Assembly: GCF_000828085.3 (NCBI RefSeq)
Contig: NZ_JXCA02000031.1
Span: 127,858-191,857, forward strand
Source of the DNA: Scytonema tolypothrichoides VB-61278
Lineage (GTDB): Bacteria; Cyanobacteriota; Cyanobacteriia; Cyanobacteriales; Nostocaceae
Length of the DNA stretch: 64,000 bases
Reading direction: 5' to 3'
A program made the translations under genes and the position numbers. Positions 1 to 64,000 of this stretch are shown here, one piece after another; position 1 is the first letter of the stretch, and each line of letters opens with the position of its first letter. The notes below the pieces were generated by a model. The model was not told the origin of the DNA, did not search any database, and was given only the letters and a program-made list of their open reading frames with translations.

Positions 1-33
1 GGAACAGGGAACAGGGAACAGGGAACAGGGAAA
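1..33. repeat. STRR, GGAACAG heptamer
   Basis: Four to five head-to-tail copies of the heptamer GGAACAG begin the window, so the tract may continue to the left. The same unit recurs at 13765-13787 and, in coding frame, at 46056-46128. Short tandemly repeated heptamers of this kind are a known feature of heterocystous cyanobacteria. Confidence 0.9.
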
Positions 34-99
34 GAGTGTTTCTTTCATATGTTACTAGCGGTTAAGAGCGCTAGTCAGAGGCTCAGATCTTGCAGCATT

Positions 100-525
100 C
101 TCAATAATCGGGAGGCTTCGCCTCCCAACCCTCGTTCCCAGGCTCAGCCTGGGAACCAGATATCGAGGCTCTGCCTCATTGTTGATACTGGTGCAAGATC
201 TCAGATACGGCGCTACCCTACGGAAAGCCGGTGAGTCCCAAAGGGACACGCGCAAGGGACGCGTCTACAAGTCGGGAAACCTTCATCAAGTACTAACTCA
301 CGCCACATGCACGCCACATGCTTCAACGGAGGGAACCTCCCTTCGGGTTCACCAGGCGACTGCGTTAGGCGTTCGCGTTCGCCCTTGGCGTGGCGAAGCC
401 TCAGCGTGTCCGCCCTTCGCAGCGTGCCCGCAGGGCATAGGACATAGCCGTGTCGCAGGCATACCCGAAGGGCAGTGGCTCCCCAACGCACTGCCTCACC
501 AGAACACATGAAAATATTCTCCCTC
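100..525. repeat. Cluster of dispersed palindromic repeats in the first spacer
   Basis: The 768 bases before the first gene hold no convincing gene. From about 100 to 525 they consist of short hairpin-forming modules: GGGAGGCTTCGCCTCCC near 110, CCCAGGCTCAGCCTGGG near 137, GGAGGGAACCTCCC near 328, and modules with GCGTGCCCGCAGGGCATAGG near 422. The same modules recur at 40080-40370 and 60080-60320. The reading frames through here are by-products of these repeats. The AT-rich part from 530 to 768 is the likely promoter region of the next gene. Confidence 0.7.
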
Positions 526-737
526 CCTCACTCACTCGTTGGGACTTATGCACTACGCGCAGGCACTTTCACAAAAATCAAATAGGATTACTATCATTCT
601 TCAAATGTTATGAAATAACATTTTGATGGTCGTCTTTGCTTATAATGACCACTGATTTAACAAAGTCTGAAAAAAACATAATTGAAACACAAATTATGTT
701 TTTTTATGACAAACATAAACATCAAAAGACGTTAAAA

Positions 738-771
738 CATTGATTAACACTAGTGATAGATAAACACCATG
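738..771 (+). promoter_or_regulatory. Conserved leader of FG-GAP gene 1
   Basis: The bases just before the ATG at 769 contain AACACTAGT, then an A-rich stretch and ATGTT. Nearly the same arrangement precedes the paralogous gene at 2562 (AACACTAGT at about 2539). No purine-rich Shine-Dalgarno sequence is visible in either leader. Conservation in two otherwise different spacers suggests a shared regulatory or translation-start element, or simply recent duplication of the gene 5' ends. Confidence 0.4.
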
Positions 772-2001
772 TTGGAATCTCCAAATACCTCCAGTTCTTC
801 AACCTTAGGAACTACAGATTCTAGGGCATTAAATATTCAACCCACAAATAGTTTTGAGAATGATGGTCTTTTAAATACTTCCAGCCTGAGTGGCTCTTCA
901 CAATCTTTTTTAGATGCAGATCAAGAGTCTTATGATACAGCAATAAGCCTTCCTAACAATCTTAATCCTAATCCCATATTTACTAGTGCAGCAATTTTTC
1001 CTGATTTCAATGGTGATGGAAAAAAAGACAAGCTTTGGCGTAACTCTCAAACTGGTGAAACCGCTATCTGGTTGATGGATGGTACAAATGTTGCCTCTGA
1101 GGGTGCGTTGAAAACAATGAGTTCAGATTGGGACTCTAAAGTTGCTGATTTCAATGGTGACGGCAAAACTGACATCATCTGGCGCAATACAAAAACGGGT
1201 GATAACACCATTTGGCTCATGGATGGCACAAATATTGCCTCTGAGGCAGCTGTGACGAATGTCGGTACAGACTGGACTTTCAGTACTGCTGAGTTCAATG
1301 GTGACGGCAAAACCGACCTCGGATGGCGCAATCTAAAAACGGGTGAGAATGCTGTATGGCTGATGGATGGAACACAGGTTCTGGCTTCGTCTGCTTTGGA
1401 AACGGTTGATCCAAGCTGGACAGGCACTATTGGTGATTTCAACCGTGATGGTAAAACTGACACCTTATGGCGTAATAAAACAACAGGTGAAAACGCTCTT
1501 TGGTTAACCAATGGTAGCAACGTTACTAAAACTGCATTGCCAACCCTTGGTGCAGATTGGGAGTCTAGTCTTGGAGATTTCAACGGCGATTTTCAAACCG
1601 ATATTCTGTGGCGTAATAAGACAACAGGTGAGAATGCTGTCTGGCTGATGGATGGCTCAAACGTTGCTTCTCAAACTGCCTTACCTACTCTCGGTGCAGG
1701 TTGGACATCTAGTATTGGCGATTTTGATGGTAATGGTAAGACAGACTTGCTGTGGTACAACCAGCAAACAGGTGAGAGTAAGACTTGGATCATGGATGGC
1801 GCAAATGTTACCAGTGACACTGCTTTACCGACACAAAGTGCAGCCTGGAAACCAAGTATTAGCGATGTTGATGGCGACGGCAAGACCGATATCTTCTTAC
1901 GCAATTACGAAACAGGTGAGAACAAGATTTGGAAGATGAATGGTTCTACTCCTACTGAATCTGCTCTGCCAACATTTGCTAAAGAATGGTACACTTTTTA
2001 A
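769..2001 (+). CDS. FG-GAP/VCBS repeat protein, copy 1
   Basis: The 410-residue protein has a Ser/Thr/Asn-rich N-terminus of about 80 residues without a classical signal peptide. It is followed by roughly seven units of about 47 residues. Each unit carries the calcium-loop motif DFNGDGKTD, then a W-R-N-x-x-T-G-E-N segment and the strand WLMDGTNV. This is the FG-GAP/VCBS beta-propeller repeat of integrin-like and secreted cyanobacterial proteins. One blade has a degenerate loop, with DFNGDFQTD in place of the usual glycine. The role is likely extracellular adhesion or calcium binding; export without a signal peptide would need a type I-like route, which is inference. A paralogue follows at 2562, and a hairpin terminator lies downstream at 2114. 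Confidence 0.85.
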   Translation: MLESPNTSSSSTLGTTDSRALNIQPTNSFENDGLLNTSSLSGSSQSFLDADQESYDTAISLPNNLNPNPIFTSAAIFPDFNGDGKKDKLWRNSQTGETAIWLMDGTNVASEGALKTMSSDWDSKVADFNGDGKTDIIWRNTKTGDNTIWLMDGTNIASEAAVTNVGTDWTFSTAEFNGDGKTDLGWRNLKTGENAVWLMDGTQVLASSALETVDPSWTGTIGDFNRDGKTDTLWRNKTTGENALWLTNGSNVTKTALPTLGADWESSLGDFNGDFQTDILWRNKTTGENAVWLMDGSNVASQTALPTLGAGWTSSIGDFDGNGKTDLLWYNQQTGESKTWIMDGANVTSDTALPTQSAAWKPSISDVDGDGKTDIFLRNYETGENKIWKMNGSTPTESALPTFAKEWYTF

Positions 2002-2113
2002 GAGTTTTTGTACAATTCGTAATTTGTGATTCGTAATTGATTCGTTTTTACGAGTCATCAATGACGAGTGATTTTGGTTTTCACTTCATTAATACTGACA
2101 TTCTGTTAGTTAT

Positions 2114-2147
2114 AAATCGCCGAAAAATTTTCTTTCGGCGATTTTTT
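2114..2147 (+). terminator. Rho-independent terminator after FG-GAP gene 1
   Basis: AAATCGCCGAAA and TTTCGGCGATTT form a 12-bp perfect stem around a 7-base loop, followed by a T run. It lies 113 bases past the stop codon at 2001. Confidence 0.8.
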
Positions 2148-2189
2148 ACTGATTTTTCAAGTGAAGATTTCATTTGAGAAAATGTTCCA

Positions 2190-2218
2190 AACCCCGACTT
2201 CTCCAAGAAGTCGGGGTT
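2190..2218. repeat. Hairpin repeat in the FG-GAP spacer
   Basis: AACCCCGACTTC and GAAGTCGGGGTT form a 12-bp perfect stem with a 5-base loop. This is the type of short palindrome dispersed in cyanobacterial spacers. The rest of 2148-2532 contains no gene that I can recognise. Confidence 0.7.
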
Positions 2219-2561
2219 CTATATCTTCAATTTTCACAAATAAAATCGGATTTCTATATATATTGATACGGATCAGTGAGTGGTTTTTAGTTTTGTAAGA
2301 TCCCCTAACAGAGTTAAAAAGCTTGCTCAGTTCCCTCCTTTTTAAAGAGGCTTAGGGAGGATCAATCCTTAACTGAAACGTATTGCTATATATTGCACCC
2401 AATTGATAACTACTACGCTCATCTGTTATCTTAACAACATGTTTGTGATAGGGAAATGCAGTTTTGTCACAAAGAACAAAGATAACAGATGTAATATCTT
2501 AACAGAAACATTCCAAAAAAAAAGTTAAAAATTTGATGAACACTAGTCATAAACAAACATT

Positions 2562-3776
2562 ATGTTTGCATCTGAAACCTTGGACTCTTCTAGAGGTACT
2601 AGTGCATTCCAATCTCTCCCAATCTCCGATAGTTTTGCAGGCACGGATGATTTCAATTCTGCTTTGAGTCTTGGACGTTCTTCAGAATCGCCACTAGAAA
2701 ACTCGTTGCAGTCAACACAAGTTGTAACTGCACGAGAAAATCCCAATCCTAATCGTTTGTTTAGTAGTACGGGGATTGTTGCTGATTTTAACGGTGATGG
2801 CAAGACGGACAAATTCTGGCGCAATTCTCAAACAGGTGAAACTGCTGTTTGGCTTATGGATGGCACAAAGCCGACAGGAGAATTGTTGTCGAACGTAGAC
2901 TCATCTTGGGATTTTGCTTATGCCGATTTCAACCGTGATGGCAAAACTGATATCTTTTGGCGGAGTAAGACAACGGGTGAGAACGCCATTTGGCTTATGG
3001 ATGGCACAAGAATAGCTTCTGCAGTCAATTTGGAGAAAGTTAACCAATCGTGGACTGCTAGCATTGCTGATTTTAATGGCGATGGTAGAAGCGATGTTTT
3101 CTGGCGCAATACTCAAACAGGTGAGAACGCTACTTGGTTGATGGATGGTACAACAGTAACCACTGCAGCTTTTCTACCCAAAACTGATTCACAATGGTCT
3201 TACAGTATTGTCGATTTCGATGGTAATGGCAAAAACGACATCTTTTGGCGTAATCAAACAACGGGAGAAAATGCTATTTGGTTTGTAAATGGTACCGAAA
3301 CATCAGGGTATTCTCTATCGAAAATGGATCCGTCTTGGAATTATAGCCTTGGCGATTTTAACGGTGATGGTAGAACTGATTTGCTATGGCACAATACTCA
3401 AACGGATGAAAATACTGTCTGGGTGATGAATAGTATTTTCATCTCTTCAGGTTCTCTGGAAAAACAGAACTCTTCTTGGAAGTCTAGCGTTGGTGATTTC
3501 AACGGTGATGGCAGAACTGATATCTTCTGGCACAATACTCAAACTGGTGAAAACACTGCTTGGTTAATGGATGGCACATCAGTTAATACTGCGGCTTTTC
3601 TGCCCACAACTGATGCAGCTTGGCAACCCAGCATTGGTGATTACGATGGTGATGGCAAGAGTGACATCTTCTGGCGTAGATACGACACTGGTGAAAATAC
3701 TATTTGGCAGATGAATGGTACTACAGTTTCTGCAGCTTCTACACAGACTGTTCCGGTAGAGTGGTCTGTTTTCTAG
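2562..3776 (+). CDS. FG-GAP/VCBS repeat protein, copy 2
   Basis: This 404-residue protein is a paralogue of the one at 769 with the same architecture: a polar N-terminus of about 70 residues, then about seven blades with D-F-N-G-D-G-(K/R)-(T/S)-D calcium loops and W-L-M-D-G-T strands. It ends with EWSVF, comparable to EWYTF in copy 1. The start is the ATG at 2562, within the leader shared with copy 1. The two genes are co-oriented with a terminator between them, so they are probably transcribed separately. Secreted or surface calcium-binding protein is the family expectation; the ligand is unknown. Confidence 0.85.
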   Translation: MFASETLDSSRGTSAFQSLPISDSFAGTDDFNSALSLGRSSESPLENSLQSTQVVTARENPNPNRLFSSTGIVADFNGDGKTDKFWRNSQTGETAVWLMDGTKPTGELLSNVDSSWDFAYADFNRDGKTDIFWRSKTTGENAIWLMDGTRIASAVNLEKVNQSWTASIADFNGDGRSDVFWRNTQTGENATWLMDGTTVTTAAFLPKTDSQWSYSIVDFDGNGKNDIFWRNQTTGENAIWFVNGTETSGYSLSKMDPSWNYSLGDFNGDGRTDLLWHNTQTDENTVWVMNSIFISSGSLEKQNSSWKSSVGDFNGDGRTDIFWHNTQTGENTAWLMDGTSVNTAAFLPTTDAAWQPSIGDYDGDGKSDIFWRRYDTGENTIWQMNGTTVSAASTQTVPVEWSVF

Positions 3777-3806
3777 AAATTTGGGGTAATGCAGATTGAA
3801 AACAAT

Positions 3807-3850
3807 ATGCACGTAGATGATAGAGTTATTATCTACGTGCATGTTTCTTT
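3807..3850. terminator. Bidirectional terminator between FG-GAP gene 2 and murE
   Basis: ATGCACGTAGAT and ATCTACGTGCAT form a 12-bp perfect stem with a 12-base loop. A T-rich tract follows on the plus strand, and an A-rich flank precedes it. It sits between two convergent genes and can serve both. Confidence 0.8.
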
Positions 3851-3851
3851 T

Positions 3852-5348
3852 TTATTTTTTCATCCTTTCTTCTAAAGCTTCTTGTGCGTGTTCTCGGTCG
3901 TCAAAATGGATTTTTTCTGTTCCAAGAATTTGGTAGTCTTCGTGACCTTTTCCGGCAAGCAAAACGCCGTCTCCAGGTTGGGCTTGCAATACGGCGGTAC
4001 GAATGGCGGTTGCGCGATCGCCTATCACTATCGGCTTTACTGTTTCTGGAATCCCTTCTAAAATATCTTGCAAAATCCTTTCTGGGTTTTCAGTCCGGGG
4101 ATTATCGGATGTCACCACAGCGACATCTGCTAATTCTGCAGCGATTTTACCCATTTTTGGGCGTTTGGTGCGATCGCGATCGCCTCCACACCCAAACACG
4201 CAAATCATTTTCCCTGGAATAAACGGACGCGTTGCTTTGAGCAAATTCTCCAAACTATCTGGTGTGTGGGCATAATCCACAATAACACTGATATCTTGCT
4301 CTGGAATAATTTGCACTCTTTCCATCCGTCCCGGAACTCCGGGGAACTCAGGTATAACAGATGCGACTAACTGCAAATCTAACCCCAAGTGTAAAACTGC
4401 TCCTACTGCTGCCAGTAAATTTTCTAGATTATATTGACCAACAAGCGGTGAACGAAAAACAACTTCACCCTTTGGTGTATGCAATGTACCACTGACACCA
4501 TTCGGTTCGTAACTTAGGTGACTCATCCACAAATCCGCTGTCGAATCGTTGACACTATAACTCCACACTTTCTCGGGATTTAAGGATGCAATTAACCGCT
4601 TACCGTAGGAGTCATCAGCGTTGATGATTGCCCGTCCCTTAAGATACTGAGGATTAAACAGCAGTGCTTTTGCTGTAAAATAATCTTCCATATCACGGTG
4701 GAAATCCAAATGGTCTTGGGTAAGATTGCTAAACACTCCTACCTCAAACTGACAACCCATCACTCGACCTTGCGCCAAAGCGTGGGAACTGACTTCCATC
4801 ACTCCGTACTCATTCCCAGCATCCACAGCAGTCTTTAGCTGCTGTTGCAGTTCCACAGCAAAGGGTGTTGTATGGACAGCAGTTTGAACAAAACCATGCC
4901 AACGAGTATAAAGAGTACCCATTAATGCTGTGGACAGATTTGCTTGATGCAGAAAGTACTCAATCAGATGGGTGGTTGTCGTTTTACCATTTGTGCCCGT
5001 CACACCTACAAGTTTGAGTTTGTGCCCAGGATAGTCGTGGAAGGTGGCTGCTAATTGGGCACAAGCTTTTGTCATGTCATCAGCAGTGATGACACAAGCA
5101 GATGGTGTTGGTGGATGTTTCTGTGCTGCTTGAGGAGAAATAATTGCAGCTACAGCACCAGAGGCGATCGCACTTTGCCAAAAGTCCCCACCATCAACTC
5201 GTGTTCCAGGCATCCCAATAAACAAATCCCCCGGAACGCAAGCATGGGAATTTGTTTTTAAATTCTTGATTTCGGCATCCATTGCTGGATGTTGTGGTAA
5301 CTGCACAATAATATCATCTACAGTCGCTAGTAACTCCCGCAGTTTCAT
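3852..5348 (-). CDS. murE: UDP-MurNAc-tripeptide synthetase MurE
   Basis: MurE adds meso-diaminopimelate to UDP-MurNAc-L-Ala-D-Glu in the cytoplasm, the third amino-acid step of peptidoglycan precursor synthesis. The 498-residue protein shows the Mur-ligase ATP loop GVTGTNGKTTTTH, the N-terminal substrate motif region, the central HDY-type segment (DYAHTPDSL), and DNPRTENP. The DNPR tetrad is the signature of ligases selecting meso-diaminopimelate rather than lysine. The C-terminal AGKGHEDYQ motif is also present. Length is normal for the family. The gene stands alone; the next gene on either side is unrelated, and a strong hairpin lies just past its stop. Confidence 0.95.
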   Translation of the reverse strand: MKLRELLATVDDIIVQLPQHPAMDAEIKNLKTNSHACVPGDLFIGMPGTRVDGGDFWQSAIASGAVAAIISPQAAQKHPPTPSACVITADDMTKACAQLAATFHDYPGHKLKLVGVTGTNGKTTTTHLIEYFLHQANLSTALMGTLYTRWHGFVQTAVHTTPFAVELQQQLKTAVDAGNEYGVMEVSSHALAQGRVMGCQFEVGVFSNLTQDHLDFHRDMEDYFTAKALLFNPQYLKGRAIINADDSYGKRLIASLNPEKVWSYSVNDSTADLWMSHLSYEPNGVSGTLHTPKGEVVFRSPLVGQYNLENLLAAVGAVLHLGLDLQLVASVIPEFPGVPGRMERVQIIPEQDISVIVDYAHTPDSLENLLKATRPFIPGKMICVFGCGGDRDRTKRPKMGKIAAELADVAVVTSDNPRTENPERILQDILEGIPETVKPIVIGDRATAIRTAVLQAQPGDGVLLAGKGHEDYQILGTEKIHFDDREHAQEALEERMKK

Positions 5349-5770
5349 TTTCTGAACCTCGTCACAAATCGTGATTTTGCTTATTTTGCACTATGTTTTC
5401 TGTTTCTACAAACACTTTCAGATAACAGGAAGCTTATTTGTCAACCTACACTAACGTACTACTTGAATAGCTGGATACTGATACACAAACCAATACTGAC
5501 AAAGACAGGGGTATAGGGGTGTAGAGGTGTAGGGGATACAAAAAGAGGAACCGTGAATCATATATTTATCCCTTATACCCTTACCCCCTTACCCTCTTAC
5601 ACCCCTAATTGTTGACGCCAATAACCTCAAAGGATAACCCTTATACTGGTGTTGTCGCTTATCTATAAATCTTTCTTGTTATTTATCTAACTTTGTTAAA
5701 TTCTTAATAAAATTTTCATACAGATAAAAAAAGTTTGATATCCTGTGGTGTCACCTAATCAAAAAAAAAA
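5349..5770. other. Spacer upstream of murE with an inverted pair of G- and C-rich tandem repeats
   Basis: No gene is seen. At 5509-5545 there are tandem units of the form GGGGTGTA/GGGGTATA, and at 5573-5612 the complementary units TACCCCCTTACCC and ACACCCCT. The two tracts can pair with each other as a long imperfect hairpin. A similar plus-sense tract lies at 63676-63715. The remainder is AT-rich. Confidence 0.6.
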
Positions 5771-5776
5771 TTGTCA

Positions 5777-6064
5777 GTGAATTATTACAATTTCAATGAG
5801 CATTTCTGGTCTCCACAGACAGTTTGTAGTCAATCAGAACTACCAAAATCAAATAAAAAAAGTAATCGCAGAAAAACACTCACAGGTGTTTTGAGCTTAG
5901 TGTGTCTTGCTGTTTGGACACCACTGCTCCTTGGGCTTATAGTTCCTAGCGTCCATAAGCCCAAGGAAAAGCGCTCTAATTTCGAGACTAGCAACTTTGA
6001 TGGAGAAGACTCCGTACTTAAACGTGAGCACTTTCTTTTCTATTTATCCATACAGCAGCGATAA
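5777..6064 (+). CDS. Small putative membrane protein, unrecognised
   Basis: The open frame runs from a TTG at 5771 or a GTG at 5777 and gives about 95 residues. A polar N-terminus with a basic stretch (KSNKKSNRRK) is followed by one hydrophobic segment of about 22 residues (residues 37-60) and a charged tail. No family is recognised and no strong ribosome-binding site is visible. A perfect 13-bp inverted repeat lies inside the frame (5928-5967), which is unusual for coding DNA. The reading frame may therefore be chance. Confidence 0.35.
   Translation: MNYYNFNEHFWSPQTVCSQSELPKSNKKSNRRKTLTGVLSLVCLAVWTPLLLGLIVPSVHKPKEKRSNFETSNFDGEDSVLKREHFLFYLSIQQR
5928..5967. repeat. 13-bp inverted repeat
   Basis: TCCTTGGGCTTAT and ATAAGCCCAAGGA are perfectly complementary around a 14-base loop. 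It lacks a T tract, so a terminator is unlikely. Confidence 0.7.
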
Positions 6065-6270
6065 CGGAATCAAGGGCTTCCGGATATGTGTTAAGCTGTA
6101 CCACGATAGAGCATACCTAGAGTCGTTAGCGATAAACAGTAATTATTGTTTGCTGTCTTACGTGCTGCCTTAAGATATGCCAAAAAAATCGATGGAAACT
6201 AAAGCTCGATTCAGGAAATTCAACAAATTGTTCTGATACCGGGCTGGAAACCGTTAAGGAGGAACTCAAC

Positions 6271-6780
6271 GTGTTTAAGCAAATTCTGACAGGTAGCTAT
6301 ATTTTTGTTTTTCTTCTTGTCAGCAGCCTGTCGGCTCATGCACAAGCACCAAAACCGACATCTCCATCTTCATCTCCATCCTCTCAAATTCCAGGAACAC
6401 CTCAAACCAAAGTTAGTCCAGAGGAACTTCAGAAATTTGCAAACTCGATAAAACAGTTGAGAGTGATAAAGCAGGGAGCAGTTCAGCAGATGGGGGATGT
6501 TATAAGTAAGTCTGGTTTGAGTCAAGAACGATTTTTGGAAATATATAAATCACAGCAAAATCCTCCAGAGAAGCTAAAACGAGCAATAACCTCACAGGAA
6601 AAGCAGCAATATGAAAAAGCTGTCACAAGTCTAAAGTCAATTCAGGAACAAGCTGATGCAAACATGCAGCAAGTCCTGCAAAAGGAAGGGCTAGGGTTAG
6701 AACGTTTCAATCAAATTCAAGTAGCAATCAGCCAAGATCCGGCACTTCAGCAAAAAGTGCAGGAAATGATTAAAAGCTAG
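6271..6780 (+). CDS. Exported DUF4168 domain protein
   Basis: The 169-residue protein starts at a GTG preceded by the clear ribosome-binding site AAGGAGGA at about 6257. Residues 1-25 are a signal peptide ending SAHAQA, followed by a Pro/Ser-rich linker (residues 26-45). The rest is two copies of a helical segment: ELQKFANSIKQLRVIK...SGLSQERFLEIYKSQ and YEKAVTSLKSIQEQ...EGLGLERFNQIQ. This matches the DUF4168 family of exported proteins with unknown function. It is flanked by spacers with repeats and is probably monocistronic. Confidence 0.75.
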   Translation: MFKQILTGSYIFVFLLVSSLSAHAQAPKPTSPSSSPSSQIPGTPQTKVSPEELQKFANSIKQLRVIKQGAVQQMGDVISKSGLSQERFLEIYKSQQNPPEKLKRAITSQEKQQYEKAVTSLKSIQEQADANMQQVLQKEGLGLERFNQIQVAISQDPALQQKVQEMIKS

Positions 6781-6925
6781 TCTTGAAGGTAATGACACGT
6801 GAACATGGGGATGCGATAAGCCCTTGGCTTGACGCTACGCGTATCGCACAAAACGCGATGATTTTCACGAGTGGTTGCACAAAGCGCACTGCTTTGCACA
6901 ACCGCCTAAAATTTAATGGCGTTTT
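6781..6925. repeat. Dispersed hairpin repeats after the DUF4168 gene
   Basis: The segment holds GCGATAAGCC...GGCTT...GCGTATCGC and GTTGCACAAAGCGC...GCTTTGCACAAC palindromes. A module similar to the first one recurs at about 39940-39990. No gene is seen here. Confidence 0.5.
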
Positions 6926-6928
6926 AAT

Positions 6929-7062
6929 GGCGTTGCTGAAATCTTGATATGAATTTAAAAATTCCCATTGATGTAGAACTTTCGGATGCAACGTCTCTAC
7001 AGAATTTTGCAGGAAATGGAACATCGTGCACTATCAAATTCATTACCAAATTCAGCAACGCC
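6929..7062. mobile_element. MITE-like element of 134 bp
   Basis: GGCGTTGCTGAA at 6929-6940 and its exact complement TTCAGCAACGCC at 7051-7062 bound a 134-bp AT-rich segment. The similarity extends imperfectly inward to about 25 bases, ending in ATGAAT on both sides. There is no coding capacity. A short non-autonomous element with terminal inverted repeats is the best reading. Confidence 0.55.
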
Positions 7063-7142
7063 AATTTAATGAATCCCAAGTTGCATTCATTTTGATAAAA
7101 TGTCATTTTATCAGTACTAGTCATCACCCCTCTGAGTCAATT

Positions 7143-7250
7143 ATGGATAACGAGGTTGTTCTTTTTCTTGTCAGCGCCAGTGTTCTCATCCTCTACCTCA
7201 TCTTCTCTGCATTCACTGAAATGGGCACAAAGTTACCTTGGAAAAAATAG
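7143..7250 (+). CDS. 35-residue single-span membrane protein
   Basis: From the ATG at 7143 the frame encodes a 35-residue peptide beginning MDNEVVLFLVSASVLILYL. It has a short acidic start, one hydrophobic span of about 20 residues, and a basic end (LPWKK). The upstream part of the longer open frame (from 7026) lies over the inverted-repeat element and is not credible. Tiny single-span proteins are common in photosynthetic complexes of cyanobacteria, but I cannot assign this one to a known subunit. The ribosome-binding site is weak. Confidence 0.4.
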   Translation: MDNEVVLFLVSASVLILYLIFSAFTEMGTKLPWKK

Positions 7251-7289
7251 CAGTTCGCAGCGCGCCCTACGATTTGTGGTCTATTCTAA

Positions 7290-7690
7290 GTGAAGTACCC
7301 CATCTTGCCTTCGGCTGAAGATGGGGCTTCCCCCCAAATCCAACTAGTACAAGGACGGTCTTATTCGTCTTTCGGGCTTCCCGTTTCATCTGTCGTTGCC
7401 ACGTTAGGCATATTCATTGCTGAATATCCGATACTAAAATCGGTGACGGTCTTACACAACATCTACAGGCAGATCCTCGTCTCCCACAAGGATATAACTT
7501 TTCGTACAACACGGCTTGGTTTATAGTTTTACAGCCTTTGTAAGACGGGCTAACCAGTGGTCATGTTCTTTCCCGGAGCTTTGATCTTTCTGTACCAAGC
7601 GTATTACCGCTACTTAGGGTTATCTGTTCCTACACAATCCGGAGGGTTATCAACCACTATAATGGTAGCATATTTCTATTAATTCTGCTA
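7290..7690 (-). mobile_element. Relic of an IS200/IS605-type (TnpB) element end
   Basis: CCCCATCTT...AAGATGGGG at 7301-7329 is a hairpin of the kind found at the right end of cyanobacterial TnpB elements. Read on the minus strand, the bases inward of it resemble the conserved 3' tail of such elements: an open stretch ending DETGSPKDE then stop, and a GC-richer structured region. No transposase core remains. This is inferred from general familiarity with these ends and was not compared with a reference element. Confidence 0.4.
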
Positions 7691-7692
7691 CT
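7652..7692 (+). promoter_or_regulatory. Promoter of the small RHH gene
   Basis: A perfect -10 hexamer TATAAT at about 7657 lies 30-35 bases before the ATG at 7693, giving a short leader. No clear -35 box is seen. Confidence 0.4.
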
Positions 7693-7839
7693 ATGACTCA
7701 AATTAGTTTGAGATTATCTCAGCGAGAAAAAGAACACTTACAAAAGTATTGTGAGTTGACGGAACGTAACCAAACAGAAGTTTTACGAGATTTAGTTCGT
7801 AGACTGTCAATCAAAGGGACGTTGAGTCCCCTTGATTGA
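7693..7839 (+). CDS. 48-residue ribbon-helix-helix protein, IS-associated type
   Basis: The frame encodes 48 residues beginning MTQISLRLSQREKEHLQKYC and continuing through TERNQTEVLRDLVRRL. It has a beta strand (QISLRL) and two helices, the layout of a MetJ/Arc/CopG-type DNA-binding dimer. Small genes of this kind often precede tnpB in cyanobacterial IS elements. No tnpB follows here, so this looks like an orphaned companion gene next to the relic at 7290-7690. The protein may still be functional. Confidence 0.55.
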   Translation: MTQISLRLSQREKEHLQKYCELTERNQTEVLRDLVRRLSIKGTLSPLD

Positions 7840-8004
7840 CCGCGCAACCTCGCCCTTAGCAAATGGCGGACTCTTGAATTCCGCCGAACTGCGTTAAATT
7901 TTGAATTTTGCTTCGACTGCGCTCAGCAACCATGAATTTTGAATGTTTGAGAAGCGAGTGTCCATATAATTCCAACAAGAACAGAACAAGGGAGTGTGCT
8001 TTAT

Positions 8005-8610
8005 ATGTCATCCATCATCAGGGTTGCTACTGAACAGGATGCTGAGCAAGTTCTGGAAATTTACGCCCCCTTTTGCGAGCATTCACCTGTGTCTTTTGAA
8101 GTTCAAGCACCAACTCTAGATGAAATGCAGCACCGCATTGCAAAAGTTCTAGAAAAGTTGCCTTGGCTAGTGTGCGAGCATGATGGAAAAGTTCTCGGAT
8201 ATGTTTATGCTGCACCTCATAGAGACCGAACTGCCTATCAGTGGGCTGTTGATGTATCTGTTTATATCCATGAATCAGTGCGTCGTTCAGGCATAGGACG
8301 AGCTTTATATACGTCGTTGTTTAAAATTCTGGTACTTCAAGGTTATTACAGCGCCTACGCCGGTGTCACTCTCCCAAACACAGCCAGTGAAAAGCTTCAT
8401 AAACTGATGGGATTCCAGTTCATAGGGATATATCAAGGTGTAGGATATAAGTGTGGTGCGTGGCATGATGTCGTGTGGTATGAGCTATCTCTGCAACCGC
8501 GAAGACCGAATCCTAAGCCTCCCATCAATATCAATGTATTACGCAATACCTTAGAATTGGAATACGCTTTGGCAAGTGGAGTACCGTTCCTCAAGCTTGG
8601 TGTCGAGTGA
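8005..8610 (+). CDS. GNAT acetyltransferase, phosphinothricin/methionine-sulfone type
   Basis: The protein is about 201 residues. It opens IIRVATEQDAEQVLEIYAP and contains the acetyl-CoA loop VRRSGIGRALY. It also has the PAT-family segments SPVSFE, YQWAVDVSVYI and GVTLPN...SEKLHKLMGFQFIGIYQGVGYK. This subfamily acetylates phosphinothricin, methionine sulfone or sulfoximine and similar amino-acid analogues in the cytoplasm. A C-terminal extension of about 35 residues is longer than usual. ATG 8005 is preferred over GTG 7996 because GGAG at 7991 is too close to the latter. Confidence 0.85.
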   Translation: MSSIIRVATEQDAEQVLEIYAPFCEHSPVSFEVQAPTLDEMQHRIAKVLEKLPWLVCEHDGKVLGYVYAAPHRDRTAYQWAVDVSVYIHESVRRSGIGRALYTSLFKILVLQGYYSAYAGVTLPNTASEKLHKLMGFQFIGIYQGVGYKCGAWHDVVWYELSLQPRRPNPKPPININVLRNTLELEYALASGVPFLKLGVE

Positions 8611-8706
8611 GATTTCTGATTTTTGCCAAACTACCCTGACAAACTCCTAAATTTCAGGTTAAATATTTCAAGATATGCCCCTTCAGAAAGTGGTCAGGTA
8701 CTGTTA

Positions 8707-10323
8707 GTGACACAAGAACAAAAAGCCTCTCGTTCTTTTGCCGGAATTGCTGGCATTATTGCTGTTGCCACATTAATCAGCAAATTTTTTGGGCTGGTAC
8801 GCGAACAAGCGATCGCCGCCGCTTTTGGTGCGGGAGCAGTTGTCGATGCTTATAACTTCGCTTACATGATCCCTAGTTTTATGCTAATATTACTAGGTGG
8901 TGTAAATGGACCATTTCATAGTGCGATCGTCAGCGTCTTAGCTAAGCGCAAGCAAGAAGAAGCTGCTCCCTTAGTGGAAACAATGACAACCCTTGTGGGT
9001 GGTTTGCTGCTTTTGGTAACCATTTTCCTGGTGATATTTGCTCCTAACCTCATTGACTTAGTAGCACCAGGTTTAGACACCGTTCGTGACGGAGCTTTTA
9101 TAAAAGAAAACGCCATTGTGCAACTGCGAATAATGGCACCAATGGCAGTTTTAGCAGGACTGATTGGTATTGGTTTTGGGACTCTCAACACAGCTAATCA
9201 ATACTGGTTACTTTCCCTCAGTCCTTTATTTTCCAGCATTATTCTAATTCTTGGTCTCGGTATCCTCGCTCTGCAACTAGGTAGCAAAATTAGCTCTCCT
9301 CAATATGCCATTTTAGGTGGAATGGTTTTAGCGGGAGGTACCCTAGCCGGAGCATTCCTGCAATGGTTGATACAGCAAATTGCTCAAGCACGAGCAGGGT
9401 TAGGTACATTGCGCCTGCGATTTAATTTTAAGCAGCCAGGGGTGAACGATGTACTCAAAATCATGGCACCAGCAACCTTTTCCTCTGGGATGTTGCAAAT
9501 TAATCTGTACACAGATATGTATTTTGCATCTTTCATCCCCTCAGCCCCTTCAGGGTTGCGTTATTCCAATATCTTGGTGCAAACCCCTTTAGGAATTATT
9601 TCTAATATAATTTTGCTACCTTTGTTACCCATATTTTCCCGACTAGCCGCACCGGAAAATTGGCAAGAGCTAAAATTGCGAATTCGCCAAGGACTCATAC
9701 TTACTGCTTTCACCATGCTACCAATGGGAGCGCTTATGATGGCGTTGTCTGACCCCATTGTACGAGTGGTTTATGAACGTGGTGCTTTTACGAAAGGAGA
9801 TTCCGGCTTAGTTTCCTCCATACTAGTTGCTTCTGGTCTGGGAATGTTTGTTTATTTGGGGCGAGATGTTTTGGTGCGAGTGTTTTATGCTTTGGGTGAT
9901 GGTCAGACACCATTTCGCATTAGTATGATTAACATCGTATTCAACGCTTTGCTAGATTGGATTTTGTTTAAACCTTTTGGTGCGCCGGGTTTGGTACTAG
10001 CAACAGTTGGGGTGAATTTCATCTCGCTATTGATGCTATTATGGTTGCTTGATCGCAGGCTGAATGGTTTACCTTGGCGGGAGTTGGGTTTACCAATTTT
10101 AGGTTTAACTGCTGGTAGCATGGTAGCTGGAGGAGCAAGCTATGGTACTCTTGAAATTTTGCAGAAGTTTTTAGGTGAAAATGGTTTACTAATTCAACTA
10201 TTGGAAATATCTATAGCTGGTTTAGTTGGCATTGGTGTTTTTGGTGTGATTGTCGCTTTGATGAAATTACCTGAGGTTGATATTTTTGTATCTCGTTTGC
10301 GTCAGCGCTTTTTGAGAAGATAA
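8707..10323 (+). CDS. murJ: Lipid II flippase MurJ
   Basis: MurJ moves lipid II across the inner membrane for peptidoglycan assembly. The protein is very hydrophobic with about 14 membrane segments. It carries the family N-terminus ATLISKFFGLVREQAIAAAF, followed by NGPFHSAIVSVLAKR and the central helix region with GRDVLVRVFYALGDGQTPFR. The open frame extends up to a TTG at 8623, but the family normally begins shortly before EQKASRSFAGIAGI. The GTG at 8707 therefore gives 538 residues, the usual size. It is co-oriented with the GNAT gene 97 bases upstream. Together with murE it gives two cell-wall genes within 7 kb, though not in one operon. Confidence 0.93.
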   Translation: MTQEQKASRSFAGIAGIIAVATLISKFFGLVREQAIAAAFGAGAVVDAYNFAYMIPSFMLILLGGVNGPFHSAIVSVLAKRKQEEAAPLVETMTTLVGGLLLLVTIFLVIFAPNLIDLVAPGLDTVRDGAFIKENAIVQLRIMAPMAVLAGLIGIGFGTLNTANQYWLLSLSPLFSSIILILGLGILALQLGSKISSPQYAILGGMVLAGGTLAGAFLQWLIQQIAQARAGLGTLRLRFNFKQPGVNDVLKIMAPATFSSGMLQINLYTDMYFASFIPSAPSGLRYSNILVQTPLGIISNIILLPLLPIFSRLAAPENWQELKLRIRQGLILTAFTMLPMGALMMALSDPIVRVVYERGAFTKGDSGLVSSILVASGLGMFVYLGRDVLVRVFYALGDGQTPFRISMINIVFNALLDWILFKPFGAPGLVLATVGVNFISLLMLLWLLDRRLNGLPWRELGLPILGLTAGSMVAGGASYGTLEILQKFLGENGLLIQLLEISIAGLVGIGVFGVIVALMKLPEVDIFVSRLRQRFLRR

Positions 10324-10338
10324 AGAATAACTCAATTA

Positions 10339-13161
10339 CTATTTAGAAGTGAGTGGTCGAATAGGTGCAAAACCAGCTTGTTCTACAAGTTTTTGACCCT
10401 CAACGCTTAAGAGTAAGTTAGCATAAGCCGTACCAGCCTCCTCATTTACACCACCGTCTTTTTTGATAATCACATAGAGTTTGCGAGTCATTGGATAAGA
10501 AGAATCAATAAAAGCCAGTTGATTCACTTTCTCGATGTTTGTTCCACTGAAAGGAGCTACATAAGGTTTATTAGCACTCCTTGCTAGTGGGAGAACTTTT
10601 ACAGGTACAGTCTTTTGGTTAACAACTTCTGAAGCCGTGGCATAACCAATTCCACCAGCAGTGTCAGCAACTCTCTGTAAAGACTTAGTGGTGTTGTTTA
10701 CCTCTTTAAAAGAACCAAAGTCTCTTCCCAGTAACACCGTGTCTTGGAAGAAATCCACAGTACCGCCAGCTTCCGGGTTACGGCTGAAGACTGTAATCTT
10801 CAAATTAGGACCACCCACCTGCTGCCAATTTGTGATTTCTCCAGTAAAAATCTGTTGCACTTGTTCCAAAGTCAGACCTCTGATTGGAAGACTAAGGTTT
10901 ACATAAATGGCGATGCCATCAATTGCAACAGCCTTCTGTTCTAGTTCAAAGCCTTTTTTTGTAGCAGCTTGTAACTCATATGGTTTAAGAGTATCAGAAG
11001 ATTGGGCAAAGCTCAGTTCATCGTTCAAAAGCATTTCAATACCCGTTCGTGAACCAGGCTTTTTTTTAGGTGGATGAACATATTGTAAGTGAAATGAAGG
11101 GTGTGCTTTGTTAATGGCGTCAATAATATCTTGAGATCTCAGAGGAGCAAATGTTGTGGATCCGCCATAAAAAAATGTTCCAGAAGGGACATTTTTTACT
11201 TTAGCAAAAGTTGCTATGCAAGTATTAAAAAGTACCTCTTGAAGTGGACAACGACTGGCGCTTGATAACAAATCAATGCCCGTATAAATCCCCAAACTGA
11301 CGGCGATAATAATCCCAAATAAGATAATTAGCTTTAATCGTTGCCACTGCTTTTCAAACTTTAATTTTCCTAATTCATTGTCAGCCCAATTATGGTTAAA
11401 AATGGTTTCATAAATATGATTGCCAACTTCTAATTTTCCCTGGTAGTTGACTACAAAACCGAGTCTTAATAATATGAGTTGTTTGGGATTGTCATCAGCT
11501 ACTACCTTTCCTGATTGCAAAACCTGTCGATACAGTTGCAGTAAATTTTCGGCATCTTTATTCTGCACAAGCTCATCGCGTATTTTCCTCAAGTGTTCTG
11601 GTTGATCTTGACTTTCCCAGTTGTCGATGATGCGCTCACGCACCATCCGCTCTACCCAATCAGCTTCATCCTCTCCCTGGCAAATTGGAAATTGCTCATT
11701 GAGGATAAGTCGGAAAAGTTTTTGGGCAAGAACTGGTTCAGACTTCGTTATTCTAAGTACTTTTCTAATGATACGCATAGGATTGCTAACCTTCCTAAGC
11801 AATTCCTCTGTCCTAAGCAATTCCTCTGCTATGCCAATCGTTTGTCGATCTACTTCGGTCAAAGTCCCTCGTTTGTCTAACACTCGACTAGCAATTAAAA
11901 ACCGATGTTCATCAATACTGAATTTATTGTGTGGATCCAAACCTTTATCGACTAACCAATTCCATCCTTCCTCAAATGCCTGCCCGCGTAAGAGCCTTGA
12001 ATCATCTTGATACTGACTTTCTACCCAAGCACTCAAAGCCTCTGCATAGGGTCGAAGCTTTTCCAGTTCCTGGTTAAGCCATTTTTGGTTAAAAACTCTC
12101 TTATATATAGGGTTGTAAACTTTTAGTTTGCCATTATGCTTTACCACCAATCCTGATAGCCGCAATTCCATTTGTTCATAAGAGTGATCTGCATCTATTT
12201 CTTTGTGTCGCAAAATGGATTGGTATAGTCCTAGCATTTGCTGTGTTCGATGTTTATTAGTAAGAAGGCGATCGCGGATAGTCTTTAAATGTTCTGGCTG
12301 ATCCTGAGATTCCCAATTCTCAATAATTTTTGACCTTACCGCCTGCTCAACTGACAGGGGATTTTCGACTGTTGATCCCTCTGATATGAGCTGACACAGC
12401 TTTTGAGTTAAAAAAGGCTGTCCTTCTGTCCAGGACAAAATCTCTCTTAGCACTTCTTGGGGATCACTAACCTTACCCACTAGCCCCTTTTTTAAAGTCT
12501 GGGCTTCCTCAAACTTAAACCCATCTAAGGCAATTGCTTTGCCAATATTAAACGGGGTACGAGCTTTATCTCTAATTAAATCCGAAGGCGTTGCTACTCC
12601 TAGCAAACAAAATGTTAGCCTCTCGTACTCTGGTTGATCAACTCGCTGGTTGTAACAAGCCCGAATCAGCGCAAAAAAATCATCAATTGAGAAATCTAAG
12701 CTGATAATGCTGTCTATCTCATCGACAAAAATGACAATCCTTTTTCCTGGCACATGCACCAACAAGACTTCTTCAATGAATCGATCTAGGAGCTGAACTA
12801 AAGAAAGCTCTTGATGCTCCTGCAGCCAGTTTTTTTGATTCACCTTACCAAAGAGGTTAAATCCCCGCCACAAATCAGATACTATACCCCCGTACCAGTT
12901 CTCTGGAGTTAAGTGTTCGCTACCAATTCTGGTGATATCAATAGCCGCACAGCTAACGCCAGACTGCTTCAGTTCATGCATTGCCTGCACCCGCAAGCTA
13001 GATTTGCCCATCTGCCGACTCTTGAACACGTAGCAAAACTGCCCAACCATCAGGGCGTCATATAGTTGTTTGTCGGCTTGCCGCTTTACATAGCTAGGGG
13101 CATTTGGTTTTAAGCTGCCACCTACGTGGTAATCGAAGGTTAATTCTAAAGTTGAGTTCAT
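10339..13161 (-). CDS. AAA-like NTPase with a membrane segment and a PstS-like binding domain
   Basis: From ATG 13161 (ribosome-binding site GGAGGG just before) the protein has about 940 residues. Residues 10-300 are an AAA-like (AAA_35) NTPase with the P-loop FKSRQMGKSSLR and Walker B RIVIFVDEID. A winged-helix region with NWESQDQPEHL follows at about 285. That region is repeated imperfectly at about 518, so the middle contains an internal duplication. One membrane helix spans about 615-635. The last 280 residues resemble the phosphate-binding protein PstS: GGSTTFAPL, LSFAQSSDTL, FTGEITNWQQVGG and SRNPEAGGT. The domain order suggests a ligand sensor outside the membrane coupled to a cytosolic NTPase. 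The start overlaps the upstream CHAT-partner remnant by ATGA. Confidence 0.75.
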   Translation of the reverse strand: MNSTLELTFDYHVGGSLKPNAPSYVKRQADKQLYDALMVGQFCYVFKSRQMGKSSLRVQAMHELKQSGVSCAAIDITRIGSEHLTPENWYGGIVSDLWRGFNLFGKVNQKNWLQEHQELSLVQLLDRFIEEVLLVHVPGKRIVIFVDEIDSIISLDFSIDDFFALIRACYNQRVDQPEYERLTFCLLGVATPSDLIRDKARTPFNIGKAIALDGFKFEEAQTLKKGLVGKVSDPQEVLREILSWTEGQPFLTQKLCQLISEGSTVENPLSVEQAVRSKIIENWESQDQPEHLKTIRDRLLTNKHRTQQMLGLYQSILRHKEIDADHSYEQMELRLSGLVVKHNGKLKVYNPIYKRVFNQKWLNQELEKLRPYAEALSAWVESQYQDDSRLLRGQAFEEGWNWLVDKGLDPHNKFSIDEHRFLIASRVLDKRGTLTEVDRQTIGIAEELLRTEELLRKVSNPMRIIRKVLRITKSEPVLAQKLFRLILNEQFPICQGEDEADWVERMVRERIIDNWESQDQPEHLRKIRDELVQNKDAENLLQLYRQVLQSGKVVADDNPKQLILLRLGFVVNYQGKLEVGNHIYETIFNHNWADNELGKLKFEKQWQRLKLIILFGIIIAVSLGIYTGIDLLSSASRCPLQEVLFNTCIATFAKVKNVPSGTFFYGGSTTFAPLRSQDIIDAINKAHPSFHLQYVHPPKKKPGSRTGIEMLLNDELSFAQSSDTLKPYELQAATKKGFELEQKAVAIDGIAIYVNLSLPIRGLTLEQVQQIFTGEITNWQQVGGPNLKITVFSRNPEAGGTVDFFQDTVLLGRDFGSFKEVNNTTKSLQRVADTAGGIGYATASEVVNQKTVPVKVLPLARSANKPYVAPFSGTNIEKVNQLAFIDSSYPMTRKLYVIIKKDGGVNEEAGTAYANLLLSVEGQKLVEQAGFAPIRPLTSK

Positions 13162-13661
13162 TTTCCCTCCAAGCAAGATGAAAAATAACTGTGATAAAGT
13201 TGACAGCTAAAGTTGACTTGATTTGCCTCAAACTGCACAATGCCCATGCTCTCTAACTTGTAAGCTGGTATTTGCTGTATTTGTGTTCTCCCTCCTGCAT
13301 GAAGCAAAGTTCTCAGGGCTTCGAGTAATTCGGAGTGTCCACTTAACATGATCCAAAGTCCTTGCAGATGGCTACTATAAATTCCTTCTAAAGTGGGAGC
13401 AGTTTGCAAAAGTTCCTCTAAAGTCACATCTTTCTGGTGCAGGTGATAAAGACCTAGTTGAATTAAGTAAGGATGTCCACCCACCATTACTCGCAGTCGT
13501 TCTAGTTCTGCGTTAGGTAAGCACTGCAATCCATACTCTTTTGCCAACTGCTGTACTTGTCCCAAAGTCAAATTTGGTAATTTAACGGGTATACCCACAT
13601 TGAACGGCGATTGATTGATATTAAGCGGGATATATAGTTCTGTTGAGTAAGCCACCACCAA
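13158..13661 (-). pseudogene. Truncated CHAT/NTPase partner, C-terminal part only
   Basis: The 167 residues match the last third of the protein at 18593-20200: S-P-F-N-V-G, the GGHPYL motif, LEELLTLAP/LEELLQTAP, EGIFSHHL/EGIYSSHL, and the end YFSACLE/YFSSCLE. The frame is open only to a stop at about 13688, and no CHAT or P-loop part is present upstream. The gene therefore appears to have lost its first two thirds. Its stop overlaps the start of the following NTPase gene, so translation may still be coupled. It may be a relic or a minimal adaptor. Confidence 0.7.
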
Positions 13662-14298
13662 TCTCAGTTTTTGGCTAGTAAATTAGTAGAAGTTTAAGAA
13701 CTTATAGCAACAGACATATCGTTTAGGACATCGTGTTTTGATTAAGAGGGAAGAGGGAACGCTTAACAGGGAACAGGGAACAGGGAAATGTCCTAACAAT
13801 TGTGGCGACTGCTATAAATACAATCTTTAAGTTCGGAATTGGGAACTTTATCTAACCGAGTTTTTCTTCACTTGATGAGTAAAATTCTATGAATTTTTCA
13901 GGCGATTGCGCGGAGCGCAGACGCCAAGGGCGTATGGCTTTCTTTCAGTAACGGCCAAACTGTAGCGTTATATTCATGGTGACTATATTTATAGACTGTA
14001 AAAGTCCCATGACTGTACGGCGACAAATTTTACCTACATTTTAAGCAAAAAAAAACTATTGGAAATCTTTGTGAGTAATTTTGCACAAAGTTTAAATCAA
14101 ATACTACTTGTGCGTATATAACAGCGGTACTTATGCGCTTATTTGCCCTTCAGTTATGTTGAATCTGGATGGTTTTGTCACTCAGCAACTCTCAGACGGC
14201 GAGAAATGTGATTTTTAGTGCCTAAACAGGCTACTCTCCAAAATTCAAGGTTAAATCTGAGATAAGAGCTTATATCCTAGTTTTTCAAGGAAATGGTC
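13662..14298. other. Spacer with an STRR tract
   Basis: No gene is seen. AACAGGG heptamers lie at 13765-13787, and a short GGAGCGCAGACGCC-type repeat lies near 13915. The rest is AT-rich and probably contains the promoter of the next gene. Confidence 0.5.
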
Positions 14299-14607
14299 AT
14301 GAACAAACTATTTAAAATTAACAGAAATCCAGAGGCTTTCAACAGGAACATTGCAACACAATGGTACAAAGAACGCTCCAGGCAAGCGAGTACAAGTTTT
14401 AATCTAGCTGTCGTTTTAGCAACAGCGACCGTCATCTTTGGTATCGCAACTGCTGTTTCAGTTTGCAGAAATAATGTATCAGTTGCAGCAGCAACAACAG
14501 CTGTAGGGCTTACCTCTGGAGCTGCTAGTAGACGCTTGTTTAAGTTATATGATGATACAAACAAAAAACTGGATGATGTTGCCAAGGAGCTATTGGATGA
14601 ACAGTAA
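14299..14607 (+). CDS. Small two-span membrane protein, TRADD-N-associated type
   Basis: The protein has 102 residues from ATG 14299, which suits the AAGGA at 14287 better than the ATG at 14293. It has the segment WYKERSRQASTSFNLA, two hydrophobic spans (about residues 35-55 and 62-80), and a tail FKLYDDTNKKLDDVAKELLDE. This matches the two-transmembrane domain described in cyanobacteria beside TRADD-N-like domains, part of predicted immune or cell-death signalling modules. The annotated TRADD-N partner is not adjacent, but CHAT and caspase genes lie on both sides. The role is inferred from the family only. Confidence 0.65.
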   Translation: MNKLFKINRNPEAFNRNIATQWYKERSRQASTSFNLAVVLATATVIFGIATAVSVCRNNVSVAAATTAVGLTSGAASRRLFKLYDDTNKKLDDVAKELLDEQ

Positions 14608-14789
14608 ATATCCTCAACACTATAACGATTGTAGATTTCTGAACCTTAAATTGTCTACTTTGTTCACCCAAATGGGTGAAACAGTTTCACCCACTTGGAT
14701 CGCCTAAGTGCGTGAGGTTAAATTTTGTTAAAAAAGGGATTCTAGTACTAGAAAGCATTGATTGTATTCAACTCTAGTAAAAGAAACCT

Positions 14790-15326
14790 ATGAAATTTGC
14801 AAAATTATTAGCTTCTACAATTGCTGTTGCTTCTGTTGTTCTTTCTGCAGGTATTGCTTCAGCTCAAAACGTTCCAACTCAAGAAGCTGCAACACGTGGT
14901 ATGAACGGTAGTTACGTTGGTGCTGGTGTTTCTGCTGGCGTCACCAATGGCGGACGACAAAATGATGCGGCTACATTAGGTGGAAATGTTCAAGGACGGT
15001 ACGCCGTTCCGAATGCGCCTGTTTCTGTTCGTGGTTCTGTTTTGTTTGGTGGTGACTCAACAGCAATTATACCGACACTAACATACGATGCGCCCATCGC
15101 GAAAAACACTAACGTTTACATCGGTGGTGGTTACGCTTTTCAAACTGATGAAGGTTATGCAAGCCAATTAGGAAATAAGAATGCCCCTGTATTAACCCTT
15201 GGTGCGGAAACACAAGTTGCGAAAAACACCGTTCTTTATGGTGATGCCAAGTGGGGTATTGACGCTTACAAGGGTAGTGATTCTGACGCTGTCAGCTTAC
15301 AAGCTGGGGTTGGTTACCGCTTCTAG
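14790..15326 (+). CDS. Outer-membrane beta-barrel-like protein
   Basis: The 178-residue protein has a clear signal peptide ending GIASAQN (residues 1-26). Alternating hydrophobic strands follow, such as GSYVGAGVSAGV, VSVRGSVLFGG, NVYIGGGYAF and TVLYGDAKWGID, and the protein ends GVGYRF with a terminal aromatic residue. That end is the usual recognition feature for outer-membrane insertion. About eight strands fit a small monomeric barrel of the OmpA/porin-like kind. No precise family is assigned. A strong hairpin lies 50 bases after the stop. Confidence 0.65.
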   Translation: MKFAKLLASTIAVASVVLSAGIASAQNVPTQEAATRGMNGSYVGAGVSAGVTNGGRQNDAATLGGNVQGRYAVPNAPVSVRGSVLFGGDSTAIIPTLTYDAPIAKNTNVYIGGGYAFQTDEGYASQLGNKNAPVLTLGAETQVAKNTVLYGDAKWGIDAYKGSDSDAVSLQAGVGYRF

Positions 15327-15376
15327 TCCTTCATAGTTAATAAAGAAGGATTTTGATGCGAAATCACCACATGTAT

Positions 15377-15423
15377 AGGAGTAGTGAAGCTTTTCCTCTA
15401 ATTTTAGGAGCTTCACTGCTCCT
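15377..15423 (+). terminator. Terminator-like hairpin after the barrel gene
   Basis: AGGAGTAGTGAAGCT pairs with AGCTTCACTGCTCCT with one mismatch around a 17-base loop. A T-rich stretch follows at about 15430. Confidence 0.6.
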
Positions 15424-15535
15424 TCGCTATTTTTGTAGCAATGAACATAATAACCAAGTTGAGTCTATAGCGGTTCTCGGTTGGGTGCAGTACATTTTTA
15501 ACCTCTCTCCAAACCTCTCTGCTATAAGATTTTGC

Positions 15536-15610
15536 GTAGGTTGGGTTGAGGAACGAAACCCAACATTCTCGCGGCTTTGTTGGGTTTCGCTATCGCTCTA
15601 CCCAACCTAC
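15536..15610. repeat. Inverted repeat GTAGGTTGGG
   Basis: GTAGGTTGGGT at the left and ACCCAACCTAC at the right bound a 75-bp palindrome with inner copies of CCCAACA/TGTTGGG. The same core recurs at about 40436-40510 inside a larger element. It overlaps an open frame that is not credible before about 15614. Confidence 0.7.
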
Positions 15611-15613
15611 AAT

Positions 15614-15913
15614 TATCTTCAATGGCATCCTGCTTTTTTACAACTCGGGAGGACATTATCAGAATGTGCTGCCAAATATCGACAGTTCTGCCAAAAATAT
15701 CGACCGCAGGCGAAACCTGAAAAACGAAACTACTGGGGCAGTAGCTTTTTACCGTCACTATTGAAAAGTAAGAGTAAAGTAAAAAAATCTCCGGGACAGA
15801 TGAGTTTACCTTGGGACAAGCAAAGAGTCACAGAATGTACGGAGGTACATGAGGTTGCAGAAAAATTTATTCAAGCCAACTGCTATCTTCCCCCAGTGCC
15901 AGGTATCAGATAG
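15614..15913 (+). pseudogene. C-terminal fragment of a REP-associated-type (RAYT) transposase
   Basis: The open frame after the palindrome reads HPAFLQLGRTLSECAAKYRQF, then RPQAKPEKRNYWGSSFLPSLL and EVHEVAEKFIQANCYLP. The HP...LG-(K/R)-T...Y-R-x-F pattern is typical of the C-terminal part of RAYT/TnpA-REP transposases. The N-terminal HUH catalytic part is absent and the palindrome occupies its place. The association of a RAYT-like fragment with a palindromic repeat is suggestive, but family assignment is tentative. Confidence 0.4.
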
Positions 15914-15991
15914 GTGGAATGCTGATTTTATCGTGGAAAGGGGCGTAGAAATAAATCTTTACAAAATTCGGAAACGCTTATATGTTACAGT

Positions 15992-18589
15992 TTACAAGTC
16001 GCAACGCGAGAAAAGTAGTGGTCCTAGCTTGCCCCTCTCTTCTCTTCTGTCTTTCAAAAACTCACTTTCATCTTCTAATAATCCCACTCCTTCCTCCACA
16101 AAAACACTCCCTAACCACCCTGGTCGGGTACCACTTTCCGCTCCCTTCACAACATTCCCAAACAAGTCCCTGCTATCAAATCCCCGAACCGAACCAAAAA
16201 ATACAGGGTACGATCCGATAAGATCTGGGTTCTTTCTTATAAGCTCATTAAGAACAGAGTAAGTTTTCACATCATTATACCATCCAACTGCCTTGGCAAA
16301 CTGAATAGAACTGTTCCCAGTCATTTTCCATATTTTCTTTTGTACACTAAAGCCAAAACGTTTGTCTGAATTGGTGACCCAAAGCTGGTCTATTGTTTGC
16401 AGGTCTGGACAAGAAAAACTATTAATGCTGTCATAATCGAAATGTGTTTCTTCTTCTCTTTGAGCAATATAGAGCATGAACTTATATGTTAGCTTGTCAG
16501 CTGCTTCCCAATTTTTATTTTTCAGTAGATTATCAAGTTCAGCGTAATAATAGTTTTTTAAAGATTCTCTAACCTTACTCAACAAGTCATTGTTTTGAAG
16601 GTATGGATCTTTAGTGAGCAAATCAATTAATCCAAAGTGTACTGATTTTATAGTGTTGAAAGTGATAATCTTAGTTTTTGAATTAATTGGGTTAGGTTGG
16701 CTTTTCTTTAATTCAAGTAAGTCCAAAACTTCTTGGTAAGCTTTTATTGCTGATTGAGTTTGATTTGTTTTTCTGAGTAGATTGCCTTGTACTATCTTGG
16801 CGAATATATTTATCTGCTTGAATTCACTGTTTGATTCTCTCTTCTCTCTTTTCTCATTATTGTAATCCCATCCCTTTAAAAAAATCATACTTTGTTTGAT
16901 GGATTCTTCTGCTAATTTCCAATCACCAAGATATTGATAAGCTAAAGATTTAGAAGCATGGAGGTAAACCTGTTCAAGTTGAGAGTCTTTGATTTTTACG
17001 ATGTTGATTTCAGGTTCTTTGCTTAAATCCTTATCTAAACGTGATATTTTTTCCTTCAATTCTATTAGCTGTTTGGGATCGGCAAAATTTGTGTATATTT
17101 CTTGAAGTTTATTTTGCGCTTCTTTAACTTCCTTTGCAGCCATTGTCACTGAAATTACTGCTCCCAATACAATCAAAATTAAAACAAAAGTTCCATTGCG
17201 AATTTGCTTTTTAGCCTGCTGATTCGCCTCACTTAATACCAAATTCCTTTTTTCTACTGCTTCCCTATCTTTTCTCTCTTGTTCCAATGCAGCTTCTTTT
17301 CCTAATGCAGTTATTTCTTCTTTTCGTTCCTTTGCTTGACTAGCTGCTAAAAACTCTCTATCTTGATAGTTCAGATTTTTATGTCTTGACCATTCCAAAG
17401 CATGCTGTAATGCTTTTCCCCGCAACAGGCGCGATTTATCTTTACCCCCAGAAGCCACCCAAAACCTAAAACTTTCGGAGTAAGGACGCAGATTTTTTAA
17501 TTGGTTTTCAATCCAGTTGGCGTCAAAAATCTCTTGATAAATGGGATTGTAAACTCTTAACTTGTTGTGCTGCCTAACAACTAATCCTGAAAGTTGTAAC
17601 TCACTTTGCTCAAAAGTATCATCTGCAGTTATCTCAGATTCTTCTTCCGCCAGCCGTACTTGTTGATACAGTTCCAGCAAATACCCTGCCCGTTGTTCAT
17701 CCCGCAAAATTCTAGCTCGAATAGTTCGTAAATGCTCTGGTTCATCTTGAGATTCCCAATTTTCAATGATACGAGATTTCACGACCTGTTCAACAGAACG
17801 AGGATCGTCTTGAAGAGACTCCTCCACCATAAACTGACACAGCTTTTGCGTCAGAAACGGTTGTCCTCCCGTCCAGTATAAAATCTCTTTCATGACTGCT
17901 TGAGGGTGACTAAATTTCCCCTGCAAACCTTTTTCTAACGGTTCAACTTCATGCAATCGAAACCCAGTCAAAGAGATAACTTGACCAATATTAAACGGGG
18001 TGCGTTGTTTATCTTCAATTAAATTGCTGGGTGATGCGACTCCCAACAAACAAAAGCTGAGGCGATTATATTCGGGATTATCAGGACGCAGATTGTGACA
18101 AGCACGGATAAAGGCAAAGAAATCATCTGTAGGAAACTTGAGACTGAGAACACTATCAATTTCATCAATAAAAATAACGATGTTTTCTTTAATTTCTGCA
18201 AGTAACTTCTTTTCTAAAAAATTCCCAAATCGTAACAAAGATGAGTTTAACTGATTTTGGGACCACCACTCCTTGAAATCGACATCCAAGTCAAAGCTAT
18301 CAATCAGCTTAACAATCAAATCTGCATACCAATTTTCTTGTGTAGCACTCTGAATACTGACAGAGGATAAATCAATGGACGCACACTCTACGCCAGCTTC
18401 TGAAAGTCGGCTCATTGTTCTCACCCGCAAGCTTGATTTCCCGCTTTGCCTAGAATTCAGCACATAACAAAACTTTCCTTTTAGAAGTGCGTCAAACAAT
18501 TCGTTATCAGCTTCTCTTGTCACATATGTGCTGGCGTTTCCGGGTAAGCTACCAGAAAAGATATATTCGTTAATATATTCCTCAACCAT
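15992..18589 (-). CDS. AAA-like NTPase with a membrane segment and helical C-terminal domain
   Basis: The 865-residue protein shares the first 430 residues with the protein at 10339-13161. It has G-S-L-P-G...Y-V-T-R-E-A-D, the P-loop NSRQSGKSSLR (about 50), Walker B NIVIFIDEIDS (about 140), and the winged-helix motif ENWESQDEPEHLRTIR (about 290). A charged coiled coil leads to one membrane helix (about 456-476). The C-terminal 390 residues are largely helical with TPR-like pieces (LAYQYLGDWKLAEESIKQSM), and no named domain is recognised. The gene starts 3 bases after the CHAT-NTPase gene, so the two form an operon. The P-loop lacks the usual first glycine, a feature of the whole group. Confidence 0.75.
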   Translation of the reverse strand: MVEEYINEYIFSGSLPGNASTYVTREADNELFDALLKGKFCYVLNSRQSGKSSLRVRTMSRLSEAGVECASIDLSSVSIQSATQENWYADLIVKLIDSFDLDVDFKEWWSQNQLNSSLLRFGNFLEKKLLAEIKENIVIFIDEIDSVLSLKFPTDDFFAFIRACHNLRPDNPEYNRLSFCLLGVASPSNLIEDKQRTPFNIGQVISLTGFRLHEVEPLEKGLQGKFSHPQAVMKEILYWTGGQPFLTQKLCQFMVEESLQDDPRSVEQVVKSRIIENWESQDEPEHLRTIRARILRDEQRAGYLLELYQQVRLAEEESEITADDTFEQSELQLSGLVVRQHNKLRVYNPIYQEIFDANWIENQLKNLRPYSESFRFWVASGGKDKSRLLRGKALQHALEWSRHKNLNYQDREFLAASQAKERKEEITALGKEAALEQERKDREAVEKRNLVLSEANQQAKKQIRNGTFVLILIVLGAVISVTMAAKEVKEAQNKLQEIYTNFADPKQLIELKEKISRLDKDLSKEPEINIVKIKDSQLEQVYLHASKSLAYQYLGDWKLAEESIKQSMIFLKGWDYNNEKREKRESNSEFKQINIFAKIVQGNLLRKTNQTQSAIKAYQEVLDLLELKKSQPNPINSKTKIITFNTIKSVHFGLIDLLTKDPYLQNNDLLSKVRESLKNYYYAELDNLLKNKNWEAADKLTYKFMLYIAQREEETHFDYDSINSFSCPDLQTIDQLWVTNSDKRFGFSVQKKIWKMTGNSSIQFAKAVGWYNDVKTYSVLNELIRKNPDLIGSYPVFFGSVRGFDSRDLFGNVVKGAESGTRPGWLGSVFVEEGVGLLEDESEFLKDRREERGKLGPLLFSRCDL

Positions 18590-18592
18590 ATC

Positions 18593-20200
18593 TTACTCCA
18601 AACATGCCGAGAAGTATTGACGGTATAAGTCACAGCTAGGAACACAAGCATTGCGAATAATTTTGATTAACCCCAGACTATGCAGTTTGAACATAATTTC
18701 GGGATTAAATTGAACAGATTCAAGAGCAATTACTACTTCTTTATATGCTGACTCTAACTGAGAATCATCTTGCAAACACCTCAGTTGTTCTCGTAAATGA
18801 TGGCTAAAGATTCCCTCTTCTGTGGGTGCGAGTGTCAATAGTTCCTCTAAGGATATTTCCTGGTTTTTAAGATTGGCGAATGCTTCTTGCATGAGATAGG
18901 GATGTCCGCCTAGCAACGTCATCAGTTTAATTATGCCTTGTTCTGCCAACTGAATATCTACTTCATACAACTGAGCCATTTTTTCTATCTGAGAAAGGTT
19001 AAACTCAGGTAACTCAATCGCTAATCCAACATTAAACGGTGAGCGATTAGTGTCCAGGGTTGGATAAACTTCTGTAGAATTAACCACGACTAACCTCAGT
19101 TTCTTCCAAATTTTCCCCATCCTGTCACCCTGTTTAGCAGTTTCGTACCAACTGCGGAGGAGTAAGCAGAATTCAGAAAAAATATTTTCGCATTGAAACA
19201 GTCGCTCAAAATTATCTATAGTAAAAACCAGAGATGTATCAACGTTTGGTAATAAATACTTTTGAAAATAACGAGTACAGCTAGTATTGATTCCCAGTTC
19301 ATCTTGCCAGTACTCATTCAATTTTGGCTCTAGTTCTAAAATATCCGAGATATTAATACATAACCACTGTAAAAAAGTTTTTAAATTAGTGAGAACAGAA
19401 CTATCAGCAAGCTTCAAATCTAACTTCGCTGTTTTGTAACCCTTGTCTCGGGCATAGTCAAGCAATTTCTCACTCAACTTGGTCTTGCCCATCCTCTGAG
19501 GAGCTTTAATCCGAATCAGCGCTCCTGGTTGTACAATTGCTTTATAACATTTCTCCTCTATGGGTGGTCGTTCAATATATATGCTTGTGTCTTGTTCTGT
19601 AGAAGAATTAGTAGAAGAATTATCAATCCAAGAAAGTTTGTTTTTAAAAACTGGTATTTGTCCTTGTGAAACATCTTCCATTTGAATAGCAACCAATCCT
19701 TCCTCAAAAGCTCTTTTAATAACATCTTGACTCTCTGGATTTTCGTACCCTAGTCCATCATAAAAGCCAATAGCAAATACAATAGCAGCTTTGTCACCAA
19801 TCGGCTGATTCATGCCAATAGTATAATTAATGTGTTGGCTAATTGCTTGAGCGGATTTTTCGGAATAACAAGCATTTAGTAATACACACTGAACAGAATT
19901 GGCGTGTAGCTTAAATAATGCTGCTAATCCCGTTGGTGATACGGGTTTATGGTTTCCGCCATCGTCTTCTAACACCAAACTACCATCTTCCATCCCATGT
20001 CCACAAAAATGGACAATTTGAGGATGTTCTTCTGCTATGGCACGACGAATATCTATTGGACGTACAGCAGTTCTAATTTTTATTTCAAACAAATCCCGTT
20101 TTACTGCGCGTCTAATAGCTTCTTCTATTTTGCGAATTTCTTTATCAAAACGTAATCCATCAGGGATTGCTGCTAGGATTAATACTTTATTATTAGACAT
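18593..20200 (-). CDS. CHAT protease domain fused to an AAA-like NTPase
   Basis: Residues 1-175 are a caspase-like CHAT domain with its expected dyad, His68 in VHFCGHGM and Cys111 in LLNACYS. After a linker comes a P-loop NTPase with APQRMGKTKL (about 233-242) and a Walker B-like LVFTIDNFERLF (about 330-342). A winged-helix part with GGHPYL and YFSACLE ends the protein. CHAT domains are activated by associated NTPases to cleave specific targets in bacterial defence and cell-death systems. The neighbour downstream, 3 bases away, is the likely partner. A truncated paralogue with its own partner lies at 13158-13661. Confidence 0.8.
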   Translation of the reverse strand: MSNNKVLILAAIPDGLRFDKEIRKIEEAIRRAVKRDLFEIKIRTAVRPIDIRRAIAEEHPQIVHFCGHGMEDGSLVLEDDGGNHKPVSPTGLAALFKLHANSVQCVLLNACYSEKSAQAISQHINYTIGMNQPIGDKAAIVFAIGFYDGLGYENPESQDVIKRAFEEGLVAIQMEDVSQGQIPVFKNKLSWIDNSSTNSSTEQDTSIYIERPPIEEKCYKAIVQPGALIRIKAPQRMGKTKLSEKLLDYARDKGYKTAKLDLKLADSSVLTNLKTFLQWLCINISDILELEPKLNEYWQDELGINTSCTRYFQKYLLPNVDTSLVFTIDNFERLFQCENIFSEFCLLLRSWYETAKQGDRMGKIWKKLRLVVVNSTEVYPTLDTNRSPFNVGLAIELPEFNLSQIEKMAQLYEVDIQLAEQGIIKLMTLLGGHPYLMQEAFANLKNQEISLEELLTLAPTEEGIFSHHLREQLRCLQDDSQLESAYKEVVIALESVQFNPEIMFKLHSLGLIKIIRNACVPSCDLYRQYFSACLE

Positions 20201-20214
20201 TAGGCGATCGCTCG

Positions 20215-20385
20215 TTAATTCTTAACGACGCTAGTAACTAAATTGGGCTTACTGGATAGGGAATTTTTGGTATTCTTTAGCCATTGCTCAATTAGTTCAG
20301 TTATCACTTGGCTCATCTTCAGCCCACGGATAGCACAGGCTGCGTGAAACCGTTTTTTCGTGTTGTCTGCGATACTAATGTGCAT
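20215..20385 (-). CDS. ParG-like ribbon-helix-helix protein
   Basis: From ATG 20385 the protein has 56 residues, beginning MHISIADNTKKRFHAACAI and continuing GLKMSQVITELIEQWL. The layout is strand, helix, turn, helix, as in ParG/Arc-type dimeric DNA binders. It lies 14 bases upstream of the CHAT-NTPase gene in the same direction and could be the operon's repressor. The longer frame up to 20445 has no better start. No toxin partner is visible. Confidence 0.6.
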   Translation of the reverse strand: MHISIADNTKKRFHAACAIRGLKMSQVITELIEQWLKNTKNSLSSKPNLVTSVVKN

Positions 20386-20466
20386 AGGTTTTACAAATCT
20401 GAGGCTGCAAAAAAACAGTATCCATACAAACCTACAAATGGACAAGATCTGATTCCAGACAAATGC

Positions 20467-20582
20467 AGGACTTACGCAAAAACTCTTTTGAACCTCTTTT
20501 CTTTGTGTCCTTTGCGTTCTACCCTGCGGGAAGCCGCTTCGCGTCTATGTGGTTCGTTTTTCTATAACTTTGCGTAAGTCCT
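20467..20582. mobile_element. MITE-like element with AGGACTTACGCAAA ends
   Basis: AGGACTTACGCAAA at 20467-20480 and its exact complement at 20569-20582 bound 116 bp. The interior contains CCTGCGGGAAGCCGCTTCGCG and no gene. A small non-autonomous element is the likely identity. Confidence 0.65.
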
Positions 20583-20707
20583 AAAATGTTATCAATTTCA
20601 GCTTTATTTTTGATAGCCTGATTATACACTTCACACCCGCCCTGAACACTCACCCACTCGACGCCCGCGTGACACACAGCAATCATGTACTCAAAGGAAT
20701 ATTTCTA

Positions 20708-21187
20708 TTATTTGAAATATTCATGTTCAAGTATCGACATAATAACTAACGAAGAATACTTGTCTTCTTGCTTCACCGCTTCTCTCAAAATTCCTTCCTC
20801 CTTGAAACCCACTGACTGATAAACGTGTCTAGCACGTTGGTTGTGTTCAAAGACATCTAACCAAAAACGATGAGCACTATACTCTTCAAAAACCTTCTTA
20901 ATCAGGATTTGCAATGCTCTTTTGCCATATCCTAGTCCTGGTTGATCAATAATAATTCGAGTTAATTCAATACTACGGTTTGATGATTGGAAGCCTGACA
21001 AAATAGCATAACCAATTACTTCTGGTGATTCATTTTCAATCATGAAGTAACGCTTATCATCATTGTTCAAGTTTCTGTTGTGTTCATCTCGACTCCAACG
21101 AAAGATAAAGTCTTTGAACTCATTTCTGGCTTCCTGACATAAGATAAACTCAATATCTGTTGATTCAGCGTATCGTATTTTGATCAC
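20708..21187 (-). CDS. GNAT acetyltransferase, RimJ/RimL-like
   Basis: The 159-residue protein begins IKIRYAESTDIEFI and has the central strand VIGYAILSGF and the acetyl-CoA loop GLGYGKRALQILI. It ends with NQRARHVYQSVGFKEEG and LVIMSILEHEYF, the order of an Acetyltransf_3/RimJ-type enzyme. Members acetylate protein N-termini or small amines; the substrate is unknown. It is separated from neighbours by repeats. Confidence 0.8.
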   Translation of the reverse strand: MIKIRYAESTDIEFILCQEARNEFKDFIFRWSRDEHNRNLNNDDKRYFMIENESPEVIGYAILSGFQSSNRSIELTRIIIDQPGLGYGKRALQILIKKVFEEYSAHRFWLDVFEHNQRARHVYQSVGFKEEGILREAVKQEDKYSSLVIMSILEHEYFK

Positions 21188-21203
21188 ACCTTTTCAAGAC
21201 CTT

Positions 21204-21390
21204 GAACAGTGAACAGTGAACAGTGAACAGTAAACAGTAAAGGAGTCAGGAGTCAGGAGTCAGGAGTCAGAAGTCGCAATTCTTTATTTCTTCCTTCAGC
21301 AATACTGAATTCAGAATTGCTGTTAGCGCAGCGGGACGCAGTCCATTCTTCTTCTAACTGGTAACTGATAACTGGTAACTGGTAACTGTT
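21204..21390. repeat. Three different STRR tracts
   Basis: GAACAGT units at 21204-21239 are followed directly by GGAGTCA units at 21242-21275. After about 80 bases, AACTGGT/AACTGAT units occupy 21356-21390. Three heptamer families in one spacer is notable. Confidence 0.85.
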
Positions 21391-21416
21391 AAAAAGCATT
21401 CTATCATCCTAAGTGT

Positions 21417-21833
21417 ATGACTATGCTGCAAAATCCTACCATCCGCACCCCTGTTGCAATCAGTCTTGGCGCAATTGCTGGAGCACTATCGCGTTATTAC
21501 CTCGGTTTATGGTTCAATCAGCTTTTTGGTACAGGATTTCCCTACGGTACACTGATTATTAACATCAGTGGTTGTTTTGTTATGGGTTTCTTTACCACGT
21601 TGTTAATAGGACTATTGAGAGCGATTTCTCTTGATGCCCGACTGCTAGTCACCACTGGCTTTTTAGGCTCTTATACCACGTTTTCAACTTATGAATTAGA
21701 TACAGCTAAGTTGCTTCAACAAGGTAACTTAGAAATTGGTTTGTTCTACTGGTTCAGCAGTGCGGTATTAGGAATGGTATGCTTTCAGTTAGGGATTATC
21801 TGCGCTAATTTTTTCACAATTATAAAGGAATGA
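21417..21833 (+). CDS. crcB: Fluoride channel CrcB/Fluc, first copy
   Basis: The 138-residue protein has four membrane helices and the family motifs [31 protein letters not shown] and [17 protein letters not shown]. Fluc proteins form dual-topology dimers that let fluoride out of the cell. The second copy at 21905 is convergent, with only 71 bases between the stops. The two could form a heterodimer with fixed opposite topologies. No fluoride riboswitch was recognised upstream. Confidence 0.9.
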
Positions 21834-21904
21834 TAACTCATTCTAATAACTGCAAATAAATTGCTCCAGAAATGACATGTGCCCCGATAATAAGATACTA
21901 CAAA

Positions 21905-22306
21905 TTATATCACTCTTGCTAACAAGATTCCCAGTTCTATACTAACAAATCCTAATAACGGGCTACCAAACCAATAAAGTAATGCAGTTTGATAACCTTT
22001 CGTTTGTAACAAATTTGAGGTGTCTAGGGCATATGTAGAAAAAGTGGTGTAAGAACCTAAAAATCCCACTGCAACTAATAATTGCACAACCTGAGAAATC
22101 CCAAACTTGGATGTGAGGGTAATAAAAAAACCCATCACAAAAGCCCCTGTTATATTGATAAAGAAGGTTCCATAAGGAAATGTTGTCCCAAAGCGAGACG
22201 CAAAAAATAAAGTAAGGTAATAGCGACTTAGGGCACCTGGAATTGCTCCTAAGCTAATGGCAAGAAGAGTAGAAATAGCAGAATTCATAGAAGTGACTAA
22301 TATCAT
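21905..22306 (-). CDS. crcB: Fluoride channel CrcB/Fluc, second copy
   Basis: The 133-residue protein is a clear paralogue of the first, with [30 protein letters not shown] and [17 protein letters not shown]. Four helices are predicted from the hydrophobicity. The start may be the ATG at 22306 or, six codons later, at 22288. Paired crcB genes are common where each subunit has one orientation in the membrane. Confidence 0.9.
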
Positions 22307-22339
22307 GTTCGCCTAATTAGTTATCGTTGCAGTCCTCGC

Positions 22340-22400
22340 GTTACCCCTCCCTAACCCTCCCCTTACTAAGGGGAGGGTGCCCGATAGGGCGGGTGGGGTT
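22340..22400. repeat. CCCTCC/GGGAGGG hairpin repeat
   Basis: The segment reads CCCTCCCTAACCCTCCCC, then ACTAAGGGGAGGG and GGGCGGGTGGGG. It forms a G/C-rich hairpin of the dispersed cyanobacterial type. Confidence 0.6.
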
Positions 22401-22410
22401 TTCGAGATTT

Positions 22411-22436
22411 ATAAGTGTTCATCCGAACTTGATATA
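22411..22436. repeat. Solo terminal repeat of the IS630-type element
   Basis: ATAAGTGTTCATCCGAACTT continues with GATATA and matches the right end of the IS630-type element at 59908-59933 in 25 of 26 bases. No transposase is nearby. It may be a scar left by excision or the end of a small derivative. Confidence 0.65.
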
Positions 22437-22621
22437 ACTGGTTGTTCTAAATTTGGATTGAGTGCATTTCAGCCAACTTATTCACTTTTCACACTTGAAG
22501 TTAGTGAGTTATCAGATACAACGAATATAGCAATATGTGACTGTTTTTAGAAGATGCCCCTGTTATAGCCATTTTTAACAGTTATCAGTTGTTCCCTGTT
22601 CCCTGTTCCCTATTCACTGAT

Positions 22622-23149
22622 TTAATGTTTAATATTCAAATTGAGGACATAACTTCCCACTTGGAGATCTCCCACCCACAATTCATATTCTACAGACAAA
22701 TTCTCTGGCAAAGGATGTCCGCTCACCGTTAGATGACGAGTAAAATTCCGCAAGCGAATAGGTTTATTTGGTTGTTGTGAATTTTGTTGTTGTAAATCAT
22801 TTGGCAACCAATAGCAAGTGGTGCCAGAAACGCCCTGTTGCCAAATGTGACGGTAACTCATTTGAGCGTTACCTTGCATAGTCATGACGACTCGTTTTGG
22901 AGAAATCTCTAACCACAAGACTCGGCGACTGGTGTTGACATCAGCATTACCTTGCTCTTGGCTACTTATACTCTCTGGACTAAAAAAGTTTGTCATTTCA
23001 CAATCTGTGACAGGTGGTGCAGTCAGTACTATATGGAATCGATTACGATCCTTCTGATGCAGTGTCACCGGAGTTTCCACAACAGACCAAATTGGTAGGT
23101 CTGCGGACATAAGTGATAGAGATACTGACTTGCAATGATGAGTTATCAT
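22622..23149 (-). CDS. Conserved-looking hypothetical protein
   Basis: The protein is about 175 residues; the start may be ATG 23149 or 23110, and neither has a good ribosome-binding site. It is rich in beta-strand-like segments, for example RVLWLEISPKRVVMTMQGNA and LSVEYELWVGDLQVGSYVLNL. A central polar region contains QQQNSQQPN. No membrane span, catalytic motif or family is recognised. It lies downstream of the caspase-STAND gene in the same direction, about 280 bases away. Confidence 0.5.
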   Translation of the reverse strand: MITHHCKSVSLSLMSADLPIWSVVETPVTLHQKDRNRFHIVLTAPPVTDCEMTNFFSPESISSQEQGNADVNTSRRVLWLEISPKRVVMTMQGNAQMSYRHIWQQGVSGTTCYWLPNDLQQQNSQQPNKPIRLRNFTRHLTVSGHPLPENLSVEYELWVGDLQVGSYVLNLNIKH

Positions 23150-23429
23150 GGGAGTGATCAGGGGTAAAAACAATATTAAAAAGATTTTCTTAATACACCT
23201 CTACTTATCTCATAGGTGACAGCAAGAGTGACTTATGCACTAAATTGGTTCGCTTAAGTAGAGCAACATTGAAAAGCGTAAAGATAGAGTCTTTGAGATT
23301 GTCAGATTAGTAGTTCGATAACATCTGGCAGACGATAATGCAGGTAAAGCCTTGTTCAACAGTTGGTAAAATAATTCTTCCTCAATTGTGACATAGCTAT
23401 TTTGGCATCGCTTCTGCGGTTCCTTGTCC

Positions 23430-26168
23430 CTACTTCTGCAGTGGTAAACCCAGCTTGGCACGAAACTCATCATCGTAGTACGCCTCCTCCCAATTTTTGG
23501 CAGATTTAACTTGCTCAGGAGTCAGATTTTTAGCACCGATGAGGTTGGCACTGCTGAGGTTGGCACTGCTGAGGTTGGCAACGGCGAGGTCGGCATCGCT
23601 GAGGATGGCATAGATGAGGTAGGCACCGGTGAGGTTGGCAGTCCTGAGGTTGGTACCGTTGAGGTTGGCAAGGGTGAGGATGGCACTGTTGAGGTTGGCA
23701 CCGGTGAGGTTGGCAGTGCTGAGGTTGGCAGTGCTGAGGTCGGCATTGCTGAGGTTGGCAGTGCTGAGGTTGGCAGTGCTGAGGTCGGCACCGCTGAGGT
23801 TGACACCGCTAAGGTTGGCATCGATGAGGTTGATATTGGTAAGGGAGACACCAAGGTTAACCAGTTCTTGAAGTGCCAAGATTCTTGCCTGACTGTTCTC
23901 CTTTCCTTCAGTAGCATCAATGGTTGCCCGAAGTTGGCTTATCTTTATCTCTCTTGCAATCACAACTCCCAGGTAAATAGTTAAACTCAGGGGAATAATC
24001 AAACCTAGTCCAACAAACTTAATTCGATTATTCCGTTTATGTCTCAAACTTTGGTCAATCAAATCCTGAGTCAAATCCGATAGCGTCAAGTTTCCAACTT
24101 GCTCCTGCTGAAACGCCCTTGCTTCTTGCAATGGTTTTCCCTGGAGTAAATAATCCTTCGCCTTTTTCCTCTCTTCCCACTCAACAGCCGCCGTCTCAAT
24201 TTTGCGTTTTTGTCTGAGTTTGTCTCGGTTCTCATCGAGCCATTTTCGTAATAGCGACCAATGGCGAATCAGTGCTTCATGGGCAACATCCACCACCGCA
24301 ACCTTACCGGAGTTCGCCCCTTTCTCAATTAAGGTGCTGGTGACAACTAACTTGGCATCTGCTAACTTTTGAATCACCTGCTCGACTAAAGCTGGCGCTC
24401 GCTGCGATGTGACTAAATCTCGTTGTAAAACCCGCCTGCGAGTATCTTCTGTTCCTTCTCCTAGCTGTGTCAGTTCCAGAAAAATCTGCTTTGCTGTCAC
24501 TTGCTCCTCAGTTGATAAAGACTCATAAACCTGATTAGCACGTTTTTGCAGCGTTCCCTTCACTCCACCAAGCCGCGTATATGTGGAGAGCGTTAATTTT
24601 TCGTCTTCTCGCTGTTGACAAATTTCTGTGAGTGTGTATTGCAATAACGGCAAGCTTCCCGGTGAACCTTCTACATCGGCAATAATTTGGTTAACGAGTT
24701 CTGGCTCAACTTGCAAATTTACCTGTTTTGCAGGTTCGACAATTGCCTGTCTCAACTCTTCTGAGTTCATGGGCGTAACTGTCACCAGATTTTGCTGAAT
24801 CTGCTGTGCCAGTCCGCTATACTCTTGCTCGGCACACTTGCCAAAAAAATCCGCCCGCATCGTCAGCACCAAACAGAGTTTATCGCCGCCTGTCTTCTCC
24901 AAAGCACCCAATAGGCACTCAAAAAACTGCTGTCGTTCAGTGATGTCTTTGCACAGAGTAAAAGCTTCCTCAAATTGATCGACTACCAGCAACACCCGCT
25001 TGGTGTCCGCAGTGTCAATCAAATATCTTAACCCCTCAGCTTTCTTGGCAATCAATTCCTCTGCTTTTGCTAACTGGGATGCCCGGTCAATACCTGATAA
25101 CTCCGAATCCACAAACGCAAGTGCTAAACTTTGGAGGGGATGCTCACCTGGTTGAAAAATCTTGATTTGCCAAGTCTCACTACCTGACAACCGCCGCCCC
25201 AGCTTCAGCTGATAAAGTAATCCTGCCCTAACGACACTTGACTTGCCACTCCCAGATGCTCCCAGCACCGCTAGAAAATTCCCTGCTCGCACTTGTTCTA
25301 TGAGTTGGTCTGTCAGCGCTTGTCTACCGTAAAAATACTGAGCATCTTCTGGAGTGCAGTCAAAGTATTGCAACCCCCGATAAGGACAAATGCTCGTGAC
25401 AACTGAATGACTAGACTCAATATCTGGCGCTTTCCAAGTGCGAGTCAGGTTAATTGCACCACCAGAATTAGCAAACAAGGGACGCTGGGGGAATGCTTGT
25501 AAACGTTGATTGAGAACATCAATAAGAGTGTAATTTGTCACCCATGTGCTGGAATTGCGTTTGGGGTCAAGTGCTTGCAGTAAAGCGTCTGTCAGCACAC
25601 TATGATTGCTACTAATCGCCTCATAAGCAACCTCGAATTCTCTTGAAGCAGCAATAAAACACCTATCTCTTCCTTTCCCCCTATCCCCCGGATCGGCTTC
25701 AGCAAAATTCAGCAACTCACCACTGTAACAGCAATCCAACCAGATAATCTGCTGTTTGATTGGACTTTCTTGCAGTAGTTCGCGCAGCCATTTCAAGCGA
25801 ATTCCCCAGTTTCCCAAATCAGGATTGACATCGCTGGTAGCGAGAAAGCCTTCCTGAATTCCTTTATTTTTACGCAATCCATGACCAGAAAAATACAGCA
25901 GCGCAGTATCTGGAATATTTTTGCCTTCTGGCTTAAACAGTTGGACGATCGCTTCTTCTAGTTGAGTTAATGTAACTTGAGTTTTCTGACCAACGCGAAT
26001 TGTGTTATTCTGCTTATCCTTGACACCGGGTAGGCGCTTAACGTTAAATTCGCCGTAGTCTTGTAAAAGAGTGGCGATAGCTTCCGCATCCTGTGCAGGT
26101 GCTGTCAAAGCAGTTAAACGCTCATAACTATAGGTATTAATTCCAACTACCAAAGCGTCTCGGCTCAT
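23430..26168 (-). CDS. Orthocaspase-STAND NTPase-pentapeptide repeat protein
   Basis: From ATG 26168 the protein has 912 residues. Residues 1-240 are a caspase-like peptidase (C14) with His96 in YFSGHGL and the Cys pair in LDCCYSGE, Cys147 being the likely nucleophile. A STAND-type NTPase follows, with Walker A GASGSGKSSVVRAG (about 303) and Walker B VLLVVDQFEEAF (about 398). A membrane helix is at about 735-757. The end is about 20 pentapeptide units such as ANLSG and ADLST. The design fits a self-guarding switch in which ligand sensing by the STAND part releases the protease. It is divergent from the Trypco1-like gene. Confidence 0.88.
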   Translation of the reverse strand: MSRDALVVGINTYSYERLTALTAPAQDAEAIATLLQDYGEFNVKRLPGVKDKQNNTIRVGQKTQVTLTQLEEAIVQLFKPEGKNIPDTALLYFSGHGLRKNKGIQEGFLATSDVNPDLGNWGIRLKWLRELLQESPIKQQIIWLDCCYSGELLNFAEADPGDRGKGRDRCFIAASREFEVAYEAISSNHSVLTDALLQALDPKRNSSTWVTNYTLIDVLNQRLQAFPQRPLFANSGGAINLTRTWKAPDIESSHSVVTSICPYRGLQYFDCTPEDAQYFYGRQALTDQLIEQVRAGNFLAVLGASGSGKSSVVRAGLLYQLKLGRRLSGSETWQIKIFQPGEHPLQSLALAFVDSELSGIDRASQLAKAEELIAKKAEGLRYLIDTADTKRVLLVVDQFEEAFTLCKDITERQQFFECLLGALEKTGGDKLCLVLTMRADFFGKCAEQEYSGLAQQIQQNLVTVTPMNSEELRQAIVEPAKQVNLQVEPELVNQIIADVEGSPGSLPLLQYTLTEICQQREDEKLTLSTYTRLGGVKGTLQKRANQVYESLSTEEQVTAKQIFLELTQLGEGTEDTRRRVLQRDLVTSQRAPALVEQVIQKLADAKLVVTSTLIEKGANSGKVAVVDVAHEALIRHWSLLRKWLDENRDKLRQKRKIETAAVEWEERKKAKDYLLQGKPLQEARAFQQEQVGNLTLSDLTQDLIDQSLRHKRNNRIKFVGLGLIIPLSLTIYLGVVIAREIKISQLRATIDATEGKENSQARILALQELVNLGVSLTNINLIDANLSGVNLSGADLSTANLSTANLSNADLSTANLSTANLTGANLNSAILTLANLNGTNLRTANLTGAYLIYAILSDADLAVANLSSANLSSANLIGAKNLTPEQVKSAKNWEEAYYDDEFRAKLGLPLQK

Positions 26169-26318
26169 AAAAGACAGCTTCACTCCAGTTTTGCAGAGTT
26201 ATTACTTAACAGATACAACATCCTCGCCAAGATTTCCGGTTTTGTAAAACTTCATTAAGTATAAATACAGTAGTCCCATGATAATTTTTTAATTGCTTTT
26301 CAATTAACAATTCCTACT

Positions 26319-26723
26319 ATGACCAAACTCACACCCATCCAGCTAGATGACAACACGATTATTTATATTGAAGCCACAGACGACGTGAACGTTCCCTCAG
26401 TTATCGCTGAAGAACCCGCAGAGGAACAGGAAGAAGCACTGATTGACAAGGGAATCAGTCCGGAAGCTGTGCGCAAGCAAATTGTGCAAAATTTTCAGAT
26501 CATTCACACCACAATTCGTGCTTACACCGTTTGTAGCTTGAATGCATTTAAGCAACTTCCAATTCCAGGAGTCAATAAAGTGACTTTAGAATTTGGTATC
26601 GAATTGGGTGGAGAAGCAGGCATACCTTATGTGACAAAAGGGACTGCTAAGAGTAACTTGAAGGTTACTGTTGAGTGTTCATTTCCCAAGGAAATAACCA
26701 AATCAGTGAACAGTGAACAGTAA
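26319..26723 (+). CDS. Trypco1-type (CU044_2847 family) protein
   Basis: The 134-residue protein begins MTKLTPIQLDDNTIIYIEAT and contains KVTLEFGIELGGEAGIPYV and KSNLKVTVECSFP. This is the pattern of the small domain that co-occurs with trypsin-like and caspase-like proteases in bacterial conflict systems. Here it sits head-to-head with a caspase-STAND gene 150 bases away, which fits. The last residues and the stop codon come from a GAACAGT heptamer tract, so the natural C-terminus has been replaced. Confidence 0.7.
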   Translation: MTKLTPIQLDDNTIIYIEATDDVNVPSVIAEEPAEEQEEALIDKGISPEAVRKQIVQNFQIIHTTIRAYTVCSLNAFKQLPIPGVNKVTLEFGIELGGEAGIPYVTKGTAKSNLKVTVECSFPKEITKSVNSEQ

Positions 26724-26825
26724 ACAGTGAACAAGGGGTGGACGAGTCCGTTTCCTACCTGATACTGCGCTTCCTTGATAACTGATAACTGATAACTGGT
26801 AACTGATAACTGTTCACTGTTAAAT
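26704..26825. repeat. STRR tracts flanking a GGACGAGTCCGTTTCC unit
   Basis: GAACAGT-type units at 26704-26735 are followed by ACAAGGGGTGGACGAGTCCG at about 26732-26751, then AACTGAT/AACTGGT units at 26776-26825. The same arrangement recurs at 34446-34566, and in part at 32578-32643. Confidence 0.8.
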
Positions 26826-26834
26826 AATAATCTT

Positions 26835-27515
26835 CTAACTCTCAGGTAACTCACCAAAGCGTTCTCGATATCGAGTTAACAACGCCTCGGCTTCTGCTGC
26901 TGCTTCCTCTGGTGTGGCGATAAGTTGTCCATCAATTGAGAAAAAACGCAATTGTTGCTGATGAATACCTAAAAAAAGCTCAAGCTGCTGACTCCACAGC
27001 CAACCTTCTGAATTAGGTTCTAAAGGTTGATATTTGCCTTCCACCAAGTGAAAGCCTGCAAATTCTAATGTTTCGGGATCGAACCAGAAATAGTCAAAAG
27101 TGCGGAAGGTATCTTGGTAAATTTTCTTTTTCAAACCTCGGTCAGTATCAGCAGTTGATGGAGAAAGTAATTCTACAATCACATTCGGGTATTTTCCTTC
27201 TTCTTCCCAAATCGTCCAACTCTTGCGAGGTTTACGTTCGGTACCTAAGACAACAAAGAAATCTGGTCCTCGAAAATCTTCTGATTTACGCTGCTTAGGA
27301 CTGAAGTAAACAGTGAGATTACCTGCTGCAAAGTAATCATTTCGGTTTCGCCACCACCAATCTAGGCACTTCAGTAGCAGTAATAATTGTTGTAAATGTA
27401 AGTAGCTTTCCAAAGCAGGCTCATCACTCCATAAATCGCCTGGTGGGAATACAATATCATCCCACTCTTGCTCTTGGGTATCTGGTACGGTAGTTTGGTC
27501 TTTGGCAACAGACAT
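26835..27515 (-). CDS. Uma2 family (DUF820) putative endonuclease
   Basis: From ATG 27515 the protein is 226 residues. It shows the PD-(D/E)XK-like core of the Uma2 group: G-P-D-F-F-V-V-L, VIVELLSPSTADTDRGLKKKIYQ, and FDYFWFDPETLEFAGF. It ends with the common region GLWSQQLELFLG-like and a Glu/Ala-rich tail. Uma2 proteins are very abundant in cyanobacteria, and their function is unsettled. The next gene is divergent. Confidence 0.88.
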   Translation of the reverse strand: MSVAKDQTTVPDTQEQEWDDIVFPPGDLWSDEPALESYLHLQQLLLLLKCLDWWWRNRNDYFAAGNLTVYFSPKQRKSEDFRGPDFFVVLGTERKPRKSWTIWEEEGKYPNVIVELLSPSTADTDRGLKKKIYQDTFRTFDYFWFDPETLEFAGFHLVEGKYQPLEPNSEGWLWSQQLELFLGIHQQQLRFFSIDGQLIATPEEAAAEAEALLTRYRERFGELPES

Positions 27516-27712
27516 CTCTTGTCTCAGCAAAGGAAGATGAGTCTAGTGTAGCGCCTCCCACATTAAGCAATTGACAAAAGCGATTAGTCTAATACTCTTA
27601 CGAAATATTAAGGAACTTTGCATTTATGTCAAATCTGGAAACGAGAGCGCGAAATTAGCCAAAAGAGCGTGATACCATTCTTTCGGTATATGTCAAGATT
27701 GGGAGAAGACCT

Positions 27713-28933
27713 TTGACACTACGGGTTGCTGTTGTTGGGTCCGGTCCAGCTGGTTCATCAGCTGCAGAAACGCTAGCCAAAGCCGGAATTGAAACCTACC
27801 TCTTTGAACGCAAGCTAGACAATGCTAAGCCGTGTGGGGGTGCAATTCCTCTGTGCATGGTGAGTGAATTTGACCTGCCGCCAAATATCATTGACCGCCA
27901 AGTGCGGAAGATGAAGATGATTTCGCCCTCCAATCGTGAGGTTGATATCAATTTAGTAAACGAAGATGAATACATAGGAATGTGCCGTCGTGAGGTGCTG
28001 GATGGTTACCTGCGTGATCGTGCGGCAAAACTAGGGGCAAATTTAATTAATGCCACTGTTCATAAACTCGATTTTCCCACTAATAGTACAGATCCCTACA
28101 CCATTCATTACCTAGATCATACAGAAGGTGGTGCTCTGGGTATTTCTAAAACTCTGAAAGTAGATGTGATTATTGGGGCAGATGGGGCGAATTCCCGCAT
28201 TGCGAAGGAGATGGATGCTGGGGATTATAATTATGCGATCGCCTTCCAAGAACGCATTCGTCTACCCAAAGACAAAATGGTCTACTACGAAGACCTTGCT
28301 GAAATGTATGTCGGCGACGATGTGTCTCCTGACTTCTACGCTTGGGTATTCCCCAAATACGACCACGTGGCAGTCGGTACTGGTACGATGCAGGTAAATA
28401 AAGCCCGCATCAAACAATTGCAAGCTGGTATCCGCGCCCGTGCTGCCCGCAAGCTGGTTGGTGGTCAGATTATCAAAGTAGAAGCACACCCCATTCCTGA
28501 ACATCCTCGTCCCCGTCGCGTTGTCGGAAGAATCGCTTTGATAGGTGATGCTGCTGGTTATGTGACCAAATCGTCTGGTGAAGGCATTTATTTTGCTGCA
28601 AAGTCCGGACGGATGTGTGCCGAAACTATCGTAGAGACATCCAACGGTGGTAGCCGCATTCCCACAGAAGCTGACCTCAAGGTGTACTTGAAGCGCTGGG
28701 ATCGCAAATATGGACTCACTTACAAAGTGTTAGACCTTCTACAAACCGTATTTTATCGTTCTGACGCCACCCGCGAAGCTTTCGTGGAAATGTGTGATGA
28801 TCGCGATGTCCAAAGGCTCACTTTTGATAGCTATCTCTATAAGACAGTTGTCCCAGCTAATCCGATCACTCAGCTCAAAATAACCGCCAAGACGCTTGGT
28901 AGCTTACTTCGCGGTAACGCCCTTGCTCCTTAA
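27713..28933 (+). CDS. chlP: Geranylgeranyl reductase ChlP
   Basis: ChlP reduces geranylgeranyl diphosphate or geranylgeranyl-chlorophyll to the phytyl form for chlorophyll and tocopherol synthesis. The 406-residue flavoprotein begins LRVAVVGSGPAGSSAAETL (dinucleotide fold). It carries KPCGGAIPLCM, DVIIGADGANSRIAKEM and GRIALIGDAAGYVTKSSGEGI, all typical of this reductase. The length is exactly that expected. The start is a TTG with GGGAGAAG just upstream, as in related cyanobacteria. It is a single gene with spacers on both sides. Confidence 0.95.
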   Translation: MTLRVAVVGSGPAGSSAAETLAKAGIETYLFERKLDNAKPCGGAIPLCMVSEFDLPPNIIDRQVRKMKMISPSNREVDINLVNEDEYIGMCRREVLDGYLRDRAAKLGANLINATVHKLDFPTNSTDPYTIHYLDHTEGGALGISKTLKVDVIIGADGANSRIAKEMDAGDYNYAIAFQERIRLPKDKMVYYEDLAEMYVGDDVSPDFYAWVFPKYDHVAVGTGTMQVNKARIKQLQAGIRARAARKLVGGQIIKVEAHPIPEHPRPRRVVGRIALIGDAAGYVTKSSGEGIYFAAKSGRMCAETIVETSNGGSRIPTEADLKVYLKRWDRKYGLTYKVLDLLQTVFYRSDATREAFVEMCDDRDVQRLTFDSYLYKTVVPANPITQLKITAKTLGSLLRGNALAP

Positions 28934-29394
28934 AAGGAACACGAGAAATTTGTGACAAAGACGACTCTGTCACTTTCACAATGAACAGTTATTTGTTATC
29001 AGCAAGCAGTTATCATGTCATCCTCAAAATGGATATAGGAAAACGCCAATCAGTCCTCACAAATTAATTTGTGAAGAAATCAAAAAAACTCTGATTGAAC
29101 TGATAACAGATGACTGTTCACTATTATGTTAATATCAGTGTTAATTTTCCTTCGTAAGAAGGTAATAAACTTGAGGCTAAATGATTTATTGCTAATATTA
29201 ATTATTCTGTCAAAACCTTATATTAAGCTCGTTATAAGCATTTTTTCCACAAAGTTGGTTTGATAAGATTTTAAAAACTTCTGCAAATATTTCACCAAAA
29301 CTTTATTAATTTCTTGGCAAAATTTCTGCGAATTTATTAAAGTAGACTGGGTACTTACTTGAGAAAGCTCCTGGATAGGAGTAAAAGCCTAGCT
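28934..29394. other. AT-rich spacer between chlP and the PEP-CTERM gene
   Basis: No gene is seen. The segment is AT-rich, has several TGATAAC-like heptamer remnants, and ends with GATAGGAGTAAAAG, a possible ribosome-binding site for the next gene. Confidence 0.5.
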
Positions 29395-30159
29395 ATGAAA
29401 CTAAGTTCAGTTTTTACTGCTGCTTTGTCAACTTTTGCTGTGACTTTAATCACAGCACTTGGTTTCTCCAATCACGCTCAGGGTCTAACTATTTTAGGCA
29501 ACTCGAATGGTATCTGGGGAACACCTGATCCAGGGAGCAATACCGAACCGGTTTTTTTCGGTGTGGGAACGAACACATTTACTTGGGGACGTTCTCGTCC
29601 AGATGATCGTGAAAACAACTATGGAACAACTGCAAATGAGCTGACCTTTACTGGAAATCCTTTTTCCGCAGACGACGTTGGTTCGCTGTTTAAGGTGGGC
29701 GATTTAGAGTATTACAATGGCAAGGTTGAGGAAAGCACGAGTGTTGCTTCCGTGCCTTTAAATCTCACTCTATCATTCACTAATCCTGGTACTTTCAGGG
29801 AAGTTTTCAACTTCGGCTTTCAGCTTGTGAATACAACAAACTTAGGAGTGAATCCTGAAGACGATGCAGATATTGTGTATATAAAGGACAACTTTGACAC
29901 TCGCAATTTCTACTTTGAAGGAAACGAATATCAACTAAATTTAATTGGCTTTAGCCAAAACGGTGGGAATACAACTGTTAACAAATTTAGCGTTTTTGAA
30001 GATGATAGAACTACGGCAGGCATTTATGCCAGAATAACCCAGATAACACGATCAAAACAAATTCCTGAGCCAGCAGGTATTGTTGGATTATCAGTGCTAG
30101 GCATCTACCTTGTGACCCATAAGAAATCCTTGGGTGTAAAAAAGAATAGACTGAGGTGA
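29395..30159 (+). CDS. PEP-CTERM protein with choice-of-anchor-K-like domain
   Basis: From ATG 29395 the protein has 254 residues. A signal peptide (MKLSSVFTAALSTFAVTLIT) precedes a beta-rich region with W-G...P-D-P-G-S, TFTWGRS, LSFTNPGTF and F-Q-L-V-N-T-T-N. The C-terminus IPEPAGIVGLSVLGIYLV followed by basic residues is a PEP-CTERM sorting signal. The domain resembles the choice-of-anchor-K group of exported surface or matrix proteins. The open frame reaches a TTG at 29359, but the ATG gives the better signal peptide. Confidence 0.75.
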   Translation: MKLSSVFTAALSTFAVTLITALGFSNHAQGLTILGNSNGIWGTPDPGSNTEPVFFGVGTNTFTWGRSRPDDRENNYGTTANELTFTGNPFSADDVGSLFKVGDLEYYNGKVEESTSVASVPLNLTLSFTNPGTFREVFNFGFQLVNTTNLGVNPEDDADIVYIKDNFDTRNFYFEGNEYQLNLIGFSQNGGNTTVNKFSVFEDDRTTAGIYARITQITRSKQIPEPAGIVGLSVLGIYLVTHKKSLGVKKNRLR

Positions 30160-30183
30160 ATTCACACGTAATTTGCCTATTTA

Positions 30184-30214
30184 TAGCCAGGGGTGTGAAG
30201 TCCTGGCTATTTAT
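30184..30214 (+). terminator. Hairpin after the PEP-CTERM gene
   Basis: TAGCCAGG and CCTGGCTA form an 8-bp stem 25 bases after the stop, followed by TTTAT. Confidence 0.6.
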
Positions 30215-30352
30215 GTTGGGAAAGTAAGCAGTTCGTTGCTCACAGCAGGACTTTACGGTTAGTAAGCGCGCTGCGCGTCCCTTTAAAACTTACGTGTAGC
30301 GTCTGTGCAGGAGATACTCAGAAAGTCAAACAAATTGGCTACACCACATACT

Positions 30353-30396
30353 ATTGACACTCTCTCATTTTCCGTAGCGTAGAGTGTCAATTTTTT
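30353..30396 (+). terminator. Orphan terminator-like hairpin
   Basis: ATTGACACTCT and AGAGTGTCAAT are perfectly complementary around a 17-base loop, with TTTTTT directly after. No gene ends here, so it may be an element end or the terminator of an unseen small RNA. The rest of 30215-30620 shows no gene. Confidence 0.55.
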
Positions 30397-30620
30397 GAGT
30401 GAACAACTGAAGTGATAAGTAAAGTGAGGGTAACAATCTATCTCGGGAGCGTAAGAATGAGTTTATCCTCCATCTACTGAAACCACGCCCCCTTTGGACT
30501 CGCTTTCAAACCGATATCTAAAGACACCTTGCTATGCGTCGATCTATCGGCAGTGTACACGAGTGCATGAGACACGTTGCGACGACGAGCAGGATCAGCA
30601 CCTCCATTATTTGGCTGTTG

Positions 30621-31367
30621 TTACTGAACTCCTGATGTTGCAGAAGCACCTTCAGTTGACTGAGGTAAACTGGGCAACTCCAAGCAGTAACCTGCACCAT
30701 ACACCGTTTTTATATAACGAGGATGGCGAGGATCAGGTTCTAGTTTGGTTCTCAGGTGGCGGATGTGTACGCGAATGGTTTCTATGTCATCATCTGGATC
30801 ATAACCCCAAACTTCCCTGAGAATTTCACTTGGAGAAACTGTCTGACCGTGGCGTTGAAGCAAGCAGTGGAGAAGTTCAAACTCTAGATGAGTCAGTTTT
30901 ACGGTCTGAGTGAACCATATCGCCTCAAATCGTTCTGGAACTAAGGTCAGCGGTCCATAACTCAGAATTTCACTGTGCTTTGCAGCTTGAGGAATTCGAT
31001 CCGTACGTCGCAAGAGTGCTCGCACCCGTGCCAACATTTCTTCAACTTCAAAGGGTTTAGTGAGATAATCATCTGCACCTGCATTGAAGCCTTCGACTTT
31101 ATCCTGAGTTTGGCTCAAAGCCGTTAACATCAACACGGGAATCTCGGCAGTACGCTCATCCCTCCGCAGGCGTTGGCAAACAGTAAATCCATTTACCCTG
31201 GGCAGCATCAAGTCGAGCATAATCAAATCTGGCTGTAGCTGAAGAGCAAGCGCCTGACCTTTGATGCCGTCTTCAGCTTGGCTGACATCATAACCAGCCA
31301 TTTCTAAGTTGACGGCAACGAGTTCTGAAATTGCGGCATCATCGTCTATGACAAGAATCCTCGGCAT
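30621..31367 (-). CDS. rpaA: OmpR-family response regulator RpaA
   Basis: RpaA is the clock- and light-linked master regulator of cyanobacterial transcription, phosphorylated by SasA. The 248-residue protein has a receiver domain ([20 protein letters not shown], phospho-acceptor Asp52 in [31 protein letters not shown]). Its winged-helix effector reads [20 protein letters not shown] and then [17 protein letters not shown], ending GAGYCLELP. The sequence is close to what I know of RpaA from other cyanobacteria. ATG 31367 is the family start. The first 59 codons and the promoter are duplicated at 33067-33241. Confidence 0.85.
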
Positions 31368-31524
31368 TATTAAAAATTTATTACTACTTATTAAGGATAA
31401 ATAAGAACCTTTGGTAGATACAAAGATTGCTGTATTGATTATAAAAAATATTTTAAATCTAACATAAAGATTAAAATTGAGGGATTGTGGTGTTAAACCC
31501 AAACTATACTAAAAATTGGTCTTA

Positions 31525-32601
31525 ATGTGTTACTCCTCTTACAGTCCACCGTGGTTTTTGCAAAACGGTACACTTCAAACTCTCTACATCGCTTTGTGGG
31601 CTAATCGCGATTGGGAACATACAACAGAAAACCCTGAGCCGCTTTATCAGGAGAAAATCTTTACGGGTGCCAAAGGGGTTCCTATCTTTGGTCGGGTAGC
31701 CATTCCTGATAATGCTCATGGCACTATTATCGGTACTTACGGCATCACAGGCGATTTGGACAACCAATGGTACCTCAGGCTGCTAGGACGTAAAGCTTAT
31801 GCTCAAGGGTATGCTGTAGTACTGTTTGATTGGCGCGCTCATGGTAAGACAGGTTTGTTGTCGCCAACGTTAACAAGTGACGGGTTGTACGAGGGAGAAG
31901 ATTTTGTTCGCATCGCAGCAGCAGCCAAAGCAATGGGATGCCCAGGAAAATTTTGGTTTATTGGGTATTCTCTTGGTGGACAATTGGCGCTATGGGCATT
32001 AAAGGCTGCTGGGGCAGAACTCGTCAGAGAGGATGCGGATTTCGGGCTAGAAGATAGCGATGTTGGGGGTGCTGCTGTTATTTGTCCGAGTTTGGATTCA
32101 AGGCGATCGCTGTCTTTTCTCGTTAAACATCCTGTAGGAAAATATTTAGAAAGGTCGATCGCACGCCAGTTGAAAAAACTCGCATGGCAAATTCACGATG
32201 CTCATCCTGGAACTCTTGAGCCTGAGGCGATTGAAAGAGCGAACAGTATCTGGGGTTTTGACGACGAACTCGTGATTGGGCGGTTGGGTTTTCCCACAGT
32301 GGAAGCTTACTACGACGCAAGCAGCGCTTTACCACTTCTGCCACATCTGTCCAAACCGACTTTAATTATCTACGCTGAAGATGACCCCTTTTTTGAGCCT
32401 GGTATTATACCAGAGATGCAAGCCGCCTGTGAAAAAAACCCAGTTATAGATTTGCTACTGACTCGTTACGGTGGACATGTTGGCTATATAAGTAGTAAAA
32501 AGTGTCAGCGTCAAGCACAAGATCCTGATCCGTGGTGGGGGTGGAATAGAATTTTAGAGTGGATAGGTCAACAACACGCAAAGAGTCCGTTTCCTACCTG
32601 A
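31525..32601 (+). CDS. Alpha/beta-fold hydrolase, copy 1
   Basis: From ATG 31525 the protein has 358 residues. It has GTIIGTYGITGDL (oxyanion region), VVLFDWRAHGKTG, the nucleophile elbow GYSLGG with the catalytic serine, LIIYAEDDPFF near the acid residue, and RYGGHVGY with the histidine. The substrate is unknown. It is divergent from rpaA with 157 bases between starts. The C-terminus QQHAKSPFPT is encoded by the dispersed CCGTTTCC repeat rather than by family sequence. Confidence 0.8.
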   Translation: MCYSSYSPPWFLQNGTLQTLYIALWANRDWEHTTENPEPLYQEKIFTGAKGVPIFGRVAIPDNAHGTIIGTYGITGDLDNQWYLRLLGRKAYAQGYAVVLFDWRAHGKTGLLSPTLTSDGLYEGEDFVRIAAAAKAMGCPGKFWFIGYSLGGQLALWALKAAGAELVREDADFGLEDSDVGGAAVICPSLDSRRSLSFLVKHPVGKYLERSIARQLKKLAWQIHDAHPGTLEPEAIERANSIWGFDDELVIGRLGFPTVEAYYDASSALPLLPHLSKPTLIIYAEDDPFFEPGIIPEMQAACEKNPVIDLLLTRYGGHVGYISSKKCQRQAQDPDPWWGWNRILEWIGQQHAKSPFPT

Positions 32602-32645
32602 TAACTGATAACTGGTAACTGGTAACTGATAACTGATAACTGATG
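32578..32645. repeat. Partial CCGTTTCC unit and AACTGAT STRR
   Basis: GCAAAGAGTCCGTTTCCTAC is followed by about six AACTGAT/AACTGGT heptamers. This is a shortened form of the arrangement at 34446-34566. Confidence 0.8.
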
Positions 32646-32649
32646 CAGG

Positions 32650-33066
32650 TCAATCAGCCGATTTGAGAACAAAGTGTATTAAAGCATCAATCAGGCGATC
32701 GCTCTCCATTGGAATAATTTCTTCACCATTCATCATCTCCTGAGTCAAGACAAAATGAACCAAAGACCCGAGCATAATTCTTGCCGTTGCCTCAGGATCA
32801 GGTATCTTTAGTTCTGGATGAGAAGCCAAGTAAGACTTTAGAGTTTCAATAGTCGGTTTCATCAAGCACTGAATACAGAACTGCGCTAACTCAGGAAAAC
32901 GACCAGATTCCCCAATGAGCACTCGCTTAAACGCATGAAACTCTTCATCTTTGAGCATCTGATTCAATGCTTTTGTTGTCAATCGGCGTAGTACTATTTT
33001 CGGGTCTCCCTCAAGATGTTCTGTACCAAAAATAGAATGAAATCGCTCTTGAGCGAGTTTTTCTAT
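32650..33066 (-). pseudogene. tetR fragment, C-terminal two thirds
   Basis: The frame is a diverged copy of the TetR at 34580-35188, from [14 protein letters not shown] to the C-terminus. The HTH is missing because the duplication junction cuts it. An internal ATG at 32982 could start 110 residues (MTTKALNQMLKDEEFHAF). Without a DNA-binding part it cannot be a repressor, although a dimerisation domain alone could interfere with the intact protein. Confidence 0.85.
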
Positions 33067-33241
33067 TTACCCTGGGCAGCATCAAGTCGAGCATAATCAA
33101 ATCTGGCTGTAGCTGGAGAGCAAGCGCCTGACCTTTGATGCCATCTTCAGCTTGGCTGACATCATAACCAGCCATTTCTAGGTTGACGGCAACGAGTTCT
33201 GAAATTGCGGCATCATCGTCTATGACAAGAATCCTCGGCAT
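33067..33241 (-). pseudogene. rpaA fragment, first 59 codons
   Basis: The first 59 codons of rpaA, including Asp52, are intact with the complete upstream region. They then run across the junction into the tetR fragment in a wrong frame and stop after about 17 more residues. The receiver domain is incomplete and should not fold. The promoter copy may still be active. Confidence 0.85.
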
Positions 33242-33398
33242 TATTAAAAATTTATTACTACTTATTAAGGATAAATAAGAACCTTTGGTAGATACAAAGA
33301 TTGCTGTATTGATTATAAAAAATATTTTAAATCTAACATAAAGATTAAAATTGAGGGATTGTGGTGTTAAACCCAAACTATACTAAAAATTGGTCTTA

Positions 33399-34448
33399 AT
33401 GTGTTACTCCTCTTACAGTCCACCGTGGTTTTTGCAAAACGGTACACTTCAAACTCTCTACATCGCTTTGTGGGCTAATCGCGATTGGGAACATACAACA
33501 GAAAACCCTGAGCCGCTTTATCAGGAGAAAATCTTTACGGGTGCCAAAGGGGTTCCTATCTTTGGTCGGGTAGCCATTCCTGATAATGCTCATGGCACTA
33601 TTATCGGTACTTACGGCATCACAGGCGATTTGGACAACCAATGGTACCTCAGGCTGCTAGGACGTAAAGCTTATGCTCAAGGGTATGCTGTAGTACTGTT
33701 TGATTGGCGTGCTCATGGTAAGACAGGTTTGTTGTCGCCAACGTTAATAAGTGGTGGGTTGTATGAAGGAGAAGATTTTGTTCGCATCGCAGCAGCAGCC
33801 AAAGCAATGGGATGCCCAGGAAAATTTTGGTTTACGGGTTATTCTCTGGGCGGAAAATTGGCGCTATGGGCATTAAAGGCTGGGGTGGAACTCACAAGCG
33901 AGGATGCGGATTTAGGGCTAGAAGATAGCGATATTGGAGGTGCTGCTGTAATTTGCCCGAGTTTGGATTCAACGCGATCGCTCTCTTTTCTCGTCAAACA
34001 TCCTGTAGGAAAATATTTAGAAAGGGCGATCGCACGCCAGTTGAATCTCCTCGCCTGGCAAATTCATGATGCTCATCCTGAAACTTTTGACCCCCAAGCG
34101 ATTGAAAGAGTTAACAGTATCTGGAGTTTTTATGAGGAACTCGTGATTGGGCGGTTGGGTTTTCCCACAGTAGATGCTTACTACGACGCAACGAGCGCTT
34201 TACCACTTCTGCCCAGTCTCTCTAAACCGACTTTGATTATCTACGCTGAAGATGACCCCTTATTTGAGCCTAGAATTATACCTGATTTACAAGCCGCCTG
34301 TGCAAAAAACACAGTTATAGATTTGTTGCTGACTCGTTACGGCGGTCATGTTAGCCATATCAGTAGTAAAAAGTGTCAGCGCCAAGCACAAGACCCTGAT
34401 TCGTGGTGGGCGTGGAATCGAATTTTAGAGTGGATCGCTCACCAGTGA
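33399..34448 (+). CDS. Alpha/beta-fold hydrolase, copy 2
   Basis: This 349-residue protein is identical to copy 1 over about the first 110 residues, including the upstream non-coding bases. It then differs at about one residue in eight. The catalytic pieces GYSLGG, IIYAEDDPLF and RYGGHVSH are kept, so both copies look active. The stop codon lies in the first GTGAACA unit of an STRR, so the protein ends EWIAHQ. The intact tetR follows convergently. Confidence 0.8.
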   Translation: MCYSSYSPPWFLQNGTLQTLYIALWANRDWEHTTENPEPLYQEKIFTGAKGVPIFGRVAIPDNAHGTIIGTYGITGDLDNQWYLRLLGRKAYAQGYAVVLFDWRAHGKTGLLSPTLISGGLYEGEDFVRIAAAAKAMGCPGKFWFTGYSLGGKLALWALKAGVELTSEDADLGLEDSDIGGAAVICPSLDSTRSLSFLVKHPVGKYLERAIARQLNLLAWQIHDAHPETFDPQAIERVNSIWSFYEELVIGRLGFPTVDAYYDATSALPLLPSLSKPTLIIYAEDDPLFEPRIIPDLQAACAKNTVIDLLLTRYGGHVSHISSKKCQRQAQDPDSWWAWNRILEWIAHQ

Positions 34449-34566
34449 ACAGTGAACAGTGAACAGTGAACAGGAAACAAGGGGTGGACGAGTCCGTTTC
34501 CTACCTGATAACTGATAACTGATAACTAATAACTGATAACTGATAACTGATAACTGATAACTGATG
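34446..34566. repeat. STRR tracts around a GGACGAGTCCGTTTCC unit
   Basis: GAACAGT units at 34446-34475, ACAAGGGGTGGACGAGTCCG at 34477-34496, then AACTGAT units at 34506-34563. It is the same layout as at 26704-26825. Confidence 0.85.
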
Positions 34567-34579
34567 CAGGTCAATCAGC

Positions 34580-35188
34580 TCATTTGAGAATAAAGTGTAT
34601 CAAAGCATCAATCAGGCGATCGCTCTCCATAGGAAGAATTTCCTTACCACTCATCATCTCCTGAGTCATGACATAATGAACCAATGACCCGACAAGAATT
34701 CGTGCCGTTGCCTCAGGATCTGGTATCTTGAGTTCAGGATGGGAAGCCAGGTAAGACTTTAGAGTGTCAATTGTCGGCTTTACCAAGGAAATGATACAAA
34801 GCTGGGCTAACTCAGGAAAACGACCAGACTCCCCAATCACCACTCGCTTAAACGCGTGAAACTCTTCATCTTTGAGCATTTGATTCAATGCTTTGGTTAC
34901 CAAGCGCCGTAGTACTATTTTCGGATCTCCCTCAAGAGGTTCTGTACCAAAAATAGAATGAAATCGCTCTTGAGCGAGTTTTTCTATTAGTGCTTTAAAA
35001 AGTCCTTGTTTATCTTGAAAGTGGCTATATACCGTAGCTTTAGAAACTCCAGCAGACGCCGCCACCCTATCCATGCTTGTACCAGCAAAGCCATGAAGGA
35101 GAAATTCATGCATCGCGCCTTGCAAGATTCGTTCAACCTTCTCTAATGAACTATCGCGCTCAATTTCAGTAACTCTTTCACGTACCAT
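34580..35188 (-). CDS. TetR/AcrR family regulator
   Basis: The 202-residue protein has an N-terminal TetR HTH (ILQGAMHEFLLHGFAGTSMD, then RVAASAGVSKATVYSHFQDK). The C-terminal ligand domain has F-H-A-F-K-R-V-V-I-G-E-S-G-R-F-P-E-L, as in the AefR-like group. It may control itself, the neighbouring hydrolase, or the devBCA exporter 1.4 kb away, whose promoter bears a TetR-style palindrome. In related cyanobacteria TetR genes often accompany devBCA. The target is inference. Confidence 0.85.
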   Translation of the reverse strand: MVRERVTEIERDSSLEKVERILQGAMHEFLLHGFAGTSMDRVAASAGVSKATVYSHFQDKQGLFKALIEKLAQERFHSIFGTEPLEGDPKIVLRRLVTKALNQMLKDEEFHAFKRVVIGESGRFPELAQLCIISLVKPTIDTLKSYLASHPELKIPDPEATARILVGSLVHYVMTQEMMSGKEILPMESDRLIDALIHFILK

Positions 35189-35410
35189 TTTTCAAAAACA
35201 CTGTCCTATAAACAATCTTATAGAAGTTCTTTGGCTGTCTGAGATGACTTAACATTTTGTGCAACTTTTTTCAATATATCTAAAACTTAAGCATTGACAT
35301 AAAAATGATTATATGTAAAGCCCATTTTCTGTTTGAGGGGCTGTCGGCGATTTGATTCGTTAGGCGTCATTGCGAGATTTTCAAAAAATACGCCAATTTC
35401 GAGAAGCGAA

Positions 35411-35878
35411 TCAAGCGAGCTTTTTCGTCATAAATACGCTATTCGGGTCATCAATGTATTCAGCAAAGGGACCTCGGTACTCAAACCCATATCGTGTGTA
35501 CAACGCTCGTGCTGGGGCGAACTCAGGAAAAGCCCCTGTTTCCAAATTCAGGTAATCGTAACCACGCCGTTCGGCTTCTTTTATGAGGTGTTCAAGAATC
35601 TTCGAGGCGACACCCTTACGGCGGTGAACCTTGACGGTACGCATCGATTTGACTTCACCAGTTTTTGAATCTAGTTCTTTGAGTGCCCCGCATCCGAGTA
35701 ATTCATCACCGTTCCAAGCCGTCCAGAAAGTAATATCGGGCGAGCGCAATGCCTCTAAATCAAGAGCATGAACGCTTTCGGGCGGTGTAATCTCATTCAT
35801 ATTTTCGAGATGTTCCCGCAAAAGGTCAGCGATCTTTTTACCTGTCAGGTCATCTTGGCGAATATCCAATCGACTCAT
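35411..35878 (-). CDS. GNAT acetyltransferase, YsnE-like
   Basis: The 155-residue protein has LREHLENMNEITPPESVHALD, GCGALKELD, the acetyl-CoA loop VHRRKGVASKILEHLI, and ARALYTRYGFEYRGPFAEY. It is similar to YsnE-type acetyltransferases. The ribosome-binding site is probably the GGAGAT just upstream of ATG 35878. The substrate is unknown. Confidence 0.85.
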   Translation of the reverse strand: MSRLDIRQDDLTGKKIADLLREHLENMNEITPPESVHALDLEALRSPDITFWTAWNGDELLGCGALKELDSKTGEVKSMRTVKVHRRKGVASKILEHLIKEAERRGYDYLNLETGAFPEFAPARALYTRYGFEYRGPFAEYIDDPNSVFMTKKLA

Positions 35879-35970
35879 CTAAAAATCTCCGGGAAGTGTG
35901 GAAACCGTGCGCCTATGCCTGCGGCACGCTGCGCGAACAGACCACGGAGGAACACGACACGGCGTTATTT

Positions 35971-36396
35971 TTAGCCGTTTGCAATGCGCCACGAGTTGTA
36001 GGCTAGGAATTTACAATCTTTGGGCAGAGCATTTTGGCATAATCGCTTACCAGTTTTTAGCGCGTGAAGCGAAATTGTCTTTCTTTCAGGGTCTTTTTTA
36101 GTTGGCGATTCCTGCCAGCCACCGACGTAGCAAAAACCATATCTAGGATGTTTGACAACCTCGCCACGCTTAAAACCAGCACTGATTGTCCCACCGTAGC
36201 GAGGTCTGATATGTCCGCAGTAATGTTGTAGTCGATGAAGTTGGCGACGGTGAAGTTCTAGTGGAACGATCTCAACCAACGAGGTGTTATCGGGGGCAGT
36301 ATGACCGCCAACGTACCAATTAGCCAAAACCCAAGAGTCAACGCAATGAGCATCAAACTTATTGGATAGTTTATTTTTAGATTTTTTTAAACCCAA
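35971..36396 (-). pseudogene. 3' fragment of an IscB-type RNA-guided nuclease gene
   Basis: The 141 residues contain KFDAHCVDSWVLANW, which looks like the RuvC-III region, then GGHTAPDN, LELHRRQLHRLQ, and RPRYGGT...GFKRGEVVKHPRYGFCYVGG. They end KTGKRLCQNALP...CKFLAYNSW. This matches the C-terminal end of cyanobacterial IscB (RRXRR/HNH) proteins. The RuvC-I, bridge helix and HNH parts are absent, so it cannot cut DNA. No complete copy is in the window; see the structured segment at the right edge. Confidence 0.65.
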
Positions 36397-36545
36397 AGCT
36401 TGACCTCCTTAATTTGCTATAGAATGCTACTCTATAGGGATTCAGAGAATCCCGCGTTTGGGGCGAAAGTTGTTGTGCTATAAGGTGCTAATAAAGTCCT
36501 AAAAATAGGACTGAACTAACTGATTTAATTTAGATATATTATAAG

Positions 36546-36560
36546 ACTAAACGGTTTAGT
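36546..36560. promoter_or_regulatory. TetR-type operator upstream of devB
   Basis: ACTAAACGGTTTAGT is a perfect 7-bp inverted repeat with one central base. It lies 25 bases before the ATG at 36585 and overlaps an AT-rich region with TATATT and TATAAG boxes. The position suits repression by a TetR-family protein, and the candidate regulator is at 34580. Confidence 0.6.
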
Positions 36561-36584
36561 TTTACAGGTAAGGGAACGAGAACT

Positions 36585-37889
36585 ATGCTTGAACACTCGA
36601 ACCTGGAGGGTTCATCTGAGCTAAAACCTATATTTCGTCTACCTTTTCTTCTAGTTATACTAGCAACTATAACATCAGGTGGAATTAGTGTTTATACTGT
36701 TCAACGATTTCAGAATAACGCAAAAACGGCAAAAGAGCAAGCGGCTCCTGTAGTAAAAGTCACAACAGTGACAGCCTTAGGACGATTAGAGCCAAAGGGA
36801 GAAGTCATTAAACTTTCTGCACCAACATCAGCAGAAGGAAATCGGGTGGAACAGTTGCTTGTCCGGGAAGGAACTAAGGTTAAGGAAGGGCAGTTGGTTG
36901 CGATTTTGGATAGTCGCGATAAACTAGGTGCAGCAGTAGCAGAAGCACAAGAGCAAGTACGAGTCGCCCAAGCAAATCTTGCCCAAATCAAAGCGGGTGC
37001 CAAAAAGGGTGAAATAGACGCGCAAAAAGCAGCTATTGCTCGCCTGCAAGCAGAACAAGATACGGAAGTTCTAGCACAAGAAGCAACCATTGCCCGCTTA
37101 GAGGCAGAAAGAGATACAGAAGTTCTAGCACAAGAAGCAACCATTGCTCAACTAGAGGCACAGCTAAACAATGCCCTAGCGGAATACCGACGCTATCAAA
37201 CACTTTATCAACAAGGAGCGATTTCTACCTCGTTCCAGGATAGCAAGCGCTTGACTCTGACTACAGCACAGCAAAAAATAGTAGAAGCACGAGCAAATCT
37301 CAAACGTATTGAAACATCCCGAAAACAACAACTGGCAGAAGCACGAGCAAATCTCAAACGCATCGAAACATCCCGAGAACAACAACTGGCAGAGGCACGA
37401 GCAACCTTAGATAGAATTGCAGAAGTGCGTTCTGTGGATGTTGCAGCAGCACAGGCAGAAGTTAATCGTGCCATAGCAGGGGTAAAAAGAGCAGAGGCGA
37501 ATTTAAGACAGGCTTTCGTGCGATCACCCCAAGAAGGAGAAGTCTTCAAAATTCGTACCCGTCCTGGAGAGTTAGTCTCTAATGACGGTATAGTCGAGAT
37601 GGGGCAAAACAGCCAAATGTATGCAGTTGCAGAAGTTTACCAAAGTGACATCAATAAAGTACGTTTGGGGCAACGAGTACAACTACTGAGTGATTCTGTA
37701 GTTGGTGAATTGTCAGGGATTGTAGATCGGATTGACTCGGAAGTTTTACGGCAAAATGTTATCAACAGCGACCCCACAAGCAATATTGACTCCAGAATTG
37801 TGGAAGTGCATGTCAGACTTGATCAGCCATCCAGCAAGAAAGCAGCTAAATTCTCTAATTTGCAAGTCAAGGCGGTGATTTCACTGTGA
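36585..37889 (+). CDS. devB: DevB-type membrane fusion protein of an ABC exporter
   Basis: The 434-residue HlyD/DevB-family protein has an N-terminal membrane anchor (about residues 20-42) and a lipoyl half motif VTALGRLEPKGEVIKLSAP. A long coiled coil (about 115-300) follows, then the second lipoyl half RSPQEGEVFKIRTRPGELV and a beta-barrel domain. The coiled coil contains internal duplications: TEVLAQEATIA(R/Q)LEA twice and LAEARANLKRIETSR twice. DevB links the inner-membrane pump to TolC for export of glycolipids or other substrates. It overlaps devC by 4 bases. Confidence 0.88.
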   Translation: MLEHSNLEGSSELKPIFRLPFLLVILATITSGGISVYTVQRFQNNAKTAKEQAAPVVKVTTVTALGRLEPKGEVIKLSAPTSAEGNRVEQLLVREGTKVKEGQLVAILDSRDKLGAAVAEAQEQVRVAQANLAQIKAGAKKGEIDAQKAAIARLQAEQDTEVLAQEATIARLEAERDTEVLAQEATIAQLEAQLNNALAEYRRYQTLYQQGAISTSFQDSKRLTLTTAQQKIVEARANLKRIETSRKQQLAEARANLKRIETSREQQLAEARATLDRIAEVRSVDVAAAQAEVNRAIAGVKRAEANLRQAFVRSPQEGEVFKIRTRPGELVSNDGIVEMGQNSQMYAVAEVYQSDINKVRLGQRVQLLSDSVVGELSGIVDRIDSEVLRQNVINSDPTSNIDSRIVEVHVRLDQPSSKKAAKFSNLQVKAVISL

Positions 37890-39079
37890 TTGGACTAATA
37901 ACCCAGCAAATCCAGCAACTAAGCAGGCGAACACCACTAGGATGGCTGCAACTGAGTCACCAGAAGGGGCGCTTTTTAGTAGCATTAGCAGGAATTGCCT
38001 TCGCGGATGTTCTCATGTTTATACAAATTGGGTTTCAAGCTGCCTTATTTGACAGTAACACCAGACTGCATACTGCGATGCAAGCAGACATTTTTTTAAT
38101 GAGTCTCCAAGGACGTAACCTGGCATATCTGTCTACATTTCCTCGACGGCGATTGTTCCAGGCGATGGATATACCCGGGGTAAAGTCAGCGGACGCAATG
38201 TATATTAACTTTCTTGATTGGAAGAATCCCGAAACGCTTAAGAAGACTGCAGTCCTCGTAGTAGGAATAAATCCTAATAAGCCAGCTTTTGATTTACCAG
38301 ATGTTAACCGTCAATTAAATGTTCTCAAGCTACCGGATACAGTTTTATTTGACCGTGGTTCTCAAGGAGATTACGCCAAGATCATAGCCCAAATCGACCA
38401 AGGGAAATCGGTTAACACTGAAATAGGACGGCGGACAGTCACTGTGAGTGGCTTATTTAAAGTCGGGGCTTCCTTTATTGCTGATGGTAGTTTGATCACC
38501 AGCGACCAAAACTTTTTGCGACTCTTTCCCAGACAAGAAGCAAGCAACGTGAATCTAGGTTTGATTCAGCTACAACCAGGTTATGACCCTAAGCTTGTGT
38601 CAAAGACCTTGAAATCTTATCTGGGTAGTAATCAGGATGTCAGAGTCTTCACAAAAGAGGAATTTATTAAATTTGAGAAAGACTACTGGCAAAAAAGTAC
38701 TGCAATCGGCTTTATCTTTAGCTTGGGTGCAGCAATGGGCTTCATGGTAGGGGTGATTATCGTATATCAAGTCCTTTCCACCGATGTGAATGCACATATG
38801 AAAGAATACGCCACCTTCAAAGCAATGGGTTATCGTAACGCCTACTTATTAGGAGTGGTGTTTGAAGAAGCAATCATTCTGGCAGTATTGGGTTTTCTAC
38901 CTGGTATCACTGTGTCTATGGGACTATATGCTCTCACGCGGAATGCCACCGGTTTACCGCTAATCATGACAATATCACGAGCAGTTTGGGTACAGATGCT
39001 GACGATTATTATGTGTATGATTTCTGGGGCGATCGCCACTCGTAAAGTCCAATCTGCTGACCCCGCTGATATGTTCTAA
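37886..39079 (+). CDS. devC: DevC-type ABC exporter permease
   Basis: The 397-residue permease starts at a GTG that overlaps the devB stop. It shows TPLGWLQLSHQKGRFLVALAGIAFA at the first membrane helix, a large periplasmic domain, and three C-terminal helices (FIFSLGAAMGFMVGVIIVY and following). It ends KVQSADPADMF. This is the MacB/FtsX-like fold of DevC. In heterocyst formers such transporters export envelope glycolipids; several paralogues exist per genome, so the substrate here is not known. Confidence 0.88.
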   Translation: MIGLITQQIQQLSRRTPLGWLQLSHQKGRFLVALAGIAFADVLMFIQIGFQAALFDSNTRLHTAMQADIFLMSLQGRNLAYLSTFPRRRLFQAMDIPGVKSADAMYINFLDWKNPETLKKTAVLVVGINPNKPAFDLPDVNRQLNVLKLPDTVLFDRGSQGDYAKIIAQIDQGKSVNTEIGRRTVTVSGLFKVGASFIADGSLITSDQNFLRLFPRQEASNVNLGLIQLQPGYDPKLVSKTLKSYLGSNQDVRVFTKEEFIKFEKDYWQKSTAIGFIFSLGAAMGFMVGVIIVYQVLSTDVNAHMKEYATFKAMGYRNAYLLGVVFEEAIILAVLGFLPGITVSMGLYALTRNATGLPLIMTISRAVWVQMLTIIMCMISGAIATRKVQSADPADMF

Positions 39080-39128
39080 ACTCATGTTGTACAGAACCAG
39101 AAGACTCAAAGACGCACCGGACACGCAG

Positions 39129-39172
39129 AATGACTAATCACTAATGACCAATGACTAATAACTAATGACTAT
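39129..39172. repeat. STRR, AATGACT heptamers, abutting the devA start
   Basis: Units of the form TAATGAC/ACTAATG run into the start of devA, and the ATGACTATG at the start is itself in phase with the repeat. No Shine-Dalgarno sequence remains between devC and devA. Confidence 0.75.
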
Positions 39173-39869
39173 GACGAATCAACCTGTTATCTCTATTCAA
39201 AATCTCAACCACTACTTTGGTAAAGGTCAACTTCGCAAACAAGTGCTACATGACATCAACTTAGAGATTAACGCCGGTGAAATTATCATTATGACAGGTC
39301 CGTCTGGTTCTGGGAAAACCACACTTCTGACCTTGGTAGGTGGGTTGCGTTCTGCCCAAGAAGGTAGTTTGCGAGTGTTAGGACGAGAACTCTGTGGTGC
39401 GAATGCAGAACAACTCACACTAGCGCGACGTAGTAACGGCTATATTTTCCAAGCACACAACCTGCATGGTAGCTTAAGCGCACTGCAAAACGTCAGGATG
39501 GGCTTGGAACTCCACAAAGGTATAACTCCAGCAGAAATGAAAAGACGTTCAGCCGAGATGCTAGAGTTGGTAGGATTGGGGAATCGTCTCAATTATTATC
39601 CGGATGATTTGTCAGGGGGGCAAAAACAACGGGTTGCGATCGCCCGTGCCCTGGTGAGTCACCCCAAAATGGTTCTCGCAGATGAACCCACCGCCGCCCT
39701 TGATAGTAAGTCGGGTCGAGATGTGGTGAACTTGATGCATAATTTAGCGAAAGAGCAAGCTTGTACGATTTTGTTAGTGACTCATGATAATCGTATTTTG
39801 GACATAGCCGATCGCATTGTCTACATGGAAGATGGTAAGTTAGCGAAAGCTCCTGCTACTGTTGGATAG
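39165..39869 (+). CDS. devA: DevA-type ABC exporter ATPase
   Basis: The 234-residue ATPase has Walker A TGPSGSGKTTLLTLVGG, the Q-loop IFQAHNLHGS, the signature LSGGQKQRVAIARAL, Walker B MVLADEPTAALD, and the H-loop VTHDNRI. It belongs to the MacB/LolD-like group that works with DevC. The start may be ATG 39165 or ATG 39171. An 85-base spacer with heptamer repeats separates it from devC, unlike the tight devB-devC overlap. Confidence 0.92.
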   Translation: MTMTNQPVISIQNLNHYFGKGQLRKQVLHDINLEINAGEIIIMTGPSGSGKTTLLTLVGGLRSAQEGSLRVLGRELCGANAEQLTLARRSNGYIFQAHNLHGSLSALQNVRMGLELHKGITPAEMKRRSAEMLELVGLGNRLNYYPDDLSGGQKQRVAIARALVSHPKMVLADEPTAALDSKSGRDVVNLMHNLAKEQACTILLVTHDNRILDIADRIVYMEDGKLAKAPATVG

Positions 39870-39904
39870 CAATATCAGTAGACCGAAAACTTTTTAAGAG
39901 TGAC

Positions 39905-40394
39905 GAAAGAATAAGGTTTTCAACCGTCGTTTTTGGGCCTGGCGATAAGCCTCTGGCTTTAGCTTTTGCGTATCGCCTCACAAGCGATCACTATGTGCGT
40001 CCACCAGAACAAAGGTGCTTGAAAGGTGATTAAGTAAGTCGGCGCTAATATTTCAAACTATGTTAAGAAATGTAAATGTAGGGGAGCCAGTGCGTTGCCA
40101 AGAGAAGTTTGAGCGGAGGTTTCCTCCGTCCCTTGCGCGTCTGGTGGAGGAGACTCAAAGCTATGCCCTACGGGCACGCTGCGCGAACGGAGGGTTCCCT
40201 CCGTTGTTCGCGTAGCGTCTGGTGGAGGAGATAGCAACTGGCGTTGTGTTGTCGCCAAGCGCCGCACCTTCAAGAATTCAAGGTGTTGTACCCCAAGGCA
40301 TAACACAACGCCAGGTACTACAACGGGGGGAACCTCCGCACCGTACTGGCTCCCCTACGGACAATTTATATTTCTTCATATACATTGAGAGGTC
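39905..40394. repeat. Spacer of dispersed palindromic repeats
   Basis: Modules include GGCGATAAGCC...GCGTATCGCC near 39950, GAGCGGAGGTTTCCTCCGT near 40110, GCCCTACGGGCACGCTGCGCG near 40163, CGGAGGGTTCCCTCCG near 40188, and CTGGTGGAGGAGA twice. They match the modules at 301-500 and 60080-60320. No gene is supported. Confidence 0.65.
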
Positions 40395-40536
40395 ATTTAT
40401 AAAGTAAATCTTAAGAGCCGGATTGATGTATTTTGTAGGTTGGGTCGAGGTAAGCAGACCCAACTTACGAACATAAATGTTGGGTAACGCTAAAACTCTA
40501 CCCAACCTACACAGACTTAATCTTTACTTTATAAAT
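40395..40536. mobile_element. MITE-like element of 142 bp
   Basis: ATTTATAAAGTAAA at 40395-40408 and its exact complement at 40523-40536 are the ends. Inside lies a second inverted repeat GTAGGTTGGGT...ACCCAACCTAC, the same core as at 15536-15610. The right end reaches into the AraC gene and supplies its stop codon. Confidence 0.7.
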
Positions 40537-41447
40537 CTTTCGTTAGGTTCGATTAGATTGGAAGCTTGTATACCGTTGCTGTATTGCTTCGGTGTCACCC
40601 CCGTCAGTTTGCGAAATTGCTGGGTGAAGTGGCTTTGGCTGTTGAACCCACATTCCAGGGCAATTTGCGCGATCAAACAGTCTCGTTGTCTAAGTAGTGT
40701 CTTTGCCCGTTCAACGCGCTGTTGGGTTACATATTGCCAGGGCGTAATTCCCATTGATTGTTTGAACAAGCAGACAAAGTAACACTGACTGATCCCTGCA
40801 ATGTCAGCCAAATCAGCCAGAGTGAAGTCGCGTTCAATGTGGGCGCTGATATAGTTGAGAACTTGACGCAGTTTGGCGGTAGCCAGTCCTCCTTCATACG
40901 TTCGCAACTTCGCACAATGAACAGTATAGTGTCTCAGCAAATGAATCGCTAGTAGATTGGCTAACGAATCTAGATACAGTTGGGTACCACATTGCCCTTG
41001 TTGCAATTGCGATTGCATCATCTGGGCGATCGCCTCAAGCTGAATATCACGTACTTTGAAGGTGGTGAGTAATTCAATGCAATCAGGATCGAGACACTCT
41101 GTTTCAAGGGCAATCTGCCGCAGAAATGCTGGCTCAATCACAAATGATAGCACTTCATCAGATGTTTCGCAGGCACCGAACAAAGGAGCTTGTGCCGGAA
41201 TCACCAGAAGATCCCCTTTACACAAAGGCCCATCATAATCATGTTCACCAATGCGAGAAACTTGCCGGGGCACGTAGCCTAATTCAAATACCAACACATG
41301 ATGGGTAAGTCCACCAGAGGCTTCACACTCCCCGGATGGCTGAATTTGATGTTCTATCATCAAGCCACCTGTGTGGGTAAGATGGCTGGACAATACCCAC
41401 TCATCTTGCATAGTATCCGACGGATGCACAGCAAATGGTGAAGACAT
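40524..41447 (-). CDS. AraC family regulator
   Basis: From ATG 41447 (GAGG nine bases before) the protein has 307 residues. A cupin-like sensing domain covers about residues 20-180. The AraC double HTH follows: LADLADIAGISQCYFVCLFK, GITPWQYVTQQRVERAKTLL and IALECGFNSQSHFTQQFRKL, ending TGVTPKQY. The final residues FIK and the TAA are encoded by the right end of the inserted element at 40395-40536. It is divergent from the S41 protease gene and could regulate it. Confidence 0.9.
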   Translation of the reverse strand: MSSPFAVHPSDTMQDEWVLSSHLTHTGGLMIEHQIQPSGECEASGGLTHHVLVFELGYVPRQVSRIGEHDYDGPLCKGDLLVIPAQAPLFGACETSDEVLSFVIEPAFLRQIALETECLDPDCIELLTTFKVRDIQLEAIAQMMQSQLQQGQCGTQLYLDSLANLLAIHLLRHYTVHCAKLRTYEGGLATAKLRQVLNYISAHIERDFTLADLADIAGISQCYFVCLFKQSMGITPWQYVTQQRVERAKTLLRQRDCLIAQIALECGFNSQSHFTQQFRKLTGVTPKQYSNGIQASNLIEPNERFIK

Positions 41448-41706
41448 ACAGTAAACCTCGTTGATCAACAGATCTGTTAGCACTAACGTAGTCCTGGGAT
41501 CGCACCACTCAGGAACTAGGCGCTAGCAGACACTTTAGCAAACGGCAAACCTATTTCTAACCTCCTAAAGGACAAACTTAAGAGACTGCTCTTTATTTAA
41601 CATCAAAAGATTCTGATAAATTTCAAAAGAAACTGAAAGACAAACTCTCAGCAACAGTTCAATAATGGTTTCATTTTGTTCTGTCTAGTTTCTTGCCATT
41701 CAGTTG

Positions 41707-42855
41707 ATGCATACCATTAGGACTATAATTAGCGTTTTGCTTGTGATCGCTCTGGTGAGTTTAACAAGTTGCCTAGCGGGCGATCGCACTTCGGTCAATA
41801 CTAAAACGAGTCAGGTCAGCCAGATGAGCCAAACAAAAAACAGACGCTTGCAGTCAGTGCCGATCCTGGAAAAAACAGCAGATGTCATTGAACAGAACTA
41901 CGTGTTTCCTGAAAAAGGAAGACAAATTGCTGAACGTTTGCGAGCGAAAACCAAAGCCAACGGCTATAACCAAAAGGATGCAAACGATCTTGCCCAAGCA
42001 GTCACTGCCGACTTAAAACAGTGGAGCGACCAAGATCAACACCTCTGGCTAGATTACAAACAAGGAGAATGGTCAAAGCGCAAAGCCAAAGACCCAGCCG
42101 AAATGCTCACGCAACTTAGACAGCGAATGCTCTTGTTTAGTGATGGCATTGTTGATGTTCGACGGCTACCTGGAAACCTTGGCTATTTAAGAATTGATTC
42201 TTTGCTTCCCAGTGCTACGTTCACGCAGAGGCTGCGAGCTGCTGTCAGATTACTTCAAAACACCTATGGTTTAATCCTCGACCTCCGGGCGTGTGGCGGA
42301 GGAGAGCCAGCAGTGACGGCAGAAGCAGTTAGCTTTTTCTTGTCTCGCGGCAAGGTGCCTGTCAGCACCGTTCGGGTTCGATGGGACGGCGCTATTCCTC
42401 GTCGGATTGAATCAATCGTTCGCGGCATGGAGAAAACCTATTCAACAGACTTTGGCAAAGATAGTTACGGCGAATCTCGCCTGATTCATCTGCTCACCAG
42501 TAGCGATACTTTCTCTGGATGCGAGGAGCTAGCGTATGATCTAGAAGCATTTAAACGGGTACGTTTGTTTGGGCAAACTACAAAAGGCGGCGCGCACGCG
42601 GGTTGGTTTGAGAGGCTTGATGATGACTTCGCGGTTTATGTGGCTTGGGGAGAGGTGATTAATCCCATGACCAAGACAAATTGGGAAAGAAAAGGCATTG
42701 CTCCTGATGAGGTAACAGAAGTAGGCTCTACGTTTCCATCGGCTTATCGTGCTCTATTAAAAGCCACCAAAGACGCAAGAAAAGAACCAGATCTAATTTC
42801 TGAAGCTGATGCTGCCGAGCAAAATCCGCCAGTCATAGATGTTAGAGGGCAATAA
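41707..42855 (+). CDS. Exported S41 family serine protease, probable lipoprotein
   Basis: The 382-residue protein has a lipoprotein signal ending VSLTSCLAG, with the cysteine as the likely lipidation site. Residues 50-130 form the IRBP-like N-terminal helical domain (LEKTADVIEQNYVFPEKG). The S41 catalytic core follows, with GLILDLRACGGGEP, the serine in TFSGCEELAYDL, and GQTTKGGAHAGW. No PDZ domain is evident. It lies opposite the AraC gene with a 259-base shared upstream region. Confidence 0.85.
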   Translation: MHTIRTIISVLLVIALVSLTSCLAGDRTSVNTKTSQVSQMSQTKNRRLQSVPILEKTADVIEQNYVFPEKGRQIAERLRAKTKANGYNQKDANDLAQAVTADLKQWSDQDQHLWLDYKQGEWSKRKAKDPAEMLTQLRQRMLLFSDGIVDVRRLPGNLGYLRIDSLLPSATFTQRLRAAVRLLQNTYGLILDLRACGGGEPAVTAEAVSFFLSRGKVPVSTVRVRWDGAIPRRIESIVRGMEKTYSTDFGKDSYGESRLIHLLTSSDTFSGCEELAYDLEAFKRVRLFGQTTKGGAHAGWFERLDDDFAVYVAWGEVINPMTKTNWERKGIAPDEVTEVGSTFPSAYRALLKATKDARKEPDLISEADAAEQNPPVIDVRGQ

Positions 42856-42946
42856 GCTGCGAATACCTAAGCAATGCTCCTAAATGGAACTTTTAAAAAA
42901 ACACTTTCGACTCAAACTGGGGATTTAGAGAAACAATCAGATTTTC

Positions 42947-43276
42947 TCACATGACAACATTTTCCGTAATGCTCGCATCCCCCAAAGCAACTTTGACGCT
43001 AAATGGTTCTCCCGGTTGACCACTAAATTCAAGTTGTATCGAGTTATCTGCACTTGTTGATTCTGCCATAAGACAAGTAGCTCCAGATTCATCAAGCACA
43101 ATCAGTTGCAAATTTTCTGGTAAATGAATTTGCCTGCCAGTGCCTAGAATTATCTGGACAAAAGGTTGTTTTGGCATCTTGGCGCGAGATAGTCTGGCGG
43201 GGTGGTTCCCGAGATATCTGCGACTCGGGCACCTAAACATATAACTTGTATCGACATCTGTAGAAATTATTTCCAC
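42947..43276 (-). pseudogene. DUF1822 protein, C-terminal remnant
   Basis: The 109 residues contain LPENLQLIVLDESGATCL, then A-D-N-S-I-Q-L-E-F-S-G-Q-P-G-E-P-F-S-V-K and VALGDASITE, matching the end of the cyanobacterial DUF1822 family. The first residues fit poorly and the N-terminal 200 or so residues are missing. DUF1822 genes usually accompany CHAT and sigma-factor-like genes, which fits the signalling flavour of the area. Confidence 0.6.
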
Positions 43277-43341
43277 ACCAATAGGATAACCTGACCGGAA
43301 AATCAGACTATCATTTTGAAAAAAAGTGACTATATCTGAAT

Positions 43342-45177
43342 ATGTGTCAAAATTGTCAACAGGTGATAGAAAAATTAGCTATTAATATTGAACTTTTCTT
43401 CAACGATTTAAATACTCTTGCAAATAAAAAGAAACTTAGTGATTTAGATAGAATCATTATTTGTCACTCTTTATTAGGGTTTTCTCGACAAGAAATAGCT
43501 AATATAGTCAAGTTCTCTGATCAAAAAATTAGAGATAGACTAACTAATAATATATATCCGAGAATAGCAGAGCTAATGTGCGTTGACCAAGAGGAGATAG
43601 CTGGCAATTGGGTAAAAATTATTAATTTTTTACTCAATCCACAAAAAGGTTATAAATTGAATCCTGCTCCTCAATTAAATAGTGATAACTTTCAAGGAAG
43701 TTTTGGTAGACAAATTTTCATTTATCCACCTAACCAAGAAATTGTTAAACATCAGATTGAAGGAACCCATTTTTATCAGCAAGGGCTTTACTATCAAGCA
43801 TTTCAATGTTTTGTCATGGCTTGGAATAAAGAACGGAAGATTTATGGAATTGGTAATCCCGAAGTCTTAATCTATATTAATAACTGCTTAATTGAATATA
43901 AAAAATCTCTTTTACAAGAAAAAGGTATTAAAATTTATACTTTAGCTGTAGTTGTTCCATTTTTTCATAATCAGGGTCACGTCGCAGCCGAAATTTTACG
44001 AGGAATTGCCCAAATACAATTACAAGTCAATCTGCCAAGCTTTGAAAAAATTTCTTTAGGCACAGAGATAAATTTAGATGATATCAAACCCAATGTTTTA
44101 TTGACTCTGGTATCTCGTCACATAGCCCTGCAAATTCTCATTGTTAATGATCCTAATAATTTATACGCACCTTATAACCAAACAGCAGAAAAGTTAGCCG
44201 ACTTAGCACCACAGTTAAACCTGATTGCTATTATTGGTCATTACTCAAGCGAAATGACAAAAAACGCACTGTATTTTTATGCCCGAAAAGGGTTAATTTT
44301 AGTAAATTCTAGTAGTACATCTAATGAACTTTCCGATTTATCTGTAGGTGAAAGTTTATCTTTTTTTAGATTAACGACTCAAGACAGTATTAATGCTAAA
44401 AAAATGGCTGATTATTTGAAGAAAAAAGTTTCCAATCAAATTCCCAAGAAAGTAGCTATTATCTATAATCAAAATAGTACTTACAGTACTTCCTACAGAA
44501 ACAGTCTTAAGAAATATTTAGAACAAGATAAAGAAAAATTTGTTTTTCTAGAGGAATGTAGTTATCTCAGTGAAAATTATTATCAAGTAGAGAAATATAT
44601 AAAAGATATTAGACAAGATGACGTTGATATTATCATCATAATTCCTGATGGAGGAATTGAACCATTATCCCTCGATAACGCTGGGCTGATTAGCCGACTA
44701 AATCTCAACAACTGTCTCATAGCTGGCTCAGCCACTTTTTATCATGATAATGTTTTACATTGGATTCATGAGCAAAACCAGTGTCATTCTATCAATCAAA
44801 ATCAGCATCAAATTATAGCTTGTATTCCTTGGCATTGGCATAGTCAAGAAAACGGGTGTGACAGTTCTAATTCTATAGCGCAGAGTTTTTGTCAAATAGG
44901 CGCTCAGTTATGGGGAACAGAAAACTTAACATGGCGCAGTGCAACAGCTTTTGATTCGGTATTAATAATTTTGAAAATTCTAGAAGAATATCACAGTCAA
45001 GTTAGCCAATGTTTACTGACACACATGAATCAATATTTCAAAGAAAAGAGAAAACATGTAAAGGGAGTTACGGGATTAATTCAATTTGAGAGAAGTGGCG
45101 ATCGCCTCAATCCCCCAGCAGAAATAGTAGCTGTAAAATGGGATGAAGAACAACAAAAATGGAAATGGAAAATATAA
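43342..45177 (+). CDS. Cytosolic LivK-like ligand-binding protein with N-terminal HTH
   Basis: The 611-residue protein lacks a signal peptide or membrane span. Residues 30-100 are an HTH-like domain (LSDLDRIIICHSLLGFSRQE) of the type found at the N-terminus of vWA-MoxR-associated signalling proteins. Residues 140-185 look like a TPR hairpin (GTHFYQQGLYYQAFQCF). From about 200 on there is a type I periplasmic-binding fold (TLAVVVPFFHNQGHVAAEIL, IIGHYSSEMTKNALYFY, VAIIYNQNSTYSTSYRNSL). It is predicted to sense amino acid-like ligands inside the cell and signal to partners. Three Cys near the start (MCQNCQQ) are notable. Confidence 0.65.
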   Translation: MCQNCQQVIEKLAINIELFFNDLNTLANKKKLSDLDRIIICHSLLGFSRQEIANIVKFSDQKIRDRLTNNIYPRIAELMCVDQEEIAGNWVKIINFLLNPQKGYKLNPAPQLNSDNFQGSFGRQIFIYPPNQEIVKHQIEGTHFYQQGLYYQAFQCFVMAWNKERKIYGIGNPEVLIYINNCLIEYKKSLLQEKGIKIYTLAVVVPFFHNQGHVAAEILRGIAQIQLQVNLPSFEKISLGTEINLDDIKPNVLLTLVSRHIALQILIVNDPNNLYAPYNQTAEKLADLAPQLNLIAIIGHYSSEMTKNALYFYARKGLILVNSSSTSNELSDLSVGESLSFFRLTTQDSINAKKMADYLKKKVSNQIPKKVAIIYNQNSTYSTSYRNSLKKYLEQDKEKFVFLEECSYLSENYYQVEKYIKDIRQDDVDIIIIIPDGGIEPLSLDNAGLISRLNLNNCLIAGSATFYHDNVLHWIHEQNQCHSINQNQHQIIACIPWHWHSQENGCDSSNSIAQSFCQIGAQLWGTENLTWRSATAFDSVLIILKILEEYHSQVSQCLLTHMNQYFKEKRKHVKGVTGLIQFERSGDRLNPPAEIVAVKWDEEQQKWKWKI

Positions 45178-45572
45178 TTTTTTAAAAACTACCTACTCTG
45201 ATAGCGTTTTTCAATTGTGCTTCATACATTAGAAACGTTCCTGCGAAACGTCTCTACACATCTTGCGTATTTGATTTCAACAAGAATTGCTATTATTATC
45301 CACACCTGTCGTCAAAAATATCCACAGATGAAGTAGAAATACTATTCATTCTATTGTTACTCTACTTTTATAGTCTTGAGGTAATTGATAGATGTTGAAA
45401 ATTATTGCTGTTCCAGATCGTGCGTTCACAGATATTATCGCTGCCTGAACTAGCAATAACTCATTCTCCTGGACATATGTTTATGACTGATTTGAAAGAT
45501 GAGTCTCTGACTTTTTAAAGTTGGGGCTAGCGTAGAGATTTACAAAATTTGTAGAAGCTGAAATTATCAACA
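45178..45572. other. Spacer between the LivK-like gene and hyuB
   Basis: No gene is seen. The segment has a short GAAACGTTCC...GAAACGTCTC direct repeat near 45231, shared with the style of 6990, and no strong hairpin. No hyuA gene or remnant was recognised here. Confidence 0.5.
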
Positions 45573-47186
45573 ATGTACACAACATCTCAAAGTGACCCCG
45601 TCCGCTTAGAAATTTTTAAAAACCTCTATCAATTTATTGCCGAACAAATGGGGATTGTTCTCCAAAACACGGCAGCATCTGTGAATATTAAGGAAAGACT
45701 AGATTTTTCCTGTGCTATTTTTGACTCTTCTGGATTATTAGTCGCTAATGCCCCCCACATTCCTGTGCATTTAGGCTCAATGAGTGAAAGTGTCCGCAGT
45801 TTAATTGATGATAAAAGTGACACCATTATACCGGGAAATGTGTATCTATCCAATAATCCTTATAACGGGGGAACACATCTTCCTGATGTCACAGCAATAA
45901 CTCCTGTTTTTGACGAAGACGAAAAACAAATTATTTTTTATGTTGCTTCTCGCGGACACCAAGCCGATATCGGTGGAATAACTCCCGGTTCAATGCCTCC
46001 CCACAGTACCACAGTAGAAGAGGAAGGAATTATTTTTGATAATTTTCTTTTAGTTGAACAGGGAACAGGGAACAGGGAACAGGGAACAGGGAACAGGGAA
46101 CAGGGAACAGGGAACAGGGAACAGGGAAATTTTCAGGAAACTGCAGTACGGGAGGTACTTTTAAATCATCCCTATCCTGCTCGTAACCCTGACCAAAATA
46201 TAGCTGATTTCAAAGCACAAATTGCCGCCAATGAAAGGGGAGTTCAAGAACTCCGTAAAATGGTAGACCAATACGGACTCCAAACAGTCCAAGCGTACAT
46301 GAAATTTGTGCAAGATAATGCAGAGGAGTCAGTCAGACGGGCGATAGATGTTCTTAAAGATGGCTCATTTATTTATGAAATGGATAACGGGGCACGCATT
46401 CAAGTTAAAGTGACGATTGACCGACGAAATCGCAGTGCTACTATTGATTTTACTGGGACATCTGGACAACTCAATAGTAACTTCAATGCTCCCAAATCCG
46501 TAACTCAAGCCGCAGTCTTATATGTTTTCCGGACTTTGGTTGATGATAATATTCCCCTGAATGCTGGGTGTCTTAACCCTCTAGAAATGATTATCCCGGA
46601 TGGCTGTATGCTTAACCCAACCTATCCAGCAGCAGTTGTAGCGGGTAACGTAGAGACATCTCAAACGATTGTCGATGCTTTATATGGTGCTTTGGGTATT
46701 ATGGCTGCATCTTGTGGAACGATGAATAATTTTACCTTCGGTAATGACCGTTATCAATATTATGAAACCATCTGCGGTGGTTCTGGGGCAGGAGATAATT
46801 TTGATGGGACTGATGCAGTCCAAACCCACATGACGAACTCTCGTCTAACGGATCCAGAAGTTTTAGAAACTCGCTATCCTGTACTCTTAGAAAGCTTTAG
46901 TCTTCGTCCTGATAGCGGGGGAAAAGGAAAATACTCAGGTGGAAATGGAGTTATCCGCCGCATCCGGTTTAATGAACCCATGACAGCTAACATTCTCTCC
47001 AATCATCGGCTTGTTCCTCCCTTTGGATTAAATGGTGGACAAGCCGGACTTGTAGGACGCAACTGGATACAACGTCACGATGGAAGTGAAGAAAATTTGG
47101 ACAGCACAGCAACAACACAGATGAAATCAGGGGATGTTTTTGTGATAGAAACTCCTGGGGGAGGAGGATTTGGTGAAATCTGTTGA
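45573..47186 (+). CDS. hyuB: Hydantoinase B/oxoprolinase subunit HyuB with in-frame STRR
   Basis: HyuB is one subunit of ATP-dependent oxoprolinase/hydantoinase enzymes. The 537-residue protein shows VNIKERLDFSCAIFD, NDPYNGGTHLPD-like (SNNPYNGGTHLPDVTA), SRGHQADIGGITPGSMP, DFTGTSGQLNSNFNAP, and the C-terminal DSGGKGKYSGGNGVIRRI and ETPGGGGFG motifs. Residues 162-186 are EQGTGNR repeats, encoded by ten GGAACAG heptamers and in frame with both sides. The partner hyuA is not in the window. It is isolated from other metabolic genes, so the natural substrate is unclear. Confidence 0.88.
   Translation: MYTTSQSDPVRLEIFKNLYQFIAEQMGIVLQNTAASVNIKERLDFSCAIFDSSGLLVANAPHIPVHLGSMSESVRSLIDDKSDTIIPGNVYLSNNPYNGGTHLPDVTAITPVFDEDEKQIIFYVASRGHQADIGGITPGSMPPHSTTVEEEGIIFDNFLLVEQGTGNREQGTGNREQGTGNREQGNFQETAVREVLLNHPYPARNPDQNIADFKAQIAANERGVQELRKMVDQYGLQTVQAYMKFVQDNAEESVRRAIDVLKDGSFIYEMDNGARIQVKVTIDRRNRSATIDFTGTSGQLNSNFNAPKSVTQAAVLYVFRTLVDDNIPLNAGCLNPLEMIIPDGCMLNPTYPAAVVAGNVETSQTIVDALYGALGIMAASCGTMNNFTFGNDRYQYYETICGGSGAGDNFDGTDAVQTHMTNSRLTDPEVLETRYPVLLESFSLRPDSGGKGKYSGGNGVIRRIRFNEPMTANILSNHRLVPPFGLNGGQAGLVGRNWIQRHDGSEENLDSTATTQMKSGDVFVIETPGGGGFGEIC
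46056..46128 (+). repeat. STRR inside hyuB
   Basis: About ten GAACAGG heptamers lie head to tail inside the hyuB reading frame. Three units equal 21 bases, so the encoded peptide repeats as the 7-residue unit EQGTGNR without a stop. It is the longest heptamer tract in the window. Confidence 0.95.
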
Positions 47187-47229
47187 TAAGCCCCTTGTTG
47201 GACTGCACTACAGCGGCAAATGATGGCAA

Positions 47230-48357
47230 TTATCCACCCTGGATTTCAGCATCAGGAACAAACCCCGTTTCTTTAAGCAGTTGTTGTAGTTTTGCGTGAT
47301 CAAATTTCGTATCTTTCTTGTTATTTCCCCACATATCAGAAAAGAAGTCTTGCATCAGCGTAATGATACTGCGGTATTTGACGATGCTGGCAACATAAAA
47401 CTCATCTAACTTCATAATCCCGTCAGCATGGACCTGTTCGATATTGTCGAGTAATATGGCTCCCACTTCATAAGGTTGTAAACCTTCTTTTATGCCATAT
47501 TTTTCCATTATCCTGCGTTTATCGTTCTCTGAACATGAATAATAAGACGGTCGAATGACGTGTCCAAGATTCCGCAAGACTTCGCCATAGTCATAAAATG
47601 TGTGCTGCTTAAAGAAAGACTCTTCATCTAGAGTCAACGCAAAACTCTTATCAAGTACCAAACCAAAATCAGTCAAATATATCTGCTCGCCATCGGTGAG
47701 GATGTTGCGAAAATGTGCGTCGAAATGGATGATTCCCTTCTTCCTCAAAAAGTCAATCGTCGTGCGTAACTCATCCACAGATTTCTGAAGTTTATTGGGG
47801 TTTTCCTGTAGCCATGTTTCTAGAATATGCGGTATGTATTCAAGGAACAGAATCAACTCATAGTTGGCGTTAGCTCTATCTACCACATAATTTCCAGCAT
47901 TCTCACTATTTCCCCTGGACTCCACATAATCTTTTAGACGTTCCATATCCACATCCGTCTGCCACCCAGAGAACGGAATAATCCGATAATGGTACATCAG
48001 TGGAAAGGTGAGAATTGCTTCTTCCAACACCCAGTTGGTGGTTTTGATGTGCGTCACAAGTTCACGGAAGATCCCAAAACCAGTGGAACCTAAGTTGTAA
48101 TTACAATGAGTTGGCAGATTATAGAGGTTTCTGGTGGAGAACAGGTTGTCGTATTCGATGTTCGTTACTGGAAGACGTTTCACAAAGACTTTGGATTCCC
48201 CAAAGACAATGGTGTGATTTGTTCCCCAGCCCGTGCCCGACTCATTCGACTCACTATTCTCAAACAAAGAACGCAATTGTCCATTATCCAACTGAGCAAT
48301 TTGTGAACTGAGCTGGAAGTACTTTTTCCTTCTAAGTTCTATATGATTCTTAGCCAT
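47230..48357 (-). CDS. Protein-kinase-like phosphotransferase
   Basis: From ATG 48357 (GGGGG directly upstream) the protein has 375 residues. The N-lobe has a glycine-containing loop (GTGWGTNHTIVFG) and a lysine in KVFVKRLP. The catalytic loop is HFDAHFRNIL with Asp and Asn in place, and the metal motif is DFG in LTDFGLVLD. The pattern fits a Ser/Thr kinase or an aminoglycoside/HipA-like phosphotransferase. The histidine in HFD replaces the usual HRD arginine position. It converges on secA across a strong terminator; the substrate is unknown. Confidence 0.7.
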   Translation of the reverse strand: MAKNHIELRRKKYFQLSSQIAQLDNGQLRSLFENSESNESGTGWGTNHTIVFGESKVFVKRLPVTNIEYDNLFSTRNLYNLPTHCNYNLGSTGFGIFRELVTHIKTTNWVLEEAILTFPLMYHYRIIPFSGWQTDVDMERLKDYVESRGNSENAGNYVVDRANANYELILFLEYIPHILETWLQENPNKLQKSVDELRTTIDFLRKKGIIHFDAHFRNILTDGEQIYLTDFGLVLDKSFALTLDEESFFKQHTFYDYGEVLRNLGHVIRPSYYSCSENDKRRIMEKYGIKEGLQPYEVGAILLDNIEQVHADGIMKLDEFYVASIVKYRSIITLMQDFFSDMWGNNKKDTKFDHAKLQQLLKETGFVPDAEIQGG

Positions 48358-48458
48358 TTTCCCCCGTCCAACCACAGTATCAGAAACACTATGAATAAAA
48401 TACGAGCAGTCTCACACTTTCAGGTGAAAAAAGCTAAAATCAACGTTTTTCCAATGTC

Positions 48459-48502
48459 ACAGACGTGAAATGACCTCGCTACACGAGGAGTTTCACGTCT
48501 GT
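48459..48502. terminator. Terminator hairpin after secA
   Basis: ACAGACGTGAAA and TTTCACGTCTGT pair perfectly over 12 bp, with an inner CCTCG/CGAGG stem. On the minus strand it follows the secA stop by 6 bases and is succeeded by an A/T-rich stretch. Confidence 0.8.
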
Positions 48503-48508
48503 AAAACC

Positions 48509-51304
48509 TCAAACCATCTCTGAAGGTGTTTCCATCATTGGCTGAGGCTGGGGTTGGAACATGAACAGGGAGTATACCACATCTCGGCGAATATTGGTCA
48601 TCATATCCAAGAATAATTCATATCCCTCGCTCTTGTACTCAATCAGCGGGTCTTTTTGACCATAACCCCGCAGTCCTACCGATTCCCGCAGAGCGTCCAT
48701 TTGTTGCAAGTGTTCCCGCCACAGTGTGTCAATCCGCTGCAAAATAAAGAATCGTTCAGCTTGTCGCATTAATCCTGGTCGAATTTGGTCAACTTCTGCT
48801 TCCTTGAGGTCGTAAGCAATGCGTACTTGTTCGTGCAAGAAAGCTTTGATTTCACCCATTCCCATATCTTCTAATTGACCGGGTTGCAAGTCTGCTAGCA
48901 GATAAACAAATTCTTTGACCTTACCAACCAACTTGTCCAATTCCCATTCTTCTGAGGGTAAGTCTGGGTTGATGTAGAAGTCAACAATGTCATCCATCGT
49001 TTTTTCAGCGTACTTGATGACTTGTTCTTTGAGATCTTGCCCTTCTAGTACCCGACGGCGTTCGGCGTAGATGGCACGGCGTTGGTTGTTCATCACCTCG
49101 TCGTACTCAAAAACCTGCTTACGGATGTCGTAGTAGTAGGTTTCGACTTTTTTCTGGGCACCTTCTAAACTGCGGGTCAGCATTCCGGATTCGATGGGCA
49201 TATCCTCTTCTACTTGGAAAGCGTTCATCAGGCGTGCTACGCGATCGCCCCCAAAAATCCGCAGCAAATTATCTTCCAAACTCAAGAAAAATCTTGTTGA
49301 ACCGGGGTCACCTTGTCGTCCTGCACGTCCCCGCAACTGGTTGTCGATCCGTCGCGACTCGTGACGTTCAGTCCCAATCACGTGCAAGCCACCCAGTTCG
49401 ACCACTTCATCGTGTTCACGGTTGGTGTACTGTTCGTATTCGCGTTTAATGCGGTTGTATGCTTCCCGCATTTTTTGAATCACAGGGTCATTTGTGGGGG
49501 CTTTTTCTGCTGCGACAGCGACTTTATCTTCTGCTTCTAGTTCGCTTAAGCTGCGATCGCCATACTCCCGCACAGCCGCTTCCACTGCTTCTTTAAGAAG
49601 TTTCTCTGTTTCTTTAGAAAGCGAAGTCGGGAAAACCTGTGGTGAAGCCTTCCAAGTTTTGACTTTCTTACCTGGGACAAAGCCTTGTCCTCCGCTACTT
49701 CCAGCAGAAGGTAACCCAGCCGCCCTGTGAATGTTAAACATATCTTCATCTTCCGGCTTGACTATCCGGGGCATGAAGTATTCCCGCATCTTCAGACGCG
49801 CCATATACTCGGCATTACCACCTAAGATAATGTCAGTACCTCTTCCCGCCATGTTCGTCGCAATCGTCACAGCCCCTCTTCGTCCTGCTTGTGCGACAAT
49901 TTCTGCTTCGCGTTCAACGTTCTCTGGTCTAGCGTTAAGCAGTTCATGGGGAATTGCCATTTGTCTTAACAACTGGCTGAGATATTCTGATTTTTCCACA
50001 CTAGTGGTTCCTACCAGGACTGGTCTCCCGGCTGTGTGCATTTCGGCACATTCTTTGGCGATTGCCCCCCACTTGCCCGGTTCGGTCTTAAAGACCATAT
50101 CAGAAAGATCTTGCCGTCTTCTCGGTCTGTTGGTGGGAATAATTGTGACTTCCAGCTTGTAAATTTTTTCAAACTCAGCTTCTTCTGTCTTTGCTGTTCC
50201 GGTCATACCACCGAGTTTTGGATAAAGCAAGAACAGGTTTTGGTAAGTAATTGTTGCTAGAGTTTGAGTTTCCGGTTGAATTTCTACCCGTTCTTTTGCT
50301 TCAATTGCTTGGTGCAATCCATCACTCCAACGCCGTCCTGGTAAGACTCGACCAGTAAATTCGTCTACGATGACGACTTCTTCGTTGCGGACAATATAGT
50401 TGACGTCCTTAAGAAACAGTTCTTTCGCCTTAATCGCGTTGAAAACGAAGTGTGCCCAAGGATCTTCAGGGTCAAATAAATCTCTTACCTCTAAAAGTTG
50501 TTCTGCTTGAGCAAAACCTTCATCGGTGAGTAGAACGTTACGAGCTTTTTCATCCACTTCATAATGTTCTTCTTTTTGCAGCGATCTTGCAATCTCAGCA
50601 GCTTTTAAATATTTTTCTGTAGGTCTTTCTACCTGCCCAGAAATAATCAGTGGAGTCCGCGCCTCATCAACTAAGATAGAATCTACCTCGTCAATCACAC
50701 AATAATTGAATGGACGCTGCACAACATCTTTGATATCTGTCGCCATGTTATCGCGCAGGTAGTCAAAGCCTATCTCGCTGTTAGTAACATAAGTTATATC
50801 ACAGTCGTAATTTTTCTTGCGCTCAGATGGCGTCATGCTTTGTTGAATCAGCCCCACGCTTAATCCCAAGAAGCGATGCAGCTGTCCCATCCATTCTGCG
50901 TCCCGACGAGCCAGGTAATCGTTTACAGTGATGACGTGTACGCCTTTTCCACTCAGGGCATTCAAATAACTTGGCAAAGTCGCAACCAAGGTTTTGCCCT
51001 CACCAGTTTTCATTTCGGCAATTTGCCCTGTATGCAGGATAGCACCGCCTAAAAGTTGAACATCAAAGTGCCGCAAGCCTAACACTCGCCGTCCTGCTTC
51101 CCGCACAACAGCAAACGCCTCTGGCAAAATATCATCCAGAGTTTCGCCTTTCTTCAGACGCTGTTTCAGTTCTGCCGTTTTGCCCTTTAGCTCATCGTCC
51201 GACAGGGCTTTTATGTCTTCCTCTAGAAGGTTAATTTCTGTAATGAAAGGTTGATATTTTTTAAGTTTACGAGCGTTGGGGTCGCCCAACAAAGTCTTTA
51301 GCAT
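48509..51304 (-). CDS. secA: Preprotein translocase ATPase SecA
   Basis: SecA drives protein export through SecYEG, and in cyanobacteria serves both the plasma and thylakoid membranes. The 931-residue protein has [15 protein letters not shown] (Walker A), [17 protein letters not shown] (Walker B), [38 protein letters not shown] and [19 protein letters not shown]. The length is standard for cyanobacteria. The end [11 protein letters not shown] lacks the zinc-binding cysteine motif of E. coli SecA, as is normal in this phylum. It is a single gene. Confidence 0.97.
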
Positions 51305-51579
51305 GGCAGATTATACAAAATCAAGAGGGACGGGGATAATTAATGATTGGGATTGATTATAAACTCTTAACCCAACCGATCCGGGTGTGGTTTTGGATGG
51401 GTTGTACATAAGAATTTGCTAAAAAACACAAGGATAAAGATCCAATCAAGTTGCTAAATGATTGGTTTTATTTTTCAGCTTAAATTTAGACTGTTTTTAT
51501 AGTATCATTTCACCTCCAGATGAGGCAGACAAGCCTGACCGAGCAGAGGTGGTGATTGCCCCAAAGAAAGGATGGGGAA

Positions 51580-51616
51580 CAGGGGAGCAGGGGAGCAGGG
51601 GAGCAGGGGAGCAGGG
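51580..51616. repeat. Tandem octamer GGGGAGCA
   Basis: Four to five copies of the 8-base unit GGGGAGCA lie between secA and the cytochrome gene. Nothing else of note is seen in 51305-51686. Confidence 0.8.
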
Positions 51617-51686
51617 AATAAAATAGAAGGGGGATGGTGTTTCTTAAGGGGCGTTGCTAGCGCAAGAAACCGCACGAGTTTAAAGT

Positions 51687-52235
51687 TTACTGCGAGTTCT
51701 CCCACTCCGGAGTCAGACGACGAAAGTTAAAGTCCTTAGCACTGGGATGACAGGTGACACAGCTGCCAATTTGTACGGGGTTGGGTAGCTTGACTTTAGG
51801 ATGCAAAGCTTTGAAATACCGGGAGTTATTGACGCGATATGGTGTTTGCTCGTCTTGGAGTTGAAGACGGGAAAAAGTTGCGAGATACTTCCATACTAAA
51901 ATACGTGGCGGATCAATCAAAGGCTTTAACTGTACGCCGTAATGTTGTGTATCTTCCAAAAGATTTTTCCAAGTTTGGGTAGGCAAAACAGCTGGTGGTA
52001 TGGCGATGTGACAAGTGGAGCAGTTTTCTATGTATAATTGTTGTCCTAGTTGGTATTGTGCTGGTACGACATCAACAGTACCTACTTCTGAGGTAGGAGT
52101 AGCACCATTGGCATGAGTTGCCAAAGCTAACAGCCATCCCATAGCTAGACTCCAAGCCAGGATGACCAAAAGCAAACCGATGGGCTTTCGCTTTTGTTTT
52201 CGCTTACGTGATTGGCGCTTAACAATATTTGACAT
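51687..52235 (-). CDS. Diheme cytochrome c, membrane-anchored
   Basis: The 182-residue protein has a very basic N-terminus (KRQSRKRKQKRK), then a hydrophobic segment (residues 19-42) that acts as an uncleaved anchor or signal. Two haem-binding motifs follow, CSTCH (about 74) and CVTCH (about 158). The pattern matches the DHC family of diheme cytochromes. It probably sits on the periplasmic or lumenal side and passes electrons in respiration or photosynthesis. A 35-residue membrane protein gene lies 77 bases upstream in the same direction. Confidence 0.8.
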   Translation of the reverse strand: MSNIVKRQSRKRKQKRKPIGLLLVILAWSLAMGWLLALATHANGATPTSEVGTVDVVPAQYQLGQQLYIENCSTCHIAIPPAVLPTQTWKNLLEDTQHYGVQLKPLIDPPRILVWKYLATFSRLQLQDEQTPYRVNNSRYFKALHPKVKLPNPVQIGSCVTCHPSAKDFNFRRLTPEWENSQ

Positions 52236-52312
52236 TCGTCACACTCACAAACTTTGCATATCGGCGCTTCTTGCACATTTTATAAGAAAAATGTTTGTCC
52301 ATTTGGCTTAGT

Positions 52313-52420
52313 TCACTTGCGTTTGGTGGTCAGAATCGTAGTAAACATCATGAGGAAGCCACCTAAGATAATAGCGATCGCTAATCCTGCTGTAATTAAG
52401 TCCAGTGTATTGTTATCCAT
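52313..52420 (-). CDS. 35-residue single-span membrane protein
   Basis: From ATG 52420 the frame encodes 35 residues beginning MDNNTLDLITAGLAIAIILG and ending in basic TTKRK. It has one hydrophobic span of about 22 residues and a short tail. A HIP1 octamer lies inside it, as in neighbouring real genes. It lies between cobO and the cytochrome gene in the same direction, so it could be an accessory subunit of a redox complex. It was found by reading the minus strand, as it is too short for common gene finders. Confidence 0.5.
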   Translation of the reverse strand: MDNNTLDLITAGLAIAIILGGFLMMFTTILTTKRK

Positions 52421-52454
52421 ATTTACAAAACAGATAATTGTTTATTGGGAATGA

Positions 52455-52553
52455 GTCAATAGTCAAGCCATTTTGACTAATGACTAATGAACGGCAGGTG
52501 CTACAACGCGGGGAACCCGCGCAACGCACTGCCTCCTAATGACTAATGACTCA
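52455..52553. repeat. STRR and hairpin after cobO
   Basis: ATGACTA heptamers at about 52470-52490 and 52535-52553 flank the palindromic unit GCAGGTGCTACAACGCGGGG...CACTGCCTCC. A related hairpin lies at 40306-40350. Confidence 0.7.
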
Positions 52554-52554
52554 T

Positions 52555-53691
52555 TTAAAAATCTACCCCTTGCTTGAGTTCTACACCATGATTAGCATAG
52601 TGCTTGTGGCAGTAAACCTCAGAGTGAACGCTAGCTAAGTCGAAGTATGCTGGTTGATTTTGGCAGCGACCTGTGATGATGATTTCGGTATCGCGGGGTT
52701 TACGAAGTAAAGCTTGAACAATCGGTTCAATCGGTAGTAGTTCCAAATCCACTGTCGGATTGAGTTCATCGAGAATAATCGTTTTGTACAATCCGGAGGC
52801 GATCGCAGTCTTCGCAATTTCCCAACCGCGTTCAGCTTCCACGTAGTCCAATTCTTGACGGGAGTTGCGCCAAACTATCGCATCTCGCCCACAGCGTTGA
52901 TGATCCACCACCTCTGGATATGACTGCTGTAAAGCTGCTATGGCGGCATCTTCAGTATAACCAGTGCCACCTTTTAGCCACTGCATAATTAATACCCGAG
53001 TCGAACCTGGATGATTAATTCCTCTACCAATTGCTTTTAAGGCTTTGCCTAAGGCACTCGTCGATTTACCTTTGCCTGCTCCTGTGTAAATTTCAATACC
53101 TTCTATTCTCTGTGCTTTTGCGGTTGGGTGGAGATGGGGTTTCATTTCTGAGTGTAAATCGGCAATATCAAGTAATTGTTGCGGTGCTGCACGCCCAGTA
53201 GTAATGATTTCTAATTCCTGTGGTTTGGATTTTAGTGTGCGTACCACTTCATCTACTGGAAGCAAACCTAAATCTAGGACGGGGTTAATTTCATCCAATA
53301 CGACAACTGAATATAAACCGCTTGCGATCGCACCTTTAGCCACATCCCAACCCCTTGATGCTTCAGCCCTGTCATAAGGCGTAATTTCTTCTGGTCCAAA
53401 GTATTCTGCTCTACCAGTGCGGACTTGGTCAATCAAATGGGGAAAACCTCGTTGCAAGGCTGCTATAGCCCCATCCTCATCATAATCCCGTTCAGGTCCT
53501 TTTAAAAACTGCAACAGCAAAACACGGTTAGAATTGTTGGCAGTATTTATCCCCAACCCTATAGAACGCAATACGACTCCTAAAGCTGCTTGTGACTTGC
53601 CTTTACCTGCACCATCATAAACGTGAATTTGACCAGTAAGCCGTGAGGGGCGCAGTTGCGCCGTACGAATACCAATGCTGTTTCTTGTCAT
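52555..53691 (-). CDS. cobO: Cob(I)yrinic acid a,c-diamide adenosyltransferase, two-domain
   Basis: CobO/BtuR adenosylates the cobalt of corrinoids in B12 synthesis or salvage. The 378-residue protein is two CobO domains in tandem. Each has a P-loop (DGAGKGKSQAALG near 25 and TGAGKGKSTSALG near 202), a VLLLQFLKG/VLIMQWLKGG strand, a W-(D/E)-(V/I)-A-K-(G/T)-A-I-A-S-G-L-Y helix and a VVLDEINPVLD/IILDELNPTVD Walker B. Both ATP sites look intact. A two-domain form replaces the usual homodimer. No cobalamin riboswitch was noticed. Confidence 0.88.
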   Translation of the reverse strand: MTRNSIGIRTAQLRPSRLTGQIHVYDGAGKGKSQAALGVVLRSIGLGINTANNSNRVLLLQFLKGPERDYDEDGAIAALQRGFPHLIDQVRTGRAEYFGPEEITPYDRAEASRGWDVAKGAIASGLYSVVVLDEINPVLDLGLLPVDEVVRTLKSKPQELEIITTGRAAPQQLLDIADLHSEMKPHLHPTAKAQRIEGIEIYTGAGKGKSTSALGKALKAIGRGINHPGSTRVLIMQWLKGGTGYTEDAAIAALQQSYPEVVDHQRCGRDAIVWRNSRQELDYVEAERGWEIAKTAIASGLYKTIILDELNPTVDLELLPIEPIVQALLRKPRDTEIIITGRCQNQPAYFDLASVHSEVYCHKHYANHGVELKQGVDF

Positions 53692-54275
53692 CTTTTGAAA
53701 GCTTTAACGTGGGAGTCTTTGATCTTACCCAAGGTTTTATCAGATTTCGTGCAGCCAAGCCAAGGCGGGAAGTTCGGTTCAAGCAACTGGCGTTATGGGG
53801 TTTGATGAAAATTATACAAAATGGGCAACATAGGCATGATGGCGGTTCTAGACGTTGGAATTGTCGTTTGATCGTACGAAACCGCCCATATCTTATTAAA
53901 ACGAGTAAACAAGGTTGCCCGTTTTCTACAAAATCAGTCCAAGGGTGTAAGGACTCTTCACATCTGACACCCTACAAGGTATTGAAATATATGAAGAAAA
54001 GCAACAAGAGGATATATAAACAAAAAGATGCTAAAAAACTAGAAGAAATAAGATAAACTGTCACACAGAAAAACTGCATACAGCTAGGGGCTATACTACT
54101 TGCTAGCAGGTTGTTTTCTTCCGGATGGAACGAGTGAATTTCGTCCCTCCTGCACAAAAGCGGCAAATTGTGCTTAGCGTGCCTGTAGGGCATTTTTTGA
54201 ATGGCTTAGTTGCCTCCATCATGCTCAGTGTTGCGGCTATACTCTCTTAAGTTACACTTTAGCGATTACTTGTTT
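53692..54275. other. Spacer upstream of fraC
   Basis: No gene is convincingly coded here; a 137-residue plus-strand frame that overlaps cobO is not credible. An imperfect GGGTGT...ACACCC hairpin lies near 53942-53972. The last 180 bases before fraC probably hold its promoter. Confidence 0.4.
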
Positions 54276-54818
54276 ATGTTTGACATTCCTGAACTTCCCA
54301 CAATTTTTCCCATTGGTGCAATTTTGTTTAATTTTTTATTTTTACTAGTGGCAATTCCTATCGAAGCATATGTCTTAAATACAAGGCTAAAATTTGACAA
54401 AAAGACGAGTGCTTTTTATGCGATCTCTATCAATGTCTTTTCTAATGTGATTGGTTGGGTCATCTTTTTCTTTGTAGAGCCAGTCTTGTCACCCAATTTA
54501 AAATCAGAATTAATGAGTTTTGTTTTTTTCAATCGCTTACAAACACCAGGAATACAAACGTTATTAATTTTAACTGCTTTTATTATTTTCTTTGGCACTT
54601 TTTTAGTTAAGTATGTGCTTCTGAGAGTCTTGTTAATATCATTAAGTGATTTCAAAAAAGCTCCTCCAGAACCTCAAGTTATACAACGACGTAATTCCCG
54701 TGTTGCTTCTAAGGGTAAATGGCAAAATACAAATATAGTGACTACTATACTTATAGCTAATGCACTCAGTTATAGTTTAGTCGCAATTCTCTTATTTATT
54801 CGCTCTGTGAATACGTAA
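54276..54818 (+). CDS. fraC: Filament integrity protein FraC
   Basis: FraC is a septum-located inner-membrane protein required for filament integrity and cell-to-cell exchange in heterocystous cyanobacteria. From ATG 54276 the protein has 180 residues. Its N-terminus MFDIPELPTIFPIGAILFNF is distinctive and is followed by EAYVLNTRLKFDKKTSAFYA. It has about four membrane helices. The longer open frame from 54210 adds residues unlike the family. fraD follows by 65 bases, the known fraC-fraD order. Confidence 0.85.
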   Translation: MFDIPELPTIFPIGAILFNFLFLLVAIPIEAYVLNTRLKFDKKTSAFYAISINVFSNVIGWVIFFFVEPVLSPNLKSELMSFVFFNRLQTPGIQTLLILTAFIIFFGTFLVKYVLLRVLLISLSDFKKAPPEPQVIQRRNSRVASKGKWQNTNIVTTILIANALSYSLVAILLFIRSVNT

Positions 54819-54883
54819 TTTTGTTCCAGTTGTATAAATCATGAACTGCAATCATTTTTAATTCTTAATTAAAGGAGAATAAT

Positions 54884-55912
54884 ATGCAAATAATAAGGGA
54901 CGCCTTTGGTCTTTTTGGAATTGTTGAAAGCGTTTATGAACGGATAAAAAAGATACTAATTCCGCCGAAAGCCTACTCTTGGCAAACATTAATTTATTTA
55001 AGTCTTTTTTCTTGGTTAATGTCATCTCTATCTATAGGATTTGTCAAGGACTTAATAGCATTTTGCGGTTGGTTATTTCTGATTGCTGGTACTGCTTGGT
55101 ATACGACGGATAACCCGTTATATGTTCCAGGAACTAATCTGCCTGTAGGGGCGCTGATCACTGGATTTTTAGTCAGTGTTTTTGCTTTTGGTTATGAAGA
55201 AAATGTTTTGACACCAAGGACAGTTGTTCTTTGGCCAACGATTTCAGCAGTCATTACTGCAATACCAGAATTTTTTGAAGGGTCTGGTATAGATGCAAAA
55301 ACTCAAATTCCTAAGATAGAAGACCGCCAAAAAATGATTATTCTAGTTGGCAGTTGTATGGTAATTAGTTGTTGGCTGCAATTCTATTTTGTCACAGAGA
55401 ATTGGTTAAAGGAATATCCCAGTCTCATAGTAGACAATTATCAGGGTAGCGCCTTTGTTACGAAAACACTATCAACTGAAAAAATTCCAAAAAACGGCGT
55501 TTTAATTTTAGAGAAACTTACCCCAAAAGTAGAAGAACAAATACGTGACAAACCTTGGTCGGAAACAGAACAATGGTTACTCAATGCAGGACAAAATGTG
55601 GGTAACTTAGGCAAGCAAGTCATACAAAGAGAGTTGGCAGAATATGACGAAAGATTTTTATGGCGTGTTGAACCGCGTGTATCTAACGCCAAGAATGGAT
55701 ATAAACTCGATCTCCTAAGTATCTGGGGTGGTCCTAGTTCTAATCCCCGTGGATATTATTTAGTAAAATCCTGTCGAGTTGATCCAGTGTTAACATCTGG
55801 AAGTACCTCCAGCCAAACTGTTAGCAAAACAGAAAACAGAAATACGATCGCCGAAATAGAATGCGACACAAAAACTTCATTTTTTGCCAGTTCACCACCA
55901 CCGCAGCAATGA
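54884..55912 (+). CDS. fraD: Filament integrity protein FraD
   Basis: FraD is a septal-junction component; it plugs or caps the channels between adjacent cells. The 342-residue protein starts at an ATG with AAAGGAG seven bases before. It has about five membrane helices in the first 175 residues, including IPPKAYSWQTLIYLSLFSWL, CGWLFLIAGTAWYTTDNPL and VGALITGFLVSVFAFGYEE. A periplasmic domain ends with YKLDLLSIWGGPSSNPRGYY. The usual third gene, fraE (an ABC transporter), does not follow here. Confidence 0.88.
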   Translation: MQIIRDAFGLFGIVESVYERIKKILIPPKAYSWQTLIYLSLFSWLMSSLSIGFVKDLIAFCGWLFLIAGTAWYTTDNPLYVPGTNLPVGALITGFLVSVFAFGYEENVLTPRTVVLWPTISAVITAIPEFFEGSGIDAKTQIPKIEDRQKMIILVGSCMVISCWLQFYFVTENWLKEYPSLIVDNYQGSAFVTKTLSTEKIPKNGVLILEKLTPKVEEQIRDKPWSETEQWLLNAGQNVGNLGKQVIQRELAEYDERFLWRVEPRVSNAKNGYKLDLLSIWGGPSSNPRGYYLVKSCRVDPVLTSGSTSSQTVSKTENRNTIAEIECDTKTSFFASSPPPQQ

Positions 55913-55957
55913 TGATAAGAGGAGTCGGGACAATAGGATTCGGATAAGCACGCTTGA

Positions 55958-55992
55958 CAGAAACCCGGTTTTTTGAATAAACCGAGTTTCTG
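55958..55992 (+). terminator. Hairpin after fraD
   Basis: CAGAAACCCGGTTT and AAACCGAGTTTCTG pair with one mismatch around a 7-base T-rich loop. It is a recurrent cyanobacterial palindrome that also suits a terminator. Confidence 0.55.
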
Positions 55993-56021
55993 CGATCAAC
56001 AATTATGATGAAGTACCCACG

Positions 56022-56678
56022 TTAAAAAAAGAAGATTTGAGGTTGGTGAATAGTTCCGTCAGGCATAATAGCACCTTGTAGTTTTGCCTCCGATAAATTT
56101 GCCTGCCAAAGGTTTGCTTCATTCAAATTTGCCTCCATGAGATTTGCCCATGTCAAGTCAGCAGCAGTTAAGTTAGCTTGATTCAAATTGGCTTCTAGTA
56201 AGCTTGCTCCACAAAGCTTAGCAGCTGTAAGATTGGCTCTTACTAAATTAGCTTGAATGAGTGATGCTTCAATTAAGTTAGCTTCAGTTAAATCGGCTTC
56301 GCTTAAGTCAGCATCACACAAGGAAGCTGCCCATAGCTTACTTCCACATAACTTCACTCGCCATAAAAAAGCCCCACACAAATTTGCATAACTTAAATCA
56401 GCATGACTTAAATTAGCTTCACATAAAGAAACTTCATATAAATAAGCTTCCTGCAGATTGGCTTGCATTAAATTTGCCCCACTTAGATTTGCACCAGTGA
56501 GGATTGCATGACTCAGATTTGCGTTCTGCAAATCTGCTCCTATCAAGTTAATTCCACTCAAATCAACTCCTCTCAAGTCGATACCACTTAAGTCGCATCC
56601 ACTCAAGTCCCTTTGTTGAAAACATTGATCTGTAATTTGATTGAGAATGAATTCGTGTTTTTCAGCAAAGTTTCTCAT
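56022..56678 (-). CDS. Pentapeptide repeat protein
   Basis: From ATG 56678 (AGAGG nine bases before) the protein has 218 residues. An N-terminal helix of about 25 residues is followed by some 36 pentapeptide units of the A-(N/D)-L-x-x type, such as ANLSG, ADLSE and ANLNE. Such proteins fold as a right-handed quadrilateral beta-helix. There is no membrane span. The function of cyanobacterial members is mostly unknown; several Cys in CEANLSH/LCGAF/LCGSKL units are unusual for an otherwise simple repeat. Confidence 0.85.
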   Translation of the reverse strand: MRNFAEKHEFILNQITDQCFQQRDLSGCDLSGIDLRGVDLSGINLIGADLQNANLSHAILTGANLSGANLMQANLQEAYLYEVSLCEANLSHADLSYANLCGAFLWRVKLCGSKLWAASLCDADLSEADLTEANLIEASLIQANLVRANLTAAKLCGASLLEANLNQANLTAADLTWANLMEANLNEANLWQANLSEAKLQGAIMPDGTIHQPQIFFF

Positions 56679-56845
56679 GGTATTGACCTCTGGGTGTAAC
56701 ATATCCAAACTACGGATACCAAAAATTACTGCATTTTTGAGATTACACCTCAAAAGTATATAAGCTGAGTCAAGAATCTAAAAAAATTTGAGAAAAAATC
56801 GACCAAAATTAGGAAAAGCCTTGATATAGCCTGGATCTAAGAGCT

Positions 56846-57106
56846 TTAAGCCCTTTTTGATGTCAAAGTACTCTGATACAGGTCAGAAAAACTTGATATG
56901 GTCGCCAAATTGTAACTTCCAATCACAGGCCAAGTGAAAATCATGTGCAAGCCAGTCACGAGTGCGATTGCACCCGTCATACCAAAGCCCGGAATCCAAC
57001 GCTTTTGATTTGCATGATCCAGACCAAAATACACGTAACCAGCTAGGAGAACTAGCCCAGCTACCAGATTTATTAACATTAACGTTATGTAGTTGATAAA
57101 CATCAT
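56846..57106 (-). pseudogene. Truncated DUF981 membrane protein
   Basis: The 86 residues begin FINYITLMLINLVAGLVLLA and contain FGLDHANQKRWIPGFGMTG and LVTGLHMIFTWPVIGSYN, which match the N-terminal part of DUF981 membrane proteins. Family members are about twice as long. Here the match stops at SYNLA and the frame ends shortly after with unrelated residues. No continuation was found in another frame. It is divergent from the rhodopsin gene with 149 bases between the starts. Confidence 0.6.
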
Positions 57107-57255
57107 CTACCTTTTGATAGTCTTTCACTCATATTTGAATACATACTTAGGTTTTTAAAAATATGTATTTAGAAGCATTTTTATATATCGTAAAACTGGG
57201 ACAATGACGAACAAAAGTTACAAAAAATTAAAATCTATAAAGCTAGAAACTCTAC

Positions 57256-57954
57256 ATGATTCAAATTTGGCTGTGGATTGGTGTCATCAGTATGGCACTA
57301 GGAAGTATTTTTTTCGGGTTTGGCGCACACAATGCTAAAAATGAGCGATGGAAAATACTATATACACTAAATTTTTTCATTTGCTTGATTGCTGCTGGGC
57401 TATACCTGGCGATGGCACTCGGTCAAGGAGTTAATATTATCAATGGTCGTCCAACCTATTGGGTACGATTCGTAACTTGGTTTTGTTCAACGCCGCTATT
57501 GCTGCTTGATTTGACTTTTCTGGGAAGAACGAGTTTACCGATCACAGGTAGCTTACTGGGAGCAAACGCCTACATGATCGCCACTGGCTTTATCGCCACA
57601 GTCACACCCAAACCAACTAGCTACATTTGGTATGTTGTAAGTTGTGGTGCTTATCTAGCAATTTTCTATTTGCTGGCGCAACCGTATCGTATTGAGGCTG
57701 AACGCAAACATCCCAGATCAAAGCAAGCGTTCCACAAACTTGTGATTGTACATTTGGTTTTATGGACACTTTATCCTGTTGTGTGGATTCTTAGTCCAGA
57801 AGGGTTCAGCGCCTTTGGTCAAGGTTCTGAAACAATGTTTTATACACTATTAGATATTGCCTCTAAAGTTGGTTTTGGTTTTCTATCATTGAACACATTG
57901 AGTAAATTAGAACAAGCAAAAGAACCAGCAAGAGAAACCCAACTGTCATACTAA
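57256..57954 (+). CDS. Microbial rhodopsin, halorhodopsin-type anion pump (TSD motif)
   Basis: The 232-residue seven-helix protein has the retinal lysine Lys204 in LDIASKVGFGFL, with Asp200 one turn before. Helix C reads WVRFVTWFCSTPLLLLDL. Arg71 is present, and the positions matching Asp85, Thr89 and Asp96 of bacteriorhodopsin are Thr74, Ser78 and Asp85. A threonine at the first position rules out an outward proton pump. The T-S-D set is that of the cyanobacterial inward chloride pumps MrHR and SyHR, whose numbering is the same. The product should pump chloride (perhaps also sulfate) into the cell in light. No carotene oxygenase gene is nearby. Confidence 0.9.
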   Translation: MIQIWLWIGVISMALGSIFFGFGAHNAKNERWKILYTLNFFICLIAAGLYLAMALGQGVNIINGRPTYWVRFVTWFCSTPLLLLDLTFLGRTSLPITGSLLGANAYMIATGFIATVTPKPTSYIWYVVSCGAYLAIFYLLAQPYRIEAERKHPRSKQAFHKLVIVHLVLWTLYPVVWILSPEGFSAFGQGSETMFYTLLDIASKVGFGFLSLNTLSKLEQAKEPARETQLSY

Positions 57955-58009
57955 TGTTTGCAGTTTAGTATATATTTTTGGCATCTACTAATTTATCCTC
58001 CCTGCTGCT

Positions 58010-58702
58010 ATGACGCTTCGCCCTGATTTTATCCCTAGCCTTGTGTCTCCCAATATAAGTGCTGACACACTTAGTACACAATCTCCCATAAAATTGGGAA
58101 TTCTGGCATCTGGAAGTGGCAGTAATTTTGAGGCTGTTGCCCAAGCAATCAAAGACGGGCAGTTGTCTGCCCAAATTCAAGTTTTAATCTACAATAATCC
58201 AGACGCTTATGCTGCAGTACGGGCTGCAAAATGGGGTGTCCCTGCTGTGCTTCTCAATCACCGCGACTACAAAAGCCGTGAAGATTTGGATAGACAAATT
58301 GTCCAAACCTTGCGGGAGTATGATGTCCAATGGGTAGTTATGGCAGGTTGGATGCGACTGGTAACGTCAGTTTTGATTGATGCGTTTCCTGAGAAAATTA
58401 TAAATATCCATCCCAGCTTGTTACCTAGTTTTAAGGGTTCACGTGCAGTAGAACAAGCCCTTGCCGAGGGAGTGAAAATTACTGGTTGTACAGTGCATCT
58501 TGTTTGTTTAGAAATGGATAGCGGTTCCATTTTGATGCAAGCGGCGGTGCCTGTGTTGCCTGATGATACACCAGAAACACTCCACGCGAGGATTCAAGTT
58601 CAGGAACATCGGATTTTGCCACAGGCGATCGCCGCTTGCGGCGCTGTTCCTTGCCCAATTGCCCAGGCAGCACAATCGCAAAAATCTACATCCATATCCT
58701 AG
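58010..58702 (+). CDS. purN: Phosphoribosylglycinamide formyltransferase PurN
   Basis: PurN transfers a formyl group from 10-formyl-tetrahydrofolate to GAR, step three of purine synthesis. The 230-residue protein has LGILASGSGSNFEAVAQAI, VMAGWMRLVTSVLIDAF, the catalytic Asn and His in INIHPSLLPSFKG, and the catalytic Asp in EMDSGSILMQ. An N-terminal extension of about 25 residues precedes the fold; an internal start is possible. It stands 55 bases after the rhodopsin gene in the same direction. Confidence 0.93.
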   Translation: MTLRPDFIPSLVSPNISADTLSTQSPIKLGILASGSGSNFEAVAQAIKDGQLSAQIQVLIYNNPDAYAAVRAAKWGVPAVLLNHRDYKSREDLDRQIVQTLREYDVQWVVMAGWMRLVTSVLIDAFPEKIINIHPSLLPSFKGSRAVEQALAEGVKITGCTVHLVCLEMDSGSILMQAAVPVLPDDTPETLHARIQVQEHRILPQAIAACGAVPCPIAQAAQSQKSTSIS

Positions 58703-58752
58703 AGCGTCTGTCCTGTAAAAAATATAACCTATTTGTCTCAACCTATCTGTAA

Positions 58753-59930
58753 TATCAAGTTCGGATGAAGACTTATAATTAAGCAGCCCTGGTCATCGGC
58801 CACCAATGGTAGCAAGTCAACCCGCGAATTAAATCATGTTGTTCAAGTAATTGTTGGCAACGATAAATTGTCAATTCTTCTAACTCGTCCAAGTTGTGGG
58901 GAGATTTATTGGCAACAATTTCATTCGTAAGAGGCCAGAGTCGCTCTGCTGGTTGTAATTCTGGGGAATAGGCAGGCATCGGAAAAAAGTGAATTCCATC
59001 TGGAATGATTAGATCCTTACTTGTATGCCAACCGGCTTGATCAACACTTAGGAGAATTCGTTTGTTGACACCAACGTTAAATTCACGAGCAAAATCACCA
59101 AGTACACGATTAAATAACTCTGTACTGACTCGGGGTAGAATCCACCAATATGTTTCACCAGACTCAGGATGTACAAAACCATAAAGCCACAACCACTCAT
59201 ATTTTTGTTGAACTTCGGCAACTGGCTGTTCCCCCATTGGAACCCAGACTCGACGCAAGATCGGATGAAGCCCTAAACGATGTTCATCCATACTCCAAAC
59301 CTCTATATCGGTATCAAGGTATCGAGATTGCAAAAATTCGAGTTCTGTGTGCAGTTTTTTTTCCACTCGTTTTGTTCTATCGGGTCGCCGTAACGATGTT
59401 CAGCCCGAGGAACTCGTAGACGAAATGTCATTTGTTGTAAGTATTCCCATCCACGATAACGACTGATTCGCACCCCTGTAATCTCGCTTAACCAATCCGC
59501 GACTTTGCGACCATTCCACAATCCCCCATCTGGAGCCGGATACTGTAGAACCTGCCATAATTGTGCTTGTTGCTCGTCACTGAGCAATGATTCTTTACCT
59601 GGGTTTTGATGTCGCTGGTCAGCGATGCCCCAGCAGGGGGCCAGCGAAGCTGATCGCATCCGGACCGTGTTCGTTATAACGCCGCACTATTTGATAGATC
59701 CAAGTCCTACTATATCCTGTCACCCGTGAGACTTCCAATGCTGTTTTGCCTGTCGTTAACAGCCAAACAATCTGGAGGTGACTGCGTTCCACTATATCCG
59801 TTGCTTCACGATACTGCCTGTACAGTTCTTCTGAGCTTAAGTGTTCTGCGAGCACAATACGTTTTGGCATAGGTCATAGATGCATACTTCGATTCCTACT
59901 TTAATTATAAGTCTTCATCCGAACTTGATA
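58753..59930 (-). mobile_element. IS630-family insertion sequence
   Basis: A perfect 30-bp terminal inverted repeat occupies 58753-58782 and 59901-59930 (outer bases TATCAAGTTCGGATGAAGAC). TA dinucleotides flank it, as expected for IS630 target choice. The element of about 1.18 kb carries one transposase gene in two or three frames. A nearly identical solo end lies at 22411-22436. Confidence 0.88.
58779..59870 (-). pseudogene. IS630-type transposase, frame-interrupted
   Basis: Three overlapping open frames make up one transposase. 59619-59870 gives the HTH (MPKRIVLAEHLSSEELYRQY, TGYSRTWIYQIVRRYNEHG). 59303-59659 gives the linker (LLSDEQQAQLWQVLQYPAPDG, GVRISRYRGWEYLQQM). 58779-59366 gives the DDE core (EVWSMDEHRLGLHPILRRVW, LLSVDQAGWHTS, PAYSPELQPAERLWPLTNE). 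The second break lies at eight adenines (59355-59362), where a -1 slip restores EWKKKLHTELEF and could be programmed. The first break is caused by about 35 extra palindromic bases near 59620-59660, so this copy is probably inactive. Confidence 0.8.
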
Positions 59931-60059
59931 TAATAGGTGACAACAACGAAATACATTGATAATACAAACGCATATAACAATAGACCAATGCGCAAAAGTG
60001 CTTTTTGCGCATTGGTGGGAAAAGGGTAAAGGTTAAAGGGTCACTCGCTTCGCTCAAAT

Positions 60060-60325
60060 TCAAAATTCAAAATCACCGTTCGCGCAGCGTGCCCGAAGGG
60101 CATAGATTTGAATCTCCTCCACCAGACGCTGCGCGTAAGTCCCAAGGGGACACACTGCGTGAACGCCCAAGCCGCGTGCGCTTGCGCTTACGGAGGAAAC
60201 CTCCGCTCAAACTTCTCTCAAAATTCAAAATTGAAGCACCACCAGGACGCCAGGTGCTAAGAAAGCGGGAAGCCGCCTCCGGCGTCTACAAGTCGGGGAA
60301 CCCGCTGTTAGCACCTGGCTCATGA
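60060..60325. repeat. Dispersed palindromic repeat cluster
   Basis: Modules such as GCGCAGCGTGCCCGAAGGGC, CTCCTCCACCAGACGCTGCG, CGGAGGAAACCTCCG and a long CCAGGTGCTAA...TTAGCACCTGG hairpin (60246-60320) fill the spacer. They match the groups at 301-500 and 40080-40370. No gene is supported. Confidence 0.65.
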
Positions 60326-60423
60326 ATCCAGGGGCTTGAATAAAGTTGCTCCGCATTTTTTCTTATCCATACCATAAGTTGGGGGCTTGTATCCTTTTCT
60401 TTTTTGGTGACGCATTGGGACAA

Positions 60424-60683
60424 AGAAATAGGGCAAGCCCTAATCTCGACTTTATCCATTTTCCTGCACGTGCGATCGCCTACGCTGAAACCTTTATGGA
60501 GTAATGCGTTTGACTTTTTCAATATCGCCCAAATCAGTGACAGTGGAAAAACCTTTTCCCTAAAATCTGGAATTGTTGCCAGATAGCAAGGTTACATTCT
60601 TTGATTTGGATAAAGTCGAGCTAATAACCCAACGATAAATCGTGGGGCTTCTAGACTGTCGCAAGAGGGCTTGCCCTATTTCT
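60424..60683. mobile_element. 260-bp element with nested inverted repeats
   Basis: AGAAATAGGGCAAGCCCT at 60424-60441 pairs exactly with 60666-60683. An inner pair TCGACTTTATCC (60446-60457) and GGATAAAGTCGA (60608-60619) is also exact. The interior has no gene. No matching transposase is seen in the window, and no clear target duplication is visible. Confidence 0.6.
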
Positions 60684-60922
60684 CCAGTCATTCCCCCGGT
60701 CAAGGGAAAATACAGAACCTTTCCCCTTTCCCCCTGCCCCTTATCCCCAGAGGGGACCCCACCTTCCCCTTTTCCCGACAACTGCCACGAAGTCTAATGA
60801 TAATAACCCAAGTTGCTAGTTATGCTAGGGCGCGATAGCCCAAGGGGCAGTGCCGTAAGTCCTGCGGACAGGCTGCCCACACCGTACCCGTCAGGGTCGG
60901 TGTTGGGTAGTTCACTACCATT
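60684..60922. other. Spacer with repeats
   Basis: C-rich segments (CCCCTTTCCCCCTGCCCC) and a GTCCTGCGGACAGGC hairpin are seen. No gene is recognised. Confidence 0.4.
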
Positions 60923-61438
60923 CTATTCAGACACAGTAGTTGCACCGACTGCCATTACTGGAGACCATTCACTGACGCGGTTGCCATCTAAGACAGCTCG
61001 CACTCGATAACCAAGCTGAATCTTATGCATCAACAAGATTATTTCACGGTTGAGTAATCCTTGCGATTTTTGGTTTTCATTAGATGCAGCTTGTATACGA
61101 AAGCAGCGATCGCTTTGACGTTCCAACTTTGGAGATCTCCCTTGCATAAGCACCGTTTGCAGTTCGTATTCTTTAGCTTCAGGATATGGTTCCCAGCAAA
61201 GTTGCCAGTAAGTTGACCAGCGAATTAACTCTGCTGGTAATTCCTCGACTTCATCCGACAATGTAGAAACAAGTCCGGTGACTGGAGGTTGTAACACTTG
61301 CGGCTGATTAGAGGTGATGTCAACAGCTAAAGATGAACTACTATCAACACTTAGTATCAGTCCGAATATCAAAGTGAACAGCAGAATCAATCGTAGGCAT
61401 TGTAATAGCACTACTGGCAATCTTTTCAAATTCATCAT
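60923..61438 (-). CDS. Exported protein with a fibronectin-III-like fold
   Basis: The 171-residue protein has a signal peptide (residues 1-38, ending SSSLAV). The mature part has STYWQLCWEPYPEAKEYELQ, CFRIQAA, and YRVRAVLDGNRVSEWSPVM, a pattern of a single fibronectin type III-like domain. The two Cys could form a disulfide. It follows the beta-helix gene by 18 bases, so the two are probably co-transcribed and the products may meet outside the cell. No catalytic function is visible. Confidence 0.55.
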   Translation of the reverse strand: MMNLKRLPVVLLQCLRLILLFTLIFGLILSVDSSSSLAVDITSNQPQVLQPPVTGLVSTLSDEVEELPAELIRWSTYWQLCWEPYPEAKEYELQTVLMQGRSPKLERQSDRCFRIQAASNENQKSQGLLNREIILLMHKIQLGYRVRAVLDGNRVSEWSPVMAVGATTVSE

Positions 61439-61456
61439 GATGCAAAAGTTATTTGC

Positions 61457-62755
61457 TTACCACTCCACAGGTAAAATCAGGTTGCCGTTGTTGACATAGA
61501 TTGTTCGAGAACGGATCTCCGTTCTGGGAGGTACTGTAGAGTTGAAGACTGCGCTTTTTTGCCCAACTGCTGAGTTGTTGCCGATAACTGCACTGTATAC
61601 AATAGAGTTCGGACCTAGCCCTACAGCATCACCTATGCTAGTCTCAGGACCATTAGCAACACCATTGACAACCTGCCTACCGCCATGAACTAGAACGCGA
61701 GGCCCATAACCAATACCATTACCAAGAGTCAAGTTAGTTGATGCTAACGCATGAAAGACAACATTGTTTGCCATCCCAGCAATAGTCCCGACATTCAAAG
61801 GTTGACCCTCATCACCACGCAGCGAAATTCTATTAGCTAGTTTGTTGTTGAGGTTTGCTAAAGAATCTTGCAGAACCACATTGCCGATGATGCGGTTACG
61901 AAAGTTTGGATCACGAGTTGGACTCCCACCTATCTGTGGCAGACCTCCGGAGTTAAAAGAGGTGACGGGAGCGTAATTAATTCCTGTTACATTTGACAAG
62001 TCTGCTCTGGCTAATGCTGCGTAACCTTTGGCCAATGCTTCATTGACTGCAACGACACCTTCCATCAATCTAACGTCGGCTTGTGTCAGGTTTGCAACCT
62101 TTCCAAGGGTGCCGCTACTAGCTTCTAGGTTGGTTGTAACGTTTTTACCAGGCAAGACAACTTTACCAGCCGGTAAGGTAACGCCAGGGCCAACCCGCGA
62201 GAGAAAGTTGACTACTGAGTTTCTTTCTATAGTTGCACCGTCTACTTCACAGTTGAAGGCGAGAAATGTCTCTGGAATAGTATTGCTGAACTGAGTATTA
62301 GTAACTGGGTCGGTAAAAGGCCCGGTTGAGCCTTGAAGACCGATTTTAGCTGCACCTTTGATTGTGGCAAAGTGTGCCATAATCACACGCTCACCAACCT
62401 CCACTCCTGTTCCGGAAGCTGTAATTATCGCTTGGTCTTGGACGTTAGAATCTGCCGCGATGGTAATAGGGGCATTAGTAGCGTTTAACTCGGCAAATGG
62501 GGCAACGTAAACATTTTCCCCCAAGCTAATATTTGCGGGATTGGTGATTGTTGCAGTTGGGTCAATGAAACTAGCTGACTCGGAAGGTGCGGTACTTGGG
62601 CATATAGGTAGGTTTCCCACAGTTGGATTACACGTTCCTCCAGCGGCTACTGCGGGTTGTACATATATCTGTGTGCTGATAACAAACGCTAGGATAATAG
62701 CAGTTAAGGCACTAGAAATTGTGCGAGGTTTGAACATAGAAAGAAAATTCCTCAC
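61457..62755 (-). CDS. Exported left-handed beta-helix (gamma-carbonic-anhydrase-like) protein
   Basis: The 432-residue protein has a signal peptide ending VQPAVAAGG (about residue 38). Hexapeptide-type turns follow, such as ISLGENVYVAPFAEL, ITIAADSNVQDQAII and VEVGERVIMAHFATIKG in the first part. A second block reads LTLGNGIGYGPRVLVHGGR, TSIGDAVGLGPNSIVYSAVI and SAVGQKSAVFNSTVPP. A helical insert (about 225-300) separates the blocks. Histidines in MAHFA, FHALA and VHGG could bind zinc as in gamma carbonic anhydrases, but this is unproven. It heads a pair with the downstream exported protein. Confidence 0.7.
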   Translation of the reverse strand: MRNFLSMFKPRTISSALTAIILAFVISTQIYVQPAVAAGGTCNPTVGNLPICPSTAPSESASFIDPTATITNPANISLGENVYVAPFAELNATNAPITIAADSNVQDQAIITASGTGVEVGERVIMAHFATIKGAAKIGLQGSTGPFTDPVTNTQFSNTIPETFLAFNCEVDGATIERNSVVNFLSRVGPGVTLPAGKVVLPGKNVTTNLEASSGTLGKVANLTQADVRLMEGVVAVNEALAKGYAALARADLSNVTGINYAPVTSFNSGGLPQIGGSPTRDPNFRNRIIGNVVLQDSLANLNNKLANRISLRGDEGQPLNVGTIAGMANNVVFHALASTNLTLGNGIGYGPRVLVHGGRQVVNGVANGPETSIGDAVGLGPNSIVYSAVIGNNSAVGQKSAVFNSTVPPRTEIRSRTIYVNNGNLILPVEW

Positions 62756-62822
62756 GAGTTATGGAATATTTGGCTATGGGAAAATCTGCGTTAACGAATG
62801 AGAGATATAGCTAGGCGATAGG

Positions 62823-62866
62823 TTACGCCCCACCGTAGGTGATCACCTATGCTGGGCGAAACGCCA
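62823..62866. repeat. Hairpin between exported-protein genes
   Basis: TAGGTGATCACCTA is a perfect 14-base palindrome nested in CGCCC...GGGCG. It lies downstream of the small exported protein gene and may terminate or attenuate its transcript. Confidence 0.5.
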
Positions 62867-62949
62867 TCTCAGGCGTAGAAATGACCAAAAAATAACACTG
62901 CAACAGCCTCTATTTAGACTCTTTTTCTGTTTAGGTATGAGACAAAGAA

Positions 62950-63177
62950 TTAACCGCCCCAAAAACCTGCCAATCCGTAGAAGATGTCTAAGACAAGTGA
63001 TAATAAAGGCTGCAAAAGCGGAACTGAAATTCTTGTTGTTGCCCCGGCTACTGCATCATTGTAGACAGTCTCCCAAGCATCTGGCCCAGTTGTGGACTGT
63101 CCATATACTTTAGTACTCACAGCCAGCGTTAAGCTAAGCACAGTCAGACCAGCTAGTATTGCGCGACGTTTAAACAT
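62950..63177 (-). CDS. Small exported protein, unrecognised
   Basis: The 75-residue protein has basic MFKRR, a hydrophobic segment and a signal cleavage site after KVYGQ (about residue 27). The mature 48 residues begin STTGPDAWETVYNDAV and end with a hydrophobic stretch LLSLVLDIFYGLAGFWGG. AAGGAATA precedes the ATG. It lies upstream of the beta-helix gene in the same direction, 194 bases away. No family is recognised. Confidence 0.55.
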   Translation of the reverse strand: MFKRRAILAGLTVLSLTLAVSTKVYGQSTTGPDAWETVYNDAVAGATTRISVPLLQPLLSLVLDIFYGLAGFWGG

Positions 63178-63675
63178 TATTCCTTGATACCTAATAGTTC
63201 GCCAAGTTTCTTTGGCAGGATAAAGCGAAAAGTTTAAGGAAACACAGCTTAAACTTTTTGGTTTACCTTACCTAAAAATCGTCAAATTTTCAGTTAATGA
63301 AGCACTCATTGCTACAAGCTCTGATTAAGAATTTATTATATTCTTACTTGCTGCTTTATACTAGAGCTTTTTGTATTCAAAAAAATTATGGTGATGATTA
63401 AAATTTGACTAAAAAGACTATCCAAAAATAAAACATTCAATGTGTAGAGTGGAAAAAACGAGCGATCACTATTGCAAATACGCAGGGATCAAAGCCATAT
63501 TTTTCACAAAGAGACAAAAAATACAATACAGTTCAGTTAAGGCTGAAAGCGTTATTGAGGAAAAGAAAGAGATTGAACTTGTCGTCCAGTACTTCTGTGT
63601 TTTAGCAATTTCATCGCGAAACTTGGATACAGGTTTTTTGACAATGGGATTACACCGATGAACCCATTCAGATAA
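63178..63675. other. Spacer, AT-rich
   Basis: The segment holds the probable promoter of the minus-strand small exported protein (63180-63300). A plus-strand frame of 73 codons at 63440 has no ribosome-binding site or family resemblance. Nothing else is seen. Confidence 0.4.
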
Positions 63676-63715
63676 CTAGGGGTGTAGGGGAATAGGGGAA
63701 TAGGGGTGTAGGGAA
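63676..63715. repeat. Tandem GGGGTGTA/GGGGAATA octamers
   Basis: Five units of the form TAGGGGTG/TAGGGGAA lie head to tail. Similar units occur at 5509-5545. Confidence 0.75.
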
Positions 63716-63780
63716 CCCCACCTTTTTAAGCCCTATGCCTGCGGCACGCGGCTTGGGCGAACGGGTTGGGTGAAACCATG

Positions 63781-64000
63781 ACACGCACAGGACAACATCC
63801 CCCACGAGTACTCTTGAAGCACTCACAGATATCTGTGGTGGCGACATGCTCCCGGCGGTAATTCGAGAGTTATCGTGCTTATTGACCTAAAAACCCGCCG
63901 GGAGCATGCCCGATTCGTAGCGTTGCCGTTAGGCAATAGGAAGTCCTGTTTTGGAGAGGATTAATGTAGCGGGAGCACCCGGTGCAGGGGTGAAAGAATT
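63781..64000 (+). ncRNA. Structured non-coding segment, possible omega-RNA ahead of a TnpB/IscB-type gene
   Basis: The last 220 bases are GC-richer than their surroundings and have no open frame of note. They contain the palindrome CACAGATATCTGTG (63824-63837). They also contain a 14-bp perfect stem CATGCTCCCGGCGG/CCGCCGGGAGCATG (63845-63858 and 63895-63908) and the short hairpin GCACCCGGTGC near 63976. The window ends with AGGGGTGAAAGAATT, a good ribosome-binding site at proper distance for a start codon just outside. A structured leader before a gene fits an IscB omega-RNA, and an iscB remnant exists at 35971, but the link is inference. Confidence 0.4.

Follow-up and report, generated by a model that had tools for sequence, protein, structure and literature searches.

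The window, as we call the whole stretch of 64,000 nucleotides that was analysed, comes from Scytonema tolypothrichoides VB-61278 and contains two cassettes, each made of paired genes for AAA_35 (STAND-like) NTPases. The four open reading frames were all found on the minus strand at the coordinates proposed in the initial annotation, which had also correctly described a 3-base spacing in cassette 1 and a 4-base overlap in cassette 2. In cassette 1, a CHAT–AAA_35 gene (A1, 18593..20200) is followed by an AAA_35–TM–TPR–GUN4 gene (B1, 15992..18589). Cassette 2 comprises a truncated AAA_35 gene (A2, 13158..13661) overlapping an AAA_35–TM–PstS-like gene (B2, 10339..13161). The common N-terminal NTPase attributed to the two partner proteins corresponds to a Pfam AAA_35 domain present in both; the B1 and B2 cores are 52% identical, and the C-termini match unrelated Pfam families, with no homology between the two distal modules. 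The cassette had been said to occur twice, which holds for the window but not for the genome, where seven full type-A copies, eight type-B copies and three A fragments were counted by our own classing.

A1 (535 aa) is the predicted executor of cassette 1. The CHAT domain and the NTPase expected in this gene were both recognised by Pfam (CHAT, 2.1e-6; AAA_35, 1.8e-124), and an AlphaFold model was obtained with a pLDDT of 88.9 and a pTM of 0.65. The CHAT module (aa 1–190, 19631..20200) possesses the His68/Cys111 dyad and, in the model, a caspase-like fold, as would a CHAT peptidase. The best PDB match was the SAVED-CHAT protease of type III CRISPR (8tl0), the closest solved CHAT domain both by sequence (E = 5e-12) and by fold (2.3e-11). 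A regular-expression search recovered both dyad motifs from 25 of the 30 type-A proteins labelled CHAT. The AAA_35 core (aa 199–531, 18608..19606) has a Walker A motif and a Walker B motif that reads DN, not DE. Besides 8tl0, Foldseek matched the model to 2qen, RPP1, CED-4 and Avs3; these NLR fold matches were modest, with query TM-scores of about 0.31–0.44 and a large rmsd in several cases, and other AAA+ proteins matched too. PADLOC returned partial matches over the CHAT part (chat, 5.3e-14; SAVED_CHAT, 4e-4).

B1 (865 aa) is the predicted membrane sensor. Its AAA_35 core, with intact Walker A and B motifs, covers aa 12–356 (17522..18556) and precedes a transmembrane segment predicted from hydropathy at approximately aa 467–485 (17135..17191). 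The structure model was weak (pLDDT 73, pTM 0.46) and its fold matches were 2fna, the STAND protein 6mfv and ORC2. The "TPR-like" end first described is present as a weak TPR stretch but is not the sole end module, as a GUN4 domain, missed earlier, follows at aa 678–784 (16238..16558; Pfam 9.6e-29, 100.8 bits for a cut-off of 29.2), with sequence matches to the GUN4 structures 1z3x and 7e2r. A partial PADLOC match to PD-T4-6 (1.6e-30) lies over this GUN4 end.

In two congeneric syntenic orthologues the B1 core is 95–97% identical, and approximately 1.1 kb of sensor DNA (16016..17145) has been largely replaced. The blastn blocks show DNA about 90% identical on both sides of this segment, and dS jumps from approximately aa 360–380: it is 0.13–0.19 before aa 360, and the windows covering the linker, the TM and the TPR give values of 0.84 up to saturation. 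The moderate divergence of the GUN4 core (dS 0.39–0.45, identity 63–64%) would fit fast point mutation under selection in place of recombinational replacement, but such a process is very improbable given the size of the dS jump and the return to about 90% identity at the end of B1. The proposal of a constant NTPase core with an exchanged distal module, in a system that diversifies, was supported.

The situation in cassette 2 is different from that first proposed. A2 (167 aa) is indeed truncated, retaining just the C-terminal half of AAA_35 (profile 171–330), but it is not the relic of a CHAT gene. Two congeneric genomes (L183, L184) and Tolypothrix campylonemoides (L094) encode intact orthologues of 445–461 aa; these have no CHAT match and show a GerE/LuxR-type HTH scoring 29.5, 21.0 and 17.3 bits, respectively, the Pfam cut-off of 23.5 bits being exceeded in one of the three. 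Relative to them, A2 has lost the HTH and the P-loop part by deletion. When A1 and 125 full type-A proteins were compared by tblastn with positions 13501–15000 of the window, no CHAT remnant was seen among the best 20 matches, which are AAA_35 parts ending at 13673–13679. On the sequences of its orthologues, cassette 2 is of the HTH type.

B2 (940 aa) carries a type-B AAA_35 core (aa 15–358, 12088..13119), whose post-ATPase region occurs a second time at 11359..11808, recognised as a second hmmsearch domain over model positions 217–371. Its distal domain (aa 661–920, 10402..11181) is, by its profile matches, PstS-like in fold, as had been suggested: Pfam PBP_like_2 matches above its cut-off (1.5e-34) and 4pqj was the PDB match. 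The PstS models themselves stayed below their NCBIfam cut-offs (TIGR02136, 8.9e-41, 140 versus 206.6 bits; TIGR00975, 31.7 versus 205 bits). PADLOC gave a partial match to PbeC (0.016). It is possible, although somewhat doubtful, that cassette 2 is no more than a dead remnant, as the loss of the A2 P-loop part and the lack of the cassette in the syntenic stretch of another genome (G011, L215) would suggest. Against this, three relatives as well as the window have B2 as a full-length open frame, so that the protein may still be active, using an A protein provided from elsewhere.

AAA_35 proteins fall into two types. Type A has an effector before the NTPase, and its ends include CHAT, TIR, kinase, patatin and HTH-like modules; in type B the NTPase is usually followed by a TM helix and a variable sensor, among which GUN4, PstS-like, CHASE2, WD40, TPR and GAF/PAS modules were seen. 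What stays constant is the pairing of two sister AAA_35 domains, while both outer ends vary. A search of the phylum scored no more than six candidates per genome. Where 3 kb or more of upstream DNA was available, 70 B-selected loci could be assessed; a same-strand A lay upstream of B in 57 of them, at 1 kb or less in 50, a rate biased upward because the named loci were those relatives that scored best against an alignment with B1 at its head. Of the 62 A found at named loci, 4 were only partial. The gap was 20 bp or less in 34 of 82 extracted pairs. Gene pairs of this kind are carried by filamentous cyanobacteria. Leptolyngbya boryana dg5 is one of the named strains with an annotated tandem A–B pair (APT55_RS31515/APT55_RS31520), and on an Abditibacteriota plasmid a TIR-A gene overlaps a B gene. 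A phage home for B was rejected, as 50,697 phage records contained no match.

A census of eight genomes placed a B domain less than 600 bp downstream of 24 of 65 full A, and within 3 kb in any orientation for 39 of them. CHAT-bearing A proteins were next to B as predicted, 14 of 17 being followed by a B within 1.2 kb, the pair of the window included; the pairing itself is nevertheless not CHAT-specific, since the effector end may also be TIR, kinase, patatin or HTH-like. The two HTH labels are crude, "HTH-like" (34 proteins) resting on a local profile with L027 as its seed, a protein that itself lacks any N-terminal Pfam match, and "HTH-XRE" (22) on a regular expression; a Pfam HTH was found in only a few of 60 A N-termini. 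Of the sensor ends to which none of the labels WD40, GUN4 and CHASE2 applied, approximately 20 were scanned singly, and 22 were classed as "other".

The two sister cores differ in their motifs. The Walker A GK is present in 144/144 B and 124/125 A; the Walker B DE is found in 143/144 B as opposed to 65/125 A, the other 60 A, including A1, having a non-DE motif. The "DN" form was commoner in paired (21/82) than in unpaired A (2/43; p = 0.003), but Walker B loss was set aside as a pairing rule since this excess may reflect one lineage. With Walker A and B motifs and a modelled ORC/Cdc6-STAND fold (2qen, 2fna, 6mfv, RPP1 and CED-4, at modest TM-scores), the AAA_35 domains resemble STAND/NLR NTPases. 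In the operon, the order is effector, core A, core B, sensor, with the cores back to back. Distances between A cores and between B cores were strongly correlated (r = 0.834 for 82 pairs, the best of 999 permutations reaching 0.176; r = 0.87 for 59 within-genome comparisons). The attached modules track the cores less: beside core–core correlations of 0.90–0.96, r was 0.31 between A core and CHAT (27 CHAT pairs) and 0.51 between B core and GUN4 (21 GUN4 pairs), both significant, and 0.09 and 0.02, neither significant, in the 11 pairs having both CHAT and GUN4. As the cores are adjacent DNA, the core–core correlation indicates a constant block, not contact; neighbourhood on the DNA between recombination points may alone explain the co-divergence, and the loci are not independent (three Moorena loci, for instance, have B cores 97–98% identical).

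For most B proteins the distal end is predicted to be extracytoplasmic. In the 111 B with a TM within the first 300 residues past the core, the core side was the richer in K/R in 96 and the poorer in 5, with 10 ties; B1 itself gave a tie, and a predicted TM was missing in 27 of 144 B. It would be unusual for GUN4 to be extracytoplasmic.

We consider it fairly probable that each cassette encodes a two-protein NLR-like (STAND) receptor in which B is the membrane sensor and A the executor, with constant cores and exchangeable ends. B would hold an intact cytoplasmic AAA_35 switch, usually a TM helix, and a variable sensor placed mostly outside. A would be cytoplasmic, its own AAA_35, often with a degenerate Walker B, being preceded by an effector: CHAT or TIR, in some cases a kinase or phospholipase, or else an HTH-like module. 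A ligand on B would lead B to bind or exchange ATP and to assemble with A by way of the two cores. This assembly would cluster and switch on the effector, in A1 a putative CHAT cysteine protease of the SAVED-CHAT type, and the outcome would probably be growth arrest or death of the threatened cell. Because the cores adjoin in the operon, either outer end could be replaced by recombination while the matched centre is kept.

An ordinary environmental relay, in which B would report phosphate, tetrapyrrole or other cues and A would adjust physiology by limited proteolysis or transcription, appears rather unlikely. Many of the sensor modules (PstS-like, CHASE2, GAF/PAS, GUN4) are standard environmental ones, many A proteins have HTH-like N-termini, and the lack of B in the phage records is also compatible with such a role. 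However, the CHAT, TIR and kinase modules of the enzyme-bearing A are listed in publications as conflict-system effectors, and orthologues differ by replacement of the sensor half, for which a fixed metabolic sensor would have no need. Patatin is likewise a conflict-system effector.

We also regard as unlikely that A and B are adjacent merely through co-inheritance or co-transcription, each acting as a lone homo-oligomeric STAND protein. Over half of the census proteins (33/62 B and 34/63 A) had no partner within 1.2 kb, and adjacent DNA blocks are expected to co-diverge without contact. On the other hand, pairing follows the effector type (17/21 enzyme-bearing A versus 7/34 HTH-labelled A in the census; Fisher p = 1.6e-5). 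In addition, A ends at most 15 residues past the NTPase in 113 of 125 proteins, so most A have no sensor, and three single-ORF fusions contain both cores (B–CHAT–A in L152, with a partial A domain; B–A in L173 and L139).

The NTPase folds of STAND/NLR receptors (plant NLRs, CED-4/Apaf-1, Avs, bNACHT) are matched by the AAA_35 models. These receptors follow a logic of effector, STAND-type NTPase and sensor, the three parts usually being on one chain; in cassette 1 effector and sensor are instead on separate A and B chains, each with a sister NTPase and the sensor chain usually with a TM, a few fusions existing elsewhere. Plant sensor–helper paired NLRs and NAIP/NLRC4 are likewise described as two NTPase proteins of which one senses and the other executes; here the genes are in tandem, the effector forming one outer end and the sensor the other, and the likeness is not one of sequence membership. 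The SAVED-CHAT protease is switched by a SAVED domain that responds to cyclic oligoadenylates, where we propose an AAA_35 NTPase. EACC1 and EACC2 are two-gene, membrane-linked systems with a constant component and a variable C-terminal end, including PBP (EACC1) and CHASE2 (EACC2), but their constant parts, as described in the main texts, are EACC and caspase domains and not two AAA_35 NTPases (PMC7159879, PMC8195603). The term AAA_35 is absent from these main texts, where the domain might appear under another name; A1, B1, A2 and B2 gave no EACC1-linked NCBIfam or Pfam match in libraries whose inclusion of an EACC1 model is unconfirmed. The STAND antigen sensors and CHAT conflict proteins of multicellular bacteria also have diversified sensor ends, which are reported to come from a diversity-generating retroelement, as opposed to the whole-segment replacement seen here (PMC10907252). 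PADLOC found partial matches only, none full length, to any defence model for the cassette genes. The literature searched yielded no description of the A–B pair, nor any for PF14516, and the best reading is that the pair is a variant of STAND conflict systems undescribed in that literature.

The usual reading of an NLR-like protein in bacteria is that of a single chain. There is perhaps an even chance that cyanobacteria and at least one Abditibacteriota bacterium possess a membrane-spanning two-chain NLR, with the paired sensor and executor NTPases as its constant centre, in which recombination at the two outer ends of the operon swaps receptors and effectors in place. If so, the split system would give bacteria an equivalent of paired NLRs, one in which sensing across the membrane is possible. 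A layout that keeps the centre and lets the ends be exchanged points to a simple way of retooling receptors in a bacterium, and each strain would then hold its own repertoire of receptor–effector combinations.

The four genes under study are all present on the minus strand of the window, as the initial annotation had described them. In cassette 1, A1 (18593–20200, 535 aa), a CHAT domain followed by AAA_35, is separated by 3 bases from B1 (15992–18589, 865 aa), in which AAA_35 is followed by a single hydrophobic segment, a weak TPR stretch and finally GUN4. In cassette 2, A2 (13158–13661, 167 aa), with only the C-terminal half of AAA_35, overlaps by 4 bases with B2 (10339–13161, 940 aa), in which a single hydrophobic segment lies between AAA_35 and a PstS-like domain. 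The proposed TPR-like character of the B1 C-terminus holds for the weak stretch, and the GUN4 domain (9.6e-29) had been overlooked. The C-termini of B1 and B2 do differ, their matches belonging to unrelated families. A caspase–nSTAND1–pentapeptide-repeat protein encoded upstream of A1 at a distance of about 3.2 kb (23430–26183, minus strand) is a possible candidate for a protease partner or target. Two small convergent membrane-protein genes (21417–21833, plus strand; 21905–22306, minus strand) have products which, we presume, resemble CrcB/Fluc fluoride channels.

The 7.9 Mb genome of the strain contains 22 AAA_35 matches; four weak ones were set aside and, of the others, 7 were classed as full A, 3 as A fragments and 8 as B. 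In this genome, type A domains score 380–510 bits and lie behind a variable N-terminal module, and type B domains score 99–133 bits and precede a variable C-terminal module. Of the 125 full A in all sets together, 113 have no more than 15 residues beyond the A domain, and nine carry a C-terminal tail of at least 175 residues. Type B proteins possess Walker A (144/144) and the Walker B DE (143/144); in type A, GK is found in 124 and DE in 65 of the 125, A1 having DN. Proteins with tandem copies of just that half of the B core which follows the ATPase were seen at L035:4405-7122 (C5 of the same genome), where a TM and TPR repeats are also present, and at G083:C327:6527-7906.

Compared with two congeneric orthologues sharing its flanks, A1 is 91–94% identical in the CHAT domain and 94% in the core. 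Residues 1–360 of B1 are 95–97% identical to those of the two orthologues (dS 0.13–0.19); dS is then 0.84 to saturation in windows over residues 360–680, 0.39–0.45 in the GUN4 core (680–780, 63–64% identity) and again 0.84 or saturated in the final stretch. The two orthologues also show a break between each other, but later, with a dS of 0.28 over residues 360–420, 0.76–0.90 over 420–620 and 0.24 in GUN4. At the DNA level, identity to them is 91–93% from position 20250 to 17146, where it breaks, and is back at 16015 (89–91%), continuing into the downstream flank; in between, only about 260–300 bases around GUN4 can be aligned, chiefly at 79–83%. Since both orthologues retain the GUN4 domain, the sensor half of B1 was exchanged for another version of the same class. 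The class itself differs among four loci with A genes 85–90% and B cores 79–92% identical: GUN4 is present in L037, L038 and L039 and CHASE2 in L047, with a C-terminal identity of 16–19%. B2 is a mosaic in both directions, with core and PBP dS values of 0.34 and 0.05 relative to genome G080, 0.25 and 0.61 relative to Tolypothrix campylonemoides, and 0.17 and 0.37 relative to genome G061. The A1 CHAT domain shares 92% identity, over 181 aa, with the one in L216, a protein of the same genome, and 71% with those of two more (L217 and L218, the latter ending in an FGE-sulfatase domain), the three proteins having different C-termini; the nearest full-length A1 paralogue there stands at 63%.

Cassette 2 had been taken for a second, partly decayed CHAT cassette, which its intact relatives contradict. 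The closest A gene to A2 among those extracted (91% over 57 aa) is that of T. campylonemoides (L094), upstream of a PstS-like B, and the same arrangement exists in two congeneric genomes (L183 and L184), where A is 461 aa long. A CHAT match is absent from these three intact orthologues, and their N-termini match GerE at 29.5 (L183), 21.0 (L184) and 17.3 bits (L094) for a cut-off of 23.5. In the window, the N-terminal two thirds of the A2 gene are mostly deleted; the junction holds about 110 bp (13705–13814) that are absent from the matching L183 and L184 stretches. Both cassettes lie side by side in G061 (L214), as in the window, and cassette 2 is absent from the syntenic stretch of genome G011 (L215).

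The association of A with B was evaluated in two samples. A scan seeded with the B alignment, using one genome per species, provided the best 80 loci, cyanobacterial by title. Among the 70 with at least 3 kb of upstream flank, A was upstream on the same strand in 57 (within 1 kb in 50) and divergent in 4; 9 had no upstream A, two of these having a downstream A. Including short flanks with A, it was seen at 62 of 75 loci, 4 of the 62 showing a partial A only. These rates are biased, as the scan kept those loci that are most closely related to an alignment with B1 at its head. A less biased census covered eight genomes, that of the strain and seven with few contigs. A B domain was present less than 600 bp downstream of 24 of its 65 full A and within 3 kb in any orientation for 39, and 13 were without B inside 15 kb. 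With extracted genes, pairing within 1.2 kb was seen for 29 of the 63 A and for 29 of the 62 B, so that over half were unpaired. Pairing frequency depends on the A type: 17 of 21 enzyme-bearing A were paired versus 7 of 34 HTH-labelled A (p = 1.6e-5), and CHAT-bearing A were paired in 14 of 17 cases, A1–B1 included.

Modules of the 125 full A were labelled with local profiles, and with a regular expression for the XRE-like label. The effectors were CHAT (30, four with TIR), TIR (20), kinase (4) and patatin (1); 34 were HTH-like and 41 unlabelled, among them 22 with an XRE-like expression match. Pfam matches for 60 census A N-termini were CHAT (17), TIR_2 (6), Trypsin_2 (2), kinase (1), patatin (1) and a few HTH. 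The C-terminal modules of 144 full B were WD40 (63), GUN4 (26), CHASE2 (8), TPR, TPR-CHAT and multi-TM (3 each) and PstS-like PBP, Peripla_BP_6 and GAF (2 each). A trypsin, a hydrolase and, in L045, a type I restriction HsdR-like motor occurred once each; 22 were unlabelled and 7 too short. Combinations were mixed, the partners of CHAT being GUN4 (10), WD40 (8), HsdR (1) and Peripla_BP_6 (1). The L045 ORF (3349-8412), downstream of a CHAT-AAA_35 gene, encodes a type B AAA_35, a second AAA_35 and the HsdR-like motor (ResIII, EcoEI_R_C). L116 (4180-15021) and L175 share the order short-N-module A, RPE65-like carotenoid oxygenase gene, and giant with a terminal type B AAA_35 (2065 aa, kinase-AAA_16-GAF-PAS-AAA_35, in L116; 2073 aa in L175).

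Distances between A cores and those between B cores were correlated over 82 pairs (r = 0.834; best of 999 permutations, 0.176) and in 59 within-genome comparisons (r = 0.87). In the CHAT and GUN4 subsets, the core–core r was 0.90–0.96 versus 0.02–0.51 for core to own module. This co-divergence indicates a constant block and is merely compatible with contact, as the cores are adjacent in the DNA. Single-ORF fusions, B-CHAT-A in L152 (A domain incomplete) and B-A in L173 and L139, hint more than co-divergence does that A and B may touch.

The A1 model was good (pLDDT 88.9, pTM 0.65), its CHAT part matching SAVED-CHAT and its NTPase STAND/NLR and other AAA+ folds with modest TM-scores. The B1 model was weak and matched archaeal STAND-like ATPases, a STAND protein, ORC2 and GUN4 (E about 0.002); by sequence, no solved chain matched the B alignment convincingly, one match being at E 0.93. 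A hydrophobic segment follows the core in 117 of 144 B and is found in the N-terminal module of 2 of 125 A. By a simple scan it was present in none of the 3 HsdR and GAF ends, 4/4 PBP, 25/26 GUN4 and 5/8 CHASE2. For the 111 B with a segment in the first 300 residues past the core, positive charge was on the core side in 96, on the far side in 5 and equal on both sides in 10, B1 among the latter (B2 has 5 to 1), so the sensor is predicted to be outside. From segments and charges together, we read B as a predicted membrane sensor and A as a predicted cytoplasmic executor; the ligand, the A–B assembly and the outcome of the system are what we infer.

With up to 6 candidates scored per genome, at least 83 of the 292 cyanobacterial genomes sampled and at least 45 of 116 genera have a strong B match (E ≤ 1e-60). 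Plasmid records with a B match numbered 41; among 40 listed, 36 were cyanobacterial, and the others were two from Chlorohelix (Chloroflexota), one from Abditibacteriota, where a TIR-A gene overlaps a B with PAS/GAF, and a distant Sphingobium match. Phage records gave no B match. Related systems are treated by Kaur et al. (2020, 2021). Their papers (PMC7159879, PMC8195603) deal with two-gene and ternary conflict systems, the presence of GUN4 in them, and PBP/CHASE2 ends; the term AAA_35 is absent from their main texts, where the domain might stand under another name. DGR-linked STAND or MoxR systems appear in PMC10907252 and PMC12691664, and SAVED-CHAT is mentioned in PMC11417357. A search confined to a library of open-access papers yielded no description of the A–B pair, and we class this pair as a new form among STAND conflict systems.
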